Shown here in pieces: positions 1 to 56,176 of a stretch of DNA of 56,176 bases (position 1 is its first letter; each line of letters opens with the position of its first letter). Origin of the DNA: Chitinophaga pinensis (GTDB lineage Bacteria > Bacteroidota > Bacteroidia > UBA4408); assembly GCA_945872355.1 (NCBI GenBank), contig CAMBZU010000012.1, forward strand, positions 1 to 56,176. Direction: 5' to 3'. A program made the translations under genes and the position numbers. The notes under the pieces are model-generated. The model saw only the letters and a list, made by a program, of their open reading frames with translations. It did no database searches and was not told the DNA's origin.

Positions 1-240
1 TGCTTCGCTCTGCTCAGCAAGACAAAAGCTTAGGCTTTTGTCAAAATAAAATGATTTTTTTTTTGATTTAATTAAGATTGTCACACTGAACAATTGAAGT
101 GTGCTTCGCTCTGCTCAGCAAGACAAAAGCTTAGGCTTTTGTAAGTAAAATGATTTTTTATGATTTAATTAAAATTGTCACACAGAACAATTGAATTGTG
201 CTTCGCTTTGCTCAGCAGGACAAAAGCTTAGGCTTTTGTC
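1..240. repeat. Tandem palindromic intergenic repeat, three copies
   Basis: Three copies of a roughly 97-101-bp unit begin near 1, 102 and 199; the first may be cut by the window edge. Each starts with TGCTTCGCT(C/T)TGCTCAGCA and holds a perfect hairpin, GACAAAAGC-TTAG-GCTTTTGTC in the first copy (stem 21-29 / 34-42). The spacer is AT-rich and ends in a second short palindrome (CACAC...GTGTG). The layout resembles the extragenic palindromic repeats scattered through Bacteroidota genomes. No open reading frame fits. Function is unknown. Confidence 0.8.
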
Positions 241-244
241 AAAA

Positions 245-344
245 ACATATTTCGCAAAAGGGATGGAAACAAGCTACCTTGTAGCGTGAACAGCCCGACC
301 TTAATTACAGCCAAAGCTGGAATTAAGGATTTGCCCAAATATGT
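245..344. ncRNA. Structured element, possible RNA or palindromic module
   Basis: An outer stem ACATATTT (245-252) / AAATATGT (337-344) encloses two hairpins. One is GCTAC-CTT-GTAGC (273-285). The other is CCTTAATT (299-306) / AATTAAGG (321-328), with CAGC/GCTG inside it. GGG at 260-262 can also pair with CCC at 294-296. Read on the minus strand it resembles structured intergenic elements I associate with Bacteroidota, perhaps of the Flavo-1 type, but I cannot check this. It lies between the repeats at 1-240 and the pnp terminator. Strand and transcription are undetermined. Confidence 0.4.
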
Positions 345-363
345 GTTAAAAATTGAGGTACAA

Positions 364-399
364 AAAAAGCAGCAATTGAATGAACAAATGCTGCTTTTT
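364..399 (-). terminator. Rho-independent terminator of rpsO-pnp
   Basis: AAAAAGCAGCA (364-374) pairs perfectly with TGCTGCTTTTT (389-399) around a 14-base loop. It lies just past the pnp stop, and on the minus strand the stem is followed by a T tract. The hairpin could also work in the opposite direction. Confidence 0.85.
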
Positions 400-419
400 A
401 TATGAATAATAATTAGTAA

Positions 420-2576
420 CTAGTTATTTTCGGCAGGAGCAGAGGCTTCTTTAGCTGCGCTCTCAGGCTTTGGCATTAAGGCTTTTTTACTTAACTTAAA
501 CTTACCTGTTTTGGGATCAACACCAATTAGTTTTACAGTTACTACTTCACCTTCTTTAAAAATACCATCCATGGTTTCGATACGTTTATGGTCGATTTCT
601 GAAATGTGCAATAAACCATCTTTACCCGGCATAAATTCAACAAAAGCACCAAAGGCCATAATTGATTTTACTTTACCTGTGTAGGTTTCGCCCACATCTG
701 GAATGGCAACAATACCACGAATTCTTGCAGATGCTTTGTCGATTGAAGCTTTATCAGGAGACGAAATTTCTATTCTTCCAATACTTCCAATTTCTTCGAT
801 ACTGATTTGGGCGCCTGACTCACGTTGCATTTCCTGAATAATTTTTCCTCCAGGGCCAATAATAGCGCCAATAAATTCTTTAGGAATTTCGATGATCACA
901 ATTCTTGGTGCATGTGGTTTGTAATCTTCTCTTGGTGCTTCAATGGTTTTCGCCATTTCACCTAAAATGTGTAAACGGCCTGCTTTTGCTTGATTTAAGG
1001 CTTGTGCTAATACTTCATATGAAAGGCCATCTACTTTAATGTCCATTTGGCAAGCTACAATACCGTCTTTGGTACCTGTAACTTTAAAATCCATATCTCC
1101 TAAATGATCTTCATCGCCTAAAATATCTGACAATACTGCATATTCGCCTTTGTCATTGGCAATTAAACCCATCGCAATACCTGCAACAGGTTTAGTTATT
1201 TTAATACCAGCATCCATCAAAGCCAATGTGCCAGCGCAAACAGTTGCCATTGATGAGGAACCATTTGACTCTAAAATATCTGAAACAACTCTAATTGTAT
1301 ATGTTGAATCGGCTGGCAATACACGTTTTAAAGAACGCATGGCCAAATTACCATGACCAACTTCTCTACGACCGGTGCCACGCATAGGTTTTACTTCGCC
1401 AGTACTGTAAGGAGGGAAGTTATAATGTAATAAAAACTTGTTGTAACCATTTACTACTGCACCGTCTATCATTTGCTCATCTAACTTGCTGCCAAGTGTA
1501 ACTGTAGTTAATGATTGCGTTTCGCCACGTGTAAAGATTGCTGAACCGTGAGCCGAAGGTAAATAATCAACTTCGCTCCAAATTGGGCGTATTTGATCCA
1601 ATTTTCTACCATCTAAACGTGTTCTTTCTTTTATCACACAATCTCTAATGGCATCCTTCTCAACATCATGAAAGTATTTTTTTATTAAAAATGCATTTGC
1701 TTTTTGATCTTCTTCTGACAATGTAGCAGCAAATTCATTTCTAATGGCTTCAAACATTGAAGCTCTTTCTGATTTATTTGCGTTGCCTTGTTTGGCTACT
1801 TCGTATACTTTATCATAGCAAGCTTTTTCAATAGCTGCTCTAAGTTCTAAATTATGTTTTTCGTGGTTGTATGCCCTTTTTGCAGTTGATTTAACCATTT
1901 CGGCCAATTCAATTTGTGCTTGGCATTGAACTTTAATAGCTTCGTGAGCTACTTTCATTGCTGCTGCCAAATCATCTTCGCTGCACTCGTTCATTTCACC
2001 TTCAACCATGTTAATATCTTTCATGGTTCCTGCTACAATGATATCTAAATCAGCAGTTTCCATGGCTGAGCGCGAAGGATTAATTATAAATTTACCATCA
2101 ATACGTCCAACTCTAACCTCAGAAACTGGACCGTTAAAAGGAATATCAGAAACAGCAATGGCTGCTGATGCTGCTAATGCGGCTAATGCATCGGGCATTA
2201 CATCTTTATCGGAAGAGATTAAGGTAATTAAAACTTGGGTATCAGCATGGTAATCATCTGGAAATAATGGTCTTAAAGCCCTATCTACCAAACGAGAAAT
2301 TAATATTTCGTACTCTGAAAGTCTTGCTTCACGTTTAAAAAATCCACCAGGAAAACGACCAACAGCGGCATATTTTTCCTGATAATCAACTGACATAGGA
2401 AGAAAATCAACATTTTCTCCTGCTTCTTTTTTTGCACATACTGTGGCTAAAAGCATGGTGTCACCCATGCGAACTACTACTGATCCATCTGCTTGCTTAG
2501 CTAATTTTCCAGTTTCGATGGATATCATTCTTCCATCACCTAAGTCAAACGTTTTTACTATTGCTTGTTGCGACAT
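420..2576 (-). CDS. pnp: Polyribonucleotide nucleotidyltransferase (PNPase)
   Basis: PNPase degrades RNA from the 3' end by phosphorolysis and works in cytoplasmic mRNA turnover. At 718 aa it has the full family length. The order is the usual one: first RNase PH domain ([26 protein letters not shown] near residue 58), a helical linker, and a second RNase PH domain ([39 protein letters not shown]). A KH domain follows ([13 protein letters not shown]) and then an S1 domain ([20 protein letters not shown]...DGLLHISEI). A short Ala/Glu-rich tail ends the protein. It lies 75 bases downstream of rpsO on the same strand, the conserved rpsO-pnp order, with a hairpin between them. Confidence 0.98.
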
Positions 2577-2602
2577 CTTTTAATAATTTATTATATATAA
2601 AA

Positions 2603-2628
2603 AAAGGCAATCGTAAGGGATTGCCTTT
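2603..2628 (-). terminator. Hairpin between rpsO and pnp
   Basis: AAAGGCAATC (2603-2612) pairs perfectly with GATTGCCTTT (2619-2628). On the minus strand a run of T follows. It should end part of the rpsO transcripts, leaving some read-through into pnp. The E. coli rpsO-pnp junction also has a terminator. Confidence 0.8.
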
Positions 2629-2651
2629 AAGGTTTATTTTGTTTAACCAGT

Positions 2652-2921
2652 TTACTTTCTGATTTCTAAGTCTTTCAAAACAGCTCTGTAGCGATAAATC
2701 TCTACATGTTTCAAATGGTCTAGCAATCTTCTTCTTTTACCAACCAAGTTTAATAGTGCTCTTTGCGTGTTGAAGTCTTTTTTATTTTTCTTCAAGTGCT
2801 GAGTCATGTGGTTGATTCTGAACGTAAACAATGCTATTTGAGACTCTGCAGAACCTGTGTCTACTGCGCCTTTTCCGTGTTTCGTAAAAATGTCTTTCTT
2901 TACTTCTGATGTTAAATACAT
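2652..2921 (-). CDS. rpsO: 30S ribosomal protein S15
   Basis: S15 is a primary 16S rRNA-binding protein of the small subunit. The 89-aa product starting MYLTSEVKKDIF has the family's exact usual length and carries the signature region FRINHMTQHLKKNKKDFNTQRALLNLVGKRRRLLDHLK. A longer frame could begin upstream at 2978, but the extra 19 residues are not family-like and the start would lie upstream of the promoter -7 element at 2956-2963, so the ATG at 2921 is chosen. It is transcribed towards pnp. Confidence 0.98.
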   Translation of the reverse strand: MYLTSEVKKDIFTKHGKGAVDTGSAESQIALFTFRINHMTQHLKKNKKDFNTQRALLNLVGKRRRLLDHLKHVEIYRYRAVLKDLEIRK

Positions 2922-2955
2922 GCTATATAATATTTTTTTTCCAAAAATTGAGGTG

Positions 2956-2986
2956 CAAATATAGAATTCTATTTTCAATATTCAAA
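2956..2986 (-). promoter_or_regulatory. Promoter of rpsO-pnp
   Basis: On the minus strand the -7 element is TATATTTG (plus-strand 2956-2963) and the -33 element is TTTG (2983-2986), separated by exactly 19 bases. This matches the Bacteroidota primary-sigma consensus TTTG-N19-TAnnTTTG. The predicted leader before the S15 start codon is about 30 bases. Confidence 0.85.
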
Positions 2987-2989
2987 TAA

Positions 2990-3048
2990 AAAACATCCTA
3001 GATGCTATATTTTAAATGAATTCAATATTTTAACATCTAGAATGTTTT
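2990..3048 (-). terminator. Long inverted repeat, candidate terminator upstream of rpsO
   Basis: AAACATCCTAGATG (2991-3004) pairs with CATCTAGAATGTTT (3034-3047) with one mismatch, around a 29-base loop. On the minus strand the 3' arm runs into TTTTTT, so the structure can end transcription of the AraC-type gene before the rpsO promoter. It abuts the rpsO -33 element and could instead be a protein-binding site. The rest of 3049-3554 is AT-rich and holds only the 43-bp repeat at 3353-3395; I see no gene there. Confidence 0.5.
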
Positions 3049-3352
3049 ATGGCAAATGTTTGATTGTCAATTATATAATTGAATATATTAACTTTTAAAA
3101 ATGTAAATATAGGCCATATTCATTTTTTTAACATCAAAAAATTGAAAACTTTTAGTAAAATAATTAATTACCATTAACAAATGACATTCTGGTTTAAAAA
3201 TAAGCTTGTTATGAATTGGTTAAATAAAACTTTGCTTGCCTAACAAAACACTGATCTAATAAATAAACGTAAACTATAATTGAATTATAAAAATAGATTT
3301 GTGATGCAGTTGGAACGCAAAGATTTTATCAGGTACTAGGTTGTACAAGTTG

Positions 3353-3395
3353 TACAAAATAAGTAGTCCAATTTTATTGAACTATATTTTGTTAT
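3353..3395 (+). repeat. 43-bp dispersed repeat, copy 1
   Basis: This stretch matches 5068-5110 in 40 of 43 positions and in the same orientation. It is itself an imperfect palindrome (ACAAAATA...TATTTTGT ends). Immediately upstream is TTGTACAAGTTGTACAA, two adjacent copies of the palindrome TTGTACAA. The two copies bracket the AraC-type gene and the DUF983 gene. Confidence 0.8.
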
Positions 3396-3554
3396 TTTAA
3401 AAGAATAAAATACCTCATTCAACCATTTTTAAAATGCTAAATTTATTCAATATTGTAAATTAAATAAAATTGTATAATCTATTGATAAACATATTTATAA
3501 GATACTTTATTAGTTTTTATTTCTAGGTTATATTTTCCTACAATAATTAAATTA

Positions 3555-4454
3555 CTAAACCTGTTTTTTGATTCCATAGTTAGAAAAAGTGCATTTCCTT
3601 ATAAATACCAGCGGAGTAATTCCTGTATTTTTTTTGAAAAAACGAACAAAATAGGAGGAATCGAAATAACCTAATGCTTCACCAATTTGCGATACATTTA
3701 AATTGGAATAAATCAACATTCTTTTTGCTTCGAGTATATTTCTTTCAGCAATTAGCTGTGTACTTGTTTTGCCTATACAGCTTTTTGTTATCCTATTCAA
3801 GTGCTTTTCACTTATGTTTAATTTAGTGGCATATTGTTTTACTAACTTAAGTTCTTTGAAGTTTGATTCAATTAGATCTTCAAATAATTTTAACTTAGCT
3901 AAATAGGTTTTATTTGAAATATTTTCAAATTTACCATTTTCACGGGCTATTTCTGTATAAACCAAACTTATCAAGCATTGTATTTTTGCTGATTTTAATA
4001 TTTCACTTTTTCTATATTCTTCAACTAATTCATGCATAAAAAGTTCAATCTTGCTTAATCTAATATCTGTAAGTTTATATATTGGAGAAGATTGAAAAGA
4101 ATTGAAAAAATGAAAATCTTTGATGCTTAATGCATGAAAGCCGCTTTCAAAAAATATTCTTGAGTGAAAAAAAACGTAGCCATCAACATCTGCTGATAAT
4201 TCCCAGAAATGCATCTGACCTGGCTTTAAAACAAAAATTGCACCTCTTTCAACGGTATAAGTTTTAAAATCCACTTCATGTTTTCCGCTACCATTTGTAA
4301 ATAGTATTGTCAAAAAAAAGTCATGTTTATGAGGTAAATTAGTGAAATGATGATTTTTTACATGGGGATATAGCATATTAGCATAAAAGTCAGCATCGTT
4401 ATTTAAAACCATGAACTCGCTAATGCTATAAATTGGTAATTCAATATTTTTCAT
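3555..4454 (-). CDS. AraC-family transcriptional regulator
   Basis: The 299-aa protein has an N-terminal cupin-like sensor half (HFTNLPHKHDFFLTILFTNGSGKHEVDF, then GAIFVLKPGQMHFWEL). Its C-terminal AraC-type double helix-turn-helix has ATKLNISEKHLNRITK in the first motif and VSQIGEALGYFDSSYFVRFFKKNTGITPLVFIR in the second. A TTG lies two codons upstream, but the ATG at 4454 is preferred because a TAnnTTTG promoter element ends three bases before it. It is divergent from the DUF983 gene, with only 86 bases between the start codons. The inducer and targets are unknown; the divergent gene is an obvious candidate target. Confidence 0.9.
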   Translation of the reverse strand: MKNIELPIYSISEFMVLNNDADFYANMLYPHVKNHHFTNLPHKHDFFLTILFTNGSGKHEVDFKTYTVERGAIFVLKPGQMHFWELSADVDGYVFFHSRIFFESGFHALSIKDFHFFNSFQSSPIYKLTDIRLSKIELFMHELVEEYRKSEILKSAKIQCLISLVYTEIARENGKFENISNKTYLAKLKLFEDLIESNFKELKLVKQYATKLNISEKHLNRITKSCIGKTSTQLIAERNILEAKRMLIYSNLNVSQIGEALGYFDSSYFVRFFKKNTGITPLVFIRKCTFSNYGIKKQV

Positions 4455-4457
4455 GTA

Positions 4458-4465
4458 CAAAAATA
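4458..4465 (-). promoter_or_regulatory. -7 element for the AraC-type gene
   Basis: The minus strand reads TATTTTTG, matching TAnnTTTG, and only TAC separates it from the ATG. In Bacteroidota transcription starts a few bases past this element, so the mRNA would have almost no leader. I see no clear -33 TTTG at 19-20 bases. Confidence 0.55.
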
Positions 4466-4528
4466 CAAAATGTCTTAATAGTTATATTTATTGTTCTTAT
4501 TTGTTATGGATAATATTTTGCAGCTAAA

Positions 4529-4536
4529 TAAATTTG
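4529..4536 (+). promoter_or_regulatory. -7 element for the DUF983 gene
   Basis: TAAATTTG matches TAnnTTTG and lies four bases before the ATG at 4541, implying a leaderless or nearly leaderless transcript. The nearest TTTG upstream (4500-4503) is 25 bases away, longer than the usual 19-20. Confidence 0.55.
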
Positions 4537-4540
4537 CAGG

Positions 4541-4906
4541 ATGAAAAATACACAAAATAAATCAAAATTACTTCTTGATATTATCAATGAAAAATGTCCT
4601 AAATGTGCACAAGGATTTGTTTTTACCAGAACCTCAAGTTTAATTAAACTTCCGGTAATGCATTATAAATGCGAAAATTGCGCTTATATTTTTGAAAGAG
4701 AACCAGGTTATTTTTTAGGGGCCATGTATATTAGTTATGGATTATCTGTTTTACAGGGTATAGTGGCTTTTTTACTTATTAATGCTGCAATTCCAACACT
4801 TCCTATATACTTAAAGTCTCTTATAACTATAGGAGTAATCCTCCTTTGCGGTCGTAAAAACTATAAAATGTCACGCGTTATTTATATACACATTTTTCCT
4901 TGGTAA
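4541..4906 (+). CDS. DUF983 family membrane protein
   Basis: The 121-aa protein begins with a zinc-ribbon-like segment holding two Cys pairs: KCPKCAQG near residue 18 and KCENCAYIF near residue 48. Then comes the family hallmark EPGYFLGAMYISYGLSV and two predicted membrane helices (about 60-82 and 88-102). The end, YKMSRVIYIHIF, also fits DUF983. The function of the family is unknown. It is divergent from the AraC-type regulator. After the stop the same frame stays open with coding-like codons for 28 more (see findings), so a shortened C-terminus is possible. Confidence 0.85.
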   Translation: MKNTQNKSKLLLDIINEKCPKCAQGFVFTRTSSLIKLPVMHYKCENCAYIFEREPGYFLGAMYISYGLSVLQGIVAFLLINAAIPTLPIYLKSLITIGVILLCGRKNYKMSRVIYIHIFPW

Positions 4907-5067
4907 GACTTTATTTCAATTAAAAATCATGCGTTCTATGCATCAAGCGGTGAAAAAGCCAAAAATATTGCGCTAAAGAAATATCGTTTATAGCACCGCT
5001 ATCGATGTTGAGCATTTGTTAAAATTTATAGATTGTAATAAATTTAATTGATAAATTATACTGATTA

Positions 5068-5110
5068 TACAAAATAAATAGTCCAAATTTACTGAACTAT
5101 ATTTTGTTAT
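5068..5110 (+). repeat. 43-bp dispersed repeat, copy 2
   Basis: This is the partner of 3353-3395, with three mismatches, in direct orientation about 1.7 kb away. Like copy 1 it is an imperfect palindrome. It lies between the DUF983 gene and msrBA, just upstream of the hairpin at 5122-5170. Confidence 0.8.
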
Positions 5111-5121
5111 ATCGGCATTAG

Positions 5122-5170
5122 CCATTGTATATCTATTGAATAGCTTTGGGCTATTTAATAAATACAATGG
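5122..5170. other. Long two-part hairpin upstream of msrBA
   Basis: CCATTGTAT (5122-5130) pairs with ATACAATGG (5162-5170), and inside it TTGAATAGC pairs with GCTATTTAA around TTTGG, apart from one G-T pair. No T tract follows, so this is not a standard terminator. Apart from this hairpin and the 43-bp repeat, 4907-5292 holds no gene I can support. Confidence 0.6.
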
Positions 5171-5268
5171 GTATAAAATTTAAACAAAGTTGTTTCTGTC
5201 TTTGTTAATATATTTGGCAATTTTATGGAAAAAAGAAATTAATTGACTATTTATTGCTGTATAGATTA

Positions 5269-5276
5269 TAATTTTG
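5269..5276 (+). promoter_or_regulatory. -7 element for msrBA
   Basis: TAATTTTG matches TAnnTTTG and sits 16 bases upstream of the ATG. A TTG at 5243-5245 is slightly too distant (23 bases) to be a confident -33 element. Confidence 0.5.
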
Positions 5277-5292
5277 AAAAAATTGAAAGCTG

Positions 5293-6210
5293 ATGAATAA
5301 CGAAGAGTGGAAATCGAAATTAACCCCGGAACAATATTATATTTTAAGAGAAAAAGGTACAGAAAGGCCTTTTACAGGGGCTTTATTAATGAATAAAGAT
5401 AAAGGTATTTATAATTGCGCTGGTTGCGGAAGTGAATTGTTCACAGATGAAATGAAATTTGATTCGCATTGTGGTTGGCCAAGTTTTGATAAAGAAATAG
5501 CTGGTGGCAAAATCAACAGGATAATAGACAAGACCCACGGCATGATAAGAACAGAGATTACATGTGCCAACTGTGGCGGACATTTGGGCCATATTTTTGA
5601 TGATGGACCAACTGAAACAAGTGAACGTTATTGTGTTAATTCAATTTCCCTCGCATTTGTTCCTGTCCAAAGTGAAAACATCTCCGAAGAAATTATACTT
5701 GGCGGAGGATGCTTTTGGTGCGTTGAGGCTGTTTATCTTAATTTAAAAGGTGTGCTCAAAGTTGAATCGGGATATAGTGGTGGACATGTTAAAAACCCAG
5801 CATACAGAGAAGTTTGCAACGGAACTACTGGTCACGCTGAGGTTATAAAACTTACCTATAACCCAGCAATATTAACTTTACAAAATATTTTAAAGGTTTT
5901 CTTTACTGTGCATGATCCAACCACTTTGAATAGACAGGGCAATGATGTTGGCACCCAATATCGTTCTGTGATTTATTTTAAATCAGAAGCACAACAGCAA
6001 ACATCGATGGATATTATCAATCAATTGAACAAAGAAAAAGTGTTTGCCAATTCAATTGTTACTGAAGTTAAAGCTTTTGAAACGTTTTATAAGGCAGAAG
6101 AGGATCATCAGAATTACTATAATCTTCACAAAAGCGAAGCCTATTGCCAAATAATAATTTCGCCAAAGTTGGAAAAATTAAAAAAAGTTTTTAAAGAATC
6201 ATTGCTTTAG
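5293..6210 (+). CDS. msrBA: Bifunctional methionine sulfoxide reductase MsrB-MsrA
   Basis: This fusion repairs oxidised methionine, reducing the R-sulfoxide with its first domain and the S-sulfoxide with its second. The MsrB half (about 1-125) has the zinc cysteines C42/C45 (CAGC) and C91/C94 (CANC) and the catalytic Cys in RYCVNS (C114). The MsrA half (about 133-295) has the active-site GCFWC (Cys 140) and the conserved SGYSGG and GTQYRS motifs. The B-then-A order is the reverse of the A-then-B fusions of many proteobacteria. No signal peptide is visible, so it should be cytoplasmic. A shared terminator separates it from the convergent gene downstream. Confidence 0.96.
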   Translation: MNNEEWKSKLTPEQYYILREKGTERPFTGALLMNKDKGIYNCAGCGSELFTDEMKFDSHCGWPSFDKEIAGGKINRIIDKTHGMIRTEITCANCGGHLGHIFDDGPTETSERYCVNSISLAFVPVQSENISEEIILGGGCFWCVEAVYLNLKGVLKVESGYSGGHVKNPAYREVCNGTTGHAEVIKLTYNPAILTLQNILKVFFTVHDPTTLNRQGNDVGTQYRSVIYFKSEAQQQTSMDIINQLNKEKVFANSIVTEVKAFETFYKAEEDHQNYYNLHKSEAYCQIIISPKLEKLKKVFKESLL

Positions 6211-6400
6211 AACCTGTTTTTAATTGGTTATTGGGCAATAGCATAATATCTTTGCTTTTATTAATCTTGCTCCAACAATAATCTTTAATGGGCTTAAAGT
6301 GTAATCAATAACAACATTGTATAAACTTTATTTCCTTTAATTAGATCACAAGCTTATCTGCTATTTCTTCCTAACTATTAATTCAGGATGAGTGCTAATA

Positions 6401-6428
6401 AAAAAGCGAGAAGAAATTCTCGCTTTTT
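6401..6428. terminator. Bidirectional terminator
   Basis: AAAAAGCGAGAA (6401-6412) pairs perfectly with TTCTCGCTTTTT (6417-6428) around GAAA. With A and T runs on the two sides it can end both msrBA (plus) and the convergent minus-strand gene. Confidence 0.9.
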
Positions 6429-6432
6429 TTGT

Positions 6433-6882
6433 TTAGTCTTCAATAGTTTCAATTGGCTCTTTGCTAGAAGCGCCTTTCTTTTTTGTCGCAGCTTCTTTTT
6501 TACTCGTTTTCCAAGCTTCAAATTGCTTAGGAGAAAGCACTTTCTTTAGGCCATCGTTAAATTTTTTTCTGCTTGTTTTAACTTCTGCTTTTATTTTTTC
6601 TTTATCAGCATTGGCTTGTTTTTTTAATGTTTCCATAGCTTTAAAATGGTCGAGTGCCAAACTTTTTACTTTGCTTTTTTGTGCTTCTTCTAAACCAATG
6701 GCTTCGGTCATTTTAACAACGAATTTATCTGCTTTTTGCTCAGGTGTGATGTTGTGATTCTCTTTTTTTCCTTTGCTCTTTTCTGGAGAATGAGCAGGTG
6801 TTGCTGTCGCAGGTATAGCAACTTGAGCTTTTGCTAAGCCAAAAGTAAGTATAAGGCTTGCCAATAAAAATGTCTTTTTCAT
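6433..6882 (-). CDS. Spy/CpxP-like periplasmic helical protein
   Basis: The 149-aa protein has a clear signal peptide (MKKTFLLASLILTFGLAKAQ). The mature part is rich in Lys, Glu and Ala and looks fully helical. ITPEQKADKFVVKMTEAIGL and LSPKQFEAW resemble the repeated LTxxQ-type motifs of Spy/CpxP periplasmic chaperones and related Bacteroidota proteins. The C-terminal 25 residues are a low-complexity Lys-rich tail. The family is likely but the exact role is not shown; binding of unfolded proteins is an inference. Confidence 0.6.
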   Translation of the reverse strand: MKKTFLLASLILTFGLAKAQVAIPATATPAHSPEKSKGKKENHNITPEQKADKFVVKMTEAIGLEEAQKSKVKSLALDHFKAMETLKKQANADKEKIKAEVKTSRKKFNDGLKKVLSPKQFEAWKTSKKEAATKKKGASSKEPIETIED

Positions 6883-6972
6883 ATTGCTTGTTTTTTATGG
6901 TTAGTCTTTAGGATGTTATTATTTTGTTTTGGTTTAATAGGCACTTGTTAAAAAAAGCGAATACCATTATCA

Positions 6973-7341
6973 TTAAACTTTCAACTTTACTATTTCAATT
7001 TCAATATCTTTTAAAAGTTGATTAATTCCTTCAACGGTATTTTGCACATAATTAGGTATTTTGTCAATATTTGTTCCTTCTCTACCATTTTCTTCAATAA
7101 AAAGAAATAAATCTCTCAATTGAGTTAAACCTAAATTACCTACGCTCGATTTTAATTTATGCGCAGTTTTTCCCAACAATTGCCAGTCTTTGTTGTGTAA
7201 ATGTAGTTCTAAATTATGCATATCCTTTGGTACTTCACTTTTAAAAATAGCCAATACTTCAAGTACAATTTCTTTACTATTATCCATCAACTGCATCAAA
7301 TAACTTAGGTCTGGTTTTTGGAATTGGTTTATATTTTCCAC
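6973..7341 (-). CDS. Stand-alone Hpt phosphotransfer protein
   Basis: The 122-aa protein is a single histidine phosphotransfer domain, a four-helix bundle that passes phosphate between receiver domains. The phospho-accepting His is H61 in GKTAHKLKSSVGNLGL, the canonical Hpt motif. No receiver or kinase domain is attached and none is adjacent, so its partners lie elsewhere. The start codon is GTG at 7341. The region 7342-7698 downstream on the plus strand is AT-rich and holds no gene; a TAGTTTTG at 7496-7503 could be a promoter element. Confidence 0.88.
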   Translation of the reverse strand: MENINQFQKPDLSYLMQLMDNSKEIVLEVLAIFKSEVPKDMHNLELHLHNKDWQLLGKTAHKLKSSVGNLGLTQLRDLFLFIEENGREGTNIDKIPNYVQNTVEGINQLLKDIEIEIVKLKV

Positions 7342-7698
7342 TATATTATTTCTTTATTGGTTTGCATGAATGAATTAAAATAATCAATGTTCATCATAAA
7401 TTTTTTTGCAATATATAAATTCATCTATGAACTAAAGCACTAATTATGATTAAAAGTTTAAAAATAAATAATTATCATTTTTAATTCACTAGTTTTAGTT
7501 TTGTGCACATATTTAGATAAAGAAGTATTTTAATTATACCTGAATTTCATAAAATACAGCAATGAGCGCTTTCTTGCTAATGCTTACTTCATTTAGGTAA
7601 AAAATGACAGCCTTTTTTATTAAGTTTATACCGCAATTAAATGAGCATAAAAAGCAAGATTGTGCCTTTCTTACTATTTAAATTAAATCAATAACTAA

Positions 7699-8148
7699 AT
7701 GTCAATTAAAGTGGAAGTTCATCAAGCATGTATTGTTGAAGTGAAAAACAGAATACAATTTTATAATAAGCTATTAAATGATTTAAGTGAAGGCGCCAAT
7801 AATGATGCTAAAAGTTCAGCAGGTGATAAACACGAAACAGCAAGAGCTATGATGCAACTTGAACAAGAGAAAGTAGGTAAGCAATTGAAAGATGCTGAAG
7901 AAATGAGTGCATTTTTAGAAAAAATAAATATGCAGGCACTTCAAGAAAAGGTTACGCTGGGTAGTTTAGTTAAAACCAATGCTGGACTTTTTTATATTGC
8001 TGCTGCAATTGGAAAATTGAATGTAAAAAATCAAGAAGTATATGTACTTTCGCCAAAATCGCCATTAGGCGCTAAACTAGTTGGTTTAAGAGTGAATAAT
8101 AAAATAGAAGTAAATGCAAAACAGTTTATCCTCGAATCTATTTTATAA
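7699..8148 (+). CDS. GreA/GreB-like C-terminal domain protein
   Basis: The 149-aa protein has an N-terminal coiled-coil-like region (about 10-75) and a C-terminal half ending SPLGAKLVGLRVNNKIEVNAKQFILESI. That end matches the FKBP-like C-terminal domain of the transcript-cleavage factors GreA/GreB (SPLG..L.G...GD.VEV). The N-terminal finger is not clearly that of true GreA. Relatives in Bacteroidota are, as I recall, often mislabelled 3-oxoacyl-ACP synthase. A role at RNA polymerase is an inference. It lies 35 bases upstream of the RluF-like gene, probably in one transcript. Confidence 0.65.
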   Translation: MSIKVEVHQACIVEVKNRIQFYNKLLNDLSEGANNDAKSSAGDKHETARAMMQLEQEKVGKQLKDAEEMSAFLEKINMQALQEKVTLGSLVKTNAGLFYIAAAIGKLNVKNQEVYVLSPKSPLGAKLVGLRVNNKIEVNAKQFILESIL

Positions 8149-8183
8149 TCCTTCTCTCTTTATAGACATCAAAAAAAATAACT

Positions 8184-9095
8184 ATGAGCTTCGAATCAAA
8201 TATTAGACTCAATAAATTTATCAGCGAAAGCGGCATTTGCTCCAGAAGAGAAGCCGATAGGTATATTGAGGCAGGCAGGGTAATTATTAATAAAAGGAAG
8301 GCTGTGATTGGTGATGTTGTAAAACCAGGAGATAGTGTTATGGTTAATGGCCAGTTTTTAGAACCAAGAAAAGGGGAGGAGGTGATATTTATTGCTTTAA
8401 ATAAACCAACTGGAATTACTTCTACTACAGAACTCAATGTAAGAGACAATATCATTCAATTTGTAAATCATCAACAAAGAATATTTCCAATAGGTAGATT
8501 AGATAAGGATTCTCAAGGGTTGATTTTTTTAACCAATAATGGAGATTTAGTCAATAAAATTTTGCGCGCAGGTAACAATCATGAGAAGGAATATGTTGTA
8601 ACAGTGAACAAACCATTGACAGAAGCTGTGTTAAAAGCAATGGCTGGAGGCGTTCCGATGCTTGGAGTAACAACCAAGAAATGTAAGATAGAACAAGTTA
8701 GTGCTTATGTTTTTAAGATTATACTGGTGCAAGGTTTAAACCGTCAAATTAGAAGAATGTGTGAGCATTTTGGATTGGAAGTGACCAAGTTGGAAAGAAT
8801 AAGGATTATGGATATTGGTTTAAAAGGTTTGCCAACAGGCGATTGGAGAGATTTGACGGAATTGGAAATGAAAAGCATTAATAAATTAATTACATCTTCT
8901 ACCTCAGAAAATAAACCAAAAACTAAGCCTTCACAAAGCAATCAAAGAAAAACTGAAGTTAAAGAGAAAAAAACTGAAAACTCAAAAGGTAAAAATAGCT
9001 TTACAAAAAATTATAGTGCAGCCGGACCCAAAAATCCGGGCAAAAAACATGTAAAGTCCAAAAGAAATGAAGGTTCACGAAAAAGGGGAAGGTAA
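8184..9095 (+). CDS. rluF: RsuA/RluF-family rRNA pseudouridine synthase
   Basis: This enzyme isomerises uridine to pseudouridine in rRNA; the RluF group acts on 23S rRNA. An S4 RNA-binding domain (residues 8-60, [29 protein letters not shown]) precedes the catalytic domain. The catalytic Asp is D107 in [10 protein letters not shown], and [25 protein letters not shown] is the conserved family end. A basic, low-complexity tail (about 235-303) rich in Lys, Ser and Asn is additional and probably helps RNA binding. RluF specificity rather than RluB/RsuA is inferred from overall resemblance. Confidence 0.88.
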
Positions 9096-9265
9096 AAATA
9101 AATAGTGCATCAGTTATAAGCAAAGGTGTTTTACACGACTTTATCCAAAACGTCTTGAATACCTTAATGCATATTGAGTATAAATAGGTTGTATTCTTTC
9201 AATAATCAACAAATTTGTTGGCATTTTTGTATAAAGTATGCCATAGTACTAATAAATGACTGTAA

Positions 9266-9389
9266 TACCAATGTGATTTATAAATTAGGCCAATAATTTA
9301 AAATCTTACATTGGTAAATGCCGATCGGAAAAAAGTTTGGGACAAATGCCGTGAAACAAATTTGGGCCATTACTTATTTCACATCGGTA
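9266..9389. repeat. Short inverted-repeat (MITE-like) element
   Basis: The left end TACCAATGTGA (9266-9276) is matched in 10 of 11 positions by the right end read on the minus strand (TACCGATGTGA, ending at 9389). Further weaker similarity follows inward, including a shared GGCC. TACCAATGT occurs a third time, inverted, at 9308-9316. The 124-bp size and inverted ends suggest a small non-autonomous element or structured repeat. A 63-codon frame at 9311-9502 crosses it but has no recognisable features. The rest of 9096-9597 holds only a 14-base palindrome (CAACAAATTTGTTG, 9207-9220). Confidence 0.45.
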
Positions 9390-9572
9390 TAAAATATTTT
9401 TACGAGGTGCTCAAGTATAACCATCAAATCATTGTAACAACTGAATTTGAGGTGGTTTATAATTATTGCAAAAAAAATGAGCATTTATTGAACATAATTT
9501 GAAAGTAGCTTAAATAATTTCAAGAAAATAGCGTTAATTCAATAATTTAAGCGCGAATCTTACAATTTTTTA

Positions 9573-9580
9573 TATTTTTG
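9573..9580 (+). promoter_or_regulatory. -7 element for the Wzz-ligase operon
   Basis: TATTTTTG matches TAnnTTTG and lies 17 bases before the first Wzz-like start codon. No convincing -33 TTTG is present. Confidence 0.55.
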
Positions 9581-9597
9581 CCGCGCTTTAAAAAATT

Positions 9598-10617
9598 ATG
9601 TCAGAACAAACATCACAGAATACTTTTAATTCGGTCAACCTCATATCGCTGATTTACAATTGGCGTAAACATTTAATTATTGTTGCTGGAGCATCTGCCG
9701 TAATTTCAATTATTGCATCATTTTTAATTACGCCAAAGTTTAAGTCGGAAGTGATTATGTTTCCAACGCAAACAAGTTCTATTTCAAAAGCGTTACTTAA
9801 TGAAAACAATACTGGTAAAGAGGATATTTTAAAATTTGGTGAAGAAGAAGAAGCGGAACAAATGCTTCAAATTTTAAATTCTGATTATATAAGAGGCCGG
9901 GTTTGTAGCAAATACAAATTAATGAAACATTACGATATTGATTCAAAAGATAAGTTCAGAAATACTTTGTTATACAAAGAATACGAAGAAAATATCAGTT
10001 TTGAGCGCACAGAGTTTATGTCAGTAAAAGTAACTGTAATGGATAAAGAGCCTCAAATGGCAGCCGATATTACAAATGACATTGCCGCATTGGTAGATTC
10101 AGTAAAGAACGATATGCAACATGAAAGAGCCAGACAAGGTCTTAAGATTGTTGAATTGTCATTATTTGCGCAAAGAGATTATATTAAATCAATTGAAGAT
10201 TCATTAAATAAATTGAGGAAGTTAGGTATTAACGACTACGAAACTCAATCGCAGGCCTTCAATGAACAATATGCTTTAGCCATTTCAAAAAACAATACTG
10301 CAGGTATTAAATCATTAGAAGAAAAGCTAGATATTTTATCGACATACGGTGGTTCTTATGTTTCTTTAAGAGAAAAACTACAACATGAAATCAATCAATT
10401 AAGTATTGTAAAATCTAAATATGAGCAAGCTAAAATTGATGCTGAACAATCATTAACAAGTAAGTTTATCGTTAACAGAGCTTTTAAAGCAGAAAAAAAA
10501 TCATACCCAATTAGGTGGTTAATAGTTACTGTAAGCATGGTATCTTCCTTAATACTTGCGCTTTTGGCGATATTATTAATTGAAAATATTAAAGAAGTTA
10601 AATTGTCCAAAAATTAA
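9598..10617 (+). CDS. Wzz-type polysaccharide chain-length protein 1
   Basis: The 339-aa inner-membrane protein has the polysaccharide co-polymerase layout. A membrane helix near the N-terminus (about 24-42, LIIVAGASAVISIIASFLI) is followed by the conserved FKSEVIMFPT stretch. A long periplasmic coiled-coil region comes next, and a second membrane helix lies near the C-terminus (about 304-328), preceded by SYPIRW. Such proteins set the length of O-antigen or capsule chains. No cytoplasmic tyrosine kinase domain is attached. Four bases separate it from a paralogue, and an O-antigen ligase follows. Confidence 0.85.
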   Translation: MSEQTSQNTFNSVNLISLIYNWRKHLIIVAGASAVISIIASFLITPKFKSEVIMFPTQTSSISKALLNENNTGKEDILKFGEEEEAEQMLQILNSDYIRGRVCSKYKLMKHYDIDSKDKFRNTLLYKEYEENISFERTEFMSVKVTVMDKEPQMAADITNDIAALVDSVKNDMQHERARQGLKIVELSLFAQRDYIKSIEDSLNKLRKLGINDYETQSQAFNEQYALAISKNNTAGIKSLEEKLDILSTYGGSYVSLREKLQHEINQLSIVKSKYEQAKIDAEQSLTSKFIVNRAFKAEKKSYPIRWLIVTVSMVSSLILALLAILLIENIKEVKLSKN

Positions 10618-10621
10618 TTGA

Positions 10622-11566
10622 ATGGAAGAGCAAAGCGAATTCAATACGGGCAGTTTATATTATTTGGCAATCAAATGGCGATGGCATTTAATTGCAATCG
10701 CAGTATTGTCTGGTTTAGCTGCTACTATATTTTCTAGTAGTGCTTTCATAGAACCTAAGTTTAAATCAACTGCAGTTGTTTATCCTGTAAATATTGTTCC
10801 CTATAGTAATGAGTCAGCTACAGAGCAGCTATTGCAACTTTTTCAAAGTGCAGATGTAAAGGGCAAAATCATAGAAAAATTTGATTTAGCTAATCATTAT
10901 GGTATTGGTGATAATTCTAAAGAGCCAAATTCAAAATTAATTCTTGAGTTTAATGAGAATGTTTCTATCAGCAAAACCGAATTTGAATCAGTTAATATCG
11001 AAATTTTAGATAAAGATGCAACCAAAGCATGCGCAATGGTAAATCAAATAATCAATGAAACCAATCTAAAACTTCGTCAATTACAACGTGAAAAAAGTGA
11101 GGAAATGCATGCAATGTATGCAAAACAGCTTGAACTTAAAAAGCAGGAAATAGATACCTTAAAAGTACAAATTAGCAAACTAAGGGTTGATAATAATTTT
11201 ATTGATTTAACTGCGCAAACAAGAGAAGTTACAAGAGGTGTTATTAATAGCAAAGCAGGAGAAGCAGGTAGGTTGTCGAGTAAAATTCAAGAAGTGGGCG
11301 CAGAGTACACTGCCTTAAACGCTCGTTTAGATGCCGCTTTGATTTATTTTGCAAAAATTAAAGGAACCTACGATGATATTTCTGGAGATTTATTTAAAGA
11401 ATTAACTTATACCAATGTGGTTACAAAACCCTTTGTAGCTGATTCAAAATCTTATCCAATTAGGTGGATCATTGTGCTTGTAAGCATGCTTGCCTCATTA
11501 TTTCTTGGTTTTATTATCATTTCTTTAACAGAAGGTAAAAAAAAAAATTCCAAGCAGTCCCTTTAA
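10622..11566 (+). CDS. Wzz-type polysaccharide chain-length protein 2
   Basis: This 314-aa protein has the same layout as its upstream neighbour: helix near residues 20-38, PKFKSTAVVYP, a helical periplasmic region with ISKTEFESVNIEILDKDA (ISFERTEFMSVKVTVMDKEP in the first gene), then SYPIRW and a C-terminal helix. The pair looks like an old tandem duplication and may form a mixed complex. An A11 run (11537-11547) lies 17 bases before the stop, and the TAA stop overlaps the apparent ATT start of the ligase gene. Confidence 0.85.
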   Translation: MEEQSEFNTGSLYYLAIKWRWHLIAIAVLSGLAATIFSSSAFIEPKFKSTAVVYPVNIVPYSNESATEQLLQLFQSADVKGKIIEKFDLANHYGIGDNSKEPNSKLILEFNENVSISKTEFESVNIEILDKDATKACAMVNQIINETNLKLRQLQREKSEEMHAMYAKQLELKKQEIDTLKVQISKLRVDNNFIDLTAQTREVTRGVINSKAGEAGRLSSKIQEVGAEYTALNARLDAALIYFAKIKGTYDDISGDLFKELTYTNVVTKPFVADSKSYPIRWIIVLVSMLASLFLGFIIISLTEGKKKNSKQSL

Positions 11567-13005
11567 TTGAATTTAATAATCGTACACATTATTACTTCTA
11601 TTTAATTTCTGGTTCCTTCATAGCATTAAGCGCCATTGCTGTTGCCTTTGAAAGTTTTTGGGTATTACTGCTTCCTTTATTGATATTGATTTTCTTATTC
11701 TATCTTTTCTCATTAGATAAAGTATTGTGGTTTATTATTATCACTACACCTTTTTCATTAAATGTAAAATTAAAAGATTTTGGATTGGCCATCAGTTTGC
11801 CCGGAGAACCTTTAATGGCTGGTGTTTTGATTTTGTTCATCTTTAAATTATTATATGATATTAAAATTGAAAAGAAAATATTGTATCACCCAATTACTTT
11901 AGCATTATTGGCTAATATTAGTTGGATTACGATTACCACTATTACAAGCACTATGCCTTGGGTTTCATTTAAATTTTTACTTGCAAGGCTGTGGTTTGTG
12001 ATTTGCTTTTATTATTTCGGAATCATTCTTTTTAAAGATCCTAAAAATATAAATAGGTTTATGTGGGCCTATATTTTACCGTTTACCATAATTATATTTT
12101 ACACACTAATTATGCATAGTCAATATGGTTTTACGGTTGATACGGCCAATTGGATTATGAGTCCATTTTATAATGATCATACAATTTATGGTGCAATATT
12201 GGCCATGTTTATGCCAATTTTAGGTTATTTTATTTACAATAGCCAATATACCTTTGCTCAAAAAGGCATTTCATTTGTGTTTTTATTGATATTTGTTGTA
12301 GCATTGGTGTTTTCATTTACAAGAGCTGCCTGGATTAGTTTAGCCATTGCATTGGCCATTGGCGCTGTAATGTATTTTAAAATTAATTTAAAATTGATTA
12401 CGTTTTTTGGCATTATTCTATTGGGTTTGTTTTTTTTATCGAAAGATAGAATTTTAATGAAATTAGAGAAAAACAGACAAGATTCTTCCTCCAATTTAAC
12501 AGAACATGTTCAAAGTATTTCTAATATTTCTTCTGATGCTTCTAATCTTGAAAGGATCAATAGGTGGTCGGCTGCGATTAGAATGTTTAAGAAGCATCCT
12601 GGTTTTGGCTTTGGACCGGGAACTTATGCGTTTAAGTATGCACCCTATCAATTTAGCTATGAAAAAACAATTATTAGTACCAATGCAGGCAATAAGGGAA
12701 ATGCCCATAGTGAGTATATTGGTCCTTTGGCAGAGAGCGGGGTGCTTGGGCTTTTAAGCTTTGTATTTGTAGTGTTTGCCATTTTCTATTCTGGCATTTC
12801 TTTATACTATAAAATGCAAAATAGCACTATGCGTGCGCTATTGCTTGCAATGATTTTAGGACTTATTACCTATTTTATTCATGGTTTTTTAAATAACTTC
12901 TTGGATACAGATAAAGCATCTGTTCCTGTATGGGGCTTTGCCGCTGCAATTGTTGCAATTCAGCTATATCATAATAAGCCTAAAGAAACTAACTCAGCTA
13001 CCTAG
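11566..13005 (+). CDS. O-antigen ligase family protein (apparent ATT start)
   Basis: This multi-spanning membrane protein joins O-antigen or other polymer to lipid A core or proteins in the periplasm. About ten hydrophobic helices are visible. The Wzy_C-type large loop has NRWSAAIRMFKKHPGFGFGPGTYAFKYAP, then the conserved NAHSEYIGPLAESGVLGL. The first conventional start is TTG at 11680, but it would remove part of a membrane helix. The frame is open and coding-like further upstream (IEFNNRTHYYFYLISGSF). It can begin at ATT 11566-11568, overlapping the TAA of the Wzz gene as TAATT, where a TAATG coupling site would be expected. That gives 479 aa. See findings. Confidence 0.8.
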   Translation: MEFNNRTHYYFYLISGSFIALSAIAVAFESFWVLLLPLLILIFLFYLFSLDKVLWFIIITTPFSLNVKLKDFGLAISLPGEPLMAGVLILFIFKLLYDIKIEKKILYHPITLALLANISWITITTITSTMPWVSFKFLLARLWFVICFYYFGIILFKDPKNINRFMWAYILPFTIIIFYTLIMHSQYGFTVDTANWIMSPFYNDHTIYGAILAMFMPILGYFIYNSQYTFAQKGISFVFLLIFVVALVFSFTRAAWISLAIALAIGAVMYFKINLKLITFFGIILLGLFFLSKDRILMKLEKNRQDSSSNLTEHVQSISNISSDASNLERINRWSAAIRMFKKHPGFGFGPGTYAFKYAPYQFSYEKTIISTNAGNKGNAHSEYIGPLAESGVLGLLSFVFVVFAIFYSGISLYYKMQNSTMRALLLAMILGLITYFIHGFLNNFLDTDKASVPVWGFAAAIVAIQLYHNKPKETNSAT

Positions 13006-13080
13006 CGTTTTGCTTTTGTTTAATGCTGAATTTGTTTTTATTTTGCTCTTTGTTAGAATTATATCATAAAAAAAATACAA

Positions 13081-13962
13081 TTGCTCAATCATATTGACCT
13101 CAGTAAAGCGATTTTACAACCCATAGAAACACCCTTTGAAAAGAAGGTTAATTTGTTCATGCTAAGGCTTGATTTACTAGACGAAGATATTAGTGGTAAT
13201 AAATGGTTTAAACTCAAGAAAAACATTGAGGAGGCAAAGCGTCTCTGTAAAAAACAAATAATTACTTTTGGAGGGGCTTTCAGCAACCATATTGCAGCTA
13301 CAGCTAAAGCATGTAGCATAGCTGGTTTTGATAGTATTGGCATTATTAGAGGCGAAGAAATTGCTAATCATACACTAAAAAAAGCAGCACTAAATGGCAT
13401 GAAATTAAGGTTTGTGTCAAGAGGTTTATATCGTGATAAGCAACAATTGTTAGCATGGCTAGCACAAGAATATAATTTAGATGAAAGTTTGGTTATTCCC
13501 GAAGGTGGCGCTAATGCAGCAGGAATAGAAGGTTGCAAGGAAATAGTTTCACTCATTAACTGCACTTTTAATTATATAGCAGTAGCTTGCGGAACAGGCA
13601 CAACATTAGCGGGTATCATGCAACAATTAAATCACAATCAAAAAGGTCTTGGGATTTCTGCATTAAAAGGTGGTGCATTTTTATATGATGAAATTATAAA
13701 TAGTATTCCTAAAAATAAATGTCAAAAGCTTGAAATTATTGAACAATATCACTTTGGAGGATACGCTAAGTACAGTCCCGAATTATTAATTTTTATTAAG
13801 GATTTTTACGTGAAGTATAACATTAAATTAGATTTTATTTACACAGCCAAATTAATGTTTGGTTTGTTTGATTTAATTCAACAAAATTATTTTCCCGAAA
13901 ATGCTACTATAATTGCCATACACAGTGGAGGATTACAAGGCAACGAAGGAATTGGAATTTAG
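13081..13962 (+). CDS. PLP-dependent ACC deaminase/D-cysteine desulfhydrase family
   Basis: The 293-aa protein is a fold-type II PLP enzyme of the ACC deaminase/D-cysteine desulfhydrase family. SGNKWFKLKKN near residue 38 holds the likely PLP lysine (K44). FGGAFSNHIAATA is the conserved substrate/PLP segment, and ACGTGTTLAGI binds the PLP phosphate. The substrate cannot be settled from sequence: ACC deaminase normally has about 340 residues, and this is shorter, so a D-cysteine desulfhydrase-like role is as plausible. No ATG is available; the TTG at 13081 is the best start. It may share a transcript with the ligase 75 bases upstream. Confidence 0.8.
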   Translation: MLNHIDLSKAILQPIETPFEKKVNLFMLRLDLLDEDISGNKWFKLKKNIEEAKRLCKKQIITFGGAFSNHIAATAKACSIAGFDSIGIIRGEEIANHTLKKAALNGMKLRFVSRGLYRDKQQLLAWLAQEYNLDESLVIPEGGANAAGIEGCKEIVSLINCTFNYIAVACGTGTTLAGIMQQLNHNQKGLGISALKGGAFLYDEIINSIPKNKCQKLEIIEQYHFGGYAKYSPELLIFIKDFYVKYNIKLDFIYTAKLMFGLFDLIQQNYFPENATIIAIHSGGLQGNEGIGI

Positions 13963-14028
13963 TTGAAATCTCTTTAAAATGTATTAGTATTATTAGTTAT
14001 TTTTACAAACTTATTTTAAATTAATTTT

Positions 14029-15276
14029 ATGAAAAGTTGGTTACCTATTCCTTTAGATTCTGATTTTAGTATTTATAATTTCCCTTTTGGTGTTTATCAG
14101 ATTGACAATCAAAAGCCACGTTTAGCAAGTATTTTGGGTGAACATGTGATTGATTTGGCAGCAATGAATGCGCTTGGTTTTTTTAATGAATTAGGCATAG
14201 CTGAAAGTGTTTTCGAAAATAGTTTTTTAAATGATTTTATTGCCTTGGGTAAAAATACGACCAATAAAGTTCGTGCAATACTTATTGAAACTTTCAGTAC
14301 TGATAATGCTGCACTTGCTGTAAATGAAGAGCATAAGAAACTAATATTAAAAAATTATCAAGATGTAAAAATGTGCATGCCCGTTAAAGTAGGTAATTAC
14401 ACCGACTTTTATAGCAGCATTCAACATGCAACCAATGTGGGTACCATGTTTAGAGATCCTAAAAATGCATTATTGCCCAATTATAAGCACATTCCAATTG
14501 GCTATCACGGAAGAGCCTCTTCAATTACAGTTTCGGGTACAAATTTTTACAGACCAAAGGGGCAAACCAAACCTGCTGATGCTGAATTGCCGGTTTTTGG
14601 ACCTACCAAGCAATTGGATTTTGAATTAGAAATGGCTTTCATCACAGGTAAATCTACCCAACTTGGACAAAGTGTTTCTACAGCGCAAGCAGAAGACTTT
14701 ATTTTTGGAATGGTATTGTTTAATGATTGGAGTGCGAGGGACATGCAAACATGGGAATACGTTCCATTAGGCCCTTTTTTGGCGAAAAACTTTTGTAGTA
14801 CTGTTTCACCTTGGGTGGTAACTTTAGAAGCATTAGCGCAATTTAGGGTTGCCGGAGAAGTGCAAGAACCTACAGTATTGCCTTATCTTCAATATTCAGG
14901 CAATAAGAATATCGATATCAATTTAAGTGTAAGTATTGCCACTGAAAAAGGGATTGAGCAACCCATTTCACTATCTAACTACAAATATATGTACTGGAAT
15001 ATGAATCAACAGTTGGCGCATCATACAGTGAATGGATGTAATATAGAAGTGGGAGATATGTATGCTTCAGGCACCATAAGCGGGAATGATGAAACAGCTT
15101 ACGGCTCAATGTTAGAACTTACTTGGAGAGGCACAAAGCCCATTCAAATGCCAGATGGAACGGAACGTAAATTTATAAATAATTACGACACTGTTATTAT
15201 GAAAGGCTATGCAGCCAAAGGTGATATTAGAGTTGGATTTGGTGAGGTAAGAGCTAAAGTTTTACCTTCAATTTAA
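14029..15276 (+). CDS. fahA: Fumarylacetoacetase
   Basis: FAH cleaves fumarylacetoacetate to fumarate and acetoacetate, the last step of aerobic tyrosine degradation. At 415 aa it has the family length. The N-terminal SH3-like domain (FGVYQIDNQKPRLASILGEHVIDLA) precedes the catalytic domain. Metal and substrate motifs are visible: YTDFYSSIQHATNVGTMFR, YHGRASSI, ELEMAF, NDWSARDMQTWEYVPLGPFLAKNF and GDMYASGTISG. No other tyrosine-pathway gene is nearby. It lies 12 bases upstream of the LutA-like gene. Confidence 0.96.
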   Translation: MKSWLPIPLDSDFSIYNFPFGVYQIDNQKPRLASILGEHVIDLAAMNALGFFNELGIAESVFENSFLNDFIALGKNTTNKVRAILIETFSTDNAALAVNEEHKKLILKNYQDVKMCMPVKVGNYTDFYSSIQHATNVGTMFRDPKNALLPNYKHIPIGYHGRASSITVSGTNFYRPKGQTKPADAELPVFGPTKQLDFELEMAFITGKSTQLGQSVSTAQAEDFIFGMVLFNDWSARDMQTWEYVPLGPFLAKNFCSTVSPWVVTLEALAQFRVAGEVQEPTVLPYLQYSGNKNIDINLSVSIATEKGIEQPISLSNYKYMYWNMNQQLAHHTVNGCNIEVGDMYASGTISGNDETAYGSMLELTWRGTKPIQMPDGTERKFINNYDTVIMKGYAAKGDIRVGFGEVRAKVLPSI

Positions 15277-15288
15277 TTATAAAATAAA

Positions 15289-16011
15289 ATGATTGTAGAT
15301 ATTTTTATTCCCTGTTATATCGATCAGTTTTTTCCTGAAACTGGTTTTAACATGATTAAGGTGCTTGATAAAGTTGGATGTTCTGTCAACTACAATGTTG
15401 AGCAAACTTGTTGTGGGCAGCCCGCTTTTCATTCGGGCAATTGGGACGATTGCAAAGAAATAGGAGAGAAGTTTATTAAAGAATTTTTAAACGAACGATA
15501 TATTGTTACGCCCTCAGCTGTTTGTGCAGGCTTTGTGAAAAATCAGTATAGCGAAATGTTTCACAACACTGTGTTGCATAATGAATACAAGCAGGTGCAA
15601 AAAAACATGTTCGAGTTTTCCGACTTTTTGGTAAATGTGTTAAAGATTAGTAGCATAGGAGCAACGCTTGAAGGCAAGGCCGTTTATATGCCAACTTGTT
15701 CTGCGCAGCGCAATTATGAATTAAAAAATGAGCCACTTCAATTATTAGAAAAAGTAAGAGGTCTGGAACTTGTTGATTTGCCTGATGCTGCAACTTGCTG
15801 TGGCTTTGGCGGTAATTTTAGTATAAAGTATGAGGGTGTTTCTTCGGCTATTGCGCAAGAAAAAATTGATAATATATTAAAAACAGGTGCAACATATATT
15901 ATTGCTACAGATTACTCATGTTTAATGCATTTGAATGGCTACATAAAAAAGCAAGCATTGCCCTTAAAGGTGATGCATTTAGCCGATGTGCTAGCTGCTG
16001 GTTGGGTTTAA
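15289..16011 (+). CDS. LutA/YkgE-like cysteine-rich (Fe-S)-binding protein
   Basis: The 240-aa protein has two cysteine-rich CCG domains (IFIPCYIDQFFP...EQTCCGQPAFHSG and MPTCSAQRNYEL...ATCCGFGGNFSIKY). These bind unusual iron-sulfur clusters in heterodisulfide reductase-type and lactate-oxidising (LutA) proteins. LutB and LutC are not adjacent, so a lactate role is only a family guess. An AT-rich inverted repeat (CTTATTT/AAATAAG, about 16032-16057) follows the stop and could end transcription. Confidence 0.85.
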   Translation: MIVDIFIPCYIDQFFPETGFNMIKVLDKVGCSVNYNVEQTCCGQPAFHSGNWDDCKEIGEKFIKEFLNERYIVTPSAVCAGFVKNQYSEMFHNTVLHNEYKQVQKNMFEFSDFLVNVLKISSIGATLEGKAVYMPTCSAQRNYELKNEPLQLLEKVRGLELVDLPDAATCCGFGGNFSIKYEGVSSAIAQEKIDNILKTGATYIIATDYSCLMHLNGYIKKQALPLKVMHLADVLAAGWV

Positions 16012-16109
16012 ACGATCTTCCACGTTATTTTCTTATTTTTGAAATTTGCTAAATAAGTTTTTCAAAAAACAATTAGCATAATACTTTTAATAATGCATAA
16101 ATTTTTGAT

Positions 16110-18464
16110 ATGAAAACGCTATTACACCTATGTTTATTAGTTTTATTAACGTCTAGTTGTGCGCAAGCAATTGCTCAAACATCATCTATGCTTTATAGTA
16201 ATTCTAGAAATTATACTTTCAACTTTAGTTCAACCAATCAACAAGGCAGCCCCGAAATTACAAGATATTTCATTGAAGCTTTAGCTCAAGCTGCCAATAA
16301 GCCTGCTTTTAATGTAAATTATACTGTCAGTTTTGATCAAACACTAGAATTGTTAGTCGTAAATAATTTATTGCAAATTCGATCTCGAAATACTTTTATT
16401 CAGCCTATTGGCGATGTGTATTTTAGGAATTTTTATGTTGGAGATTTGTTGCTTCCTACCGCTATTAATGCAATGGTTAATATTGTTGATGAGCGTGGTG
16501 GCTCTATTAGAAGTTTGCAAATTTCAAATCTAAATAATAGCAATGCCTTTAGCAGTGTTTTAAATACGAATATGATGCCTGTAGGAAGTCAAAAATTAAG
16601 TATACAGGTTGTTAATATGATGTTGTTTTATGATGCGCAAACCTTGGCTGATTTTAATTATCGTACAGGGTTAGTTAATGAATATTACAATAGTAACATG
16701 ATTTTAGATAATGCTCAAAATAAATTAGCTTCAGTTGTTTTTGTTTCTCCTGATAATATTGAAAGTACAACAGCCATTTTGCAGCAAGTAGAAAATGATA
16801 TTCATCTTATTGAAGCAAGAAACTTTGGAAGCGTGTTACAACTTTCTAATCAAGACCCGATTAACTTAATTAATAGAACGGCAGCTTTGCGCAATATTTT
16901 AGCACAAAAAAGAATGTCGGTAAATATGGCTTATGCAGCACTAGATGCCTATTATTACACAAAAGGATTAGAGGCAGCCACCAATAAAAACAATGCATTA
17001 GCGCAAACATTTTTTAATAAATCATTGGCGGTAAATCCTTCATATGCGCCTGCTGCCTATCAATTAGCCAGAATAAAATTTGAAGAAGATAATTTAATAG
17101 AAGCAGATATTAAATTGCGTGAAGTGTGGTTCAAAATGAATCCCGACCCAAACACCTATCAATATGCATTAACGCTTTTTAAAAATATATACAATGAATA
17201 TATTGATGCAGCCGATCAGCTTGTTGAAAAAAGTAAATATAATGAGGCCTTGGAACAATTTGAAAAAGCGCAAAAGTTGTGCAGAGAAATTGAAGGTGTA
17301 AATTGTAACGATGCTGTTAAGAATGGGATGAAGGAATGTCGCAAAGCGGTATATATTGGCTTATTAAATGAGGCAAAAAAAATAGCCGAGAGCGGTAACA
17401 ATAACGATGCATACAATAAATTTAATCAAGCAAAAAATTATGCAGCTAACTATTCATCTGATATTGAAGATAAAAATTTAGAAGCCCAAGTTGAAAAAGC
17501 TTTAAAACTAAATGAATATAAAACGGCTGTAAATGAGGCAAAAGATGCTTTCGGTAAAGGAGATTATAGTGCAGCATTAGCGGGATTTGAAACAGCACAT
17601 GATTTAGAAGGGAAATATGGTTTTAGCCCATCTATTATTCCATTGGATAAAGAGCAGCAATCGGCAAAAGGTGTTATAAATAAGCACATTGAAGCGCTCA
17701 CAGATCTTGCTTCAAAAAGCGATTGGGATGCTGTTAAATCAAAGTTAACTAAGGTAGATGAGATGCAAAGTTTTTACAAGTTAGAAAACGAAAAAGATAT
17801 CAATACCAAAAAGAAGGTAATAAAAGAAGACCTAAAGAAATACACTTGCGATATTGCCAATAGAAAATTGGATGAATTTGTGCAAAAAGCCAAGGCAAGT
17901 GCTGCTGGCAATAACTATATTAAAGCAAATGAAAATTATGAGAACGCCCTAAAATTAGCCGCGGAGCAAGCTGAGTGCAGTATAAATACTTTAAGTATAG
18001 CAGATGAAAAGGCCAATATTATAGCGCCTTCAACCTACCAAAAATTTATCAATCAAATTATTGATTTGCAAATGAATGGTCATTATAATGAAGCTCTTGT
18101 TAAATATAAGGAGGCTTTCGCTTATCATAGCCAGTTTGAACTAAATAAATACAATTTGCCTAAAAAGAGTTTGTTCGATTTTGCGAAGGATAATTTTAAA
18201 AATGCTGCTTTAGCTTATGTTGCTGATGATTTCAGAAAAAATGGACAAATAGAGGAAGCTTTCAAATTATACAAAATACTGATTGACCGTAAGTATTCAT
18301 TAAGAAACATCAATGATGATTTATTTAGCCTTGGCAAAAGCTTTGGCACAAGAGATAAATCAACAGGCGTAACTGATTATAAAAAGAAATCAATTGAATA
18401 CGTTGGTGAAGATAGGAAGCTTAAATATTTCAAAAAAGGCTATTTAAGTGCATTCGAAAATTAA
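16110..18464 (+). CDS. Exported TPR-repeat protein of unknown function
   Basis: The 784-aa protein has an N-terminal signal sequence that could be read as a lipoprotein signal (TSSC at residues 15-18) or as a type I signal ending AIAQ. Residues 25-200 form a beta-rich domain I do not recognise. From about 280 on the protein is helical with many TPR-like units (NPSYAPAAYQLARIKFEEDNLIEADIKLREVW; KYNEALEQFEKAQKLCREI; GDYSAALAGFETAHDLEGKYG). It probably acts as a scaffold in the periplasm or at the outer membrane. CutC follows after five bases. Confidence 0.75.
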   Translation: MKTLLHLCLLVLLTSSCAQAIAQTSSMLYSNSRNYTFNFSSTNQQGSPEITRYFIEALAQAANKPAFNVNYTVSFDQTLELLVVNNLLQIRSRNTFIQPIGDVYFRNFYVGDLLLPTAINAMVNIVDERGGSIRSLQISNLNNSNAFSSVLNTNMMPVGSQKLSIQVVNMMLFYDAQTLADFNYRTGLVNEYYNSNMILDNAQNKLASVVFVSPDNIESTTAILQQVENDIHLIEARNFGSVLQLSNQDPINLINRTAALRNILAQKRMSVNMAYAALDAYYYTKGLEAATNKNNALAQTFFNKSLAVNPSYAPAAYQLARIKFEEDNLIEADIKLREVWFKMNPDPNTYQYALTLFKNIYNEYIDAADQLVEKSKYNEALEQFEKAQKLCREIEGVNCNDAVKNGMKECRKAVYIGLLNEAKKIAESGNNNDAYNKFNQAKNYAANYSSDIEDKNLEAQVEKALKLNEYKTAVNEAKDAFGKGDYSAALAGFETAHDLEGKYGFSPSIIPLDKEQQSAKGVINKHIEALTDLASKSDWDAVKSKLTKVDEMQSFYKLENEKDINTKKKVIKEDLKKYTCDIANRKLDEFVQKAKASAAGNNYIKANENYENALKLAAEQAECSINTLSIADEKANIIAPSTYQKFINQIIDLQMNGHYNEALVKYKEAFAYHSQFELNKYNLPKKSLFDFAKDNFKNAALAYVADDFRKNGQIEEAFKLYKILIDRKYSLRNINDDLFSLGKSFGTRDKSTGVTDYKKKSIEYVGEDRKLKYFKKGYLSAFEN

Positions 18465-18469
18465 CAAGA

Positions 18470-19231
18470 TTGAAGCATTCTAAACCTACATATTTGTTAG
18501 AGATTTGCTGCTATAGTGCAGATGATGTATATCATGCAGCTGAAGGCGGAGCGCATCGTGTAGAGCTATGTAGTGGCTATGCAGTTGGCGGCACAACGCC
18601 ATCTTTGGGAGTTTTACAGTTGGCTAAAACAATAGTTAATATTCCTATTTATGTCATGATAAGGCCACGAGGCGGAAATTTTACCTACAGCCAAAACGAA
18701 AAAAAAGTGATGCTCAAGGATGCGGCATTGTGTATTGAAAATAATGCTGATGGAATTGTATTTGGCGCATTGAACCAAGATGGTACCCTCGATGAAGAAT
18801 TCTGCAAACAAATGAAAGGCCTCTGCGCAGGCTTACCTATCACCTTTCACAGGGCCATCGATTTATGTGCTAATCCAAAATATGCGCTTGCTTTTTTAAG
18901 TGATTTAGGAGTTCAAACAATATTGACATCTGGCGCTGAATCAACCGCATTGCAAGGCATTGAACAAATTAAAACTTGGCATGAAATGGCAAATGCTAGC
19001 TTGCAAATTATGGCAGGTGCTGGTGTAAATTCAGATAATATTTTACAGTTTGCAAAAATGGGTTTAACCCACTTTCATTCTTCTGCATCTCATATTATAG
19101 GTCACGGAAATATGAATGATAAAATAGCATTCAACGCATCATTAAAAAACCATGAAATATCGGTGGTGAGTAAAGCTAAAGTGGAGGCGATGGTAGAACA
19201 GTTAAACAGTTTTTTTATTAGTAGATGTTGA
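18470..19231 (+). CDS. cutC: CutC family protein
   Basis: CutC is a TIM-barrel protein originally linked to copper homeostasis, although its biochemical role is unsettled. At 253 aa it has the family length, with LEICCYSADDVYHAAEGGAHRVELCS at the start, then VMIRPRGGNFTYS and ITFHRAIDLC, and IMAGAGVNSDNI near the end. No ATG is available at the N-terminus; TTG at 18470 is used. Its end overlaps the GH2 gene by seven bases, so the TPR, cutC and GH2 genes are probably one transcript. Confidence 0.93.
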   Translation: MKHSKPTYLLEICCYSADDVYHAAEGGAHRVELCSGYAVGGTTPSLGVLQLAKTIVNIPIYVMIRPRGGNFTYSQNEKKVMLKDAALCIENNADGIVFGALNQDGTLDEEFCKQMKGLCAGLPITFHRAIDLCANPKYALAFLSDLGVQTILTSGAESTALQGIEQIKTWHEMANASLQIMAGAGVNSDNILQFAKMGLTHFHSSASHIIGHGNMNDKIAFNASLKNHEISVVSKAKVEAMVEQLNSFFISRC

Positions 19232-21558
19232 GATTACTAGCCATTTTATTAGTATTCTCTATTTACTCAACAAGTAATTTTGCCAAAGTTGTTGAACTTG
19301 ATAGCGATTATTGTGATTGGTATTTTTCTATCGGAAAAAATAAAAAACAATACATGGCCATTGTACCAGGCAGCAATATCAATGATTTGATATGCAATAA
19401 AATAATTCCAAATCCATATATTGATAATAATATTTCGCAGCACCAATGGATTGAAGATAGTACTTTTACCTATGTTACAGCATTTGATTTGGAAGTGCGA
19501 AATGAATTTAAGTATGAAATAATTTTTGAAGGATTAGATACTTACGCAGAAGTATACCTCAATAATGAATTGGTAATCAAGGGAAATAATATGTTTGTGA
19601 GCTATCAAAAAGATATTACCAAGCTTTTGCGAGATGGAAGTAATCTCCTAAAAATAGTTTTTAAAAGTGCTATTGAAGTGGGAAAGCAAAAAGCCAAACG
19701 CACCAATATTCATTACCCTGCTGATAATGAAGAAGCAGAAATTAAAGTGAGTCCTTTTGTAAGAAAAGCGGCTTTTCAGTTTGGCTGGGATATTAATCCA
19801 CGCTTAATAAGTTGCGGTATTTGGCGACCAATAAAAATTATTTCGAGTATTAAAAACAATACCAATCAAGAACTAATAATAGCTTCCAAACAAAGTGTTA
19901 AACCATTTTATAAATATAAAGTAGAAAATAATTCACAAGGTGAGTCCTTCGCATTTTACAGCAACCAAAAAAAGGCTGAACAAACTTTTATGTATGGTGC
20001 TAATTATGTACCTTATAATATGTACCCTTTGCCTATAAAGAATTACAAGCGTGTGGCACATATTCAAAAAAATCAAGGTTTGCCTAATCGTCATGATTTA
20101 TATAACCATTTGTTTTCGGAATTAAAAAATTATGGATGCAATATGCTGCGCGTTTGGGGCGGTGGTTGGTATGAAGATGATTATTTTTATGAGTTGGCCG
20201 ACAGCATGCATATTGCCATTTGGCAAGATTTTATGTTTGCCAATACCATGTATCCGGGAGATGAAGATTGGATAAAAACAGTAAAGGAAGAAGTATCGCA
20301 GAATATAACAAGACTTAGTAAGCACCCTTGTATTGTGCTATGGAGTGGGAACAATGAAATTGAAGTGGCTTGGAAAAATTGGGGTTGGCAGGAAAAATAT
20401 CAGTATAGTAAAATTGATAGTTTAAAATTAATTCATGATTATAAATTGCTTTTTGATAGCATTATACCCTTCGAAATAAAAAAACAAAATAGTAAAGTGG
20501 CCTATATTTCTTCAACGCCGATAAGCAATTGGGGCAAGCAAGAAGATTTTTTGAAGGGCGATAATCATTATTGGGGAATTTGGCATGGAGAAGCGCCTTT
20601 GGAGGATTTTAATAATCATGTGCCAAGGTTTGCAAGTGAATATGGCATGCCGTCTTTAGGAATAAATTCAAGTTTGAACTTTTACAATTGCAATAAAGAA
20701 AATAGATTGTTTCAAAATGAAATGATTTGGAATAGAATGAAAAGTTATAAAGGCATGAAGTTGTTAAATCGTTATATCACTGATTACTTGCCAGCTTCAA
20801 TAAGCGACTCCGCTTTAGGTTATGCTAGTAGATATGTACAGTTTAAAGCTTTGAAAACAGCTTATAATGCACATTTATATAATTTTCCATTTTGTTCGGG
20901 CTCTTTATTTTGGCAGTTTAATGAAAGTTGGCCGGGCATTACATGGGCTGCAATTGACTTTAGTGGCCAAAGGAAAATTCCTCCTTATCAATCAAATTAT
21001 GCTTTAGTGGTAGATGAAAAAGGATTGGTAAAATGTAAAAATGTACTTGCTGAGAATAATGTTAAAGCGGTCGATTTAATTGAATTTTGCTTGAAAGACA
21101 TGTCGGGTAAAACGATAAAAAAACATACAATGATGCATGCTAAAAATGACTTGTTGAAAGGCATTGAAATGAATCCTTATTTATATTTTGATTCATTGAC
21201 ATCAAAGGATACATACATTAAAATCTCCTTTAAAAATATTGAATCAAAAAATGATTTAATTGTTTGGGACACGCTGTTATTACTTAAAAAAGAAAAAGAT
21301 TATTCATTAAATAAACCTACAATTATTATTTCAAAAGTGGATGAGCACCATTTAAAAATAAGTTCAAATGAATTGGTAATTGGTTTGCACATTGAAAGCA
21401 AGGCGAATCCTCATTTAAAGTTCGATCAAAATTTTATTACTTTAGAGGCAGGGGAGGAGCGAGTTATTGCAGTGCTTAATGATGAAACTGAATTAGATTT
21501 ATCGAGAATTGTATTTTATTCTCTGTATGATTTGCAGGCAGAAGCGAAAAAAGAATAA
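19225..21558 (+). CDS. Glycoside hydrolase family 2 beta-mannosidase-like enzyme
   Basis: The exported 777-aa enzyme (signal peptide MLRLLAILLVFSIYSTSNFA) should remove terminal beta-mannose. An N-terminal jelly-roll domain ends at GIWRP (198-202). The TIM barrel begins at GANYVP (258-263) and contains LRVWGGGWYEDDYFYELAD, the acid/base Glu in WSGNNE (E378) and the nucleophile Glu in FASEYGMPS (E472). Only about 57 residues separate the first two landmarks, so the immunoglobulin-like domain normally between them is largely missing. The catalytic residues are intact. The hairpin array begins 15 bases after its stop. Confidence 0.88.
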   Translation: MLRLLAILLVFSIYSTSNFAKVVELDSDYCDWYFSIGKNKKQYMAIVPGSNINDLICNKIIPNPYIDNNISQHQWIEDSTFTYVTAFDLEVRNEFKYEIIFEGLDTYAEVYLNNELVIKGNNMFVSYQKDITKLLRDGSNLLKIVFKSAIEVGKQKAKRTNIHYPADNEEAEIKVSPFVRKAAFQFGWDINPRLISCGIWRPIKIISSIKNNTNQELIIASKQSVKPFYKYKVENNSQGESFAFYSNQKKAEQTFMYGANYVPYNMYPLPIKNYKRVAHIQKNQGLPNRHDLYNHLFSELKNYGCNMLRVWGGGWYEDDYFYELADSMHIAIWQDFMFANTMYPGDEDWIKTVKEEVSQNITRLSKHPCIVLWSGNNEIEVAWKNWGWQEKYQYSKIDSLKLIHDYKLLFDSIIPFEIKKQNSKVAYISSTPISNWGKQEDFLKGDNHYWGIWHGEAPLEDFNNHVPRFASEYGMPSLGINSSLNFYNCNKENRLFQNEMIWNRMKSYKGMKLLNRYITDYLPASISDSALGYASRYVQFKALKTAYNAHLYNFPFCSGSLFWQFNESWPGITWAAIDFSGQRKIPPYQSNYALVVDEKGLVKCKNVLAENNVKAVDLIEFCLKDMSGKTIKKHTMMHAKNDLLKGIEMNPYLYFDSLTSKDTYIKISFKNIESKNDLIVWDTLLLLKKEKDYSLNKPTIIISKVDEHHLKISSNELVIGLHIESKANPHLKFDQNFITLEAGEERVIAVLNDETELDLSRIVFYSLYDLQAEAKKE

Positions 21559-21573
21559 GAGTTTCTATTGTCT

Positions 21574-22267
21574 TTCAGGAGGAATCTTTTTGTGTTGTTG
21601 CTAAAAAGTATACAATAGGCGCTGGACCTTTTGCGGGCATAAAAGATGGAATGTGAATTTTACCTGCTTGTATTCTTTAACAAGTTTCCTCCTGAATGAC
21701 ACGCTATTATTGTCTTTCAGGAGGAATCTTTTTGTGTTGTTGCTAAAAAGTATAAAATAGGCGCTGGACTTTTTGCGGGCATAAAAGATGGAATGTGAGT
21801 TTTACCTGCTTCGTTTATTTTAACAAGTTTCCTCCTGAATGACATGCTATTATTGTATTTCAGGAGGAATCTTTTTGTGTTGTTGCTAAAAAGTATACAA
21901 TAGGCGCTGGACCTTTTGCGGGCATAAAAGATGGAATGTGAGTTTTACCTGCTTGTTTACTTTAACAAGTTTCCTCCTGAATGACATGCTATTATTGTCT
22001 TTCAGGAGGAATCTTTTTGTGTTATTGCTAAAAAGTATAAAATAGGCGCTGGACCTTTTGCGGGCATAAAAGATTAAATGTGAATTTTACCTGCTTCGTT
22101 TATTTTAACAAGTTTCTTCCTGAATGACATGCTATTATTGTCTTTCAGGAGGAATCTTTTTGTGTTATTGCTAAAAAGTATACAATAGGCGATGGACCTT
22201 TTGCGGGCATAAAAGATGGAATGTGAGTTTTACCTGCTTCGTTTATTTTAACAAGTTTCCACCTGAA
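21574..22267. repeat. Five-copy tandem array of about 142-bp hairpin units
   Basis: Units start at 21574, 21716, 21859, 22001 and 22144 (spacing 142, 143, 142, 143). Each opens with TTCAGGAGGAA and closes with TTCCTCCTGAA, or a one-base variant, 123-124 bases later; the two arms are perfect complements in units 1-3. Interiors are highly conserved. Unit 4's arm change keeps G-U pairing in RNA; unit 5's change breaks one pair. Each left arm contains AGGAGG and each right arm CCTCCT. The remainder of 21559-22387 holds a small hairpin (22285-22299) and the promoter of the next gene. Confidence 0.92.
21844..21903 (+). other. 19-codon micro-ORF in hairpin unit 3
   Basis: An ATG frame reads MLLLYFRRNLFVLLLKSIQ and then stops. 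It begins in the spacer after the previous hairpin's right arm and runs through the left arm, where AGGAGG encodes the Arg pair. Equivalent frames occur in units 4 (21986-22045) and 5 (22129-22188). The peptide would be hydrophobic and cationic. Nothing shows that it is translated; the length is within chance. Confidence 0.15.
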
Positions 22268-22356
22268 TGAAGCTTACGTTTCTTCAAAATGACATTTTGC
22301 TTTTTGGTATGATTTAAACACGCATTTTGTTAAACAATCATTTTAATTAAAAAACT

Positions 22357-22364
22357 TATCTTTG
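22357..22364 (+). promoter_or_regulatory. -7 element for the ABC-F gene
   Basis: TATCTTTG matches TAnnTTTG and lies 23 bases before the ATG at 22388. No TTTG stands at the usual distance upstream. Confidence 0.6.
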
Positions 22365-22387
22365 CGCCCCTTAAAAAAATATAATCA

Positions 22388-23998
22388 ATGATTAGTACTG
22401 CTAATGTAGGTTTACAATATGGTAAACGTGTGTTATTCGAAAAAGTAAGCATTAAGTTTAATCCAGGTAATTGCTATGGAATTATTGGTGCAAATGGAGC
22501 TGGAAAATCTACTTTCCTTAAAATTCTTTCAGGTGAAATCGAACCACAGCAAGGTCAAGTTATTGTTGATACAGGTGAAAGAATTTCTGTTTTAAGTCAG
22601 AATCAAAATGCTTTTGACGCCTACACTGTTATCCAAGCTGTGATTATGGGTAACAAAAGGTTATCAGATATCATGATAGAGAAAGATGCCATTTACGCAA
22701 AGGCAGACTTTAATGATGAAGATGGCATTCGGGTTTCCGAATTAGAAGGTGAATTTGCTGAATTGAATGGTTGGAATGCAGAAACAGAAGCCGCTGAGCT
22801 GTTAGAAGGTTTAGGTATATTTACTGATGAACATCAAAAGTTAATGAGTGAAATAGGTGGTTCTGAAAAAGTTAGGGTATTGTTAGCGCAGGCTTTATTT
22901 GGGAATCCTGACATTTTATTGTTAGATGAGCCCACCAATAATTTGGATGCCTCAACTGTATTGTGGTTAGAAGATTTTTTAGCAGAATTTCAAAATACCG
23001 TAATTGTTGTATCACATGATAGGCATTTTATGGATGCAGTTTGCACCCATATTGCAGATATTGATTTTTCACAAATTCAATTGTTTACCGGTAACTATTC
23101 GTTTTGGTATGAAAGTAGTCAGTTAATGCTCCGTCAAAAGCAAGATGCGAACAGAAAGGCTGATGATAAAAAGAAAGAATTGCAAGATTTTATTGCACGT
23201 TTTAGCGCTAATGCCTCTAAATCGCGCCAAGCCACTTCAAGAAAAAAGCTATTAGATAAATTGGTGTTCGAGGATATGAGGCCTTCATCAAGAAAGTATC
23301 CATATATAGTTTTTAAACCAAAAGCTGATACAAGAAATCAAATATTGGAAGTAAAAGGCTTGCGCAAGGCTTTTGATGGCTTAGATTTGTTTAAGAATAT
23401 GAACTTTACAGTGGATAGCGGCGATAAAATTGCTTTTTTAAGTAGTGATGGTTTAACTGTTTCTGCCTTGTTTGATATATTAACTGAAGAAAAACCTTTT
23501 GATCACGGAGAGTTTAAATGGGGCGCAACAGCTCAAATAGGTTATTTTCCAAGGGTAAATGACCATTTTTTTACAGGAGATTTAAGAATAATTGATTGGT
23601 TACAACAATACTCAGAGGTAAAAGAAGAGCCTTGGATTAGAAGTTTTTTAGGCAAAATGCTATTCTCAGGTGAAGAATCCTTAAAGAAAACTAAAGTGCT
23701 TTCTGGAGGCGAAAAAGTAAGATGTTTAATTGCAAAGTTAATGCTTGAAGCGCCTAATACACTTATTCTTGATCAACCTACCAACCATTTAGATTTGGAA
23801 GCAATAACATCTTTAAACGATGGTTTGAAAACATTTACAGGAAATTTATTGTTTAGCTCACATGACCATTTATTTGTAGAGACTGTGGCCAATAGAATAG
23901 TTGAAATATTGCCTGGTGGAATTATTGACAGGCGCATGACTTATGATGAATATTTGAGAGATGAAAAAGTAAAAGTGCTAAGAAATTCTCTTCAATAA
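22388..23998 (+). CDS. ABC-F family ATPase (YbiT/EttA-like)
   Basis: ABC-F proteins have two fused ATPase domains, lack membrane segments and act on ribosomes. The first domain is complete: Walker A GANGAGKST (about 36), signature GGSEKVR and Walker B DILLLDEPTNNLD. The second domain keeps its signature (LSGGEKVR), but its Walker A position reads SSDGLTVSALF and its Walker B reads TLILDQPTNHLD, with Gln in place of the catalytic Glu. A linker rich in Lys, Arg and Asp lies between them (about 245-310). 536 aa is normal for the YbiT-like subgroup. It may regulate or rescue translation; no antibiotic resistance role is indicated. Confidence 0.9.
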   Translation: MISTANVGLQYGKRVLFEKVSIKFNPGNCYGIIGANGAGKSTFLKILSGEIEPQQGQVIVDTGERISVLSQNQNAFDAYTVIQAVIMGNKRLSDIMIEKDAIYAKADFNDEDGIRVSELEGEFAELNGWNAETEAAELLEGLGIFTDEHQKLMSEIGGSEKVRVLLAQALFGNPDILLLDEPTNNLDASTVLWLEDFLAEFQNTVIVVSHDRHFMDAVCTHIADIDFSQIQLFTGNYSFWYESSQLMLRQKQDANRKADDKKKELQDFIARFSANASKSRQATSRKKLLDKLVFEDMRPSSRKYPYIVFKPKADTRNQILEVKGLRKAFDGLDLFKNMNFTVDSGDKIAFLSSDGLTVSALFDILTEEKPFDHGEFKWGATAQIGYFPRVNDHFFTGDLRIIDWLQQYSEVKEEPWIRSFLGKMLFSGEESLKKTKVLSGGEKVRCLIAKLMLEAPNTLILDQPTNHLDLEAITSLNDGLKTFTGNLLFSSHDHLFVETVANRIVEILPGGIIDRRMTYDEYLRDEKVKVLRNSLQ

Positions 23999-24098
23999 AA
24001 CTAAATTCGAAAACAGATTTTTAACTTTATACACAACTCATAAAGATATAAAATCCCTTAATGTTGCGATAAGCTGTGTAATATTAATGATAAATATT

Positions 24099-24130
24099 TT
24101 TGACATTTCGCTGATTTTGAATTACTTTTG
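24099..24130 (+). promoter_or_regulatory. Promoter of rpoD
   Basis: TTTG (24099-24102) and TACTTTTG (24123-24130) are separated by 20 bases, matching the Bacteroidota consensus. The leader would be about 45 bases. The factor it encodes would read its own promoter. Confidence 0.75.
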
Positions 24131-24181
24131 TGAACATTTTGAAAAATTGATTACTAACCTTTAATACTTCGGATATATAAC

Positions 24182-25045
24182 ATGAGACAACTCAAGATAA
24201 CCAAATCAATCACGAACAGAGAGAGTGCATCACTTGATAAGTATTTACAAGAGATCGGAAGAGAGGAGTTGATTAGTGCCGATGAGGAAGTTCAGTTAGC
24301 GAAGCGCATTAGAGAAGGCGATCAAGCTGCACTTGAAAAGTTAACTAAATCAAATTTACGTTTTGTGGTTTCGGTAGCTAAGCAATACCAAAACCAAGGT
24401 TTAAGTTTACCCGATTTAATTAATGAGGGCAATTTAGGTTTAATTAAAGCGGCAAAACGTTTTGATGAAACAAGGGGTTTTAAGTTTATCTCTTATGCTG
24501 TGTGGTGGATTCGTCAATCTATTTTGCAAGCATTAGCAGAGCAAGCGCGTATTGTACGTTTGCCTTTAAATCAAGTTGGTTCTTTGAACAAAATTAATAA
24601 AGCATTTTCTAAATTAGAGCAGGAGTTTGAAAGAACACCATCTGCCGAAGAATTGGCTGAAATATTAGACATTGCTGAAGATAAAGTGGCTGATACTATG
24701 CGTGTTTCTGGTCGTCATGTAAGTATGGACGCACCATTTGTACAAGGAGAAGAAAATACATTGTTAGATGTTTTGGTAAATAATGATTCGCCAAGAGCAG
24801 ATACGATGCTTATAAGTGAATCTTTACAAAAAGAGATAGAACGTTCACTTTCAACGCTAACGGAGCGCGAAAGAGATGTAGTAAGATTGTTTTATGGGAT
24901 TGGTTTTAACCATGAATATACTTTAGAGGAAATTGGTGATAAATTTGATCTAACAAGAGAAAGGGTGCGCCAAATCAAAGAAAAAGCAATTAAGAGATTA
25001 AAACATTCATCTAGAAGTAAACATTTAAAGGCTTATTTAGGATAA
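24182..25045 (+). CDS. rpoD: Primary RNA polymerase sigma factor, Bacteroidota type
   Basis: The 287-aa protein is the housekeeping sigma factor that recognises TTTG/TAnnTTTG promoters. It lacks region 1.1, as is normal in this phylum. Region 1.2 is [25 protein letters not shown]. Region 2 contains [57 protein letters not shown]. Region 3 (LNKINKAF...) follows, and region 4 ends with [26 protein letters not shown] strong hairpin terminator follows, so it is a one-gene transcript. Confidence 0.97.
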
Positions 25046-25070
25046 AAGAAAATCAAGATTGTAGAGTAAT

Positions 25071-25112
25071 AAGGCTGAAGTGGTTTAAACTACTCAGCCT
25101 TTATTTTTTTTA
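25071..25112 (+). terminator. Terminator of rpoD
   Basis: AAGGCTGA (25071-25078) pairs with TCAGCCTT (25094-25101), with AGT/ACT and the palindrome GTTTAAAC inside. A T-rich tract follows. Confidence 0.85.
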
Positions 25113-25230
25113 GTCATTTTAAAATAAACTATCTCACTGAAAATCAGAGGTCAATTATTTTTAACTTATCAATAATAAATAGTTTATAATTAATTGTTAT
25201 TTAAATTAAGATAGTAGCATATTAATTGGT

Positions 25231-25295
25231 TAACTTTGTGATTAAGGATTTCGAAATAGATTGGTTGGGTATACTCAAATCATTTAAAAAGGAGG
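25231..25295 (+). promoter_or_regulatory. -7 element and strong ribosome binding site for the TPR gene
   Basis: TAACTTTG (25231-25238) matches TAnnTTTG. Downstream, AGGAGG (25290-25295) lies four bases before the ATG. Such a full Shine-Dalgarno is unusual in this phylum, where most starts have none, and it decides the start at 25300. Confidence 0.65.
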
Positions 25296-25299
25296 AACT

Positions 25300-26715
25300 A
25301 TGTACGAAGAATTTGATGATGAAGAAATGAGCGGCAAAGACGCTGCAAAGTTGATGGAGCGATATGAAGAAATGATTAATAAAAATGGTCATTCTTTTTT
25401 TGATGAAGAAGAGTTCGATGAAATTATATCCATTTATACTGATAACAGAGCATTCCAAAAAGCATTAAAGGCGGCTGAATTAGCATTAGATCAGCACCCT
25501 TATAGTGTTATCTTTTTGGTTAGGCAAGCACAATTATATGGTGCATCCAATCAAATACACAAAGCGTTTGAGGTGTTACTAAAGGCTGAATCCTTTGAGC
25601 CAAACAATGAAGAAATTTGGGTTACCAAAGGTTCTTTATTTAGTCATTTAAACGAGCATGATAAGGCCATTCATAGTTTTAAACAAGCAATTAAAATTAG
25701 TCAGGATCCTGATGAAATTTACATGATGGTGGCCATAGAATATGAAAACAAAAAGGATTACCAGAAAGCCATTTATTTTTTAAAGAAGGCAGTAGAAAAC
25801 AATACTGGCAATGAATTGGCATTGTTTGAACTGGCTTGGTGTTTTGAAGAAGCAGGTATGGTGCGCGAAAGTATTGCCTATTATAATGAATTGATTGATT
25901 TAGATCCATATTCAGTATCGGCCTGGTATAATATAGGTGTGGCTCACAATAAATTGTCGGAGTACGAAGAAGCAATAAGTGCTTTCGATTTTTGCATAGC
26001 TATTGAGGAAGCTTTCTCATCGGCTTATTTTAACAAAGCCAATGCATTGGCCAACCAAGAAAAGTATGCCGAAGCGATTGAAGTTTATATGCAAACATTT
26101 GAATATGAAGAGCCTGATGCCTACACGCATTATTATTTAGGGGAGTGTTACGAAAAGCTTGAGAACAATAAATTAGCGTTGCAGCATTATCAAAAAGCTG
26201 TAAAAATAGATCCAGAATTATCTCCTGCATGGCTCGGTATTGGTGTAATTTATGATATTGATGAAAGCTATATCGAAAGTCTTTATTATATTAAGAAGGC
26301 CATTGAAATTGAAAATAACAATGGTGAATTTTGGTATATTTATGGAGATGTATTATACCGCGCAGGACAATTAGATGAATCAGTTGTGGCTTATTTAAAA
26401 ACAATTGAGCTTGAAAAAGATAACTGCGAAGTAGTTTTAGATTTATGCTTAGTTTATTATGAACTTGGCGATATTGAAGGCCTAAGAGAAACTATTTCTT
26501 TAGCTGTTCAAACTTTTGGGATAGAGCATCCAGCTGTTGCCTATAGGTATGCCGCTTTTTGTTTTATAATAGGAAATAACAAAGAGGGAATGGTTGTTTT
26601 AGAATCCGCTTTATTTAAGGATTATCAAGGGCATGAAGGATTTTTAGAATTTGAACCAACCTTTAAATTAAACACTGCAATTATGAATATTATAGCATCA
26701 AATACACAAATTTAA
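25300..26715 (+). CDS. TPR-repeat protein, cytoplasmic
   Basis: The 471-aa acidic protein has no signal peptide and consists almost entirely of tetratricopeptide repeats from about residue 45 (for example HDKAIHSFKQAIKISQDPDEIYMMVAIEYENKKDYQKAIYFLKKAV; KLALQHYQKAVKIDPELSPAWLGIGVIYD). The first 45 residues are rich in Glu and Asp. It is a protein-protein interaction scaffold with unknown partners. Its TAA overlaps the ATG of the phosphosulfolactate synthase gene (TAATG), suggesting translational coupling. Confidence 0.88.
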   Translation: MYEEFDDEEMSGKDAAKLMERYEEMINKNGHSFFDEEEFDEIISIYTDNRAFQKALKAAELALDQHPYSVIFLVRQAQLYGASNQIHKAFEVLLKAESFEPNNEEIWVTKGSLFSHLNEHDKAIHSFKQAIKISQDPDEIYMMVAIEYENKKDYQKAIYFLKKAVENNTGNELALFELAWCFEEAGMVRESIAYYNELIDLDPYSVSAWYNIGVAHNKLSEYEEAISAFDFCIAIEEAFSSAYFNKANALANQEKYAEAIEVYMQTFEYEEPDAYTHYYLGECYEKLENNKLALQHYQKAVKIDPELSPAWLGIGVIYDIDESYIESLYYIKKAIEIENNNGEFWYIYGDVLYRAGQLDESVVAYLKTIELEKDNCEVVLDLCLVYYELGDIEGLRETISLAVQTFGIEHPAVAYRYAAFCFIIGNNKEGMVVLESALFKDYQGHEGFLEFEPTFKLNTAIMNIIASNTQI

Positions 26716-27503
26716 TGAATTTTAATTTACCGCATATTCCAGAAAGAGAACCGAAACCACGAATGAAAGGCCTTACAATGATGATGGATAAAGGTCTCAG
26801 TTTAAAAGAAGTAGAAAACTTTATTGAGGTAAATGCTGCATATACAGATTTAATAAAGCTTGGATTTGGAACATCATATCTGACGAATAATTTAATGGAG
26901 AAAATTAAATTATATCACGATGCAGGTTTAAAAGTATACTTAGGAGGAACATTGTTTGAAGCATTTATTATAAGAGGAATGTTTGATGATTACCGCAAAG
27001 TGCTAGATAAGTTTAAGCTAGGTATGGCTGAAGTTTCTGATGGATCTTTGGAAATGAATCACGATGTAAAATGTGAGTATATAAATACCTTATCAAAAGA
27101 CTTTACTGTATTATCTGAGGTAGGATCCAAAGAAGAAGGAATTATTATTCATCCATCAAAATGGACAAGCATGATGAAAAAAGAGTTGGAAGCCGGCTCT
27201 TGGAAAGTGATTGCAGAAGCAAGAGAAAGTGGTAATGTAGGTATTTACCATAGAGATGGTAAAACCCATACCATGCTTATTGATAAAATAATAGCTAAAA
27301 TAAAACCTGAAGATATTATGTGGGAAGCACCAATAAAGAGTCAACAGGTTTGGTTTATCAAGAGTTTTGGCGCCAATGTAAATTTAGGTAATATTGCACC
27401 AAATGATGTAATACCTTTAGAAACATTAAGAATAGGATTGCGTGGCGATACCTTCTTTACTTTTTTACCAAAAGAATTAAATAAAACAGTTGAAAAAACT
27501 TAA
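26715..27503 (+). CDS. Phosphosulfolactate synthase (ComA family)
   Basis: The family adds sulfite to phosphoenolpyruvate to give (2R)-phosphosulfolactate, the first step of coenzyme M synthesis in methanogens. The 262-aa protein has family hallmarks: an N-terminal KGLTMMMDKGLS, DLIKLGFGTSYL, VYLGGTLFEAF and GMAEVSDGSLEM, and IAEARESGNVGIY and LGNIAPNDVIPLETLRIGLRGDT near the end. Bacteroidota do not make coenzyme M. A role in supplying sulfonates such as the precursor of sulfonolipids is an inference. It is coupled to the TPR gene and followed nine bases later by a rhodanese gene. Confidence 0.88.
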   Translation: MNFNLPHIPEREPKPRMKGLTMMMDKGLSLKEVENFIEVNAAYTDLIKLGFGTSYLTNNLMEKIKLYHDAGLKVYLGGTLFEAFIIRGMFDDYRKVLDKFKLGMAEVSDGSLEMNHDVKCEYINTLSKDFTVLSEVGSKEEGIIIHPSKWTSMMKKELEAGSWKVIAEARESGNVGIYHRDGKTHTMLIDKIIAKIKPEDIMWEAPIKSQQVWFIKSFGANVNLGNIAPNDVIPLETLRIGLRGDTFFTFLPKELNKTVEKT

Positions 27504-27512
27504 GCATTAAAT

Positions 27513-27839
27513 ATGAGCGTAATAAAAGAAATAACAGTTCAAGAATTAAAAAAAATGCGCGATGAAGGCACTCCGCATCAACTGATTGATGTAAGAGAAG
27601 CGCATGAAGCTGATGTCGCATCTATTCAAGGATTATTAATACCTATGGGTGATGTTATGGATAGGGTAGAAGAAATCAAAAAAGATATCCCTGTTATTGT
27701 GCATTGTCGCAGTGGAGCTAGATCTAGAGCTATTGTAGAAGCATTGCAAGGGAATTTCGAATTCGATAATCTATTTAATCTAAAAGGTGGCATATTGGCT
27801 TGGGCCAATGAAATTGATAGTTCCATCCAAACTTATTAA
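27513..27839 (+). CDS. Single-domain rhodanese-like sulfurtransferase
   Basis: The 108-aa protein is one rhodanese domain. LIDVREAHEADVASIQGLLIPMGDV is the N-terminal signature, and the active-site loop VHCRSGARSR carries the catalytic Cys (C65). It should carry sulfane sulfur in the cytoplasm. It lies in a run with the phosphosulfolactate synthase gene (nine-base gap), which suggests shared sulfur metabolism. Confidence 0.92.
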   Translation: MSVIKEITVQELKKMRDEGTPHQLIDVREAHEADVASIQGLLIPMGDVMDRVEEIKKDIPVIVHCRSGARSRAIVEALQGNFEFDNLFNLKGGILAWANEIDSSIQTY

Positions 27840-27896
27840 TAACTAATATTTATTTTTTTTAATTGCTGGTTTCAAATCAGTTGCTATACTATTGTT

Positions 27897-28529
27897 ATGA
27901 TTGAATTGTTTAAACATATATTACATCTTGATTTCGATTGGCTTTTTGCACAATACGACACAGCCATTTATTTAATCCTTTTCTTGGTTATTTTTATTGA
28001 AACAGGCTTGGTACTGATGCCATTTTTACCAGGTGATTCCTTATTGTTTACAGCAGGACTCTTTGCTAGAACAGGGCATTTGAACTTAAGCTATATTTTA
28101 ATTTTATTGTTTGTTGCCGCTGTTTTGGGCGATAATGTAAATTATTTTATTGGAAAAAATATTGGATTGCGCATGCTTGGAATTAAAATTAGAGGGAAGA
28201 AAGTTGTAAAGCAAGATTACCTCGATAAAACGCATGAATTTTATGAAAAGCACGGCACTAAAACCATTATCATGGCGCGTTTTGTTCCAATTGTTAGAAC
28301 ATTTGCTCCCTTTGTTGCTGGTGTTGCTGAAATGAAGTACAGCAGATTTCTTTCTTTCGACATTTTAGGCGGCGCACTTTGGATTGGAAGCTTAACCTTA
28401 GCAGGCTATTTTTTAGGTCATTTCGAATGGATTAGAAAACACATTGAATTGGTTGCATTAATAATTATTTTCATTTCTGTGTTACCTGTTATCATTGAGG
28501 TAATCAAGGCTAAGAAAGCTGCAAAATAA
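27897..28529 (+). CDS. DedA family membrane protein
   Basis: The 210-aa protein has the DedA/SNARE-associated layout. An ETGLVLMPFLPGDSLLFTAGLFAR re-entrant region lies near residue 38, GDNVNYFIGKNIG near residue 75 and FYEKHGTKTIIMARFVPIVRTFAPFVAGVAEMKYSRF near residue 120. Two helices end the protein. DedA proteins include undecaprenyl-phosphate and phospholipid flippases. The substrate here is unknown. AroE follows after 11 bases. Confidence 0.93.
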   Translation: MIELFKHILHLDFDWLFAQYDTAIYLILFLVIFIETGLVLMPFLPGDSLLFTAGLFARTGHLNLSYILILLFVAAVLGDNVNYFIGKNIGLRMLGIKIRGKKVVKQDYLDKTHEFYEKHGTKTIIMARFVPIVRTFAPFVAGVAEMKYSRFLSFDILGGALWIGSLTLAGYFLGHFEWIRKHIELVALIIIFISVLPVIIEVIKAKKAAK

Positions 28530-28540
28530 GGTCTGTAAAT

Positions 28541-29314
28541 ATGAATTTAGGGCTAATAGGCAAATCATTAACACATAGCTTTTCACCAGCTTATTTTACT
28601 AACAAATTTGTTTCTGAAAGCTTAAATAATCATCAATATAAAGCTTATGAAATTGAGCAACTTGATGAAGTTAAACTACATGAATTAATTTCGAACGAGC
28701 AGCTCGAAGGTTTTAATGTTACCATTCCATACAAGGAAAGTATTTTGCCCTTTATGAATGAATTGAGTGATGATGCAAGTGCCATTGGTGCTGTAAATAC
28801 TGTTGTTGTTCATTGGACCAATACTGCTAATTATACATTAAAAGGATACAATACCGATTGGACAGGTTTTTTAAAAGCGATACGCCCTTTTCTAACCGTA
28901 CACCATCAACAGGCATTAATTTTAGGTACCGGAGGTGCAGCAAAAGCTATTGCTTATGCTTTAAAATCGTTGGGTATTGAATATTTTTTTGCCAGCAGAA
29001 ACAAGAAAGAATTAGGTTCAAATATTTTAAATTACAATGAACTTAACCAACATGCCATGGCACATTTTAAATTAATTATAAATACCACACCGCTAGGAAC
29101 ATTTCCAGCCATAGAAAGTTTCCCGGATTTGCCTTATCATTTCATTGGTAAGGACCATTTGATTTGTGATTTAGTATACAATCCATCTGAAACAAAATTT
29201 ATGCAATTGTCAAAAGCCAGCGGAGCAGCAGTTTTGAATGGTTTAAGTATGTTGCAGTTTCAGGCCGATGAAGCATGGAAAATATGGACAAATAAAAAAG
29301 GGCACAGCGTTTAG
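28541..29314 (+). CDS. aroE: Shikimate dehydrogenase
   Basis: AroE reduces 3-dehydroshikimate to shikimate with NADPH in aromatic amino acid synthesis. The 257-aa protein has the substrate site GLIGKSLTHSFSPAYF, the catalytic Lys in FNVTIPYKESI, the GAVNTVV motif and the nucleotide site ILGTGGAAKAIAYAL. It ends GLSMLQFQADEAWKIW. The last codons lie within the terminator stem. Confidence 0.96.
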   Translation: MNLGLIGKSLTHSFSPAYFTNKFVSESLNNHQYKAYEIEQLDEVKLHELISNEQLEGFNVTIPYKESILPFMNELSDDASAIGAVNTVVVHWTNTANYTLKGYNTDWTGFLKAIRPFLTVHHQQALILGTGGAAKAIAYALKSLGIEYFFASRNKKELGSNILNYNELNQHAMAHFKLIINTTPLGTFPAIESFPDLPYHFIGKDHLICDLVYNPSETKFMQLSKASGAAVLNGLSMLQFQADEAWKIWTNKKGHSV

Positions 29315-29329
29315 ACTGTACCCTCTTTT
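29297..29329 (+). terminator. Terminator at the end of aroE
   Basis: AAAGGGCACAG pairs with CTGTACCCTCTTT around CGTTTAGA with a mismatch and a bulge. The 5' arm overlaps the last aroE codons. Confidence 0.6.
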
Positions 29330-29336
29330 CCACCAT

Positions 29337-29475
29337 GAAAAAAATTACTTTCGTAATTCAATGTAAATAACGCAAGAATTAAATGATTGTTTATCCTATT
29401 TAAAGTTAAATTTAAATTATTTTTTTAATTTACTGAAAATCAAACTAAAAAAAATATTTTGTTAACATCGGATTA
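29337..29475. repeat. Noncoding block paralogous to 31330-31465, copy A
   Basis: It shares several runs with 31330-31465 in the same order: a hairpin near ATTACTTTCGTAATTC, then TATTTAAAGTTAA(A)TTTAAATTA, then a CTGAAAAT(C/G)AAACT run ending in AATATT. Copy B leads into a lipoprotein gene; nothing recognisable follows copy A. The rest of 29476-29693 holds no gene I can support. Confidence 0.65.
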
Positions 29476-29693
29476 TATTTTAGCATAGACAATATGGAAT
29501 TTCAAAGGCATTTGGGTTTAACCAAGGAAGGCTTCCTTTTGCCCACACTGGGTTAATTTTTTGTGTAGGTGAGTAGATTTTATAAAATACAATGAGCTAA
29601 CGACTAGCGATTATACTTTTATCATTGGCACGCTGCAAGGTTAGAAATTATCGTTACTGAAATTTATAAAAAATGTTCAGATAGCATTATTGC

Positions 29694-31046
29694 TTATAAT
29701 TTTACACCCATTACCAAGATGTCATCAATTTGATCTTCATCACCTTTGTAATTAAGGATAAAGTCATTAAGTGCTTCACCTTGTTTAATCATTGAAAGAT
29801 GCTGGTAAGATACAATCAGCTCCTTAAACTTTTTCCTTGTGAGTTTCTTTTTAAGTTCTCCACCATATTGGTCACTAAATCCATCCGTAATTAGATAAAT
29901 TGAATCACCTACATTTAATGAAAATTTGTGGTTTGTAAATTCTTTATAGTCGTGAAACCTGCCAATAGGTTGTTTATCAGCTTTTGTTTCAGTTAATTGA
30001 TTATTTTGTACAATCCAAATTGGGCTATTTGCACCGGCCCATTCAACCACCCGGGTTTTAAAATTAAATGAGCATAAAGAAATATCCATTCCATCGTTAA
30101 TATCAATTTCAGAACTTGAAAAATTATTTGCGACTATTTGTGCTGTTTTGTTCAGTATTTCTGCTGGTTGCTTTAGGTTATATTCTCTAACTGCTCTGTT
30201 GAGTGCGTTGTGACAAACCACGGTCATCATGGCTCCCGGAATGCCATGACCTGTGCAATCGCATGCGGCAAATAGCACAGTATCATTGCTTGCTTCCATC
30301 CAATAAAAATCTCCTGCAACAATTGCCTTAGGCAAATAAAGAATAAATGAATCTTCAATATTTTGTTTAACAATTTTAAGCGGAGGCAAAATGGCTGATT
30401 GAATTCTAAGCGCATATTCAATAGATTTTGTGATATCTAAATTTTTTTCTTCAACCACATGTTTTTGCTTCTCAATAATGAGATTTTGACTTTTAATGAT
30501 CAAATATTTTTTATATACTACTAGGAGTGATATGATGGTTAGCACAAAAATAATAATACCGAAGAAAACAGCAGTTTGGTATATTTTTTCTTGGGAAGCT
30601 TCTAAAATTGACAATTCCTTTTGGTTGGATTCAGCAATTTGCCTTTCCATTTCTTCAAAACTCTCTTCTTGCAAATGAGCTTTATATTGCAATTCCTTTT
30701 TGATATTATCAAATTTGTTTTTGCTTAGTGAAACGCGCTGATGTGCATTGAATGCAGCTATTAACCAACTTTTGTTTTTAGATTCAATTGCTAATGCAAT
30801 GGCGGTATCGGCATAGTTTACTGCCTGAGTAACACATTCATCAGTGGAGTCGCTTTTTTCAATAATTTCTAACAATAAGTTAAATCTAACTTGCTTGCTT
30901 TTTGATTGATTATAGCTTTGAATTAGCGCATCGACCCTTTGTTTTTCTTTTGCATAGCCTTGCAACTGGCAAAATGAAAGCACAAATACAAACCCTAGCA
31001 AAAGGTAGTGTTGATTAAAAATTGCTGTTTTTATTTTTTGTTGCAA
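29694..31046 (-). CDS. SpoIIE-type PP2C serine phosphatase, membrane-bound
   Basis: The 450-aa protein has an N-terminal signal or anchor, an exported helical region (about 35-155), a membrane helix (about 160-182), a coiled coil (about 185-210) and a C-terminal SpoIIE/PP2C domain. Metal-binding motifs are AIVAGDFYWME, AACDCTGHGIPGAMMTV and YLITDGFSDQYGG, with the final Asp in DEDQIDDILVMGVKL. Such proteins dephosphorylate anti-sigma antagonists or other regulators, but no partner gene is adjacent. No ATG is available; TTG at 31046 is used. Confidence 0.87.
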   Translation of the reverse strand: MQQKIKTAIFNQHYLLLGFVFVLSFCQLQGYAKEKQRVDALIQSYNQSKSKQVRFNLLLEIIEKSDSTDECVTQAVNYADTAIALAIESKNKSWLIAAFNAHQRVSLSKNKFDNIKKELQYKAHLQEESFEEMERQIAESNQKELSILEASQEKIYQTAVFFGIIIFVLTIISLLVVYKKYLIIKSQNLIIEKQKHVVEEKNLDITKSIEYALRIQSAILPPLKIVKQNIEDSFILYLPKAIVAGDFYWMEASNDTVLFAACDCTGHGIPGAMMTVVCHNALNRAVREYNLKQPAEILNKTAQIVANNFSSSEIDINDGMDISLCSFNFKTRVVEWAGANSPIWIVQNNQLTETKADKQPIGRFHDYKEFTNHKFSLNVGDSIYLITDGFSDQYGGELKKKLTRKKFKELIVSYQHLSMIKQGEALNDFILNYKGDEDQIDDILVMGVKL

Positions 31047-31329
31047 TGTTATTCTTTAATAATATGTTTGTGGTATTGCCTAATAAGGCAAATGTATGTA
31101 TAAACAAATTAAAAAAACTGATATATATCAGCTTTAAGTTAAATTGCAACGATTTGTTGATAAACTTAATAGAAAGTTCATCCGTTTTTAAAAGAGTGCT
31201 AATGATGAAAGATATAAATTATAGTAGTTTGCTAAGTTGCACTAGCTAACAGTATTGATGCAAGAACTTAACAATAGATTTTAAAATACCATTTTAAATA
31301 CTTTTATAAAATAATCTAAATAAATGGCT

Positions 31330-31465
31330 GCGAAAAAAATACTTTCGTAATTCGTTTAAAATAAAGCTAAAATAAAATTGTTGCTTCGTTTATTTAAAGT
31401 TAATTTAAATTAATCTTTCGTTTAGCTGAAAATGAAACTGAAAAGAATATTATTTTTACCAAAAT
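31330..31465. repeat. Noncoding block paralogous to 29337-29475, copy B
   Basis: Copy B lies upstream of the lipoprotein gene at 31522 and probably contains its leader or regulatory region. Together with copy A it flanks the SpoIIE-type gene. Nothing else is recognised in 31047-31521. Confidence 0.65.
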
Positions 31466-31521
31466 TAAACCAAATTTAAATTTAATTGTCATAGTTCAGG
31501 TAAAACTTTAATTTAATTGTA

Positions 31522-32478
31522 ATGAAAAAACTAAGTATTTATTTAGGAGTATTGCTTCTGGCCTCATCAATTGTTACCTCTTGTAAAAAGCGAGAAAAAG
31601 AAATTGCTTTGGATGAAGAAACTAAGCAGTTTAATGAAGATGCTAATGAGATTAAAAGTGAGTCAGATAATGTAGATAACGATATAAATAGCTCTATCAA
31701 CAATACTAGTATTGGTGGTAGAACAAGTGCCAGTTATTCGAGCGAATTATGTGGCGTAACTATTGACAGTAGTCAGATAGCTAACAAAATATTATTCTAT
31801 AATTTTGATGGATCAACACCTTGTTTTAGTCCTTCCAGAACGCGTGGAGGGCAAATTAAAGTCGAATTAATCAACGGCAATAGTTGGAAAAATGTTGGCG
31901 CTGTTTTAAAACTCACTTACATTAATTTTAAAATAATCAAATTAAGCAACAATAAATCAATTCAGTTTAACGGTGTAAAAACTTTAAAAAACGTAAATGG
32001 AATTAATTGGTTTACGTTCTTAACCAGTGTGAGCAATTTTAAGTTTCAAGAAAGAGCATTAAACGTAAATGTAACTTTTGAAAATGGAGATCAAGCGACA
32101 TGGAATAGTGCAAGAACCAGCACTTGGGATTATATTGCAGCCAATGTTACTCCGGGAATTCCTTATGGTTATGTTAAGTTTACCTCAAATGGCGATACCA
32201 TAAGAAACAATATTTCAAATACAGACTCATGGGGAACTAATAGAAATGGTCAAATTTTTCAAACTTATTATCAGTCGCCATGGGTTTCAAATTCATATTG
32301 TGGATTTTGGCGCCCCATCTCTGGTAATTTATCACATCAGGTTGGAATTTATAATTTAGGATTGCAGTTAGGTGTAAATCAAAATGGAGATCCCTCAACA
32401 TTAACTTGTGCTTATGGTTATAAAGTAAGTTGGACGCCATTGGGAGGAACAGCACAAACACTAATAAATAGTTATTAA
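31522..32478 (+). CDS. Lipoprotein of unknown function
   Basis: The 318-aa protein has a lipoprotein signal (MKKLSIYLGVLLLASSIVTSC, lipidated Cys 21) followed by a charged stretch (KKREKEIALDEET). The remainder looks beta-rich, with many Asn, Ser and Thr residues and no family I recognise. Without an obvious acidic retention signal beyond the KKRE start, surface or periplasmic location cannot be decided. A strong terminator follows, so it is a single-gene transcript. Confidence 0.75.
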   Translation: MKKLSIYLGVLLLASSIVTSCKKREKEIALDEETKQFNEDANEIKSESDNVDNDINSSINNTSIGGRTSASYSSELCGVTIDSSQIANKILFYNFDGSTPCFSPSRTRGGQIKVELINGNSWKNVGAVLKLTYINFKIIKLSNNKSIQFNGVKTLKNVNGINWFTFLTSVSNFKFQERALNVNVTFENGDQATWNSARTSTWDYIAANVTPGIPYGYVKFTSNGDTIRNNISNTDSWGTNRNGQIFQTYYQSPWVSNSYCGFWRPISGNLSHQVGIYNLGLQLGVNQNGDPSTLTCAYGYKVSWTPLGGTAQTLINSY

Positions 32479-32501
32479 AAAAGAATTAAATACATAGCAT
32501 G

Positions 32502-32538
32502 AGCCTGTCGAATTTTTTTTTGACAGGCTTTTTTTTTG
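32502..32538 (+). terminator. Terminator of the lipoprotein gene
   Basis: AGCCTGTC (32502-32509) pairs with GACAGGCT (32522-32529), and a run of T follows. Confidence 0.9.
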
Positions 32539-32630
32539 AATTATTTAATCATTTTTTTTGACTTGAACTATCGAACTAATAGCTTAATATGATTTTATTA
32601 TATTTACAGCACTAATCAATGTACATAATA

Positions 32631-33728
32631 ATGAAAAAAATCTTTACTCTTTTTATTTTAGGAATTGCCTTTAATCAGGTACAATCGCAAACAATTAGCT
32701 CTGCAAATTTTCCAAATGTTGGCGAAGTTTGGGTTGAATTTATTGATACAACTGGCAGTTTGGTAACCATTAGTCCCGCAGGTGCTGGTCAAACATGGAA
32801 TTACGGTACTTCTTTTAATGTTGGAGATACAAGTGCAATTCTTTTTAGGTCGCCTTCAGATGCACCTTCATACATGAATGTTAGTTCTAATTTTTCGGGT
32901 GCATCTTTTGCGATAATTAATAACAATCCTGCTGATTCCACTGCAACTTTTATAAAATCTAATGCTACGGGTTTATATTTAGATGGAATTTATCAGCAAG
33001 GTGTAATTGAAGATTCTACTTTAGGTTTATCATTAAATACTCTTGATTATAATCCAGATAGATTGATAATTCCTGCTCCATTTTCATTAAATGATAATAG
33101 ACTAAATAATGCAAGATTTGAACTTCAATTTTCTTTTTCACCTCCTCCGCCATCGCCCCCAATTACAATTAATGTTTCAGCAAGTAATTCCTTTATACAA
33201 GATTTTAATGCTGATGCTGCAGGAACTTTAACCACTCCATTTGGCACCTTTAATAATGTACTGAGAATAAAAGATTTTACCTATCAAATTGATAGTACTA
33301 ATTATGATATAGCATTTATACCTGATACTGTAAGTATTCATGATACAACAATTACTTATTATTTTGTGCATGCCAACTCACATTGTATACTTATGGCAGT
33401 AGCTGTTAATCCTTTCACATCACAGGTTATTGAAGCCAGTTATTATGATCCAATTGTGTTGGTTGGTGAATCAGAAAATACAAGCATCCCTGTAACTATG
33501 TATCCTAATCCTGCAAGTGACGCTTTTTACTTGAACCATATACGCAAAAATTCTACCATTGAAATTTTTGATATCGCTGGGAAGTTGATTAAATCTGCAT
33601 ACTTAGGTGGTTTAGAAAGTAGTATTAAAATGAATACAAATGAAATGCCTGCTGGTTTTTACTTCTTTAAAATGAGTAATGCTGCAAGCGGTAATTATCA
33701 CACAGGTAAATTTGAAGTTGTGAAATAA
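32631..33728 (+). CDS. Secreted protein with type IX sorting domain
   Basis: The protein (365 aa from this start) has a signal peptide (MKKIFTLFILGIAFNQVQSQ). Its C-terminal type A sorting domain (about 290-365) has YPNPASDAFYL, then IEIFDIAGKLIKS and MPAGFYFFKM. The type IX secretion system exports such proteins and attaches them at the cell surface. The central region is beta-rich with no family I recognise. An ATG lies four codons upstream (32619), but the Lys-Lys signal-peptide start at 32631 is preferred. Confidence 0.88.
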   Translation: MKKIFTLFILGIAFNQVQSQTISSANFPNVGEVWVEFIDTTGSLVTISPAGAGQTWNYGTSFNVGDTSAILFRSPSDAPSYMNVSSNFSGASFAIINNNPADSTATFIKSNATGLYLDGIYQQGVIEDSTLGLSLNTLDYNPDRLIIPAPFSLNDNRLNNARFELQFSFSPPPPSPPITINVSASNSFIQDFNADAAGTLTTPFGTFNNVLRIKDFTYQIDSTNYDIAFIPDTVSIHDTTITYYFVHANSHCILMAVAVNPFTSQVIEASYYDPIVLVGESENTSIPVTMYPNPASDAFYLNHIRKNSTIEIFDIAGKLIKSAYLGGLESSIKMNTNEMPAGFYFFKMSNAASGNYHTGKFEVVK

Positions 33729-33744
33729 TATTTTTGAAGATTTA

Positions 33745-33779
33745 TAAAAAAGCCTTGCATTATTTGCAGGGCTTTTTTT
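33745..33779. terminator. Shared terminator
   Basis: AAAAAGCC(T)TGCA pairs with TGCA(G)GGCTTTTT around TTATT. It lies between two convergent genes, overlapping the stop of the minus-strand gene, and can serve both. Confidence 0.85.
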
Positions 33780-34578
33780 ATGCAATTAAAGTTTTAAAAT
33801 AAGTTGGTGCTTTGGCTAATCTTGAGCCATACCAACTAAACATTTCTCCATCCACAATTTTAATTTCGGCATAAGGGCAAATGGCTTTAAACTGCTGCAC
33901 ATGCTTATCTTTAAAAGGAAATGGTTCTGAAGAAAGATAAATAATATCGGGAGAGGCAGCTTGCAATTCAGCCACTGTAATTTGTGGATAGCGATAACTT
34001 ATTTGCTTTGATTTGATATCGGCTGCAAATACATTCACCAATCCAATTTTTTCTAATAAATTATTGATAAAAGTATTTTCTCCGACTACCATCAATGGCT
34101 CATTCCAAATAAAATAGGCGACTCTTTTTTTTGTATGAATAGGATGTTGTAAATGATTAAATTCTTCCTTTATTTTGTTGTTCAACAGCATTCCATGTTG
34201 AGTTTTATGTGTGATTGTTGCAATGCTTTCAATCATTTGTAGAGCCTGCGCTAAGTTATTGATATCACTCATCCAAACTGGATATTGTTGCATCAATATT
34301 TCAATATCGGCTTTACTATTTTCTTCTTTATTACCAATAATTAAATCGGGTTTTATACTTACTATTTTATTTAAATTTAATTGCTTAGTACCGCCCACAA
34401 TGTTTTTTTCTTTTAGCCAATGTTTAGGATGGATACAAAATTTAGTAATGCCAATTACTTCATTATCTAAACCCAAATCGAAAAGCAATTCGGTTTGAGA
34501 TGGTACTAAAGAAATGATTCGCTGTGGCTTAGTATTAATTTCAACTTTGCGCAACATTTGATCAATAAAAACGGGCAT
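33778..34578 (-). CDS. BtuF-like helical-backbone metal receptor protein
   Basis: The 266-aa protein belongs to the periplasmic-binding family of BtuF and iron-siderophore receptors. RIISLVPSQTELLFDLGLDNEVIGITKFC is the N-terminal lobe signature, LNKIVSIKPDLIIGNKEENS leads into the linker helix, and AELQAASPDIIYLSSEPFPF and FSWYGSRLAKA mark the second lobe. No signal peptide is present: the protein begins MPVFIDQMLRKVEI. It may therefore be cytoplasmic or enter the periplasm by another route. It lies eight bases after parC on the same strand, with no transporter genes nearby. Confidence 0.82.
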   Translation of the reverse strand: MPVFIDQMLRKVEINTKPQRIISLVPSQTELLFDLGLDNEVIGITKFCIHPKHWLKEKNIVGGTKQLNLNKIVSIKPDLIIGNKEENSKADIEILMQQYPVWMSDINNLAQALQMIESIATITHKTQHGMLLNNKIKEEFNHLQHPIHTKKRVAYFIWNEPLMVVGENTFINNLLEKIGLVNVFAADIKSKQISYRYPQITVAELQAASPDIIYLSSEPFPFKDKHVQQFKAICPYAEIKIVDGEMFSWYGSRLAKAPTYFKTLIA

Positions 34579-34586
34579 GCTATCGA

Positions 34587-37244
34587 TTAAAGGTCAAGCG
34601 TCATTTGAGTGTCCATATTGTCTAAATTTTGACGAATATTTTTTAGTTGTTCCAATCTGTCATAATCAATTTCAACGCCACTTTCAGGTGCAATGAGTTC
34701 ATCAGCTTCTACTTCAATTTTAGGTTCTACAGGATCAGGCTGGCTGATGTTATTGATTTCTTTAATAGGATGAGTAGTTAATCTGTTTCCTTTTGCTTTA
34801 AGTCCTTTTACCCCAATAAATTCATTCAAATCTATTTGTTGATCAGGAATTTCGTTGTTTTTCTTTTTCTGATGTTTAAGTTCAATAACAGGTGTTTTGA
34901 GCGTTGTGGCAATTTCAAGTCGAGAACCTTCAGCTTCGCTAATGAACAGTGTTTTTTTATCAGTAAGTTCAATTAAAAAACGTTTGGCATAATACTCTTT
35001 CTTTTCACCATCTAAATAAACCACAGCTAAAGGTTTTTCGGGATTGAATTTCTCAATCAAAATCATGTCTTCATCAAAATGGTTTGTTAAGTCGAAATTG
35101 ATTAAACGATAGTGGCCAGATTGTGTGATGCATAAAATTTTATCATCAGCACTGAAATGCCCTAGGAGCGCTCCTCTACCATCAATATTTAAACGATGAA
35201 TAGTATCATCAAACCAAATTAACCTTGCGCCAAGTGTGCTTAAACCTTTTTCTTTGAGGAGAACTTTTTTAATACCATAATTGGTTAAGGTATTTCCTTG
35301 ACTATTGCGGCCTTTAATAGCTAAAGTTCCAAAATCGAAATCGAATTGCAGCTTTCTAATACCTGGCAATGGCTTATGAATGATGGTCACTACTTCTGCT
35401 TCACCATTAGGGTTAGCGGTGAAATAGAGCGATTCAGATCCTTTATTTCCTTTAGTTAAATCATAAATTTTATCGCGTGTAACGCCACTTACAGCAAACC
35501 TTTTAATGAAAGATTTACCTTTTGTGCCATCTCTATAAATCATATTATAAATGGTGCGTTCATCATTTTTTCGGAACACATTGATATAAATGATGCCCTT
35601 TCCTACAAAGGCTTTGTCGCTCACTTTTGAGACCGTCATGCTGCCATCTTCTCTGAAAACAATGATGTCATCAATATCAGAGCAATCGCAAACATATTCA
35701 TCTTTTTTCATGTTAAAACCAGCAAAACCTTCTTCGCGGTTTACATATAGTTTTTCGTTAGCTACAGCAACAGTTGTGGCATTGATTACTTCAAATGCTT
35801 TAATTTCTGTTTTGCGATCGCGCCCTTTTCCGTATTTCTTTTTTAGGTTTTTAAAATATTCAATAGCAAAATCAACAATATGATCGAGATGATGTTGCAC
35901 CAATAACAATTCTTCTTCCAAATTCTTGATGTGCTCATCGGCTTTAAAACCATCGAACTTAGAAATTCTTTTGATTTTTATTTCGGTAAGACGGGCAATA
36001 TCTTCCATGGTAATTGCCCTTTTGAATAGTTTTTTATAAGGCTTTAATCCTTTGTCAATGGCGGCTAAAACAGCATCCCAAGTTTCGCTTTCTTCGATGT
36101 TGCGATAGATTCTTTTTTCGATAAATATTTTTTCAAGTGAAGAAAAATGCCAAGCTTCTTCAATTTCACCTTTTCTAATATTTAATTCTTGACGAAGTAA
36201 ATCGAGGGTTTTAAAAGTAGACAACTTCAGCATTTCATTGACCCCAACAAAACGAGGTTTATCTTGCTCAATGATGCATGCATTTGGCGAAATAGAAACT
36301 TCACAATTTGTGAATGCATATAAAGCATCAATAGTTTTATCAGGCGAAATACCGGGATGCAGATGTAATATTATTTCTACATTTTCGGCTGTATTGTCCT
36401 CTATTTTTCGGATTTTAATTTTTTCTTTATCATTTGCAGAAACAATACTTTCCATTAAACTACCTGTTGTAGTTGAGAAAGGTATTTCAGTAATGACTAA
36501 TGTTTTTTTATCGAGTTGATTTATTTTAGCTCTAACCCTTATTTTCCCGCCTCTTAAACCATCGTTATAATTACTAAAATCGGCTAAACCTCCAGTTGGA
36601 AAGTCGGGCACAAGATGCACCTTTTTCCCTCTTAAAATTTCTATTGATCCATCAATGAGTTCAATAAAATTGTGGGGCATTATTTTGCAAGCCAAACCAA
36701 CAGCAATACCTTCAACACCTTGTGCAAGTAAGAGCGGGAATTTCATTGGTAATGAAACGGGTTCTTTATTTCTGCCATCGTAAGATGATTGCCAAACGGT
36801 TGTTTTTGGATTAAAAGCAACCTCTAAAGCAAATTTACTTAAACGGGCTTCAATATAACGTGAAGCGGCAGCGCTATCGCCCGTAAGGATATTTCCCCAG
36901 TTACCTTGACAATCAATTAATAAATCTTTTTGACCTAATTGCACCATGGCATCGCCAATGCTAGCATCACCATGCGGGTGATATTTCATGCAATGCCCAA
37001 TGATGTTTGCAGCCTTGTTGTAGCGGCCATCTTCGAGCTCATACATGGCATGTAAAATTCTCCTTTGAACTGGTTTTAGTCCATCTTCAATGGCCGGCAC
37101 AGCGCGCTCTAAGATTACATAACTGGCATAATCTAAAAACCAGTTTTGAAACATTCCGCTCACCGGCAAAATGTTTTGAATATCTTTATTTTCGTTATCG
37201 TTGATTTCCCCTTCGTTGAGTGGGTCTTGTTCTTCTTCTGCCAT
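34587..37244 (-). CDS. parC: DNA topoisomerase IV subunit A (ParC)
   Basis: ParC is the cleavage subunit of topoisomerase IV, which unlinks daughter chromosomes. The 885-aa protein starts with an acidic region, then the winged-helix domain (LERAVPAIEDGLKPVQRRILHAMYE) and the catalytic Tyr in AAASRYIEARL (Y130). The quinolone-region sequence is HPHGDASIGDAMVQLGQ. The tower and coiled-coil domains follow, and the C-terminal half (about 490-800) looks like the beta-pinwheel. The GDASIGDA form, with Ala at the usual Ser position, is what I expect of Bacteroidota ParC rather than GyrA. The C-terminal extension is acidic. Confidence 0.93.
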   Translation of the reverse strand: MAEEEQDPLNEGEINDNENKDIQNILPVSGMFQNWFLDYASYVILERAVPAIEDGLKPVQRRILHAMYELEDGRYNKAANIIGHCMKYHPHGDASIGDAMVQLGQKDLLIDCQGNWGNILTGDSAAASRYIEARLSKFALEVAFNPKTTVWQSSYDGRNKEPVSLPMKFPLLLAQGVEGIAVGLACKIMPHNFIELIDGSIEILRGKKVHLVPDFPTGGLADFSNYNDGLRGGKIRVRAKINQLDKKTLVITEIPFSTTTGSLMESIVSANDKEKIKIRKIEDNTAENVEIILHLHPGISPDKTIDALYAFTNCEVSISPNACIIEQDKPRFVGVNEMLKLSTFKTLDLLRQELNIRKGEIEEAWHFSSLEKIFIEKRIYRNIEESETWDAVLAAIDKGLKPYKKLFKRAITMEDIARLTEIKIKRISKFDGFKADEHIKNLEEELLLVQHHLDHIVDFAIEYFKNLKKKYGKGRDRKTEIKAFEVINATTVAVANEKLYVNREEGFAGFNMKKDEYVCDCSDIDDIIVFREDGSMTVSKVSDKAFVGKGIIYINVFRKNDERTIYNMIYRDGTKGKSFIKRFAVSGVTRDKIYDLTKGNKGSESLYFTANPNGEAEVVTIIHKPLPGIRKLQFDFDFGTLAIKGRNSQGNTLTNYGIKKVLLKEKGLSTLGARLIWFDDTIHRLNIDGRGALLGHFSADDKILCITQSGHYRLINFDLTNHFDEDMILIEKFNPEKPLAVVYLDGEKKEYYAKRFLIELTDKKTLFISEAEGSRLEIATTLKTPVIELKHQKKKNNEIPDQQIDLNEFIGVKGLKAKGNRLTTHPIKEINNISQPDPVEPKIEVEADELIAPESGVEIDYDRLEQLKNIRQNLDNMDTQMTLDL

Positions 37245-37330
37245 TTTACCTTGATTTTACGCTTAAAAACGGAATTATTGTTACCATTTTTGTGTTTGGT
37301 AAAGGTATTAAAAAGGAATAAAATTTTTAA

Positions 37331-37510
37331 GATAGTTTTGAACGGGTTTTTGTTGATGAAAAAGACTTGTTAGGTGAGGGGACGTTTTGGTTGGCGGGGA
37401 CGCCAAGCAAGGACAATGACTCATGATAGTTTTGAAGGGTTTTTTGTTGATGAAAAAGACTTGTTAGGTGAGAGTACGTTTTGTTTGGCGGGGACGCCAA
37501 GCAAGGACAA
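37331..37510. repeat. Direct repeat pair with internal hairpin
   Basis: Copies at 37331-37416 and 37425-37510 (86 bp each, spacing 94) differ at about five positions. Each ends with the GC-rich hairpin TTGGCG-GGGA-CGCCAA and then GCAAGGACAA. They lie between the start of parC and the end of moaE. 37511-37643 shows nothing else. Confidence 0.85.
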
Positions 37511-37643
37511 AGTTGAGTAGATTCATAAAACGGAATCGGGGATAAAGATACCTGTTAACTGATTATTGCTAATGAAAAGGGATTTTCTCCCAAATGATTC
37601 ATGCATAAAGCCTATTTGGTATTATTTGGCTTTTAAATAATTA

Positions 37644-38066
37644 TCAAGCCCAGCGATTGCTGGCATCTTGTAGTATTTCTTTTTTCCAAATTGGGACTTC
37701 AAATTTAATGATAGGTAACAAAGCTTGCTGTGCTTCTAAAGCTTGATTGCGATGTGCAGCTGTTATGAATAGAATTACCGAAAGCTCACCAACTGGCACA
37801 AAACCTTTACTGTGTATTACATTGATGCGCTGTATTTGAAAAGTTGACTTTAATTTATCAAGTTGTTCATTTAAAATTTTGTTGGCCATACTTTCGTAGA
37901 TGGTATATTCAATGCCAATTACTTTTTGCAGTTCAACTTGATCGGCGCGCACTTGACCGCAAAAAATTGTATAGGCACCCGTGCTTAGTTGTAACTTATT
38001 TTGTTCAATCAATTCACTCACTATGCTTGTTGATAAGGGACCTTCAATGAATTGTATATTTTTCAT
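37644..38066 (-). CDS. moaE: Molybdopterin synthase catalytic subunit MoaE
   Basis: MoaE transfers sulfur from the MoaD C-terminus to cyclic pyranopterin monophosphate to form molybdopterin. The 140-aa protein is of family length, with GAYTIFCGQVRAD, IEYTIYESMA, the conserved VIHSKGFVPVGELSVILFITAAHRNQAL segment and KFEVPIWKKEIL, which holds the active-site Lys pair. It is the last gene of the minus-strand Moco run, nine bases after the moeB-like gene. Confidence 0.94.
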   Translation of the reverse strand: MKNIQFIEGPLSTSIVSELIEQNKLQLSTGAYTIFCGQVRADQVELQKVIGIEYTIYESMANKILNEQLDKLKSTFQIQRINVIHSKGFVPVGELSVILFITAAHRNQALEAQQALLPIIKFEVPIWKKEILQDASNRWA

Positions 38067-38075
38067 GTTTGCTTA

Positions 38076-38825
38076 TTAAATGCCTACTTTTCTGTTGATG
38101 TTGATATGTTTTAGTTCGAGTAGATGTAAGTCTAAAAGCATTAATTTATTGTATTGAACACTTTTTGAGTGTGTGATTATTTTAATGATTTCGTTGGCCA
38201 TAAAAACTCCTGCAATACCAGGCACCACGCCAATAACGCCAGTTTGGGCACAAGTGTCTTGTATATCTTCAATGTTTTGCTCGGGAAAAGCACATCTAAA
38301 AGTGGCACTTCTTTTATTTTCATGATAAGGAAAATTATACACCCCAAATTGTAATTGATGCTTGTAAACTGCTGCGCTTACAAAGGCACAATTGTTGGCC
38401 ACAGCATAATCATTGATTAAATATCGGGTTTTGAAATTATCACTACAATCTGCAATTAACGAGTTTTCCTGAAGCACAGTATTGATGTTTTCTGCTGTAA
38501 TAAATTGCGGAAAAGCTGTTACTTTAATTTGTTCATTTAAGGCCAGTAATTTTGCTTTTGCTACCTCTGCTTTATTGACCCCAATATCATTTTGATTAAA
38601 AATAATTTGACGTTGAAGGTTATTCAATTGCACATGATCGCCATCAATGATAATAATTTCACCACATCCAGAAGCTGCCAAATAGAGTAGGAGCGAGCTT
38701 CCTAAGCCGCCAGCACCAATAACATAAAGTTTACTTTGTTTTAATTTCAGTTGACCTTCAAGACCAATATCAGCAAGCACTATTTGCCTTGCATACCTCT
38801 CTTTTTCAATTGTTGTTAATTCCAT
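38076..38825 (-). CDS. moeB: MoeB/ThiF-type adenylyltransferase
   Basis: The E1-like enzyme adenylates the C-terminal Gly of a ubiquitin-like sulfur carrier. The 249-aa protein begins RYARQIVLADIGLEGQLKLKQSKLYVIGAGGLGSSLLLYLAASGCGEIIIIDGDHVQLNNLQRQ, with nucleotide-binding Gly loop and Asp. ADCSDNFKTRYLIND follows, then the TCAQTGVIGVVPGIAGVFMANEIIK segment. The zinc-binding CxxC pairs of typical MoeB are not visible. Its place between moaE and moaD makes MoaD the likely partner; ThiS is the alternative. Confidence 0.87.
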   Translation of the reverse strand: MELTTIEKERYARQIVLADIGLEGQLKLKQSKLYVIGAGGLGSSLLLYLAASGCGEIIIIDGDHVQLNNLQRQIIFNQNDIGVNKAEVAKAKLLALNEQIKVTAFPQFITAENINTVLQENSLIADCSDNFKTRYLINDYAVANNCAFVSAAVYKHQLQFGVYNFPYHENKRSATFRCAFPEQNIEDIQDTCAQTGVIGVVPGIAGVFMANEIIKIITHSKSVQYNKLMLLDLHLLELKHININRKVGI

Positions 38826-38837
38826 TTTAATATGATA

Positions 38838-39071
38838 TTAACCTCCTGCAAAAGGGGGCATCAATGCTAATTCATCGCCATCCTTAAGTGGAGCAGCATC
38901 TGTCAAAAAATTTTGATTGAGTGCCACACTGAATTTGTAATGACATAACAAAGGAAATTTTTTGTGGAGTATTTCAATGATTTCTTCACTATTTGTGATC
39001 TCATTTATTTGCATAGATGAAACTTTAGTGACTTCAACCAAGGCACCAAAAAACAATACGTTTACGGTCAT
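38838..39071 (-). CDS. moaD: Molybdopterin synthase sulfur carrier MoaD
   Basis: MoaD is the small ubiquitin-fold carrier whose C-terminal Gly-Gly is thiocarboxylated and donates sulfur with MoaE. The 77-aa protein ends LMPPFAGG with the required Gly-Gly, and has the family length and beta-grasp pattern (VLFFGALVEVTK). It overlaps the mobA stop by four bases (ATGA-type overlap) and lies 12 bases before the moeB-like gene. Confidence 0.93.
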   Translation of the reverse strand: MTVNVLFFGALVEVTKVSSMQINEITNSEEIIEILHKKFPLLCHYKFSVALNQNFLTDAAPLKDGDELALMPPFAGG

Positions 39072-40174
39072 AATTTTTCAGTTTTTTTTAGTGTTTCTAA
39101 TAGTTGATCTCTTTCTTGTGGATGATTGATATTTTGTAAGGTATGAGCTGCTAATGGTTTTAAAATCTTGACATCATTTTGCATTAACATTTTTCGCGGA
39201 CAAGTGTATCCTTGTGCTAACATTGATAACATAATTTGCAACGCCTTTGGTTCATAAATAGTAATAAGTGGTTCTAAAAAGTTACTATCCGGGTTTAAAA
39301 AAGTAGTAGCCATTTTTGTAGGATCTCTTTCATTGATTAACTGATTGATGGTTTCTTCATTCAATAAAGGTAAATCGCAAGCCAAAACTAAAATAGCCTT
39401 ATTTTTAAATTTTAACAAGGCAGATAAAATTCCTGATAAAGGACCATAGCCAGTTAAAGTATCGGTGATGATGGGTTTTTCTTGAAATAGTTGCGCGTTT
39501 TTTTTGGTGCTTGAAATAAAAGTTTCTGCACATTTACTTTGTAACAAATGATATAAATGCAGCCATTGCGCTTCCTCATGATATACAATTAAACTCTTGT
39601 TTTGCTTCATGCGAGTGCTTTCGCCACCCGTTAAAATTAAACCAATAATAGAAGCTTCATTTTGTTGAATATGTTTTTGAATATATTGATTGATTGTTTC
39701 GAAATCGCTTCCAAGTATCAATTTAATTTGATTGTTTTCAGCAGCCAATTCATTTGCTAATGTGGCTGTTTGTTCATTATAAAATATTGTACTTGTTTTT
39801 AAAATATGCTCAGCATTTGGTTTGAAGGCTTTTTTACCTTCTAAAATTAAAAGCATATTATTTGCGTGATGATGATTGCCATTCACAATAACAAGATCGG
39901 CAGCATTAAAAAATTGATTTATATGATAGGATTCAATGTTTTGCTGTAGCTGCAATGTTACATTATTAAAGTTTAATGAAGTGCTGTTTTTTAGCGGTTC
40001 TTCAATATGTTTAACATCATAATATCCAATTTTATTTTTTGGGTTCGATTCGCAAATAAAATCATAAAGTTGTTGCATGGCAGTGCAACCCATGCCCCAA
40101 ATACCTATTTCATTGCTATGAGTGGCTCGGTTTGTTTGGTGATGATGATGATTATTTTGCTCTTTCAAAATCAT
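39068..40174 (-). CDS. mobA: MobA-type nucleotidyltransferase with extra N-terminal domain
   Basis: The C-terminal half (about 175-368) is a MobA-like molybdenum cofactor guanylyltransferase: LILTGGESTRMKQNKSLI is the GTP site, LTGYGPLSGILSAL and VLACDLPLL are conserved, and PDSNFLEPLITIYEP follows. The N-terminal 170 residues (EIGIWGMGCTAMQQLYDFI...DLVIVNGNHHHANN) form a MobB-like accessory domain I associate with Bacteroidota MobA. An initial HHHH run is present at residues 9-12. It overlaps moaC by 23 bases and moaD by four, so the cluster is one transcript. Confidence 0.88.
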   Translation of the reverse strand: MILKEQNNHHHHQTNRATHSNEIGIWGMGCTAMQQLYDFICESNPKNKIGYYDVKHIEEPLKNSTSLNFNNVTLQLQQNIESYHINQFFNAADLVIVNGNHHHANNMLLILEGKKAFKPNAEHILKTSTIFYNEQTATLANELAAENNQIKLILGSDFETINQYIQKHIQQNEASIIGLILTGGESTRMKQNKSLIVYHEEAQWLHLYHLLQSKCAETFISSTKKNAQLFQEKPIITDTLTGYGPLSGILSALLKFKNKAILVLACDLPLLNEETINQLINERDPTKMATTFLNPDSNFLEPLITIYEPKALQIMLSMLAQGYTCPRKMLMQNDVKILKPLAAHTLQNINHPQERDQLLETLKKTEKL

Positions 40175-40640
40175 TTTTTCCTCCTGATTTATGCATTAGC
40201 TGAATGTTTTTGATTTCCATTAAAGGAGAAATGGCCTTGCACATATCATAAATAGTTAAGCAAGCCACCGAAACACCTGTGAGGGCCTCCATTTCTGCAC
40301 CTGTTTTTCCATTGGTAATTACTGTACAATTTACAATCACATGATTTTTTTCTGCAACAAATTCAAAGTTAAATTTACAACTATCAATTAATATAACATG
40401 ACAAAAGGGTATGATTGAAGCTGTGTTTTTAACCGCCATGGTGCCTGCAATAATGGCTGTATTAAATACGGGGCCTTTAGCAGCAACAATTTCATTGTTA
40501 TCAATTAACTGATAAATGGCGGGAGGTAAAAAAATTATACCACTTGCTTTAGCAGTTCTTAAACTTATTTCCTTGTTGGCAATATTAACCATTTCGGCCA
40601 TGCCATTGGCACCAACGTGAGTCAATTCTTTTTTAGACAT
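40152..40640 (-). CDS. moaC: Cyclic pyranopterin monophosphate synthase MoaC
   Basis: MoaC, with MoaA, converts GTP to cyclic pyranopterin monophosphate. The 162-aa protein has the family hallmarks THVGANGMAEMVNIANKEISLRTAKASG, PFCHVILIDSCKFNF and the TNGKTGAEMEALTGVSVACLTIYDMCKAI active-site segment. It is the first gene of the minus-strand Moco run and divergent from moeA (98 bases between starts). The partner gene moaA is not in this window. Confidence 0.95.
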   Translation of the reverse strand: MSKKELTHVGANGMAEMVNIANKEISLRTAKASGIIFLPPAIYQLIDNNEIVAAKGPVFNTAIIAGTMAVKNTASIIPFCHVILIDSCKFNFEFVAEKNHVIVNCTVITNGKTGAEMEALTGVSVACLTIYDMCKAISPLMEIKNIQLMHKSGGKNDFERAK

Positions 40641-40738
40641 GTTGTAAAAATATAAAAAAAAACAAAGTAAAAATAGTATGATTTTGATTGCCTGATTTTT
40701 TATTGAATATTTGTTGATATAAATTAGCGGTAATAATC

Positions 40739-41953
40739 ATGATAACAGTAGAAGAGGCAAAGAATATTATTTTTAATCAGCAACTTGTTCGTAAGATTGA
40801 GGAGGTTGATTTTGAAAAAAGTATGGGATGTACATTGGCTGAAGATATTGTTGCTGAAAGCGCTATGCCTCCTTTTAACAGGGTAACAATGGACGGCATT
40901 GCAATTCATTTTTTAGATTATACACAAGGAATAAGAAGTTGGATTGTTGTGCAAACGCAATATGCAGGTCAGGAAACAACAACAATATCGAAAGTTGGTG
41001 AATGTGTAGAAATAATGACAGGAGCTGTTTTGCCTAATGGTTGCGATACCATTATACGCTATGAAGATTTAAATGAAAGTATTAATTCAAACAAGGAAAA
41101 GGTATTTGAGTTAAGTGATGTTGATGTGAAGCAAGGTCAAAATATACATGTGCTTGGCAGCGATAAAAAACAAGGAGACATCATACTTCAAAAAGGACAA
41201 GTTATTGGAGCCACTGATATTGCCTTATTAGCAACTGTTGGCATGCAAAAAGTATTTATATACAAGAAATTAAGCATTGTTGTTATAGCTACAGGAGACG
41301 AACTCACCAATATTAATGAAACGCCAAGTACTTATCAAATAAGAGCAAGCAACCATTTGATGATTGCTGCCGTGTTGAGCGCACAAGGATTTGACTGCGA
41401 TAGTTTTTTGAGGAGAGATGACTTAGGACAATTGCAAGAACTATTGGAAAAGTGTTTGCAACAGTATGATATTATTGTGTTAACAGGCGCTGTTTCTAAA
41501 GGAAAGGCAGATTTTATACCTGCAATTTTGGCAAACTTAAGTGTTACTAAATTATTTCATGGCGTTGCACAAAGGCCAGCTAAGCCTTTTTGGTTTGGCA
41601 GGAAAGCACAATGTTTAGTTTTTGCGATGCCAGGCAATCCTGTATCTGCTGCGGTGTGCACTTATGTTTATTTGCTTCCTTTTATTGATAAACAACAAGG
41701 CATTAAAAGAATACATTTCAAATGCAAAGTTGATAAAGAAATAAATTTTAAACCCGCATACACTTATTTTATGCAAGCTAAAGTAAAACAAACTAGCGAT
41801 AGAAATTTAATGGCGACACCTTATTTGGGCAATGGTTCAGGAGATTTAACGAATTTAGCGGAAGTTAATGCTTTTATTGCTTTACCAGCAAATCAGGAAA
41901 ATTTTAATACACAAGATTTTTATGATGTATATTTTACTAGAAATACTATTTAA
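40739..41953 (+). CDS. moeA: Molybdopterin molybdenumtransferase MoeA
   Basis: MoeA inserts molybdate into adenylated molybdopterin. The 404-aa protein has the four-domain pattern: an N-terminal VEEAKNIIF and MPPFNRVTMDGIA, GECVEIMTGAVLPNGCDTIIRYED, the central MPT-binding domain (VVIATGDELTNI, then VLTGAVSKGKADFIP) and FAMPGNPVSAAVCTYVYLLPF. It is divergent from moaC and ends inside the convergent kinase gene, overlapping by eight bases. Confidence 0.95.
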   Translation: MITVEEAKNIIFNQQLVRKIEEVDFEKSMGCTLAEDIVAESAMPPFNRVTMDGIAIHFLDYTQGIRSWIVVQTQYAGQETTTISKVGECVEIMTGAVLPNGCDTIIRYEDLNESINSNKEKVFELSDVDVKQGQNIHVLGSDKKQGDIILQKGQVIGATDIALLATVGMQKVFIYKKLSIVVIATGDELTNINETPSTYQIRASNHLMIAAVLSAQGFDCDSFLRRDDLGQLQELLEKCLQQYDIIVLTGAVSKGKADFIPAILANLSVTKLFHGVAQRPAKPFWFGRKAQCLVFAMPGNPVSAAVCTYVYLLPFIDKQQGIKRIHFKCKVDKEINFKPAYTYFMQAKVKQTSDRNLMATPYLGNGSGDLTNLAEVNAFIALPANQENFNTQDFYDVYFTRNTI

Positions 41954-43154
41954 TAGCGCTTTTGAAAAGCATTCTAAAATCGGTTCCTTTATTTCCATAA
42001 AACTGGAATGTTCCATCTAATTGTTCCGCAAGCGATTGAATTAAAATTAAGCCCAATGAATTGCTTGATTCAATTTTATCTTTGAATTCGAAACCAATAC
42101 CATTGTCCACTATACGCATTAAAAAAAGATCATTTTCTCTTTCAATATACACATCAATTTTGCCAGTATCTTGATTGCTGAATGCATGTTTAAAGGAATT
42201 TGAAATTAATTCGTTCAAAATAATTCCACAAGGAATAGCAATGTTTAAATCGAAATTTAAGTGAGTATCGATATACGAATTAACTGCGATTTTTTTATTT
42301 TTTATGTTGTAAGCATGTTTAATTTCGTCCACTAAATCATTAATGTAGGCTTTAAAATCAATTTTAGCATATTTCTTTCCTTCATAAAATTTTTGATGAA
42401 TCATGGCCATGCTATTGACCCTGTTTTTGCAATCCATTAAAGCATTTTTTGTAAATTCATGTTCAATGGTGTTCATCTGTAAATTAATTAAACTGCTTAC
42501 CACAGATAAGTTATTTTTTACACGATGATACACTTCAGCAAGCAATATTTCTTTATCTTTAAGATCTTGAAGATGTTTATTTTCAGAAGCTTTGATGTCA
42601 TTAATCATTTTAAAAAGTTGATTTTGCTTTTGATCTCTATCACTTATATAAAGATAAGTTTGATAAATTACCAATAAAAACGATAGGAATGCAACAATTT
42701 CAAATTGACTATTTAATTGATCAATTATTGGGACCTTCATAAAATGCAACACTTTAAAATCAATTAAAACCAATAAAAAAAGAAACATGGTAAAAATGGA
42801 GTAAAATAGGAGCTCTTTTTTATTTTTTAGATTTAATAAAAAAGAATAAGCTGCAACAACTGGAAAGAAAAAAAAATAGATGCCGGCGCTTATACCAATT
42901 GTTAATGTAGCTAATAAAATGAGCAGATTTGTTGAAATGAGTAAAATGTGTTTTGCTATGTTAAAATTATTATTGTGGTTGAAATATAGTGCAACAATAA
43001 AAGCAAATGAAAAAAAAGTTAGCATTAATGCGAAGCTATAGGAACAATAAAAAACGTGATAAATTATTCCATAAATTAACGCAAGCAGCGATAAAAGAAG
43101 GAAGTGCTTTAAAATTTTTGAATTGTTATTATGGCTCTTGAAAATTTCGTGCAT
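41946..43154 (-). CDS. Membrane histidine kinase, HisKA_2 type
   Basis: The 402-aa sensor kinase has five or six membrane helices (about 15-175) with no large extracytoplasmic domain. A HisKA_2 domain follows, with phospho-accepting His in EVYHRVKNNLSVVSSLI (H210), and then an ATPase domain with NELISNSFKHAF (N box), IVDNGIGF (G1) and SLGLILIQSLAEQLDG (G2). HisKA_2 kinases often signal through separate receivers or Hpt proteins. No response regulator is adjacent. Confidence 0.9.
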   Translation of the reverse strand: MHEIFKSHNNNSKILKHFLLLSLLALIYGIIYHVFYCSYSFALMLTFFSFAFIVALYFNHNNNFNIAKHILLISTNLLILLATLTIGISAGIYFFFFPVVAAYSFLLNLKNKKELLFYSIFTMFLFLLVLIDFKVLHFMKVPIIDQLNSQFEIVAFLSFLLVIYQTYLYISDRDQKQNQLFKMINDIKASENKHLQDLKDKEILLAEVYHRVKNNLSVVSSLINLQMNTIEHEFTKNALMDCKNRVNSMAMIHQKFYEGKKYAKIDFKAYINDLVDEIKHAYNIKNKKIAVNSYIDTHLNFDLNIAIPCGIILNELISNSFKHAFSNQDTGKIDVYIERENDLFLMRIVDNGIGFEFKDKIESSNSLGLILIQSLAEQLDGTFQFYGNKGTDFRMLFKSAIK

Positions 43155-43192
43155 TTATTTTATTTTATTTTAACCACATTAAACCAATTGAA

Positions 43193-43780
43193 CTAAAAAA
43201 TAGCTTTGATGGTCAAAAGTATTATTTTAATATCGACTAAAATATTGTTATCATTTACATAGGCTAAATTGAGTTTCAATTTTGCGGGCATGATTTCATC
43301 AATATAAGTTTTCTCGGGGTTTTTACTTTTAGCTAGTAATTCATTTTCATTAACGTATTGAATAGAGGCCCAATCGGTGATACCTGGCTTTACATTGAAT
43401 ACCTTTAGTTGTTCATTATTGTATAGTTTAACATACTTTTCTACTTCAGGTCTTGGGCCTACAAAACTCATGTTACCAATAAAAACATTAATTAATTGAG
43501 GTAATTCATCTAATTTATACTTTCTTAGATAATAGCCAATTTTAGTAATTCGCTTATCATTATTTCCTACGGTGAGTAGGCCTTTTTTATCGGCATCGGT
43601 ATACATCGATCTAAACTTAAACAGCTTAAAAGGCTTTAAATTTTTACCTATGCGCACTTGTTTATAGAAAATACCACCTTTTGAATCTGCAGCTATGAGT
43701 ATAAATAAGATAAGAAAAACAGGTGCAATACAAATTAATCCAATGAAAGAAAATAAGATGTCGAAAGTTCTTTTTGCCAC
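43193..43780 (-). CDS. Initiating sugar-phosphate transferase (WcaJ/PglC-like)
   Basis: The family transfers a sugar phosphate to undecaprenyl phosphate to start a glycan. The 195-aa single-domain form has an N-terminal membrane helix (about 10-30), KQVRIGKNLKPFKLFKFRSMYTDAD, then GYYLRKYKLDELPQLINVFIGNMSFVGPRPEV (the catalytic region) and VKPGITDWASI. It begins with GTG at 43780. The DegT-type aminotransferase lies eight bases upstream, so an amino sugar substrate is plausible. Confidence 0.9.
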   Translation of the reverse strand: MAKRTFDILFSFIGLICIAPVFLILFILIAADSKGGIFYKQVRIGKNLKPFKLFKFRSMYTDADKKGLLTVGNNDKRITKIGYYLRKYKLDELPQLINVFIGNMSFVGPRPEVEKYVKLYNNEQLKVFNVKPGITDWASIQYVNENELLAKSKNPEKTYIDEIMPAKLKLNLAYVNDNNILVDIKIILLTIKAIF

Positions 43781-43788
43781 TGTTATAA

Positions 43789-45006
43789 TTATTGTTGGAT
43801 AACCATATTAACTGCATTGATAACGGCAGTGGTAACTGTAACAATTTCATCTTCAGTTAAGTCAATAAACACTGGAAGAGAAATTTCGCAAGAAAAGTTT
43901 TTATAGGTTACGGGGTAGTTGGCAATATTATAACCAATGCTTGTGTAGTAGGAAGTCATTGGCACAGGAATAAAATGCACATTGACAGCAACATCAGCAT
44001 CAAATATTTTTTGCATGATAGCGTCGCGCTGTGGTTCGGTAATATTTTTAATTCTGAGAGGATATAAGTGATAAGATGTTTCTCTGTCATTCTCTTTTAA
44101 AATAGGCAATTGTGCCCATGCTTGTTCACCCAAAATTTTTGAATAAGTTTCACAAATATGTTTTCTCTTTGGTAGAATCATTGCATCGTATCTTGCTAAT
44201 TCAACAAGACCAATAGCTGCCGAAATATCAGTCATATTGCATTTATAGCCTGGTTCTACAATGTCATATTTCCAATTTCCTTTTTGAGTTTTAGCGAGTG
44301 CATCTTTATTTTGGCCATGCAATGTTTTAATGCAAAGTGCATTGTATATTTCGAGATTATTGAAAGGTGCTGGCAAATTAAATACTACTGCGCCACCTTC
44401 GGAGGTGGTTAAATTTTTAACAGCATGGAAAGAAAAAACAGAAACATCGCATAGGGCACCGGTACGAACACCATTCGCAGTGGCACCAAAAGAGTGTGCA
44501 GCATCACTAAGGATAAGTATACGACCTAATTTTTCTTGATCGCTTGTATTGGCTTTGAATAACGATTTTATTTCAGGCGCATTAACTAAAGCAATAATAG
44601 CCTCATAATTGCATGGCAGCCCTGCAAAATCTACAGGCATAATTACTTTAGTATTTGGAGTAATTGCCTTTTTTATTTGCTCGATATTAATATTGAAGTC
44701 GTTTTGATTTACATCAACAAAAACTAATTTTGCACCGCAATGCATCACCACATTTGCGGTGGCGCAATAAGTATATGCAGGTACAATAACTTCGTCGTTT
44801 GGGCCAACACCAAACCATCTGAGTATAATTTCTAAACCTGCGGTAGCCGAATTTAGGCAAAGCACATTTGGTGCATCGCAATAGGCTGCAATGTTTTTTT
44901 CGAATTGTTTAGTGCGCGGTCCAGTGGTTATCCAACCTGATTTTAGGGCACTTACAACTTCATCAATTATTTCTTGATCGATGTGCGGGGGAGAGAATTT
45001 AATCAT
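43789..45006 (-). CDS. DegT/DnrJ/EryC1-type sugar aminotransferase
   Basis: This PLP enzyme makes amino sugars for surface glycans. The 405-aa protein has WITTGPRTKQFEKN, NSATAGLEIILR, PAYTYCATANVV and SDAAHSFGA, and the PLP Lys in FSFHAVKNLTTSEGGA (K197). YKCNMTDISAAIGLVEL and HLYPLRI are also present. The product, probably a 4-amino-4,6-dideoxy sugar as in PglE or WecE relatives, is an inference. It precedes the sugar transferase in the same transcript. Confidence 0.9.
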   Translation of the reverse strand: MIKFSPPHIDQEIIDEVVSALKSGWITTGPRTKQFEKNIAAYCDAPNVLCLNSATAGLEIILRWFGVGPNDEVIVPAYTYCATANVVMHCGAKLVFVDVNQNDFNINIEQIKKAITPNTKVIMPVDFAGLPCNYEAIIALVNAPEIKSLFKANTSDQEKLGRILILSDAAHSFGATANGVRTGALCDVSVFSFHAVKNLTTSEGGAVVFNLPAPFNNLEIYNALCIKTLHGQNKDALAKTQKGNWKYDIVEPGYKCNMTDISAAIGLVELARYDAMILPKRKHICETYSKILGEQAWAQLPILKENDRETSYHLYPLRIKNITEPQRDAIMQKIFDADVAVNVHFIPVPMTSYYTSIGYNIANYPVTYKNFSCEISLPVFIDLTEDEIVTVTTAVINAVNMVIQQ

Positions 45007-45011
45007 TTAGT

Positions 45012-45503
45012 TTAATCTTTTTTACATAAAATAAGTGCGTTGATAGCGGCAAAAATGCAGGATATTACTGAAATGCCAAATAAAGTTTTTGTTGTTTGAT
45101 TTTTGGGCGACATGTCTTCGCGCCAAAGATTCATTTCATTTTGAAGTTCGGCGCCTGCTTTGCCAGCTTGCTTAAGAGATAATTCAATATCAACTAAATA
45201 TTTAGTTGCATAGTTAGGGTTCATTACTGTGTAATAAAAAAAAGTAAACCCTGAAAATACGATGGCGCACAACAAAGCGGCAGAAATTCCAATTTTAAGG
45301 GATCTTTTGAAATCGATTTCGCCATCTTTATCTTTTTTTTCTTTATAAATTGTTACAAAGGAGCTGGCAAAAGTTAGAATTATAAAGCCAAGTGTTAAAT
45401 AACGATTATTTCGTGTACTTACGCCTGCATAAAAAGCTGTAGTCATCATTGCGCCACACAGTATACCAGCTAAAGCTCCATATTTAATGCTATTAAATTT
45501 CAT
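45012..45503 (-). CDS. DUF4199 family membrane protein
   Basis: The 163-aa protein has about four membrane helices (10-28, 35-52, 72-92 and 138-158). The stretch TRNNRYLTLGFIILTFASSFVTIYKEKKDKDGEIDFKRSLKIGISAALLCAIVFSGFTFFYY, the EIDFKRSLKIG loop and a helical periplasmic segment fit the Bacteroidota family DUF4199. The function is unknown. It lies five bases from the aminotransferase start and ten from the DUF1015 gene. Confidence 0.8.
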   Translation of the reverse strand: MKFNSIKYGALAGILCGAMMTTAFYAGVSTRNNRYLTLGFIILTFASSFVTIYKEKKDKDGEIDFKRSLKIGISAALLCAIVFSGFTFFYYTVMNPNYATKYLVDIELSLKQAGKAGAELQNEMNLWREDMSPKNQTTKTLFGISVISCIFAAINALILCKKD

Positions 45504-45513
45504 AAAATAAACT

Positions 45514-46764
45514 TTAATTTTGAGTTAAGGAATAAACTAACATTCCACTTCTTAATTTGGGTTCAATATAAGTAGTTTTTGGAGGCATGATGCAATGATT
45601 GTCGGCAATTTTTTTTAATTGCTCCATTACCACTGGAAAAAGGCCAAAAGCCACTTTCATTTTACCACCATCTACGTGATTTTTTAATTCTTCCATTCCT
45701 TTAGTACCATTTACAAAGATTGCTCTTTTATCGGTTTTTAAATCGTGAATGCCTAAAATAGGGGAGAGTATATGTTCTGAAAGTAAAGCAGCATCTAATC
45801 CTCCAACTGGGTCTTGGTCATTCATAAATTGATTTTTTAAAGTTAATGAATACCATTTCCCACCTAAATACATGCTCATATTATGCAATTGATTTGGCTT
45901 GTAAATTTCTTCACCTTTTTCAATAATAACAAATTTTTCTTTTACTTTTTCAAGGAAATCTATTTCATATAAATCATTTAAATCACTTACAACCCTGTTA
46001 AAGTCGTAAATATGCAATTGTGATTCAGAAAAGTAGGCACATAAAAAATAGTTGAAAGGTTCATTCCCTGTATAATTTGGGTTTTGCAATCTTCGGTATT
46101 TCCCTAAAAGCGATGAAGAAGCAGAGCGATGATGGCCATCGGCAATATAAATTGAACCTAGCTCAACAAAACCTTTTTGAATTTGGGCGATAAGATCTTC
46201 ATTAGTCAATTTCCAAAGTTTATGACGCACTTTATCAGCGGTTGTAAAATCAAAGTGCGGCACATTTTTTTTGGTTGTTGAAATGGCTTGGTTAATATTT
46301 TCATTTTCGAGATGACAGATGAGCACAGGCTCTGTATTAAAATCGCACACTTCTAGGTAATGCATCAATTTTTCTTCGCGATCAGTAATTGTTTGCTCAT
46401 GAATTTTGATGACACCATTAAAATAATCATCGATGGATGAAAGCCCTATTATACCTGAGTAAGAATGATTTTCTTTTATTTGCTGATAGATGAAAAAAGC
46501 CTCTTCATTTGAAGTTTCAAAAACGCCGGATTGTTGAAAATCTAAAAAATTTTGTTTTATTTTTTTTAATAGTTCGGGTGAATTTGGCTTGTTTTTTTTA
46601 GTGTCGTTAAATTCTGGTTTTATAATGCGTAGGAAAGAATAAGGATTGTTTTGAATTTTATATCTTAACTCAAATGAATTATAGGAATCAACACTTCTAC
46701 TTGCTACTAAATGAATTTTATCTTTAGTGGGTAAAATTGCTTTAAAAGGTTTAACAACTGCCAT
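45514..46764 (-). CDS. DUF1015 family protein
   Basis: The 416-aa cytoplasmic protein matches DUF1015 (SpsC/YtrP-like proteins): FKAILPTKDK at the start, PYSFLRIIKPEF, YIADGHHRSASSSLL (a conserved His-rich segment) and VVSDLNDL, with a C-terminal MPPKTTYIEPKLRSGMLVYSL. The function is not known; some members are annotated as phosphatase-like. It is the first gene of a run on the minus strand towards the sugar transferase. A promoter element lies just upstream. Confidence 0.85.
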   Translation of the reverse strand: MAVVKPFKAILPTKDKIHLVASRSVDSYNSFELRYKIQNNPYSFLRIIKPEFNDTKKNKPNSPELLKKIKQNFLDFQQSGVFETSNEEAFFIYQQIKENHSYSGIIGLSSIDDYFNGVIKIHEQTITDREEKLMHYLEVCDFNTEPVLICHLENENINQAISTTKKNVPHFDFTTADKVRHKLWKLTNEDLIAQIQKGFVELGSIYIADGHHRSASSSLLGKYRRLQNPNYTGNEPFNYFLCAYFSESQLHIYDFNRVVSDLNDLYEIDFLEKVKEKFVIIEKGEEIYKPNQLHNMSMYLGGKWYSLTLKNQFMNDQDPVGGLDAALLSEHILSPILGIHDLKTDKRAIFVNGTKGMEELKNHVDGGKMKVAFGLFPVVMEQLKKIADNHCIMPPKTTYIEPKLRSGMLVYSLTQN

Positions 46765-46772
46765 TAAAATCT

Positions 46773-47636
46773 TTGTTTAATTTAGACCCAAATATAAGAC
46801 TAATTGTGCTAAACAATAAAAAATCTGAAATACACGGTCACAGAGGATGTAGGGGCTACTTTCCAGAGAACACCATTGAAGGTTTTATACATGCCTTGCG
46901 CTTTGATATTGAAGCCATTGAATTAGATGTTGTAGTTTCAAAAGATCATCAAGTGCTAGTATCGCATGAGCCTTATATGCATCATAAAAAATGTTTGTGG
47001 CCCAATTTGCAGCCCATCACTAAAAAAGAAGAAGCCGTATTATTAATTTATCAAATGAGCTATAAGGAAATAAGCGCCTTTGATTGTGGCTTACTTGCTC
47101 ATCCTGATTATCCTCAATTAAAAACAGTAAAAGCATATAAACCGCTGTTGTCAGAAGTTATTCAAACCATTGAGTTGGCTTGTTATGAAAGTAAAAGAAA
47201 ACCAATTGTTTATAATATTGAAATAAAAAGCGATGCGCTATTGATTGGAAAAGTGCAACCGGATTATGAGGTTTATGCAAGGTTAGTGCTAAATGTAATC
47301 GCTTCATTTCCTATTGAAAGCAGGGTAATTATTCAATCTTTCGATAAACAGCTATTGAATACTATTTTCAAAATGAATAATTTAATCCCTTTATCATTAT
47401 TAATAGAAGATGCACAAGACCCCTTTATTCATATTGAGGAACTTGGCTTTAAACCTAGCATTTTAGCAAGCCATTATATTTATTTAAATGCTGAACAAAT
47501 AGCTCAATTGAAGGCAGAAAAAGTGAAGGTGTTTGCCTTTACTGTGAACGAGATTAAAGATATAAAAAAAATGCTTGCCTGGGGCGTTGATGCTATTATT
47601 ACCGATTATCCAGATGTTGCAATATCTTGCTTATAA
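46773..47636 (+). CDS. Glycerophosphodiester phosphodiesterase
   Basis: GDPD enzymes hydrolyse glycerophosphodiesters to glycerol 3-phosphate and an alcohol. The protein (287 aa from this start) has the HGHRGCRGYFPENTIEGF motif, EAIELDVVVSKDHQVLVSHEP metal site and YNIEIKSD, with FTVNEIKDIKKMLAWGVDAIITDYPDVA at the end. No ATG precedes the motif. The frame starts at TTG 46773, but GTG at 46806 is a good alternative, clearer of the divergent promoter. It has no signal peptide, so it is probably cytoplasmic. It ends inside the convergent YdcF-like gene by six bases. Confidence 0.9.
   Translation: MFNLDPNIRLIVLNNKKSEIHGHRGCRGYFPENTIEGFIHALRFDIEAIELDVVVSKDHQVLVSHEPYMHHKKCLWPNLQPITKKEEAVLLIYQMSYKEISAFDCGLLAHPDYPQLKTVKAYKPLLSEVIQTIELACYESKRKPIVYNIEIKSDALLIGKVQPDYEVYARLVLNVIASFPIESRVIIQSFDKQLLNTIFKMNNLIPLSLLIEDAQDPFIHIEELGFKPSILASHYIYLNAEQIAQLKAEKVKVFAFTVNEIKDIKKMLAWGVDAIITDYPDVAISCL
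46789..46796 (-). promoter_or_regulatory. -7 element for the DUF1015 gene
   Basis: The minus strand reads TATATTTG, a full match to TAnnTTTG, 25 bases from the ATG at 46764. It lies inside the 5' end of the divergent GDPD frame, which bears on where that gene starts. Confidence 0.6.
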
Positions 47637-48395
47637 ATAGCCCGAAAAATAATACACAGCAAATCCAAAAAACTCGTGTAGTAAAACATCCCAAGCTTGA
47701 ATGCATGAGGTATTTGGGATAAGAATTTTATCTGGCTCAAACCTTGACTCTCCGCTATACCTGTCAGTGCTGTATGCCGTTGATTCAATTCCAAATTTTT
47801 TATAGCATTGTTGTGCTCTTTTCATGTGAAAGCCAGAAGTGATCATGATAAAAGGACCTTTCATGTGCAATGAATCGAGCAAAACCTTTGTATACTTTGC
47901 ATTTTCGTAGGTGTTTCTCGATTGATCTTCAAGTATGATATCTTCACTTTTAAAACCGATATTCACTAAATAAGCTTTAATTTCAATACTCTCTTTGTCC
48001 TCAGGATAAACGATACTTCCCGAACCTCCAATAATAATGAGCTTTTTTACATAACCCAATTTATATAATTCTAGCGATTGAAAAACGCGGTCGCTACTTC
48101 TGCTAAATTGAATTCTATTTAAAGTATGATCCCAAAATGACACACCACCAAGCACAATAGCGGCCTCATAGTTTTTGTGCAATGATTTTTGAGAAACAGC
48201 TGGAACTTCCCAAGCGTGCAAAACAATATTAGCAATGAATGAATTGGTGAAAAGCATAAACAAGGCGAGCGAAGCAATAAGAAAGCGTTTCTTTAATTTA
48301 GGATTTTTTAAAAGCAGGGCAAGCGCCAGGCATATAAAAATCCATGTTAAAGGAGTAATTAAAAAACTAAGAATTTTAGACAACCAAAAAAACAT
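47631..48395 (-). CDS. YdcF/ElyC-type DUF218 envelope protein
   Basis: The 254-aa protein has two N-terminal membrane helices (about 8-25 and 36-55) and a DUF218 domain: AAIVLGGVSFWDH, KLIIIGGSGSIVYPEDKESIEIKAYLVNIGFKSEDIILEDQSRNTYENAKYT and ITSGFHMKRAQQCYKKFG. Relatives such as ElyC and SanA influence envelope polymer synthesis and vancomycin permeability. A cell-envelope role is inferred from the family. Confidence 0.88.
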   Translation of the reverse strand: MFFWLSKILSFLITPLTWIFICLALALLLKNPKLKKRFLIASLALFMLFTNSFIANIVLHAWEVPAVSQKSLHKNYEAAIVLGGVSFWDHTLNRIQFSRSSDRVFQSLELYKLGYVKKLIIIGGSGSIVYPEDKESIEIKAYLVNIGFKSEDIILEDQSRNTYENAKYTKVLLDSLHMKGPFIMITSGFHMKRAQQCYKKFGIESTAYSTDRYSGESRFEPDKILIPNTSCIQAWDVLLHEFFGFAVYYFSGYL

Positions 48396-48474
48396 AATTT
48401 AAATCATTTTGCTGCAAATTAACTTGCTTAATCTGTAAATAACAAAGTTTAATTGATATTTGCACAATTAAATT

Positions 48475-49530
48475 ATGCCATTGCCTCTTCGAATCAAATA
48501 CACACTCCTGTTTTTATGGCAATTGCTTTTATTGGTAGTTGTTTTAAATATTATGCTTAATGTTGGTATGTGGGTCTATTTACTGCGCCAGGGTAAAGGC
48601 CAATTGTCAATAATTTATCATACCGAAAAAGTGAGTGAGGTAATAAATGGCAATAAAATTTCAGCAGCTCAAAAACAAAAAATTGAGTTAATTCAAGAAA
48701 TAAAAACGTATGCAGAAGCGCATTTAGGATTAAAGAAAACCGCCAATTATGCTACCTATTACGATCAAAAAGGGAAACCAATTTTATGGATGCTTACGGC
48801 CTGCGCGCCCTTTGAATTTAAAGAACAGTTGTGGGAGTTTCCTTTATTAGGAGAAGTTTCTTACAAAGGTTTTTTTGATTATGACTTGGCTTTTAAGGAG
48901 GCTATACCTTTAAAAATGCAGCATTTAGATGTTGATATTGGAAAGGTTTCAGCTTGGAGCACCTTAGGAATATTATCAGATCCTATATTGTCTTCGATGC
49001 TTGATGATGATGAGGGAGCGTTAGCAGCATTGATTATTCATGAACTTACACATGCCACGCTATACTTACCAAACAATGTTGACTTTAATGAAAATTTCGC
49101 TAGTTTTGTTGGTAAGCAGGGGGCTTTACAATTTATTAAGCAAAAATATGGGAAGCAAAGCGTTGAACTGAGCAGCTATTTGGATGCAAATAAAGAAGAA
49201 GATATTTTAAAAACATTTTTGTTGCGTAAGAAGCTAATGCTTGAAGATTTTTATTTGAAGCTCAATAAAAATCAATCAGCCGCTGAAAAGAAGCGCTTAA
49301 AGCAGCAATTAATAGAAAGCATTATAAAAGAAATGTATGCCTTGCCAATTTATAATTGGAAAACCAAAATCAGCATTGCACATAAAATTAGGCTAAGTGG
49401 CAATGCATATTTTATGTCGTTTAATCGTTATGACGCACAATACAACGAAATTTATAAATCCTATACAAGTTTAGAAAGTGATTTAAAGAAATTGATCATG
49501 TATGTAAAAGAGCATCAAGCTTTGAAATAA
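48475..49530 (+). CDS. Predicted zinc aminopeptidase (COG4324-like)
   Basis: The 351-aa protein has an N-terminal membrane helix (about 8-38) and a catalytic region with a zinc HExxH motif in AALIIHELTHATLYLP (H189, E190, H193). DFNENFASFVGKQGA follows, with E206 as the likely third ligand. The overall pattern matches predicted aminopeptidases annotated COG4324. Location is probably membrane-anchored in the periplasm. The substrate is unknown. Confidence 0.8.
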   Translation: MPLPLRIKYTLLFLWQLLLLVVVLNIMLNVGMWVYLLRQGKGQLSIIYHTEKVSEVINGNKISAAQKQKIELIQEIKTYAEAHLGLKKTANYATYYDQKGKPILWMLTACAPFEFKEQLWEFPLLGEVSYKGFFDYDLAFKEAIPLKMQHLDVDIGKVSAWSTLGILSDPILSSMLDDDEGALAALIIHELTHATLYLPNNVDFNENFASFVGKQGALQFIKQKYGKQSVELSSYLDANKEEDILKTFLLRKKLMLEDFYLKLNKNQSAAEKKRLKQQLIESIIKEMYALPIYNWKTKISIAHKIRLSGNAYFMSFNRYDAQYNEIYKSYTSLESDLKKLIMYVKEHQALK

Positions 49531-49697
49531 TACAATGTATTGAAGTTTAAAAGGTTATAATTGATTTTACATTAGCTATTGCAGTACTCTTTTTTTATTC
49601 ACAATTTTAATTCATAAAATTAAGGATATCTATATATTTGTAAATCAAATGAATAGTATTTAATATTGAATTATTTTAAGAAAAAAAGCAAATGAGT

Positions 49698-49728
49698 TTT
49701 GTCACTCCAAAAGATGCTGCTATATTTG
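49698..49728 (+). promoter_or_regulatory. Promoter of tRNA-Lys
   Basis: TTTG (49698-49701) and TATATTTG (49721-49728) are separated by 19 bases, an exact match to the phylum consensus. The region 49531-49697 shows no other feature. Confidence 0.85.
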
Positions 49729-49750
49729 CACCCGCTTAAACAAAAAGCAT

Positions 49751-49823
49751 GATTCTGTAGCTCAGTCGGTAGAGCACAACACTTTTAATGTTGGGGTCCT
49801 GGGTTCGAGCCCCAGCGGGATCA
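49751..49823 (+). tRNA. tRNA-Lys (anticodon UUU)
   Basis: A complete 73-base cloverleaf is visible. The acceptor GATTCTG pairs with CGGGATC, the D arm contains AGCTCAGTCGGTAGAGC, the anticodon loop is CTTTTAA (anticodon TTT) closed by CAACA/TGTTG, and the T arm CTGGG-TTCGAGC-CCCAG is standard. The discriminator base is A and CCA is not encoded. It stands alone with its own promoter and terminator. Confidence 0.97.
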
Positions 49824-49836
49824 CAAGAAACGAATT

Positions 49837-49865
49837 AAAACCCTTGATATTCAAGGGTTTTTTTG
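49837..49865 (+). terminator. Terminator of tRNA-Lys
   Basis: AAAACCCTTGA pairs with TCAAGGGTTTT around TAT (loop 48-50 of 498xx), and a T tract follows. Confidence 0.9.
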
Positions 49866-49941
49866 TTTAAAATAGTTTTGGTGGGAATAGACTTGCTAAA
49901 TTATTTACTTCGTCAACAACTTTTGATAGTGATTCTTAAAA

Positions 49942-51342
49942 TCAATTCATCAAATTACGAATATTGAATTCGCTATAATAGAAACCTGCATCAACAGTTT
50001 TTAAATGCGCAACTAAATCAATTGGATTTTCTTTTTCAGCCAAAGGTTGTGCTACACCACTTTGAATTATTTCTTGAATATAATCTTTGTATTGTTCGTT
50101 GTGCAAGGCAAAACCTGAAACACCTGCTCTTGCGCCATCATAAAGAGTTGTAGAATAAATAGTGATATGCAGTTGTGTCTTTTTAAATAACACTGGCAAT
50201 GGATGATTGACCATTTTTACACCTGCTGTTTGATGTAAAATGGCATAATGTTCCTGCTTTTCTAATGGATGTGTTTTTACCAAAATTTTGTAGGGCAAAT
50301 TGCGTGTTTCAATATCTTTTACCAACCACAGTGTATATGCAATAAATGCTTTATGCATTGTTGTTTGTGTGGTAATGATTATTAAATTATTACCTGCTGA
50401 AAAGTCATCAATTTCTTTTTCGATGGCTTCATATCCTTTAAAGTTATCAAACAAATAATAGCCAGCCACTTTTATTTTATGGAGGTATTCCATACCTTTT
50501 TCTAAAACCTGTTTCCAGTAATTGCCATAAACCCAAATTTCATCGGCAAACAACGCTTTATGAATAATACTTTTTGTTTGCGCTGGGAACACATAAAAAA
50601 TATCTGTTGTAGCAATAAGGCCATGTTGCAACTCAATTACTTTAATACCTTTTCTTTTAAATGCAAGCATTTTACCTTCATTATGATAATGCACAATGCA
50701 AAACATTTGTTGCGGATTAACAACAGCAAGCAAGCTCGACCAAATTTTGTACTTATTGAAAAAATTTTGAAAGGCAAAGGCAATGTTTTGTAAATCGCTT
50801 TCATTAAAAAGCCCGCTATTACTAATTCTTGTGTAGGTTATTCGAATATCATTAATTAGTTTTTTTTCATCGTTGTTGATTGGTGCCAGCAAAAAGGTAT
50901 TGGTAAGCACTTCATAATCTAAATCGAAAGTCGCTTTTTCATTTCTCTTTTTTTCAATGATATGCAAACAATCATTATTGTTTAACGCTTGCATTAAAGT
51001 TGTAAAGTAATAGGAGTGGGGCATTCCTGCAGCGTCAACTGCCACACGGCCATCATCGCTAATGAGGTATTTTTTATTTTTTAAAGCGTTTAGTTGATTT
51101 ACTGAATATTGCTGTTTTCCGGCAGCTTTAGCCTTTAAAGATTTAAGTTTTTTTTCAATTTGAAACTTTATTAAAGACCCAAATATTGGTGTTTTAACTG
51201 GCCCACGGCTGATATAATTTACCCTTAATCCATCTAAAACAATTTTTATGGCATTAAACTCTGCACAATCAAAAATGCTAAAATCTTTAACTTTAGCATA
51301 AAATTCAGTTTTAAAGGCCGTAAAACTCTGGGTGCTGCTCAT
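49942..51342 (-). CDS. Predicted surface-polysaccharide glycosyltransferase
   Basis: The 466-aa protein has no signal peptide or membrane helix. ELQHGLIATTDIFYVFP near residue 237, the DEIWVYGNYWKQVLEKG segment and a C-terminal KILVKTHPLEKQEHY...HPLPVLFKKTQLHITIYSTTLYDGARAG look like GT-B enzymes of capsule, teichoic-acid or sialic-acid transfer. No exact family is recognised. It lies three bases after neuB in the same transcript, so a transferase for a nonulosonic acid is the leading idea. It is the last gene of the run. Confidence 0.6.
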   Translation of the reverse strand: MSSTQSFTAFKTEFYAKVKDFSIFDCAEFNAIKIVLDGLRVNYISRGPVKTPIFGSLIKFQIEKKLKSLKAKAAGKQQYSVNQLNALKNKKYLISDDGRVAVDAAGMPHSYYFTTLMQALNNNDCLHIIEKKRNEKATFDLDYEVLTNTFLLAPINNDEKKLINDIRITYTRISNSGLFNESDLQNIAFAFQNFFNKYKIWSSLLAVVNPQQMFCIVHYHNEGKMLAFKRKGIKVIELQHGLIATTDIFYVFPAQTKSIIHKALFADEIWVYGNYWKQVLEKGMEYLHKIKVAGYYLFDNFKGYEAIEKEIDDFSAGNNLIIITTQTTMHKAFIAYTLWLVKDIETRNLPYKILVKTHPLEKQEHYAILHQTAGVKMVNHPLPVLFKKTQLHITIYSTTLYDGARAGVSGFALHNEQYKDYIQEIIQSGVAQPLAEKENPIDLVAHLKTVDAGFYYSEFNIRNLMN

Positions 51343-51345
51343 TAT

Positions 51346-52401
51346 TTAGGACAGCATATTCCATTTCATCACTTCATCTTCATCAATATCGCGTAAGGCT
51401 TTTTTTCCTATCACCACATTGATTTCTTTAGGTGAAATACCACTTGCGGGGCGTTTCCAGGTAAGATGTTCATAGGTAATTGTTTCATCTTTTTTAATGT
51501 TTTTAAGCGCCACTAAACTTCTTCTTGCGTTAGCTCTTGACTTATCTTCACTGGCTAAAGGTTGCTTTTTAAAAGTACCTAACACATTAAAAGTAAAATC
51601 CATTTCATTAAAGAAGTGCTTCAAATCTTCCTTGTCCATGGCATGATAATGATCATTTCCTGGCAAAGTTTTATCATGTGTGAAATGTTTTTCAAGTACA
51701 GATGCTCCTAATAAAGTAGCAATTTTTAAAACTTCCATTTTTTTAGGAAGCGTATGATCGCTATAGCCTGGAATTACATTAGGAAATAATGCTCTTTGAT
51801 CCAAAATCATACCTAAATGTGCGTTTTCATCTGGCGTTGGATAATTTAAAATACAATGCATTAAGCAAACTTGATTGCCATATTTTGCTATGGTTTCGAG
51901 CGCTTGTTGTATTTCCCAAACATAAGAAGAGCCTGTAGATAATATGATAGGTTTATTGAATTTGCACATAAATTCAATGAATGGCAAATTGGTAATATCT
52001 GATGATGAAATTTTGTATACAGGCATCATATCATTTAAGAACATTGCACTTTCAACATCAAAGGGCGTGCTCATAAATTCAATACCAGCTTGGTCGCAAT
52101 GAAGTTTTAATTTATAATATTCATCCTTCCAAAATTTATCATACTTTTTAAAAAGCTCAAACTGACTTCTGGTGGGCTCTTTGGTGATGTCCCAGTAATA
52201 AGGACTATCTTTACTTGCAATTGTTTCGGCTTTGTATGATTGAAATTTAATGGCATGTGCGCCACCTTCAGCAGCTTCATCAATTAATCTTTTTGCCAAA
52301 TCTAAACTGCCTTCGTGATTAACGCCAGCCTCAGCAATTACATATGGTTTGTTAATAATGTGTGGGTTATAACTATTTAAATGATCTATAATACTTATCA
52401 T
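51346..52401 (-). CDS. neuB: NeuB-family nonulosonic (sialic) acid synthase
   Basis: NeuB condenses phosphoenolpyruvate with an N-acetylated sugar to form sialic or related nine-carbon acids. The 351-aa protein has PYVIAEAGVNHEGSLDLAKRLIDEAAEGGAHAIKFQSY, STPFDVESAMFLNDMMPVYKISSSDITNLPFIEF, LMHCILNYPTPDENAHLG, GYSDHTL and VLEKHFTHDKTLPGNDHYHAMD. A C-terminal SAF/antifreeze domain follows from about 285 (SLVALKNIKKDETITYEHLTWKRPASGI). Whether it makes sialic, legionaminic or pseudaminic acid cannot be read from sequence. No neuA or neuC is nearby. Confidence 0.93.
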   Translation of the reverse strand: MISIIDHLNSYNPHIINKPYVIAEAGVNHEGSLDLAKRLIDEAAEGGAHAIKFQSYKAETIASKDSPYYWDITKEPTRSQFELFKKYDKFWKDEYYKLKLHCDQAGIEFMSTPFDVESAMFLNDMMPVYKISSSDITNLPFIEFMCKFNKPIILSTGSSYVWEIQQALETIAKYGNQVCLMHCILNYPTPDENAHLGMILDQRALFPNVIPGYSDHTLPKKMEVLKIATLLGASVLEKHFTHDKTLPGNDHYHAMDKEDLKHFFNEMDFTFNVLGTFKKQPLASEDKSRANARRSLVALKNIKKDETITYEHLTWKRPASGISPKEINVVIGKKALRDIDEDEVMKWNMLS

Positions 52402-52440
52402 ATGCTTGAATTTTTAGAAGGCGAAATTAATAAAATAATG

Positions 52441-53937
52441 CTATTTATTATTGGCGTAAATAATTGGTTTGTTTTGTTCAAAATCATACAAGGTTTTTCT
52501 ACGCAATTCAAAGTATGCATTCCAATAGGTTCTTAGTGCGGCAATATAATCTTGCTTTGTTTGGTTTTTATCAATTATAGCCATGTTTAAATCAATAATA
52601 CCAATCTTACCTATTAAATATCTCTTAATGGTAATATCATAACGCTTTTGTGTAATGCTATCAGATTTTATTGCAATTAATAATTTTTGACGATACATGT
52701 TTAACTGTTTCACGGCCAAGTAAACTTCTTGTTTAAAGTTTTGCTCTGCTTGTTCCATTTGGGTTTCAATAAGTTCTTTATTGGCAATTGCTGTTTGAAT
52801 TTGTGCATTTGCGCGGCCCCAATCTATAATTGGAATATCAACACCAAACCTAAGTCTTTGTTGTTCTAAAGGTTTGCTATACACGTTTTCAATCACTGCC
52901 GAACTTTGTGTTAATCCATAAGATGCATTTAGGTTAATATTAAAACGTTCGCCTTTTGCCCTGGCCACTTCACTTTCGGCTTCTAATAGTTGACGCTTAT
53001 AAGATACCATTTGCTGTCTGTTATTAATCGCTTCAGCTAAAGCTTTACTTTCACTCACTTCAAATAAAGGCAACACTTGTGGCGTTTGTAAAATGATGTT
53101 TTCATCGCCTTTAAATTTTAAGTAGGTTTTCAATTGAAGATTGCTTAATTCTACATCTAAAGCGGCTTGTGCTAAATTTGTTTGCGCATTCATTACACTT
53201 AATTCCATTTGCAACAATTCGTTTTCAGCAATCTTACCTAAATTATATCTACCAACAGCAATCTTATATAAAGTATCATTATTAGCTAAATTTTTTTGTT
53301 GAATTTGCACATTGTTTTGTGCAAGTAGTAAATTAAAGAACAGCTCACCCGCCCTAATGGCAACATTTTCCATGTCTTCATTGTATGCTTTTTGCGATTC
53401 TTCATAACGCAAAGGCTCAATTTTATTTTGCCATTTTAAGCTGTTGAAGCCAAAAATAGGTTGATTAAAACCTACTAAAAAAGGACTCGACAAGTAACTT
53501 GTTGTATTTGTTGTTCCAAAAATATCTAACCTGTCGAGCGAACTACCTATAAAAACTTGCCCTCCCGTTAAATTTACATTTTGTGATAAATTAAAATTAA
53601 GCGAAGATGTTGAGGCGCTTCTTAATCTAAAAGCATAAGAGCCATCATTTTGTGGTACATTTTGATAAGAGCGTGTTAATTCAGGCAAAGTAGCATTTAG
53701 TCTGAGCTGTGGCTTGTAATTGGCTTTGTATGTTTTATAAATCCAATATTTATTTTTTAAAGATGTGGCAGCTAACTTGGCTTGTGGCGACTGTTGCAAC
53801 GATAAATCGATGACTTGTTTTAACGTAAGTGTTACATCTTTAATTTGAGCGTATGCGCTTAAACTCAATAAAAATATAAGGCTAAAAACCAACGATCTGA
53901 AGCAATGAATTTGAAAGTATATTTTATATTTATTCAT
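52441..53937 (-). CDS. TolC-family outer membrane efflux channel
   Basis: TolC-type proteins form the outer-membrane channel of tripartite pumps. The 498-aa protein starts MNKYKIYFQIHCFRSLVF and has a signal peptide ending YAQ. Two OEP repeats follow, rich in Asn, Gln and Leu coiled coil, with typical NLSQNV and FGVDIPIIDWGRANAQIQTA segments. The frame is open a further 19 codons, but those overlap macB and lack signal features, so the ATG at 53937 is preferred. It overlaps macB by eight bases. Confidence 0.9.
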   Translation of the reverse strand: MNKYKIYFQIHCFRSLVFSLIFLLSLSAYAQIKDVTLTLKQVIDLSLQQSPQAKLAATSLKNKYWIYKTYKANYKPQLRLNATLPELTRSYQNVPQNDGSYAFRLRSASTSSLNFNLSQNVNLTGGQVFIGSSLDRLDIFGTTNTTSYLSSPFLVGFNQPIFGFNSLKWQNKIEPLRYEESQKAYNEDMENVAIRAGELFFNLLLAQNNVQIQQKNLANNDTLYKIAVGRYNLGKIAENELLQMELSVMNAQTNLAQAALDVELSNLQLKTYLKFKGDENIILQTPQVLPLFEVSESKALAEAINNRQQMVSYKRQLLEAESEVARAKGERFNINLNASYGLTQSSAVIENVYSKPLEQQRLRFGVDIPIIDWGRANAQIQTAIANKELIETQMEQAEQNFKQEVYLAVKQLNMYRQKLLIAIKSDSITQKRYDITIKRYLIGKIGIIDLNMAIIDKNQTKQDYIAALRTYWNAYFELRRKTLYDFEQNKPIIYANNK

Positions 53938-55264
53938 AACGAAGAGATTTAATTGGGTCTTGATTAGCGGCATTTTTTGCAGGAGTGATACCAAATATCA
54001 AACCTGTGAGTGCCGCAACACCAAAAGAAATGATGATGCTCCAAAAAGAAATAATGGTTGGAATATCTGCAACGGCAGCAACAACCTTGCTTAATATAAT
54101 TCCTAAAATAATACCTGCTATGCCACCACCTAAACTTATTAAAACTGATTCAAAAACAAATTGCTGAATAATATCTTTTTTAGTAGCCCCAATTGAAAGC
54201 CGAATGCCAATTTCCTTAATACGCTCTAAAACAGAAGCCAACATAATGTTCATAATGCCAATGCCACCAACAAGCAATGAAATGCCAGCAATAGCGCCTA
54301 ATACAAGGTTAAAAATATCTTTAGTTCTTTGTTGTTGTTTCAATAATAAGATGGGTACAGTAATTTCAAAATCAGTTACGGTGTAATGCCTTCTTTGCAA
54401 TAACCTACTAATTATTTCAGAGGAAGCTTCTAGTTTATCAGTACTGCCCATTTGAATCACCAACCTGTCAATTTGGTGTATTGTTTCTGTTTTTTTTTCT
54501 TCAGTTTTACCTTCTTCCTCATTTTGTGATGAGGCTGCATTCAACATGGCTTTTGTAACTAAGGAGCGGTTTTTATATCTTATAAGTAATGTTTTCAAGG
54601 GTGTATATACGTCCATGTTATAATCCCTTATGCCTAAATTTTGAATGGAGTTTTTACTTATTTTTCTTTCTTCTAAAATACCAACAACTTTCAACCATAC
54701 TGAGCCGCATTTTAAATACGAACCAATAGCTTCTTGTTTGCTAAAAAATTTTGTTTGAATAGATTTTCCTATGATACAAACTTGTGCACCCGATCGCAAT
54801 TGTTCGTTATTAAACATTTTACCTTTTTCAAGATTAAAATTAGTTATCTTAAAAAAATCAGGTTCAACGCCAATCAACTTGCCAGTGCGTTCAAGGCCAT
54901 CGGCTACAAAACTTGTTTCAATAATTATTTCAGGACTCATGCTTACAACATCAGGCAAAATCTCTTTGATACTTTTTGCATCAAGCAAATTTAAGCCCGG
55001 CGAGAATTTCTTTTTTTCTTCCTTTTGATTGTCTTCTACCTTATCTTCATTTTGATCATTGAGTGGCGTAATTACAATATTGTTTACACCAACCAATTTT
55101 ATTTGTTCGAGTATTTCTTGCTTGGCACCACTTCCAATAGCCAACATGGCAATTACAGCTGCTACACCAAAAATAATTCCTAAGGCGGTGAGCAATGACC
55201 TAAATTTATTGGCTTTGATAGCTTCTAAAGCTATTTGAAAGTTAAAATATACCCTTTCGTTCAT
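53930..55264 (-). CDS. MacB-like ABC transporter permease
   Basis: The 444-aa protein is a MacB/FtsX-type permease without its own ATPase domain. An N-terminal membrane helix (FRSLLTALGIIFGVAAVIAMLAIGSGAKQEILEQI) precedes the periplasmic MacB_PCD domain (about 50-300). Three C-terminal helices follow, with GISLLVGGIGIMNIMLASVLERIKEIGIRLSIGATK, then FVFESVLISLGGGIAGIILG. The periplasmic domain contains an acidic Lys/Glu-rich insert. It should form a tripartite exporter with the flanking adaptor and channel; the ATPase gene is presumably outside the window. Confidence 0.92.
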   Translation of the reverse strand: MNERVYFNFQIALEAIKANKFRSLLTALGIIFGVAAVIAMLAIGSGAKQEILEQIKLVGVNNIVITPLNDQNEDKVEDNQKEEKKKFSPGLNLLDAKSIKEILPDVVSMSPEIIIETSFVADGLERTGKLIGVEPDFFKITNFNLEKGKMFNNEQLRSGAQVCIIGKSIQTKFFSKQEAIGSYLKCGSVWLKVVGILEERKISKNSIQNLGIRDYNMDVYTPLKTLLIRYKNRSLVTKAMLNAASSQNEEEGKTEEKKTETIHQIDRLVIQMGSTDKLEASSEIISRLLQRRHYTVTDFEITVPILLLKQQQRTKDIFNLVLGAIAGISLLVGGIGIMNIMLASVLERIKEIGIRLSIGATKKDIIQQFVFESVLISLGGGIAGIILGIILSKVVAAVADIPTIISFWSIIISFGVAALTGLIFGITPAKNAANQDPIKSLRYE

Positions 55265-55267
55265 GGC

Positions 55268-56176
55268 CTATTTTTTACGCTTCAATTTTTCAACAGGCAA
55301 TTTCTCTTTAGCTTCAGGTAGGGATAAATATACCATTTCACTTTTAGAAAGTCCTGCTATAACTACAGCGTTATTTTCGTTGGTTTGGCCAATCTTTATT
55401 TCTCTTTTTATAAATGATAAACCATCTTTTACAAAGGCATAAGTAAGACTATCTCCATCATGATGAATGGCTTCGAGTGGAATAAATAATACATTTTTTA
55501 GTTTGCCAACAATAATATTATTACCAGTGGTCATGCTTGGTCTCAGCGTTGTGTCTTTCTCATTAATTTGAATGCTAACTTCAAAAACTTTCGCATCAGA
55601 TTTTGGATTTTGTTCACCCACATTAGCCACAGCAGTTACAATGCCTGTTAGCTTTTTATCAGGATAAGCATCAAGTGTAACTTTTACTTTTTGTTTCATT
55701 TCTACTTTTCTGATATCAACTTCATTCACATAGGTTTTACTAATCATGGTGCTTAAATCAGGTAAAGTTGCCACTGTGGGTTCCCATGGACTCACGCTAC
55801 TTCCAACACCTTTCTTTTTACCATTCCACTCTCTTTGATAAATAACCATTCCGTCTTTTGGCGCCACCACGGTAAATTCCTCTAGCGCATTGTTAAGCAT
55901 TTCTAATTTATTGTTGGTTTGATTCAATGATGCTGAAACCTCTTGCATTTTAGCAGCCAGTTGCTTTTCCTTTACAAAATAATTCTTTTTAGCTTGCTCA
56001 TAAGTTCTTTTGCTTTTTTCTAAATCCAATTGCGCTTGCCTAATGGTGGCTGGCGGCTCAAAAGCCGATTGTTCTAAAATAATTTCTTTTTGTTGTAAAT
56101 CAAATTGCATGTTAATCATATCATCACGCGATTGACGCATCTGCAAAGTAGTATCTAATTTAGTTTGAGTAAACTG
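55268..56176 (-). CDS. MacA/HlyD-type periplasmic adaptor (partial)
   Basis: The gene runs off the right edge, so its N-terminus is missing; the visible 302 codons are open to the last base. The frame contains a long coiled-coil hairpin (QKEIILEQSAFEPPATIRQAQLDLEKSKRTYEQAKKNYFVKEKQLAAKM), then a lipoyl-like half (FTVVAPKDGMVIYQREWNGKKKGVGSSVSPW) and a beta-barrel domain (VKVTLDAYPDKKLTGIVTAVANVGE). These link the permease to the outer-membrane channel. Its stop lies three bases before macB. Confidence 0.9.
   Translation of the reverse strand, partial: QFTQTKLDTTLQMRQSRDDMINMQFDLQQKEIILEQSAFEPPATIRQAQLDLEKSKRTYEQAKKNYFVKEKQLAAKMQEVSASLNQTNNKLEMLNNALEEFTVVAPKDGMVIYQREWNGKKKGVGSSVSPWEPTVATLPDLSTMISKTYVNEVDIRKVEMKQKVKVTLDAYPDKKLTGIVTAVANVGEQNPKSDAKVFEVSIQINEKDTTLRPSMTTGNNIIVGKLKNVLFIPLEAIHHDGDSLTYAFVKDGLSFIKREIKIGQTNENNAVVIAGLSKSEMVYLSLPEAKEKLPVEKLKRKK

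Follow-up and report, generated by a model that had tools for sequence, protein, structure and literature searches.

An intergenic array of five tandem units is best explained as a cluster of a miniature, non-autonomous and non-coding palindromic repeat of about 135 bp, ‘REPIN-like’ or ‘MITE-like’ in its organisation, and a probability of roughly 0.88 is assigned to this explanation. The array lies in a stretch of 56,176 nucleotides (the whole of the DNA that was analysed, termed ‘the window’ below). The original prediction made for this DNA had held an amplified palindromic repeat without a product only as its fallback; it is that fallback which is now supported, by the existence of a dispersed family of copies and by the arms that those copies share. 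A striking-looking array is in this way explained as ordinary mobile repeat DNA.

Organisation and setting of the array

The array (21566-22278) comprises five units of 142-143 bp each, arranged head to tail and joined by linkers of 9 bp, and it begins 8 bp past the stop codon of an upstream gene that resembles glycoside hydrolases. Its parts, its neighbours and one example of the hairpins predicted at its junctions are as follows.

19225-21558, + strand: upstream gene, glycoside-hydrolase-like, 777 aa (read from sequence)
21569-21701, + strand: unit 1, with left arm TGTCTTTCAGGAGGAATC, spacer and right arm GTTTCCTCCTGAATGACA
21684-21728, + strand: example of a predicted junction hairpin, a right arm and the next unit’s left arm around a 9-nt loop, then TTTTT (-21.9 kcal/mol, z -6.7)
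21702-21710, no strand: linker between units 1 and 2, CGCTATTAT
21711-21844, + strand: unit 2
21845-21853, no strand: linker between units 2 and 3, TGCTATTAT
21854-21986, + strand: unit 3, with left arm beginning TGTATTTC
21987-21995, no strand: linker between units 3 and 4, TGCTATTAT
21996-22129, + strand: unit 4, with a C-to-T change in the right arm (G-U pairing kept) and the variant of a second reading frame that stops after KD
22130-22138, no strand: linker between units 4 and 5, TGCTATTAT
22139-22272, + strand: unit 5, with a degraded right arm, GTTTCCACCTGAATGAAG, and one broken pair
22357-22364, + strand: TATCTTTG, candidate Bacteroidota-type -7 box of the downstream ABC-F gene, outside the array
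22388-23998, + strand: downstream gene, ABC-F type ATPase, 536 aa (read from sequence)

The repeat finder TRF reports a period of 143 bp at 21566-22270 (4.9 copies, 94% match, score 1270), together with a dimer period of 285 bp at 95%, and the spacing from arm to arm, measured on the inner arms, runs 142, 143, 142 and 143 bp. The array is far above chance expectation, and both measures bear out the five near-identical units of 142-143 bp that had originally been described. Within the array the arms are 94% identical and the spacers 95%; a CRISPR array, with its short conserved repeats and unique spacers, is therefore not what is present here, in agreement with the original description of these units as unlike a CRISPR.

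The full arms are 18 bp long and form an imperfect inverted pair (TGTCTTTCAGGAGGAATC on the left and GTTTCCTCCTGAATGACA on the right), with two T-T mismatches between them. A stem of 11 bp had been thought to close every unit. The arm in fact extends further than this (TGTC.TTCAGGAGGAA.C), and the exact 11-bp pair, TTCAGGAGGAA/TTCCTCCTGAA, is found only in units 1-3. The C-to-T substitution in the right arm of unit 4 leaves a G-U pair in place, and a T-to-A substitution in the right arm of unit 5 (CCACCT), which the earlier description omitted, creates an A-A mismatch at the cost of one pair.

The differences among the units also bear on how the array may have grown. Columns 48, 105 and 111 alternate between units 1 and 3 and units 2 and 4, matching the 285-bp dimer period, and units 4 and 5 go together at column 32, which points to a history with more than one exchange. 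The five units would have come about when copies recombined unequally or replication slipped between them, at least once by way of a two-unit block. Because the units differ from each other they are not a simple assembly duplicate, and for a tandem repeat of 143 bp the exact number of units is uncertain in the source assembly, a draft of 133 contigs. Directly after unit 5, at 22279-22294, the sequence TTTCTTCAAAATGACA looks like a degenerate right arm; its covariance-model score is weak, leaving its status as a remnant unsupported.

In one congener (G001) the same two genes are found in the same order on either side of a short intergenic stretch, with the array absent and the TATCTTTG box of the ABC-F gene also kept. 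In another (G003) the glycoside-hydrolase-like and ABC-F genes are located apart.

A dispersed family in the same genome

The arm pattern, searched with up to two mismatches, has 39 matches in the genome from which the window was taken, against 1 in a reversed control, and a BLAST-type search of the same genome yielded 22 matches, several of which, outside the window, span unit ends only. A covariance model (R1), built from 11 full copies, recovers all five units and about 16-18 other elements, full or truncated. These others are distributed over nine contigs (C14, C18, C23, C31, C32, C38, C57, C76 and C92) at about 11 places besides the array, which brings the total, array included, to about 21-23 elements; at the loci where flanking ORFs were listed, the dispersed elements are intergenic. 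Seven tandem junctions outside the window display the same geometry, with a linker of 9-10 bp that is usually CCGTTTTTT or a near variant, so that members of the family are habitually arranged in tandem. In some of its arrays the sequence breaks off inside a spacer.

Between the array and the dispersed copies the arms are 95% identical and the spacers 55%, a comparison made with six full dispersed copies that were chosen for their good arms and in which arm identity is accordingly inflated; degraded copies (for example, those on C23, C57 and C92) have weaker arms. Considered together with the identities inside the array, this pattern fits a mobile element whose ends would be what counts from locus to locus, with later duplication of whole units in the array itself.

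Two further repeats were encountered beside members of the family. Truncated copies at three loci (L010, L013 and L020) continue into a common sequence that reaches the palindrome CGAGTCTGAAGACTCGCGCC, which suggests nested or recombined repeat families. The other, with TATACCAATTGCATTTATTTTTTAG and GGACTAAATTGAAAGTGTAATCGGTATTA, was noted at L007, L009, L012, L020, L084 and L125; it adjoins several copies of the arm family as well as a RAYT-like gene, and is probably a separate miniature element.

Outside this genome, 20 relatives were searched with the covariance model (E <= 0.01) without a match; three of these belong to the same genus, and in none of the three does the arm pattern occur. 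The exact junction pattern is likewise absent from the genome_contigs and viral_contigs collections (from which the window’s own record was possibly left out), a blastn search against plasmids and phages had no matches, and Rfam has no family at the array, its only match in the window being a tRNA elsewhere. The nearest named relative is the Bacteroidota MAG KLAP123.

RNA structure and coding potential

The arms hold AGGAGG and CCTCCT, and the original prediction accordingly read the array, first and foremost, as a structured RNA in which a Shine-Dalgarno (SD)/anti-SD stem would hide or expose a ribosome-binding sequence. A single unit does fold better than its shuffles (z -4.1), and the junction hairpin listed above does so by a wider margin; folding of this kind is expected of any inverted repeat. 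The comparison of copies, however, speaks against this reading. Among the 16 pairs of the arm helix, examined across 11 distinct sequences, nine are invariant, in two one side varies without loss of pairing, and each of the remaining five is lost in a single copy; there are no compensatory changes. The substitution in unit 4, which does keep its G-U pair, had been taken to favour an RNA structure mildly. The search of relatives, which had been proposed along with the SD reading, was unfavourable too, since none of the 20 relatives searched has a copy and the family is thus seen in one genome only.

In the predicted fold of a full array transcript, moreover, the left arms of units 2-5 pair with the right arm of the preceding unit, with a pairing probability of 0.99 at all four junctions, and these junction hairpins dominate over the within-unit stem on which the SD reading depends. 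AGGAGG/CCTCCT is a portion of the arm common to the dispersed copies, and the start codons of the neighbouring genes are not near any arm. Finally, recognition of SD sequences is reported to fail in the ribosomes of Bacteroidia, because their 16S tail is sequestered (PMC9976891), and these ribosomes are likewise reported not to use SD (PMC8710568). A search of the 133-contig draft for the 3' end of this genome’s own 16S rRNA did not find it, so that this argument is made at the level of the class. An SD switch is, on all of these grounds, highly improbable, and AGGAGG/CCTCCT stems in Bacteroidota should not be taken for ribosome switches.

The same junctions raise another question, namely whether the array is a transcription terminator or an mRNA 3'-end stabiliser, kept by selection between the two genes. 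The four junction hairpins have predicted energies of -20 to -23 kcal/mol and each is followed by TTTTT, and the array starts almost immediately behind the upstream stop codon. They were nevertheless not flagged by a terminator scan, which allows loops of up to 8 nt as against the 9-nt junction loops; solo elements have no junction at all; the congener G001 has the gene pair without the array; and within the array arms and spacers are equally conserved. A function maintained by selection is thus quite unlikely, although the hairpins with their T5 tracts could act as weak terminators or as stabilisers of mRNA 3' ends. The mobile-repeat explanation can be extended into a single composite account, in which a TGTC-tagged family, found in one species among those searched and mobilised by an enzyme, was recently amplified in tandem and in its tandem form came secondarily to serve as a multi-hairpin transcript end; taken as a whole, that account is doubtful.

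The reading frames noted originally are present as claimed. Units 3, 4 and 5 each have an ATG frame of 19 codons, whose ATG is located at the unit border and is supplied by the linker, and the second frame, KKY(T/K)IGAG..., stops after KD in unit 4. The further proposal, that these ‘micro-ORFs’ encode small hydrophobic and cationic peptides (MLLLSFRRNLFVLLLKSI[QK]), can be given next to no credence. A start is present in three of the five units (unit 2 has ACG in place of ATG, and unit 1 is without the linker ATG), and the dispersed tandem copies lack it, since CCGTTTTTT-type linkers join them. Inspection at the codon level reveals differences that mostly change amino acids: in the 19-codon frame S/Y and Q/K are nonsynonymous and one Leu change is silent (2:1), and in the second frame T/K, A/D, P/L and the stop in unit 4 all alter the product. 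Judged by these differences among the units, neither frame shows any sign of coding constraint.

Relationship to known repeats and candidate mobilisers

As genomic repeats go, the array family is ordinary, and tandem REPIN clusters of this size have already been published. In P. fluorescens SBW25, near-identical REPINs together with their flanks form tandem clusters, the largest of which consists of four REPINs and one REP and exceeds 700 bp (PMC3116915). The elements described here resemble those REPINs in that their two inverted ends are conserved and the spacer between them is less so (in copies chosen by their arms), in being intergenic and dispersed, and in forming tandem near-identical clusters of similar total size (>700 bp). 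They differ in number, with about 20 elements in a draft assembly as compared with hundreds, in lacking a RAYT gene with these arms on its flanks, and in the arm itself, which taken alone is barely palindromic and makes a poor hairpin formed by the TTC/GAA core only (3-bp stem, 5-nt loop, TTC-AGGAG-GAA).

A second comparison is with the CGTC/TGTC-tagged REPs, which occur as inverted dimers, count Bacteroidetes among their phyla and are said to have no dedicated transposase (PMC3733652). The array family shares with them the inverted-dimer form and a TGTC tag, placed outermost in each arm and followed by ATTC or TTTC, and its Y1_Tnp matches, none of which is flanked by the arms, recall that published statement; its 3-bp arm stem is unlike their stems of 8-9 bp, which enclose a loop of 4-5 nt and mostly carry a CCA-like tail. 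A third is with BrickBuilt of Porphyromonas gingivalis, a MITE that is intergenic, restricted to its species and internally repeated in tandem, with 19 copies in one strain (PMC4596501), which is similar in its restriction to a species, intergenic location, inverted ends, tandem repetition and copy number (about 20 here), and dissimilar in that a 23-bp unit is repeated inside one element, whereas in the present family repetition involves the entire 143-bp element. Since two features of REPINs (the cognate RAYT with the same flanking REP, and the high copy number) and the stem length of the CGTC REPs are wanting, the family is called REPIN-like or MITE-like and is not filed as a member of either class.

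According to the mechanism that we favour, the element would have entered the intergenic region and been moved in trans by a transposase recognising the arms in single-stranded form or as a terminal structure; the leading candidate for this putative enzyme is of the HUH/Y1 class, RAYT type. Its movement is placed in the past, with the order of events being the one that we infer. No target-site duplication is visible at the copies, and the intergenic DNA of the congeners is too diverged for empty sites to be aligned precisely.

The principal competitor is a MITE derived from a DDE-type insertion sequence, which would possess true terminal inverted repeats and a target-site duplication and would owe nothing to an HUH enzyme. 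The copies are indeed short and non-coding with terminal inverted repeats, and arm length, element length and the absence of coding all suit a MITE; at the same time, the arm list of the 133-contig draft reveals no parent insertion sequence sharing the ends, with no facing arm pair 0.7-3 kb apart around a gene, and the expected duplication is not visible. Multi-copy insertion sequences are often lost from draft assemblies, so that the parent may be missing from this one, and a DDE-type origin is for that reason regarded as a minority possibility of appreciable weight.

For the preferred REPIN-type origin, the potential mobilisers are the Y1_Tnp (PF01797) matches, of which there are ten in this genome versus two or three in each congener. 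None of the ten is flanked by exact arms, and in the absence of such a RAYT gene the family is REPIN-like and not a proven REPIN. A weak lead is provided by a Y1_Tnp-like pseudogene (L088), about 0.4 kb downstream of which lies an arm with two mismatches. Counting this one, four near-identical genes or pseudogenes of the RAYT-like (Y1_Tnp) kind (L085, L086, L087 and L088, on contigs C117, C8, C2 and C3) have on their flanks the repeated palindromes GAGCGTAGTTCGGAAACTACGCTC and CAGCGTAGTTTTCAACTACGCTG, which are partly in tandem; as read from their sequences, they and their palindromes are a REP/RAYT-like system distinct from the family of the array. They were rejected as its cognate RAYT on account of their own, different flanking palindrome, GAGCGTAGTTCGGAAACTACGCTC. 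Should the family still move, it could help to find the mobiliser of the TGTC-tagged repeats, which published work has left without a transposase.

Two smaller repeats were also observed in the window. At the contig edge (1-244) there is a second tandem array, with a 97-bp unit in 2.5 copies, whose TGCTTCGCTTTGCTCAGCA motif is also found beside the RAYT-like gene in L085, and at 37331-37510 a 94-bp sequence containing TTGGCGGGGACGCCAAGCAAGGACAA is present in 1.9 copies.
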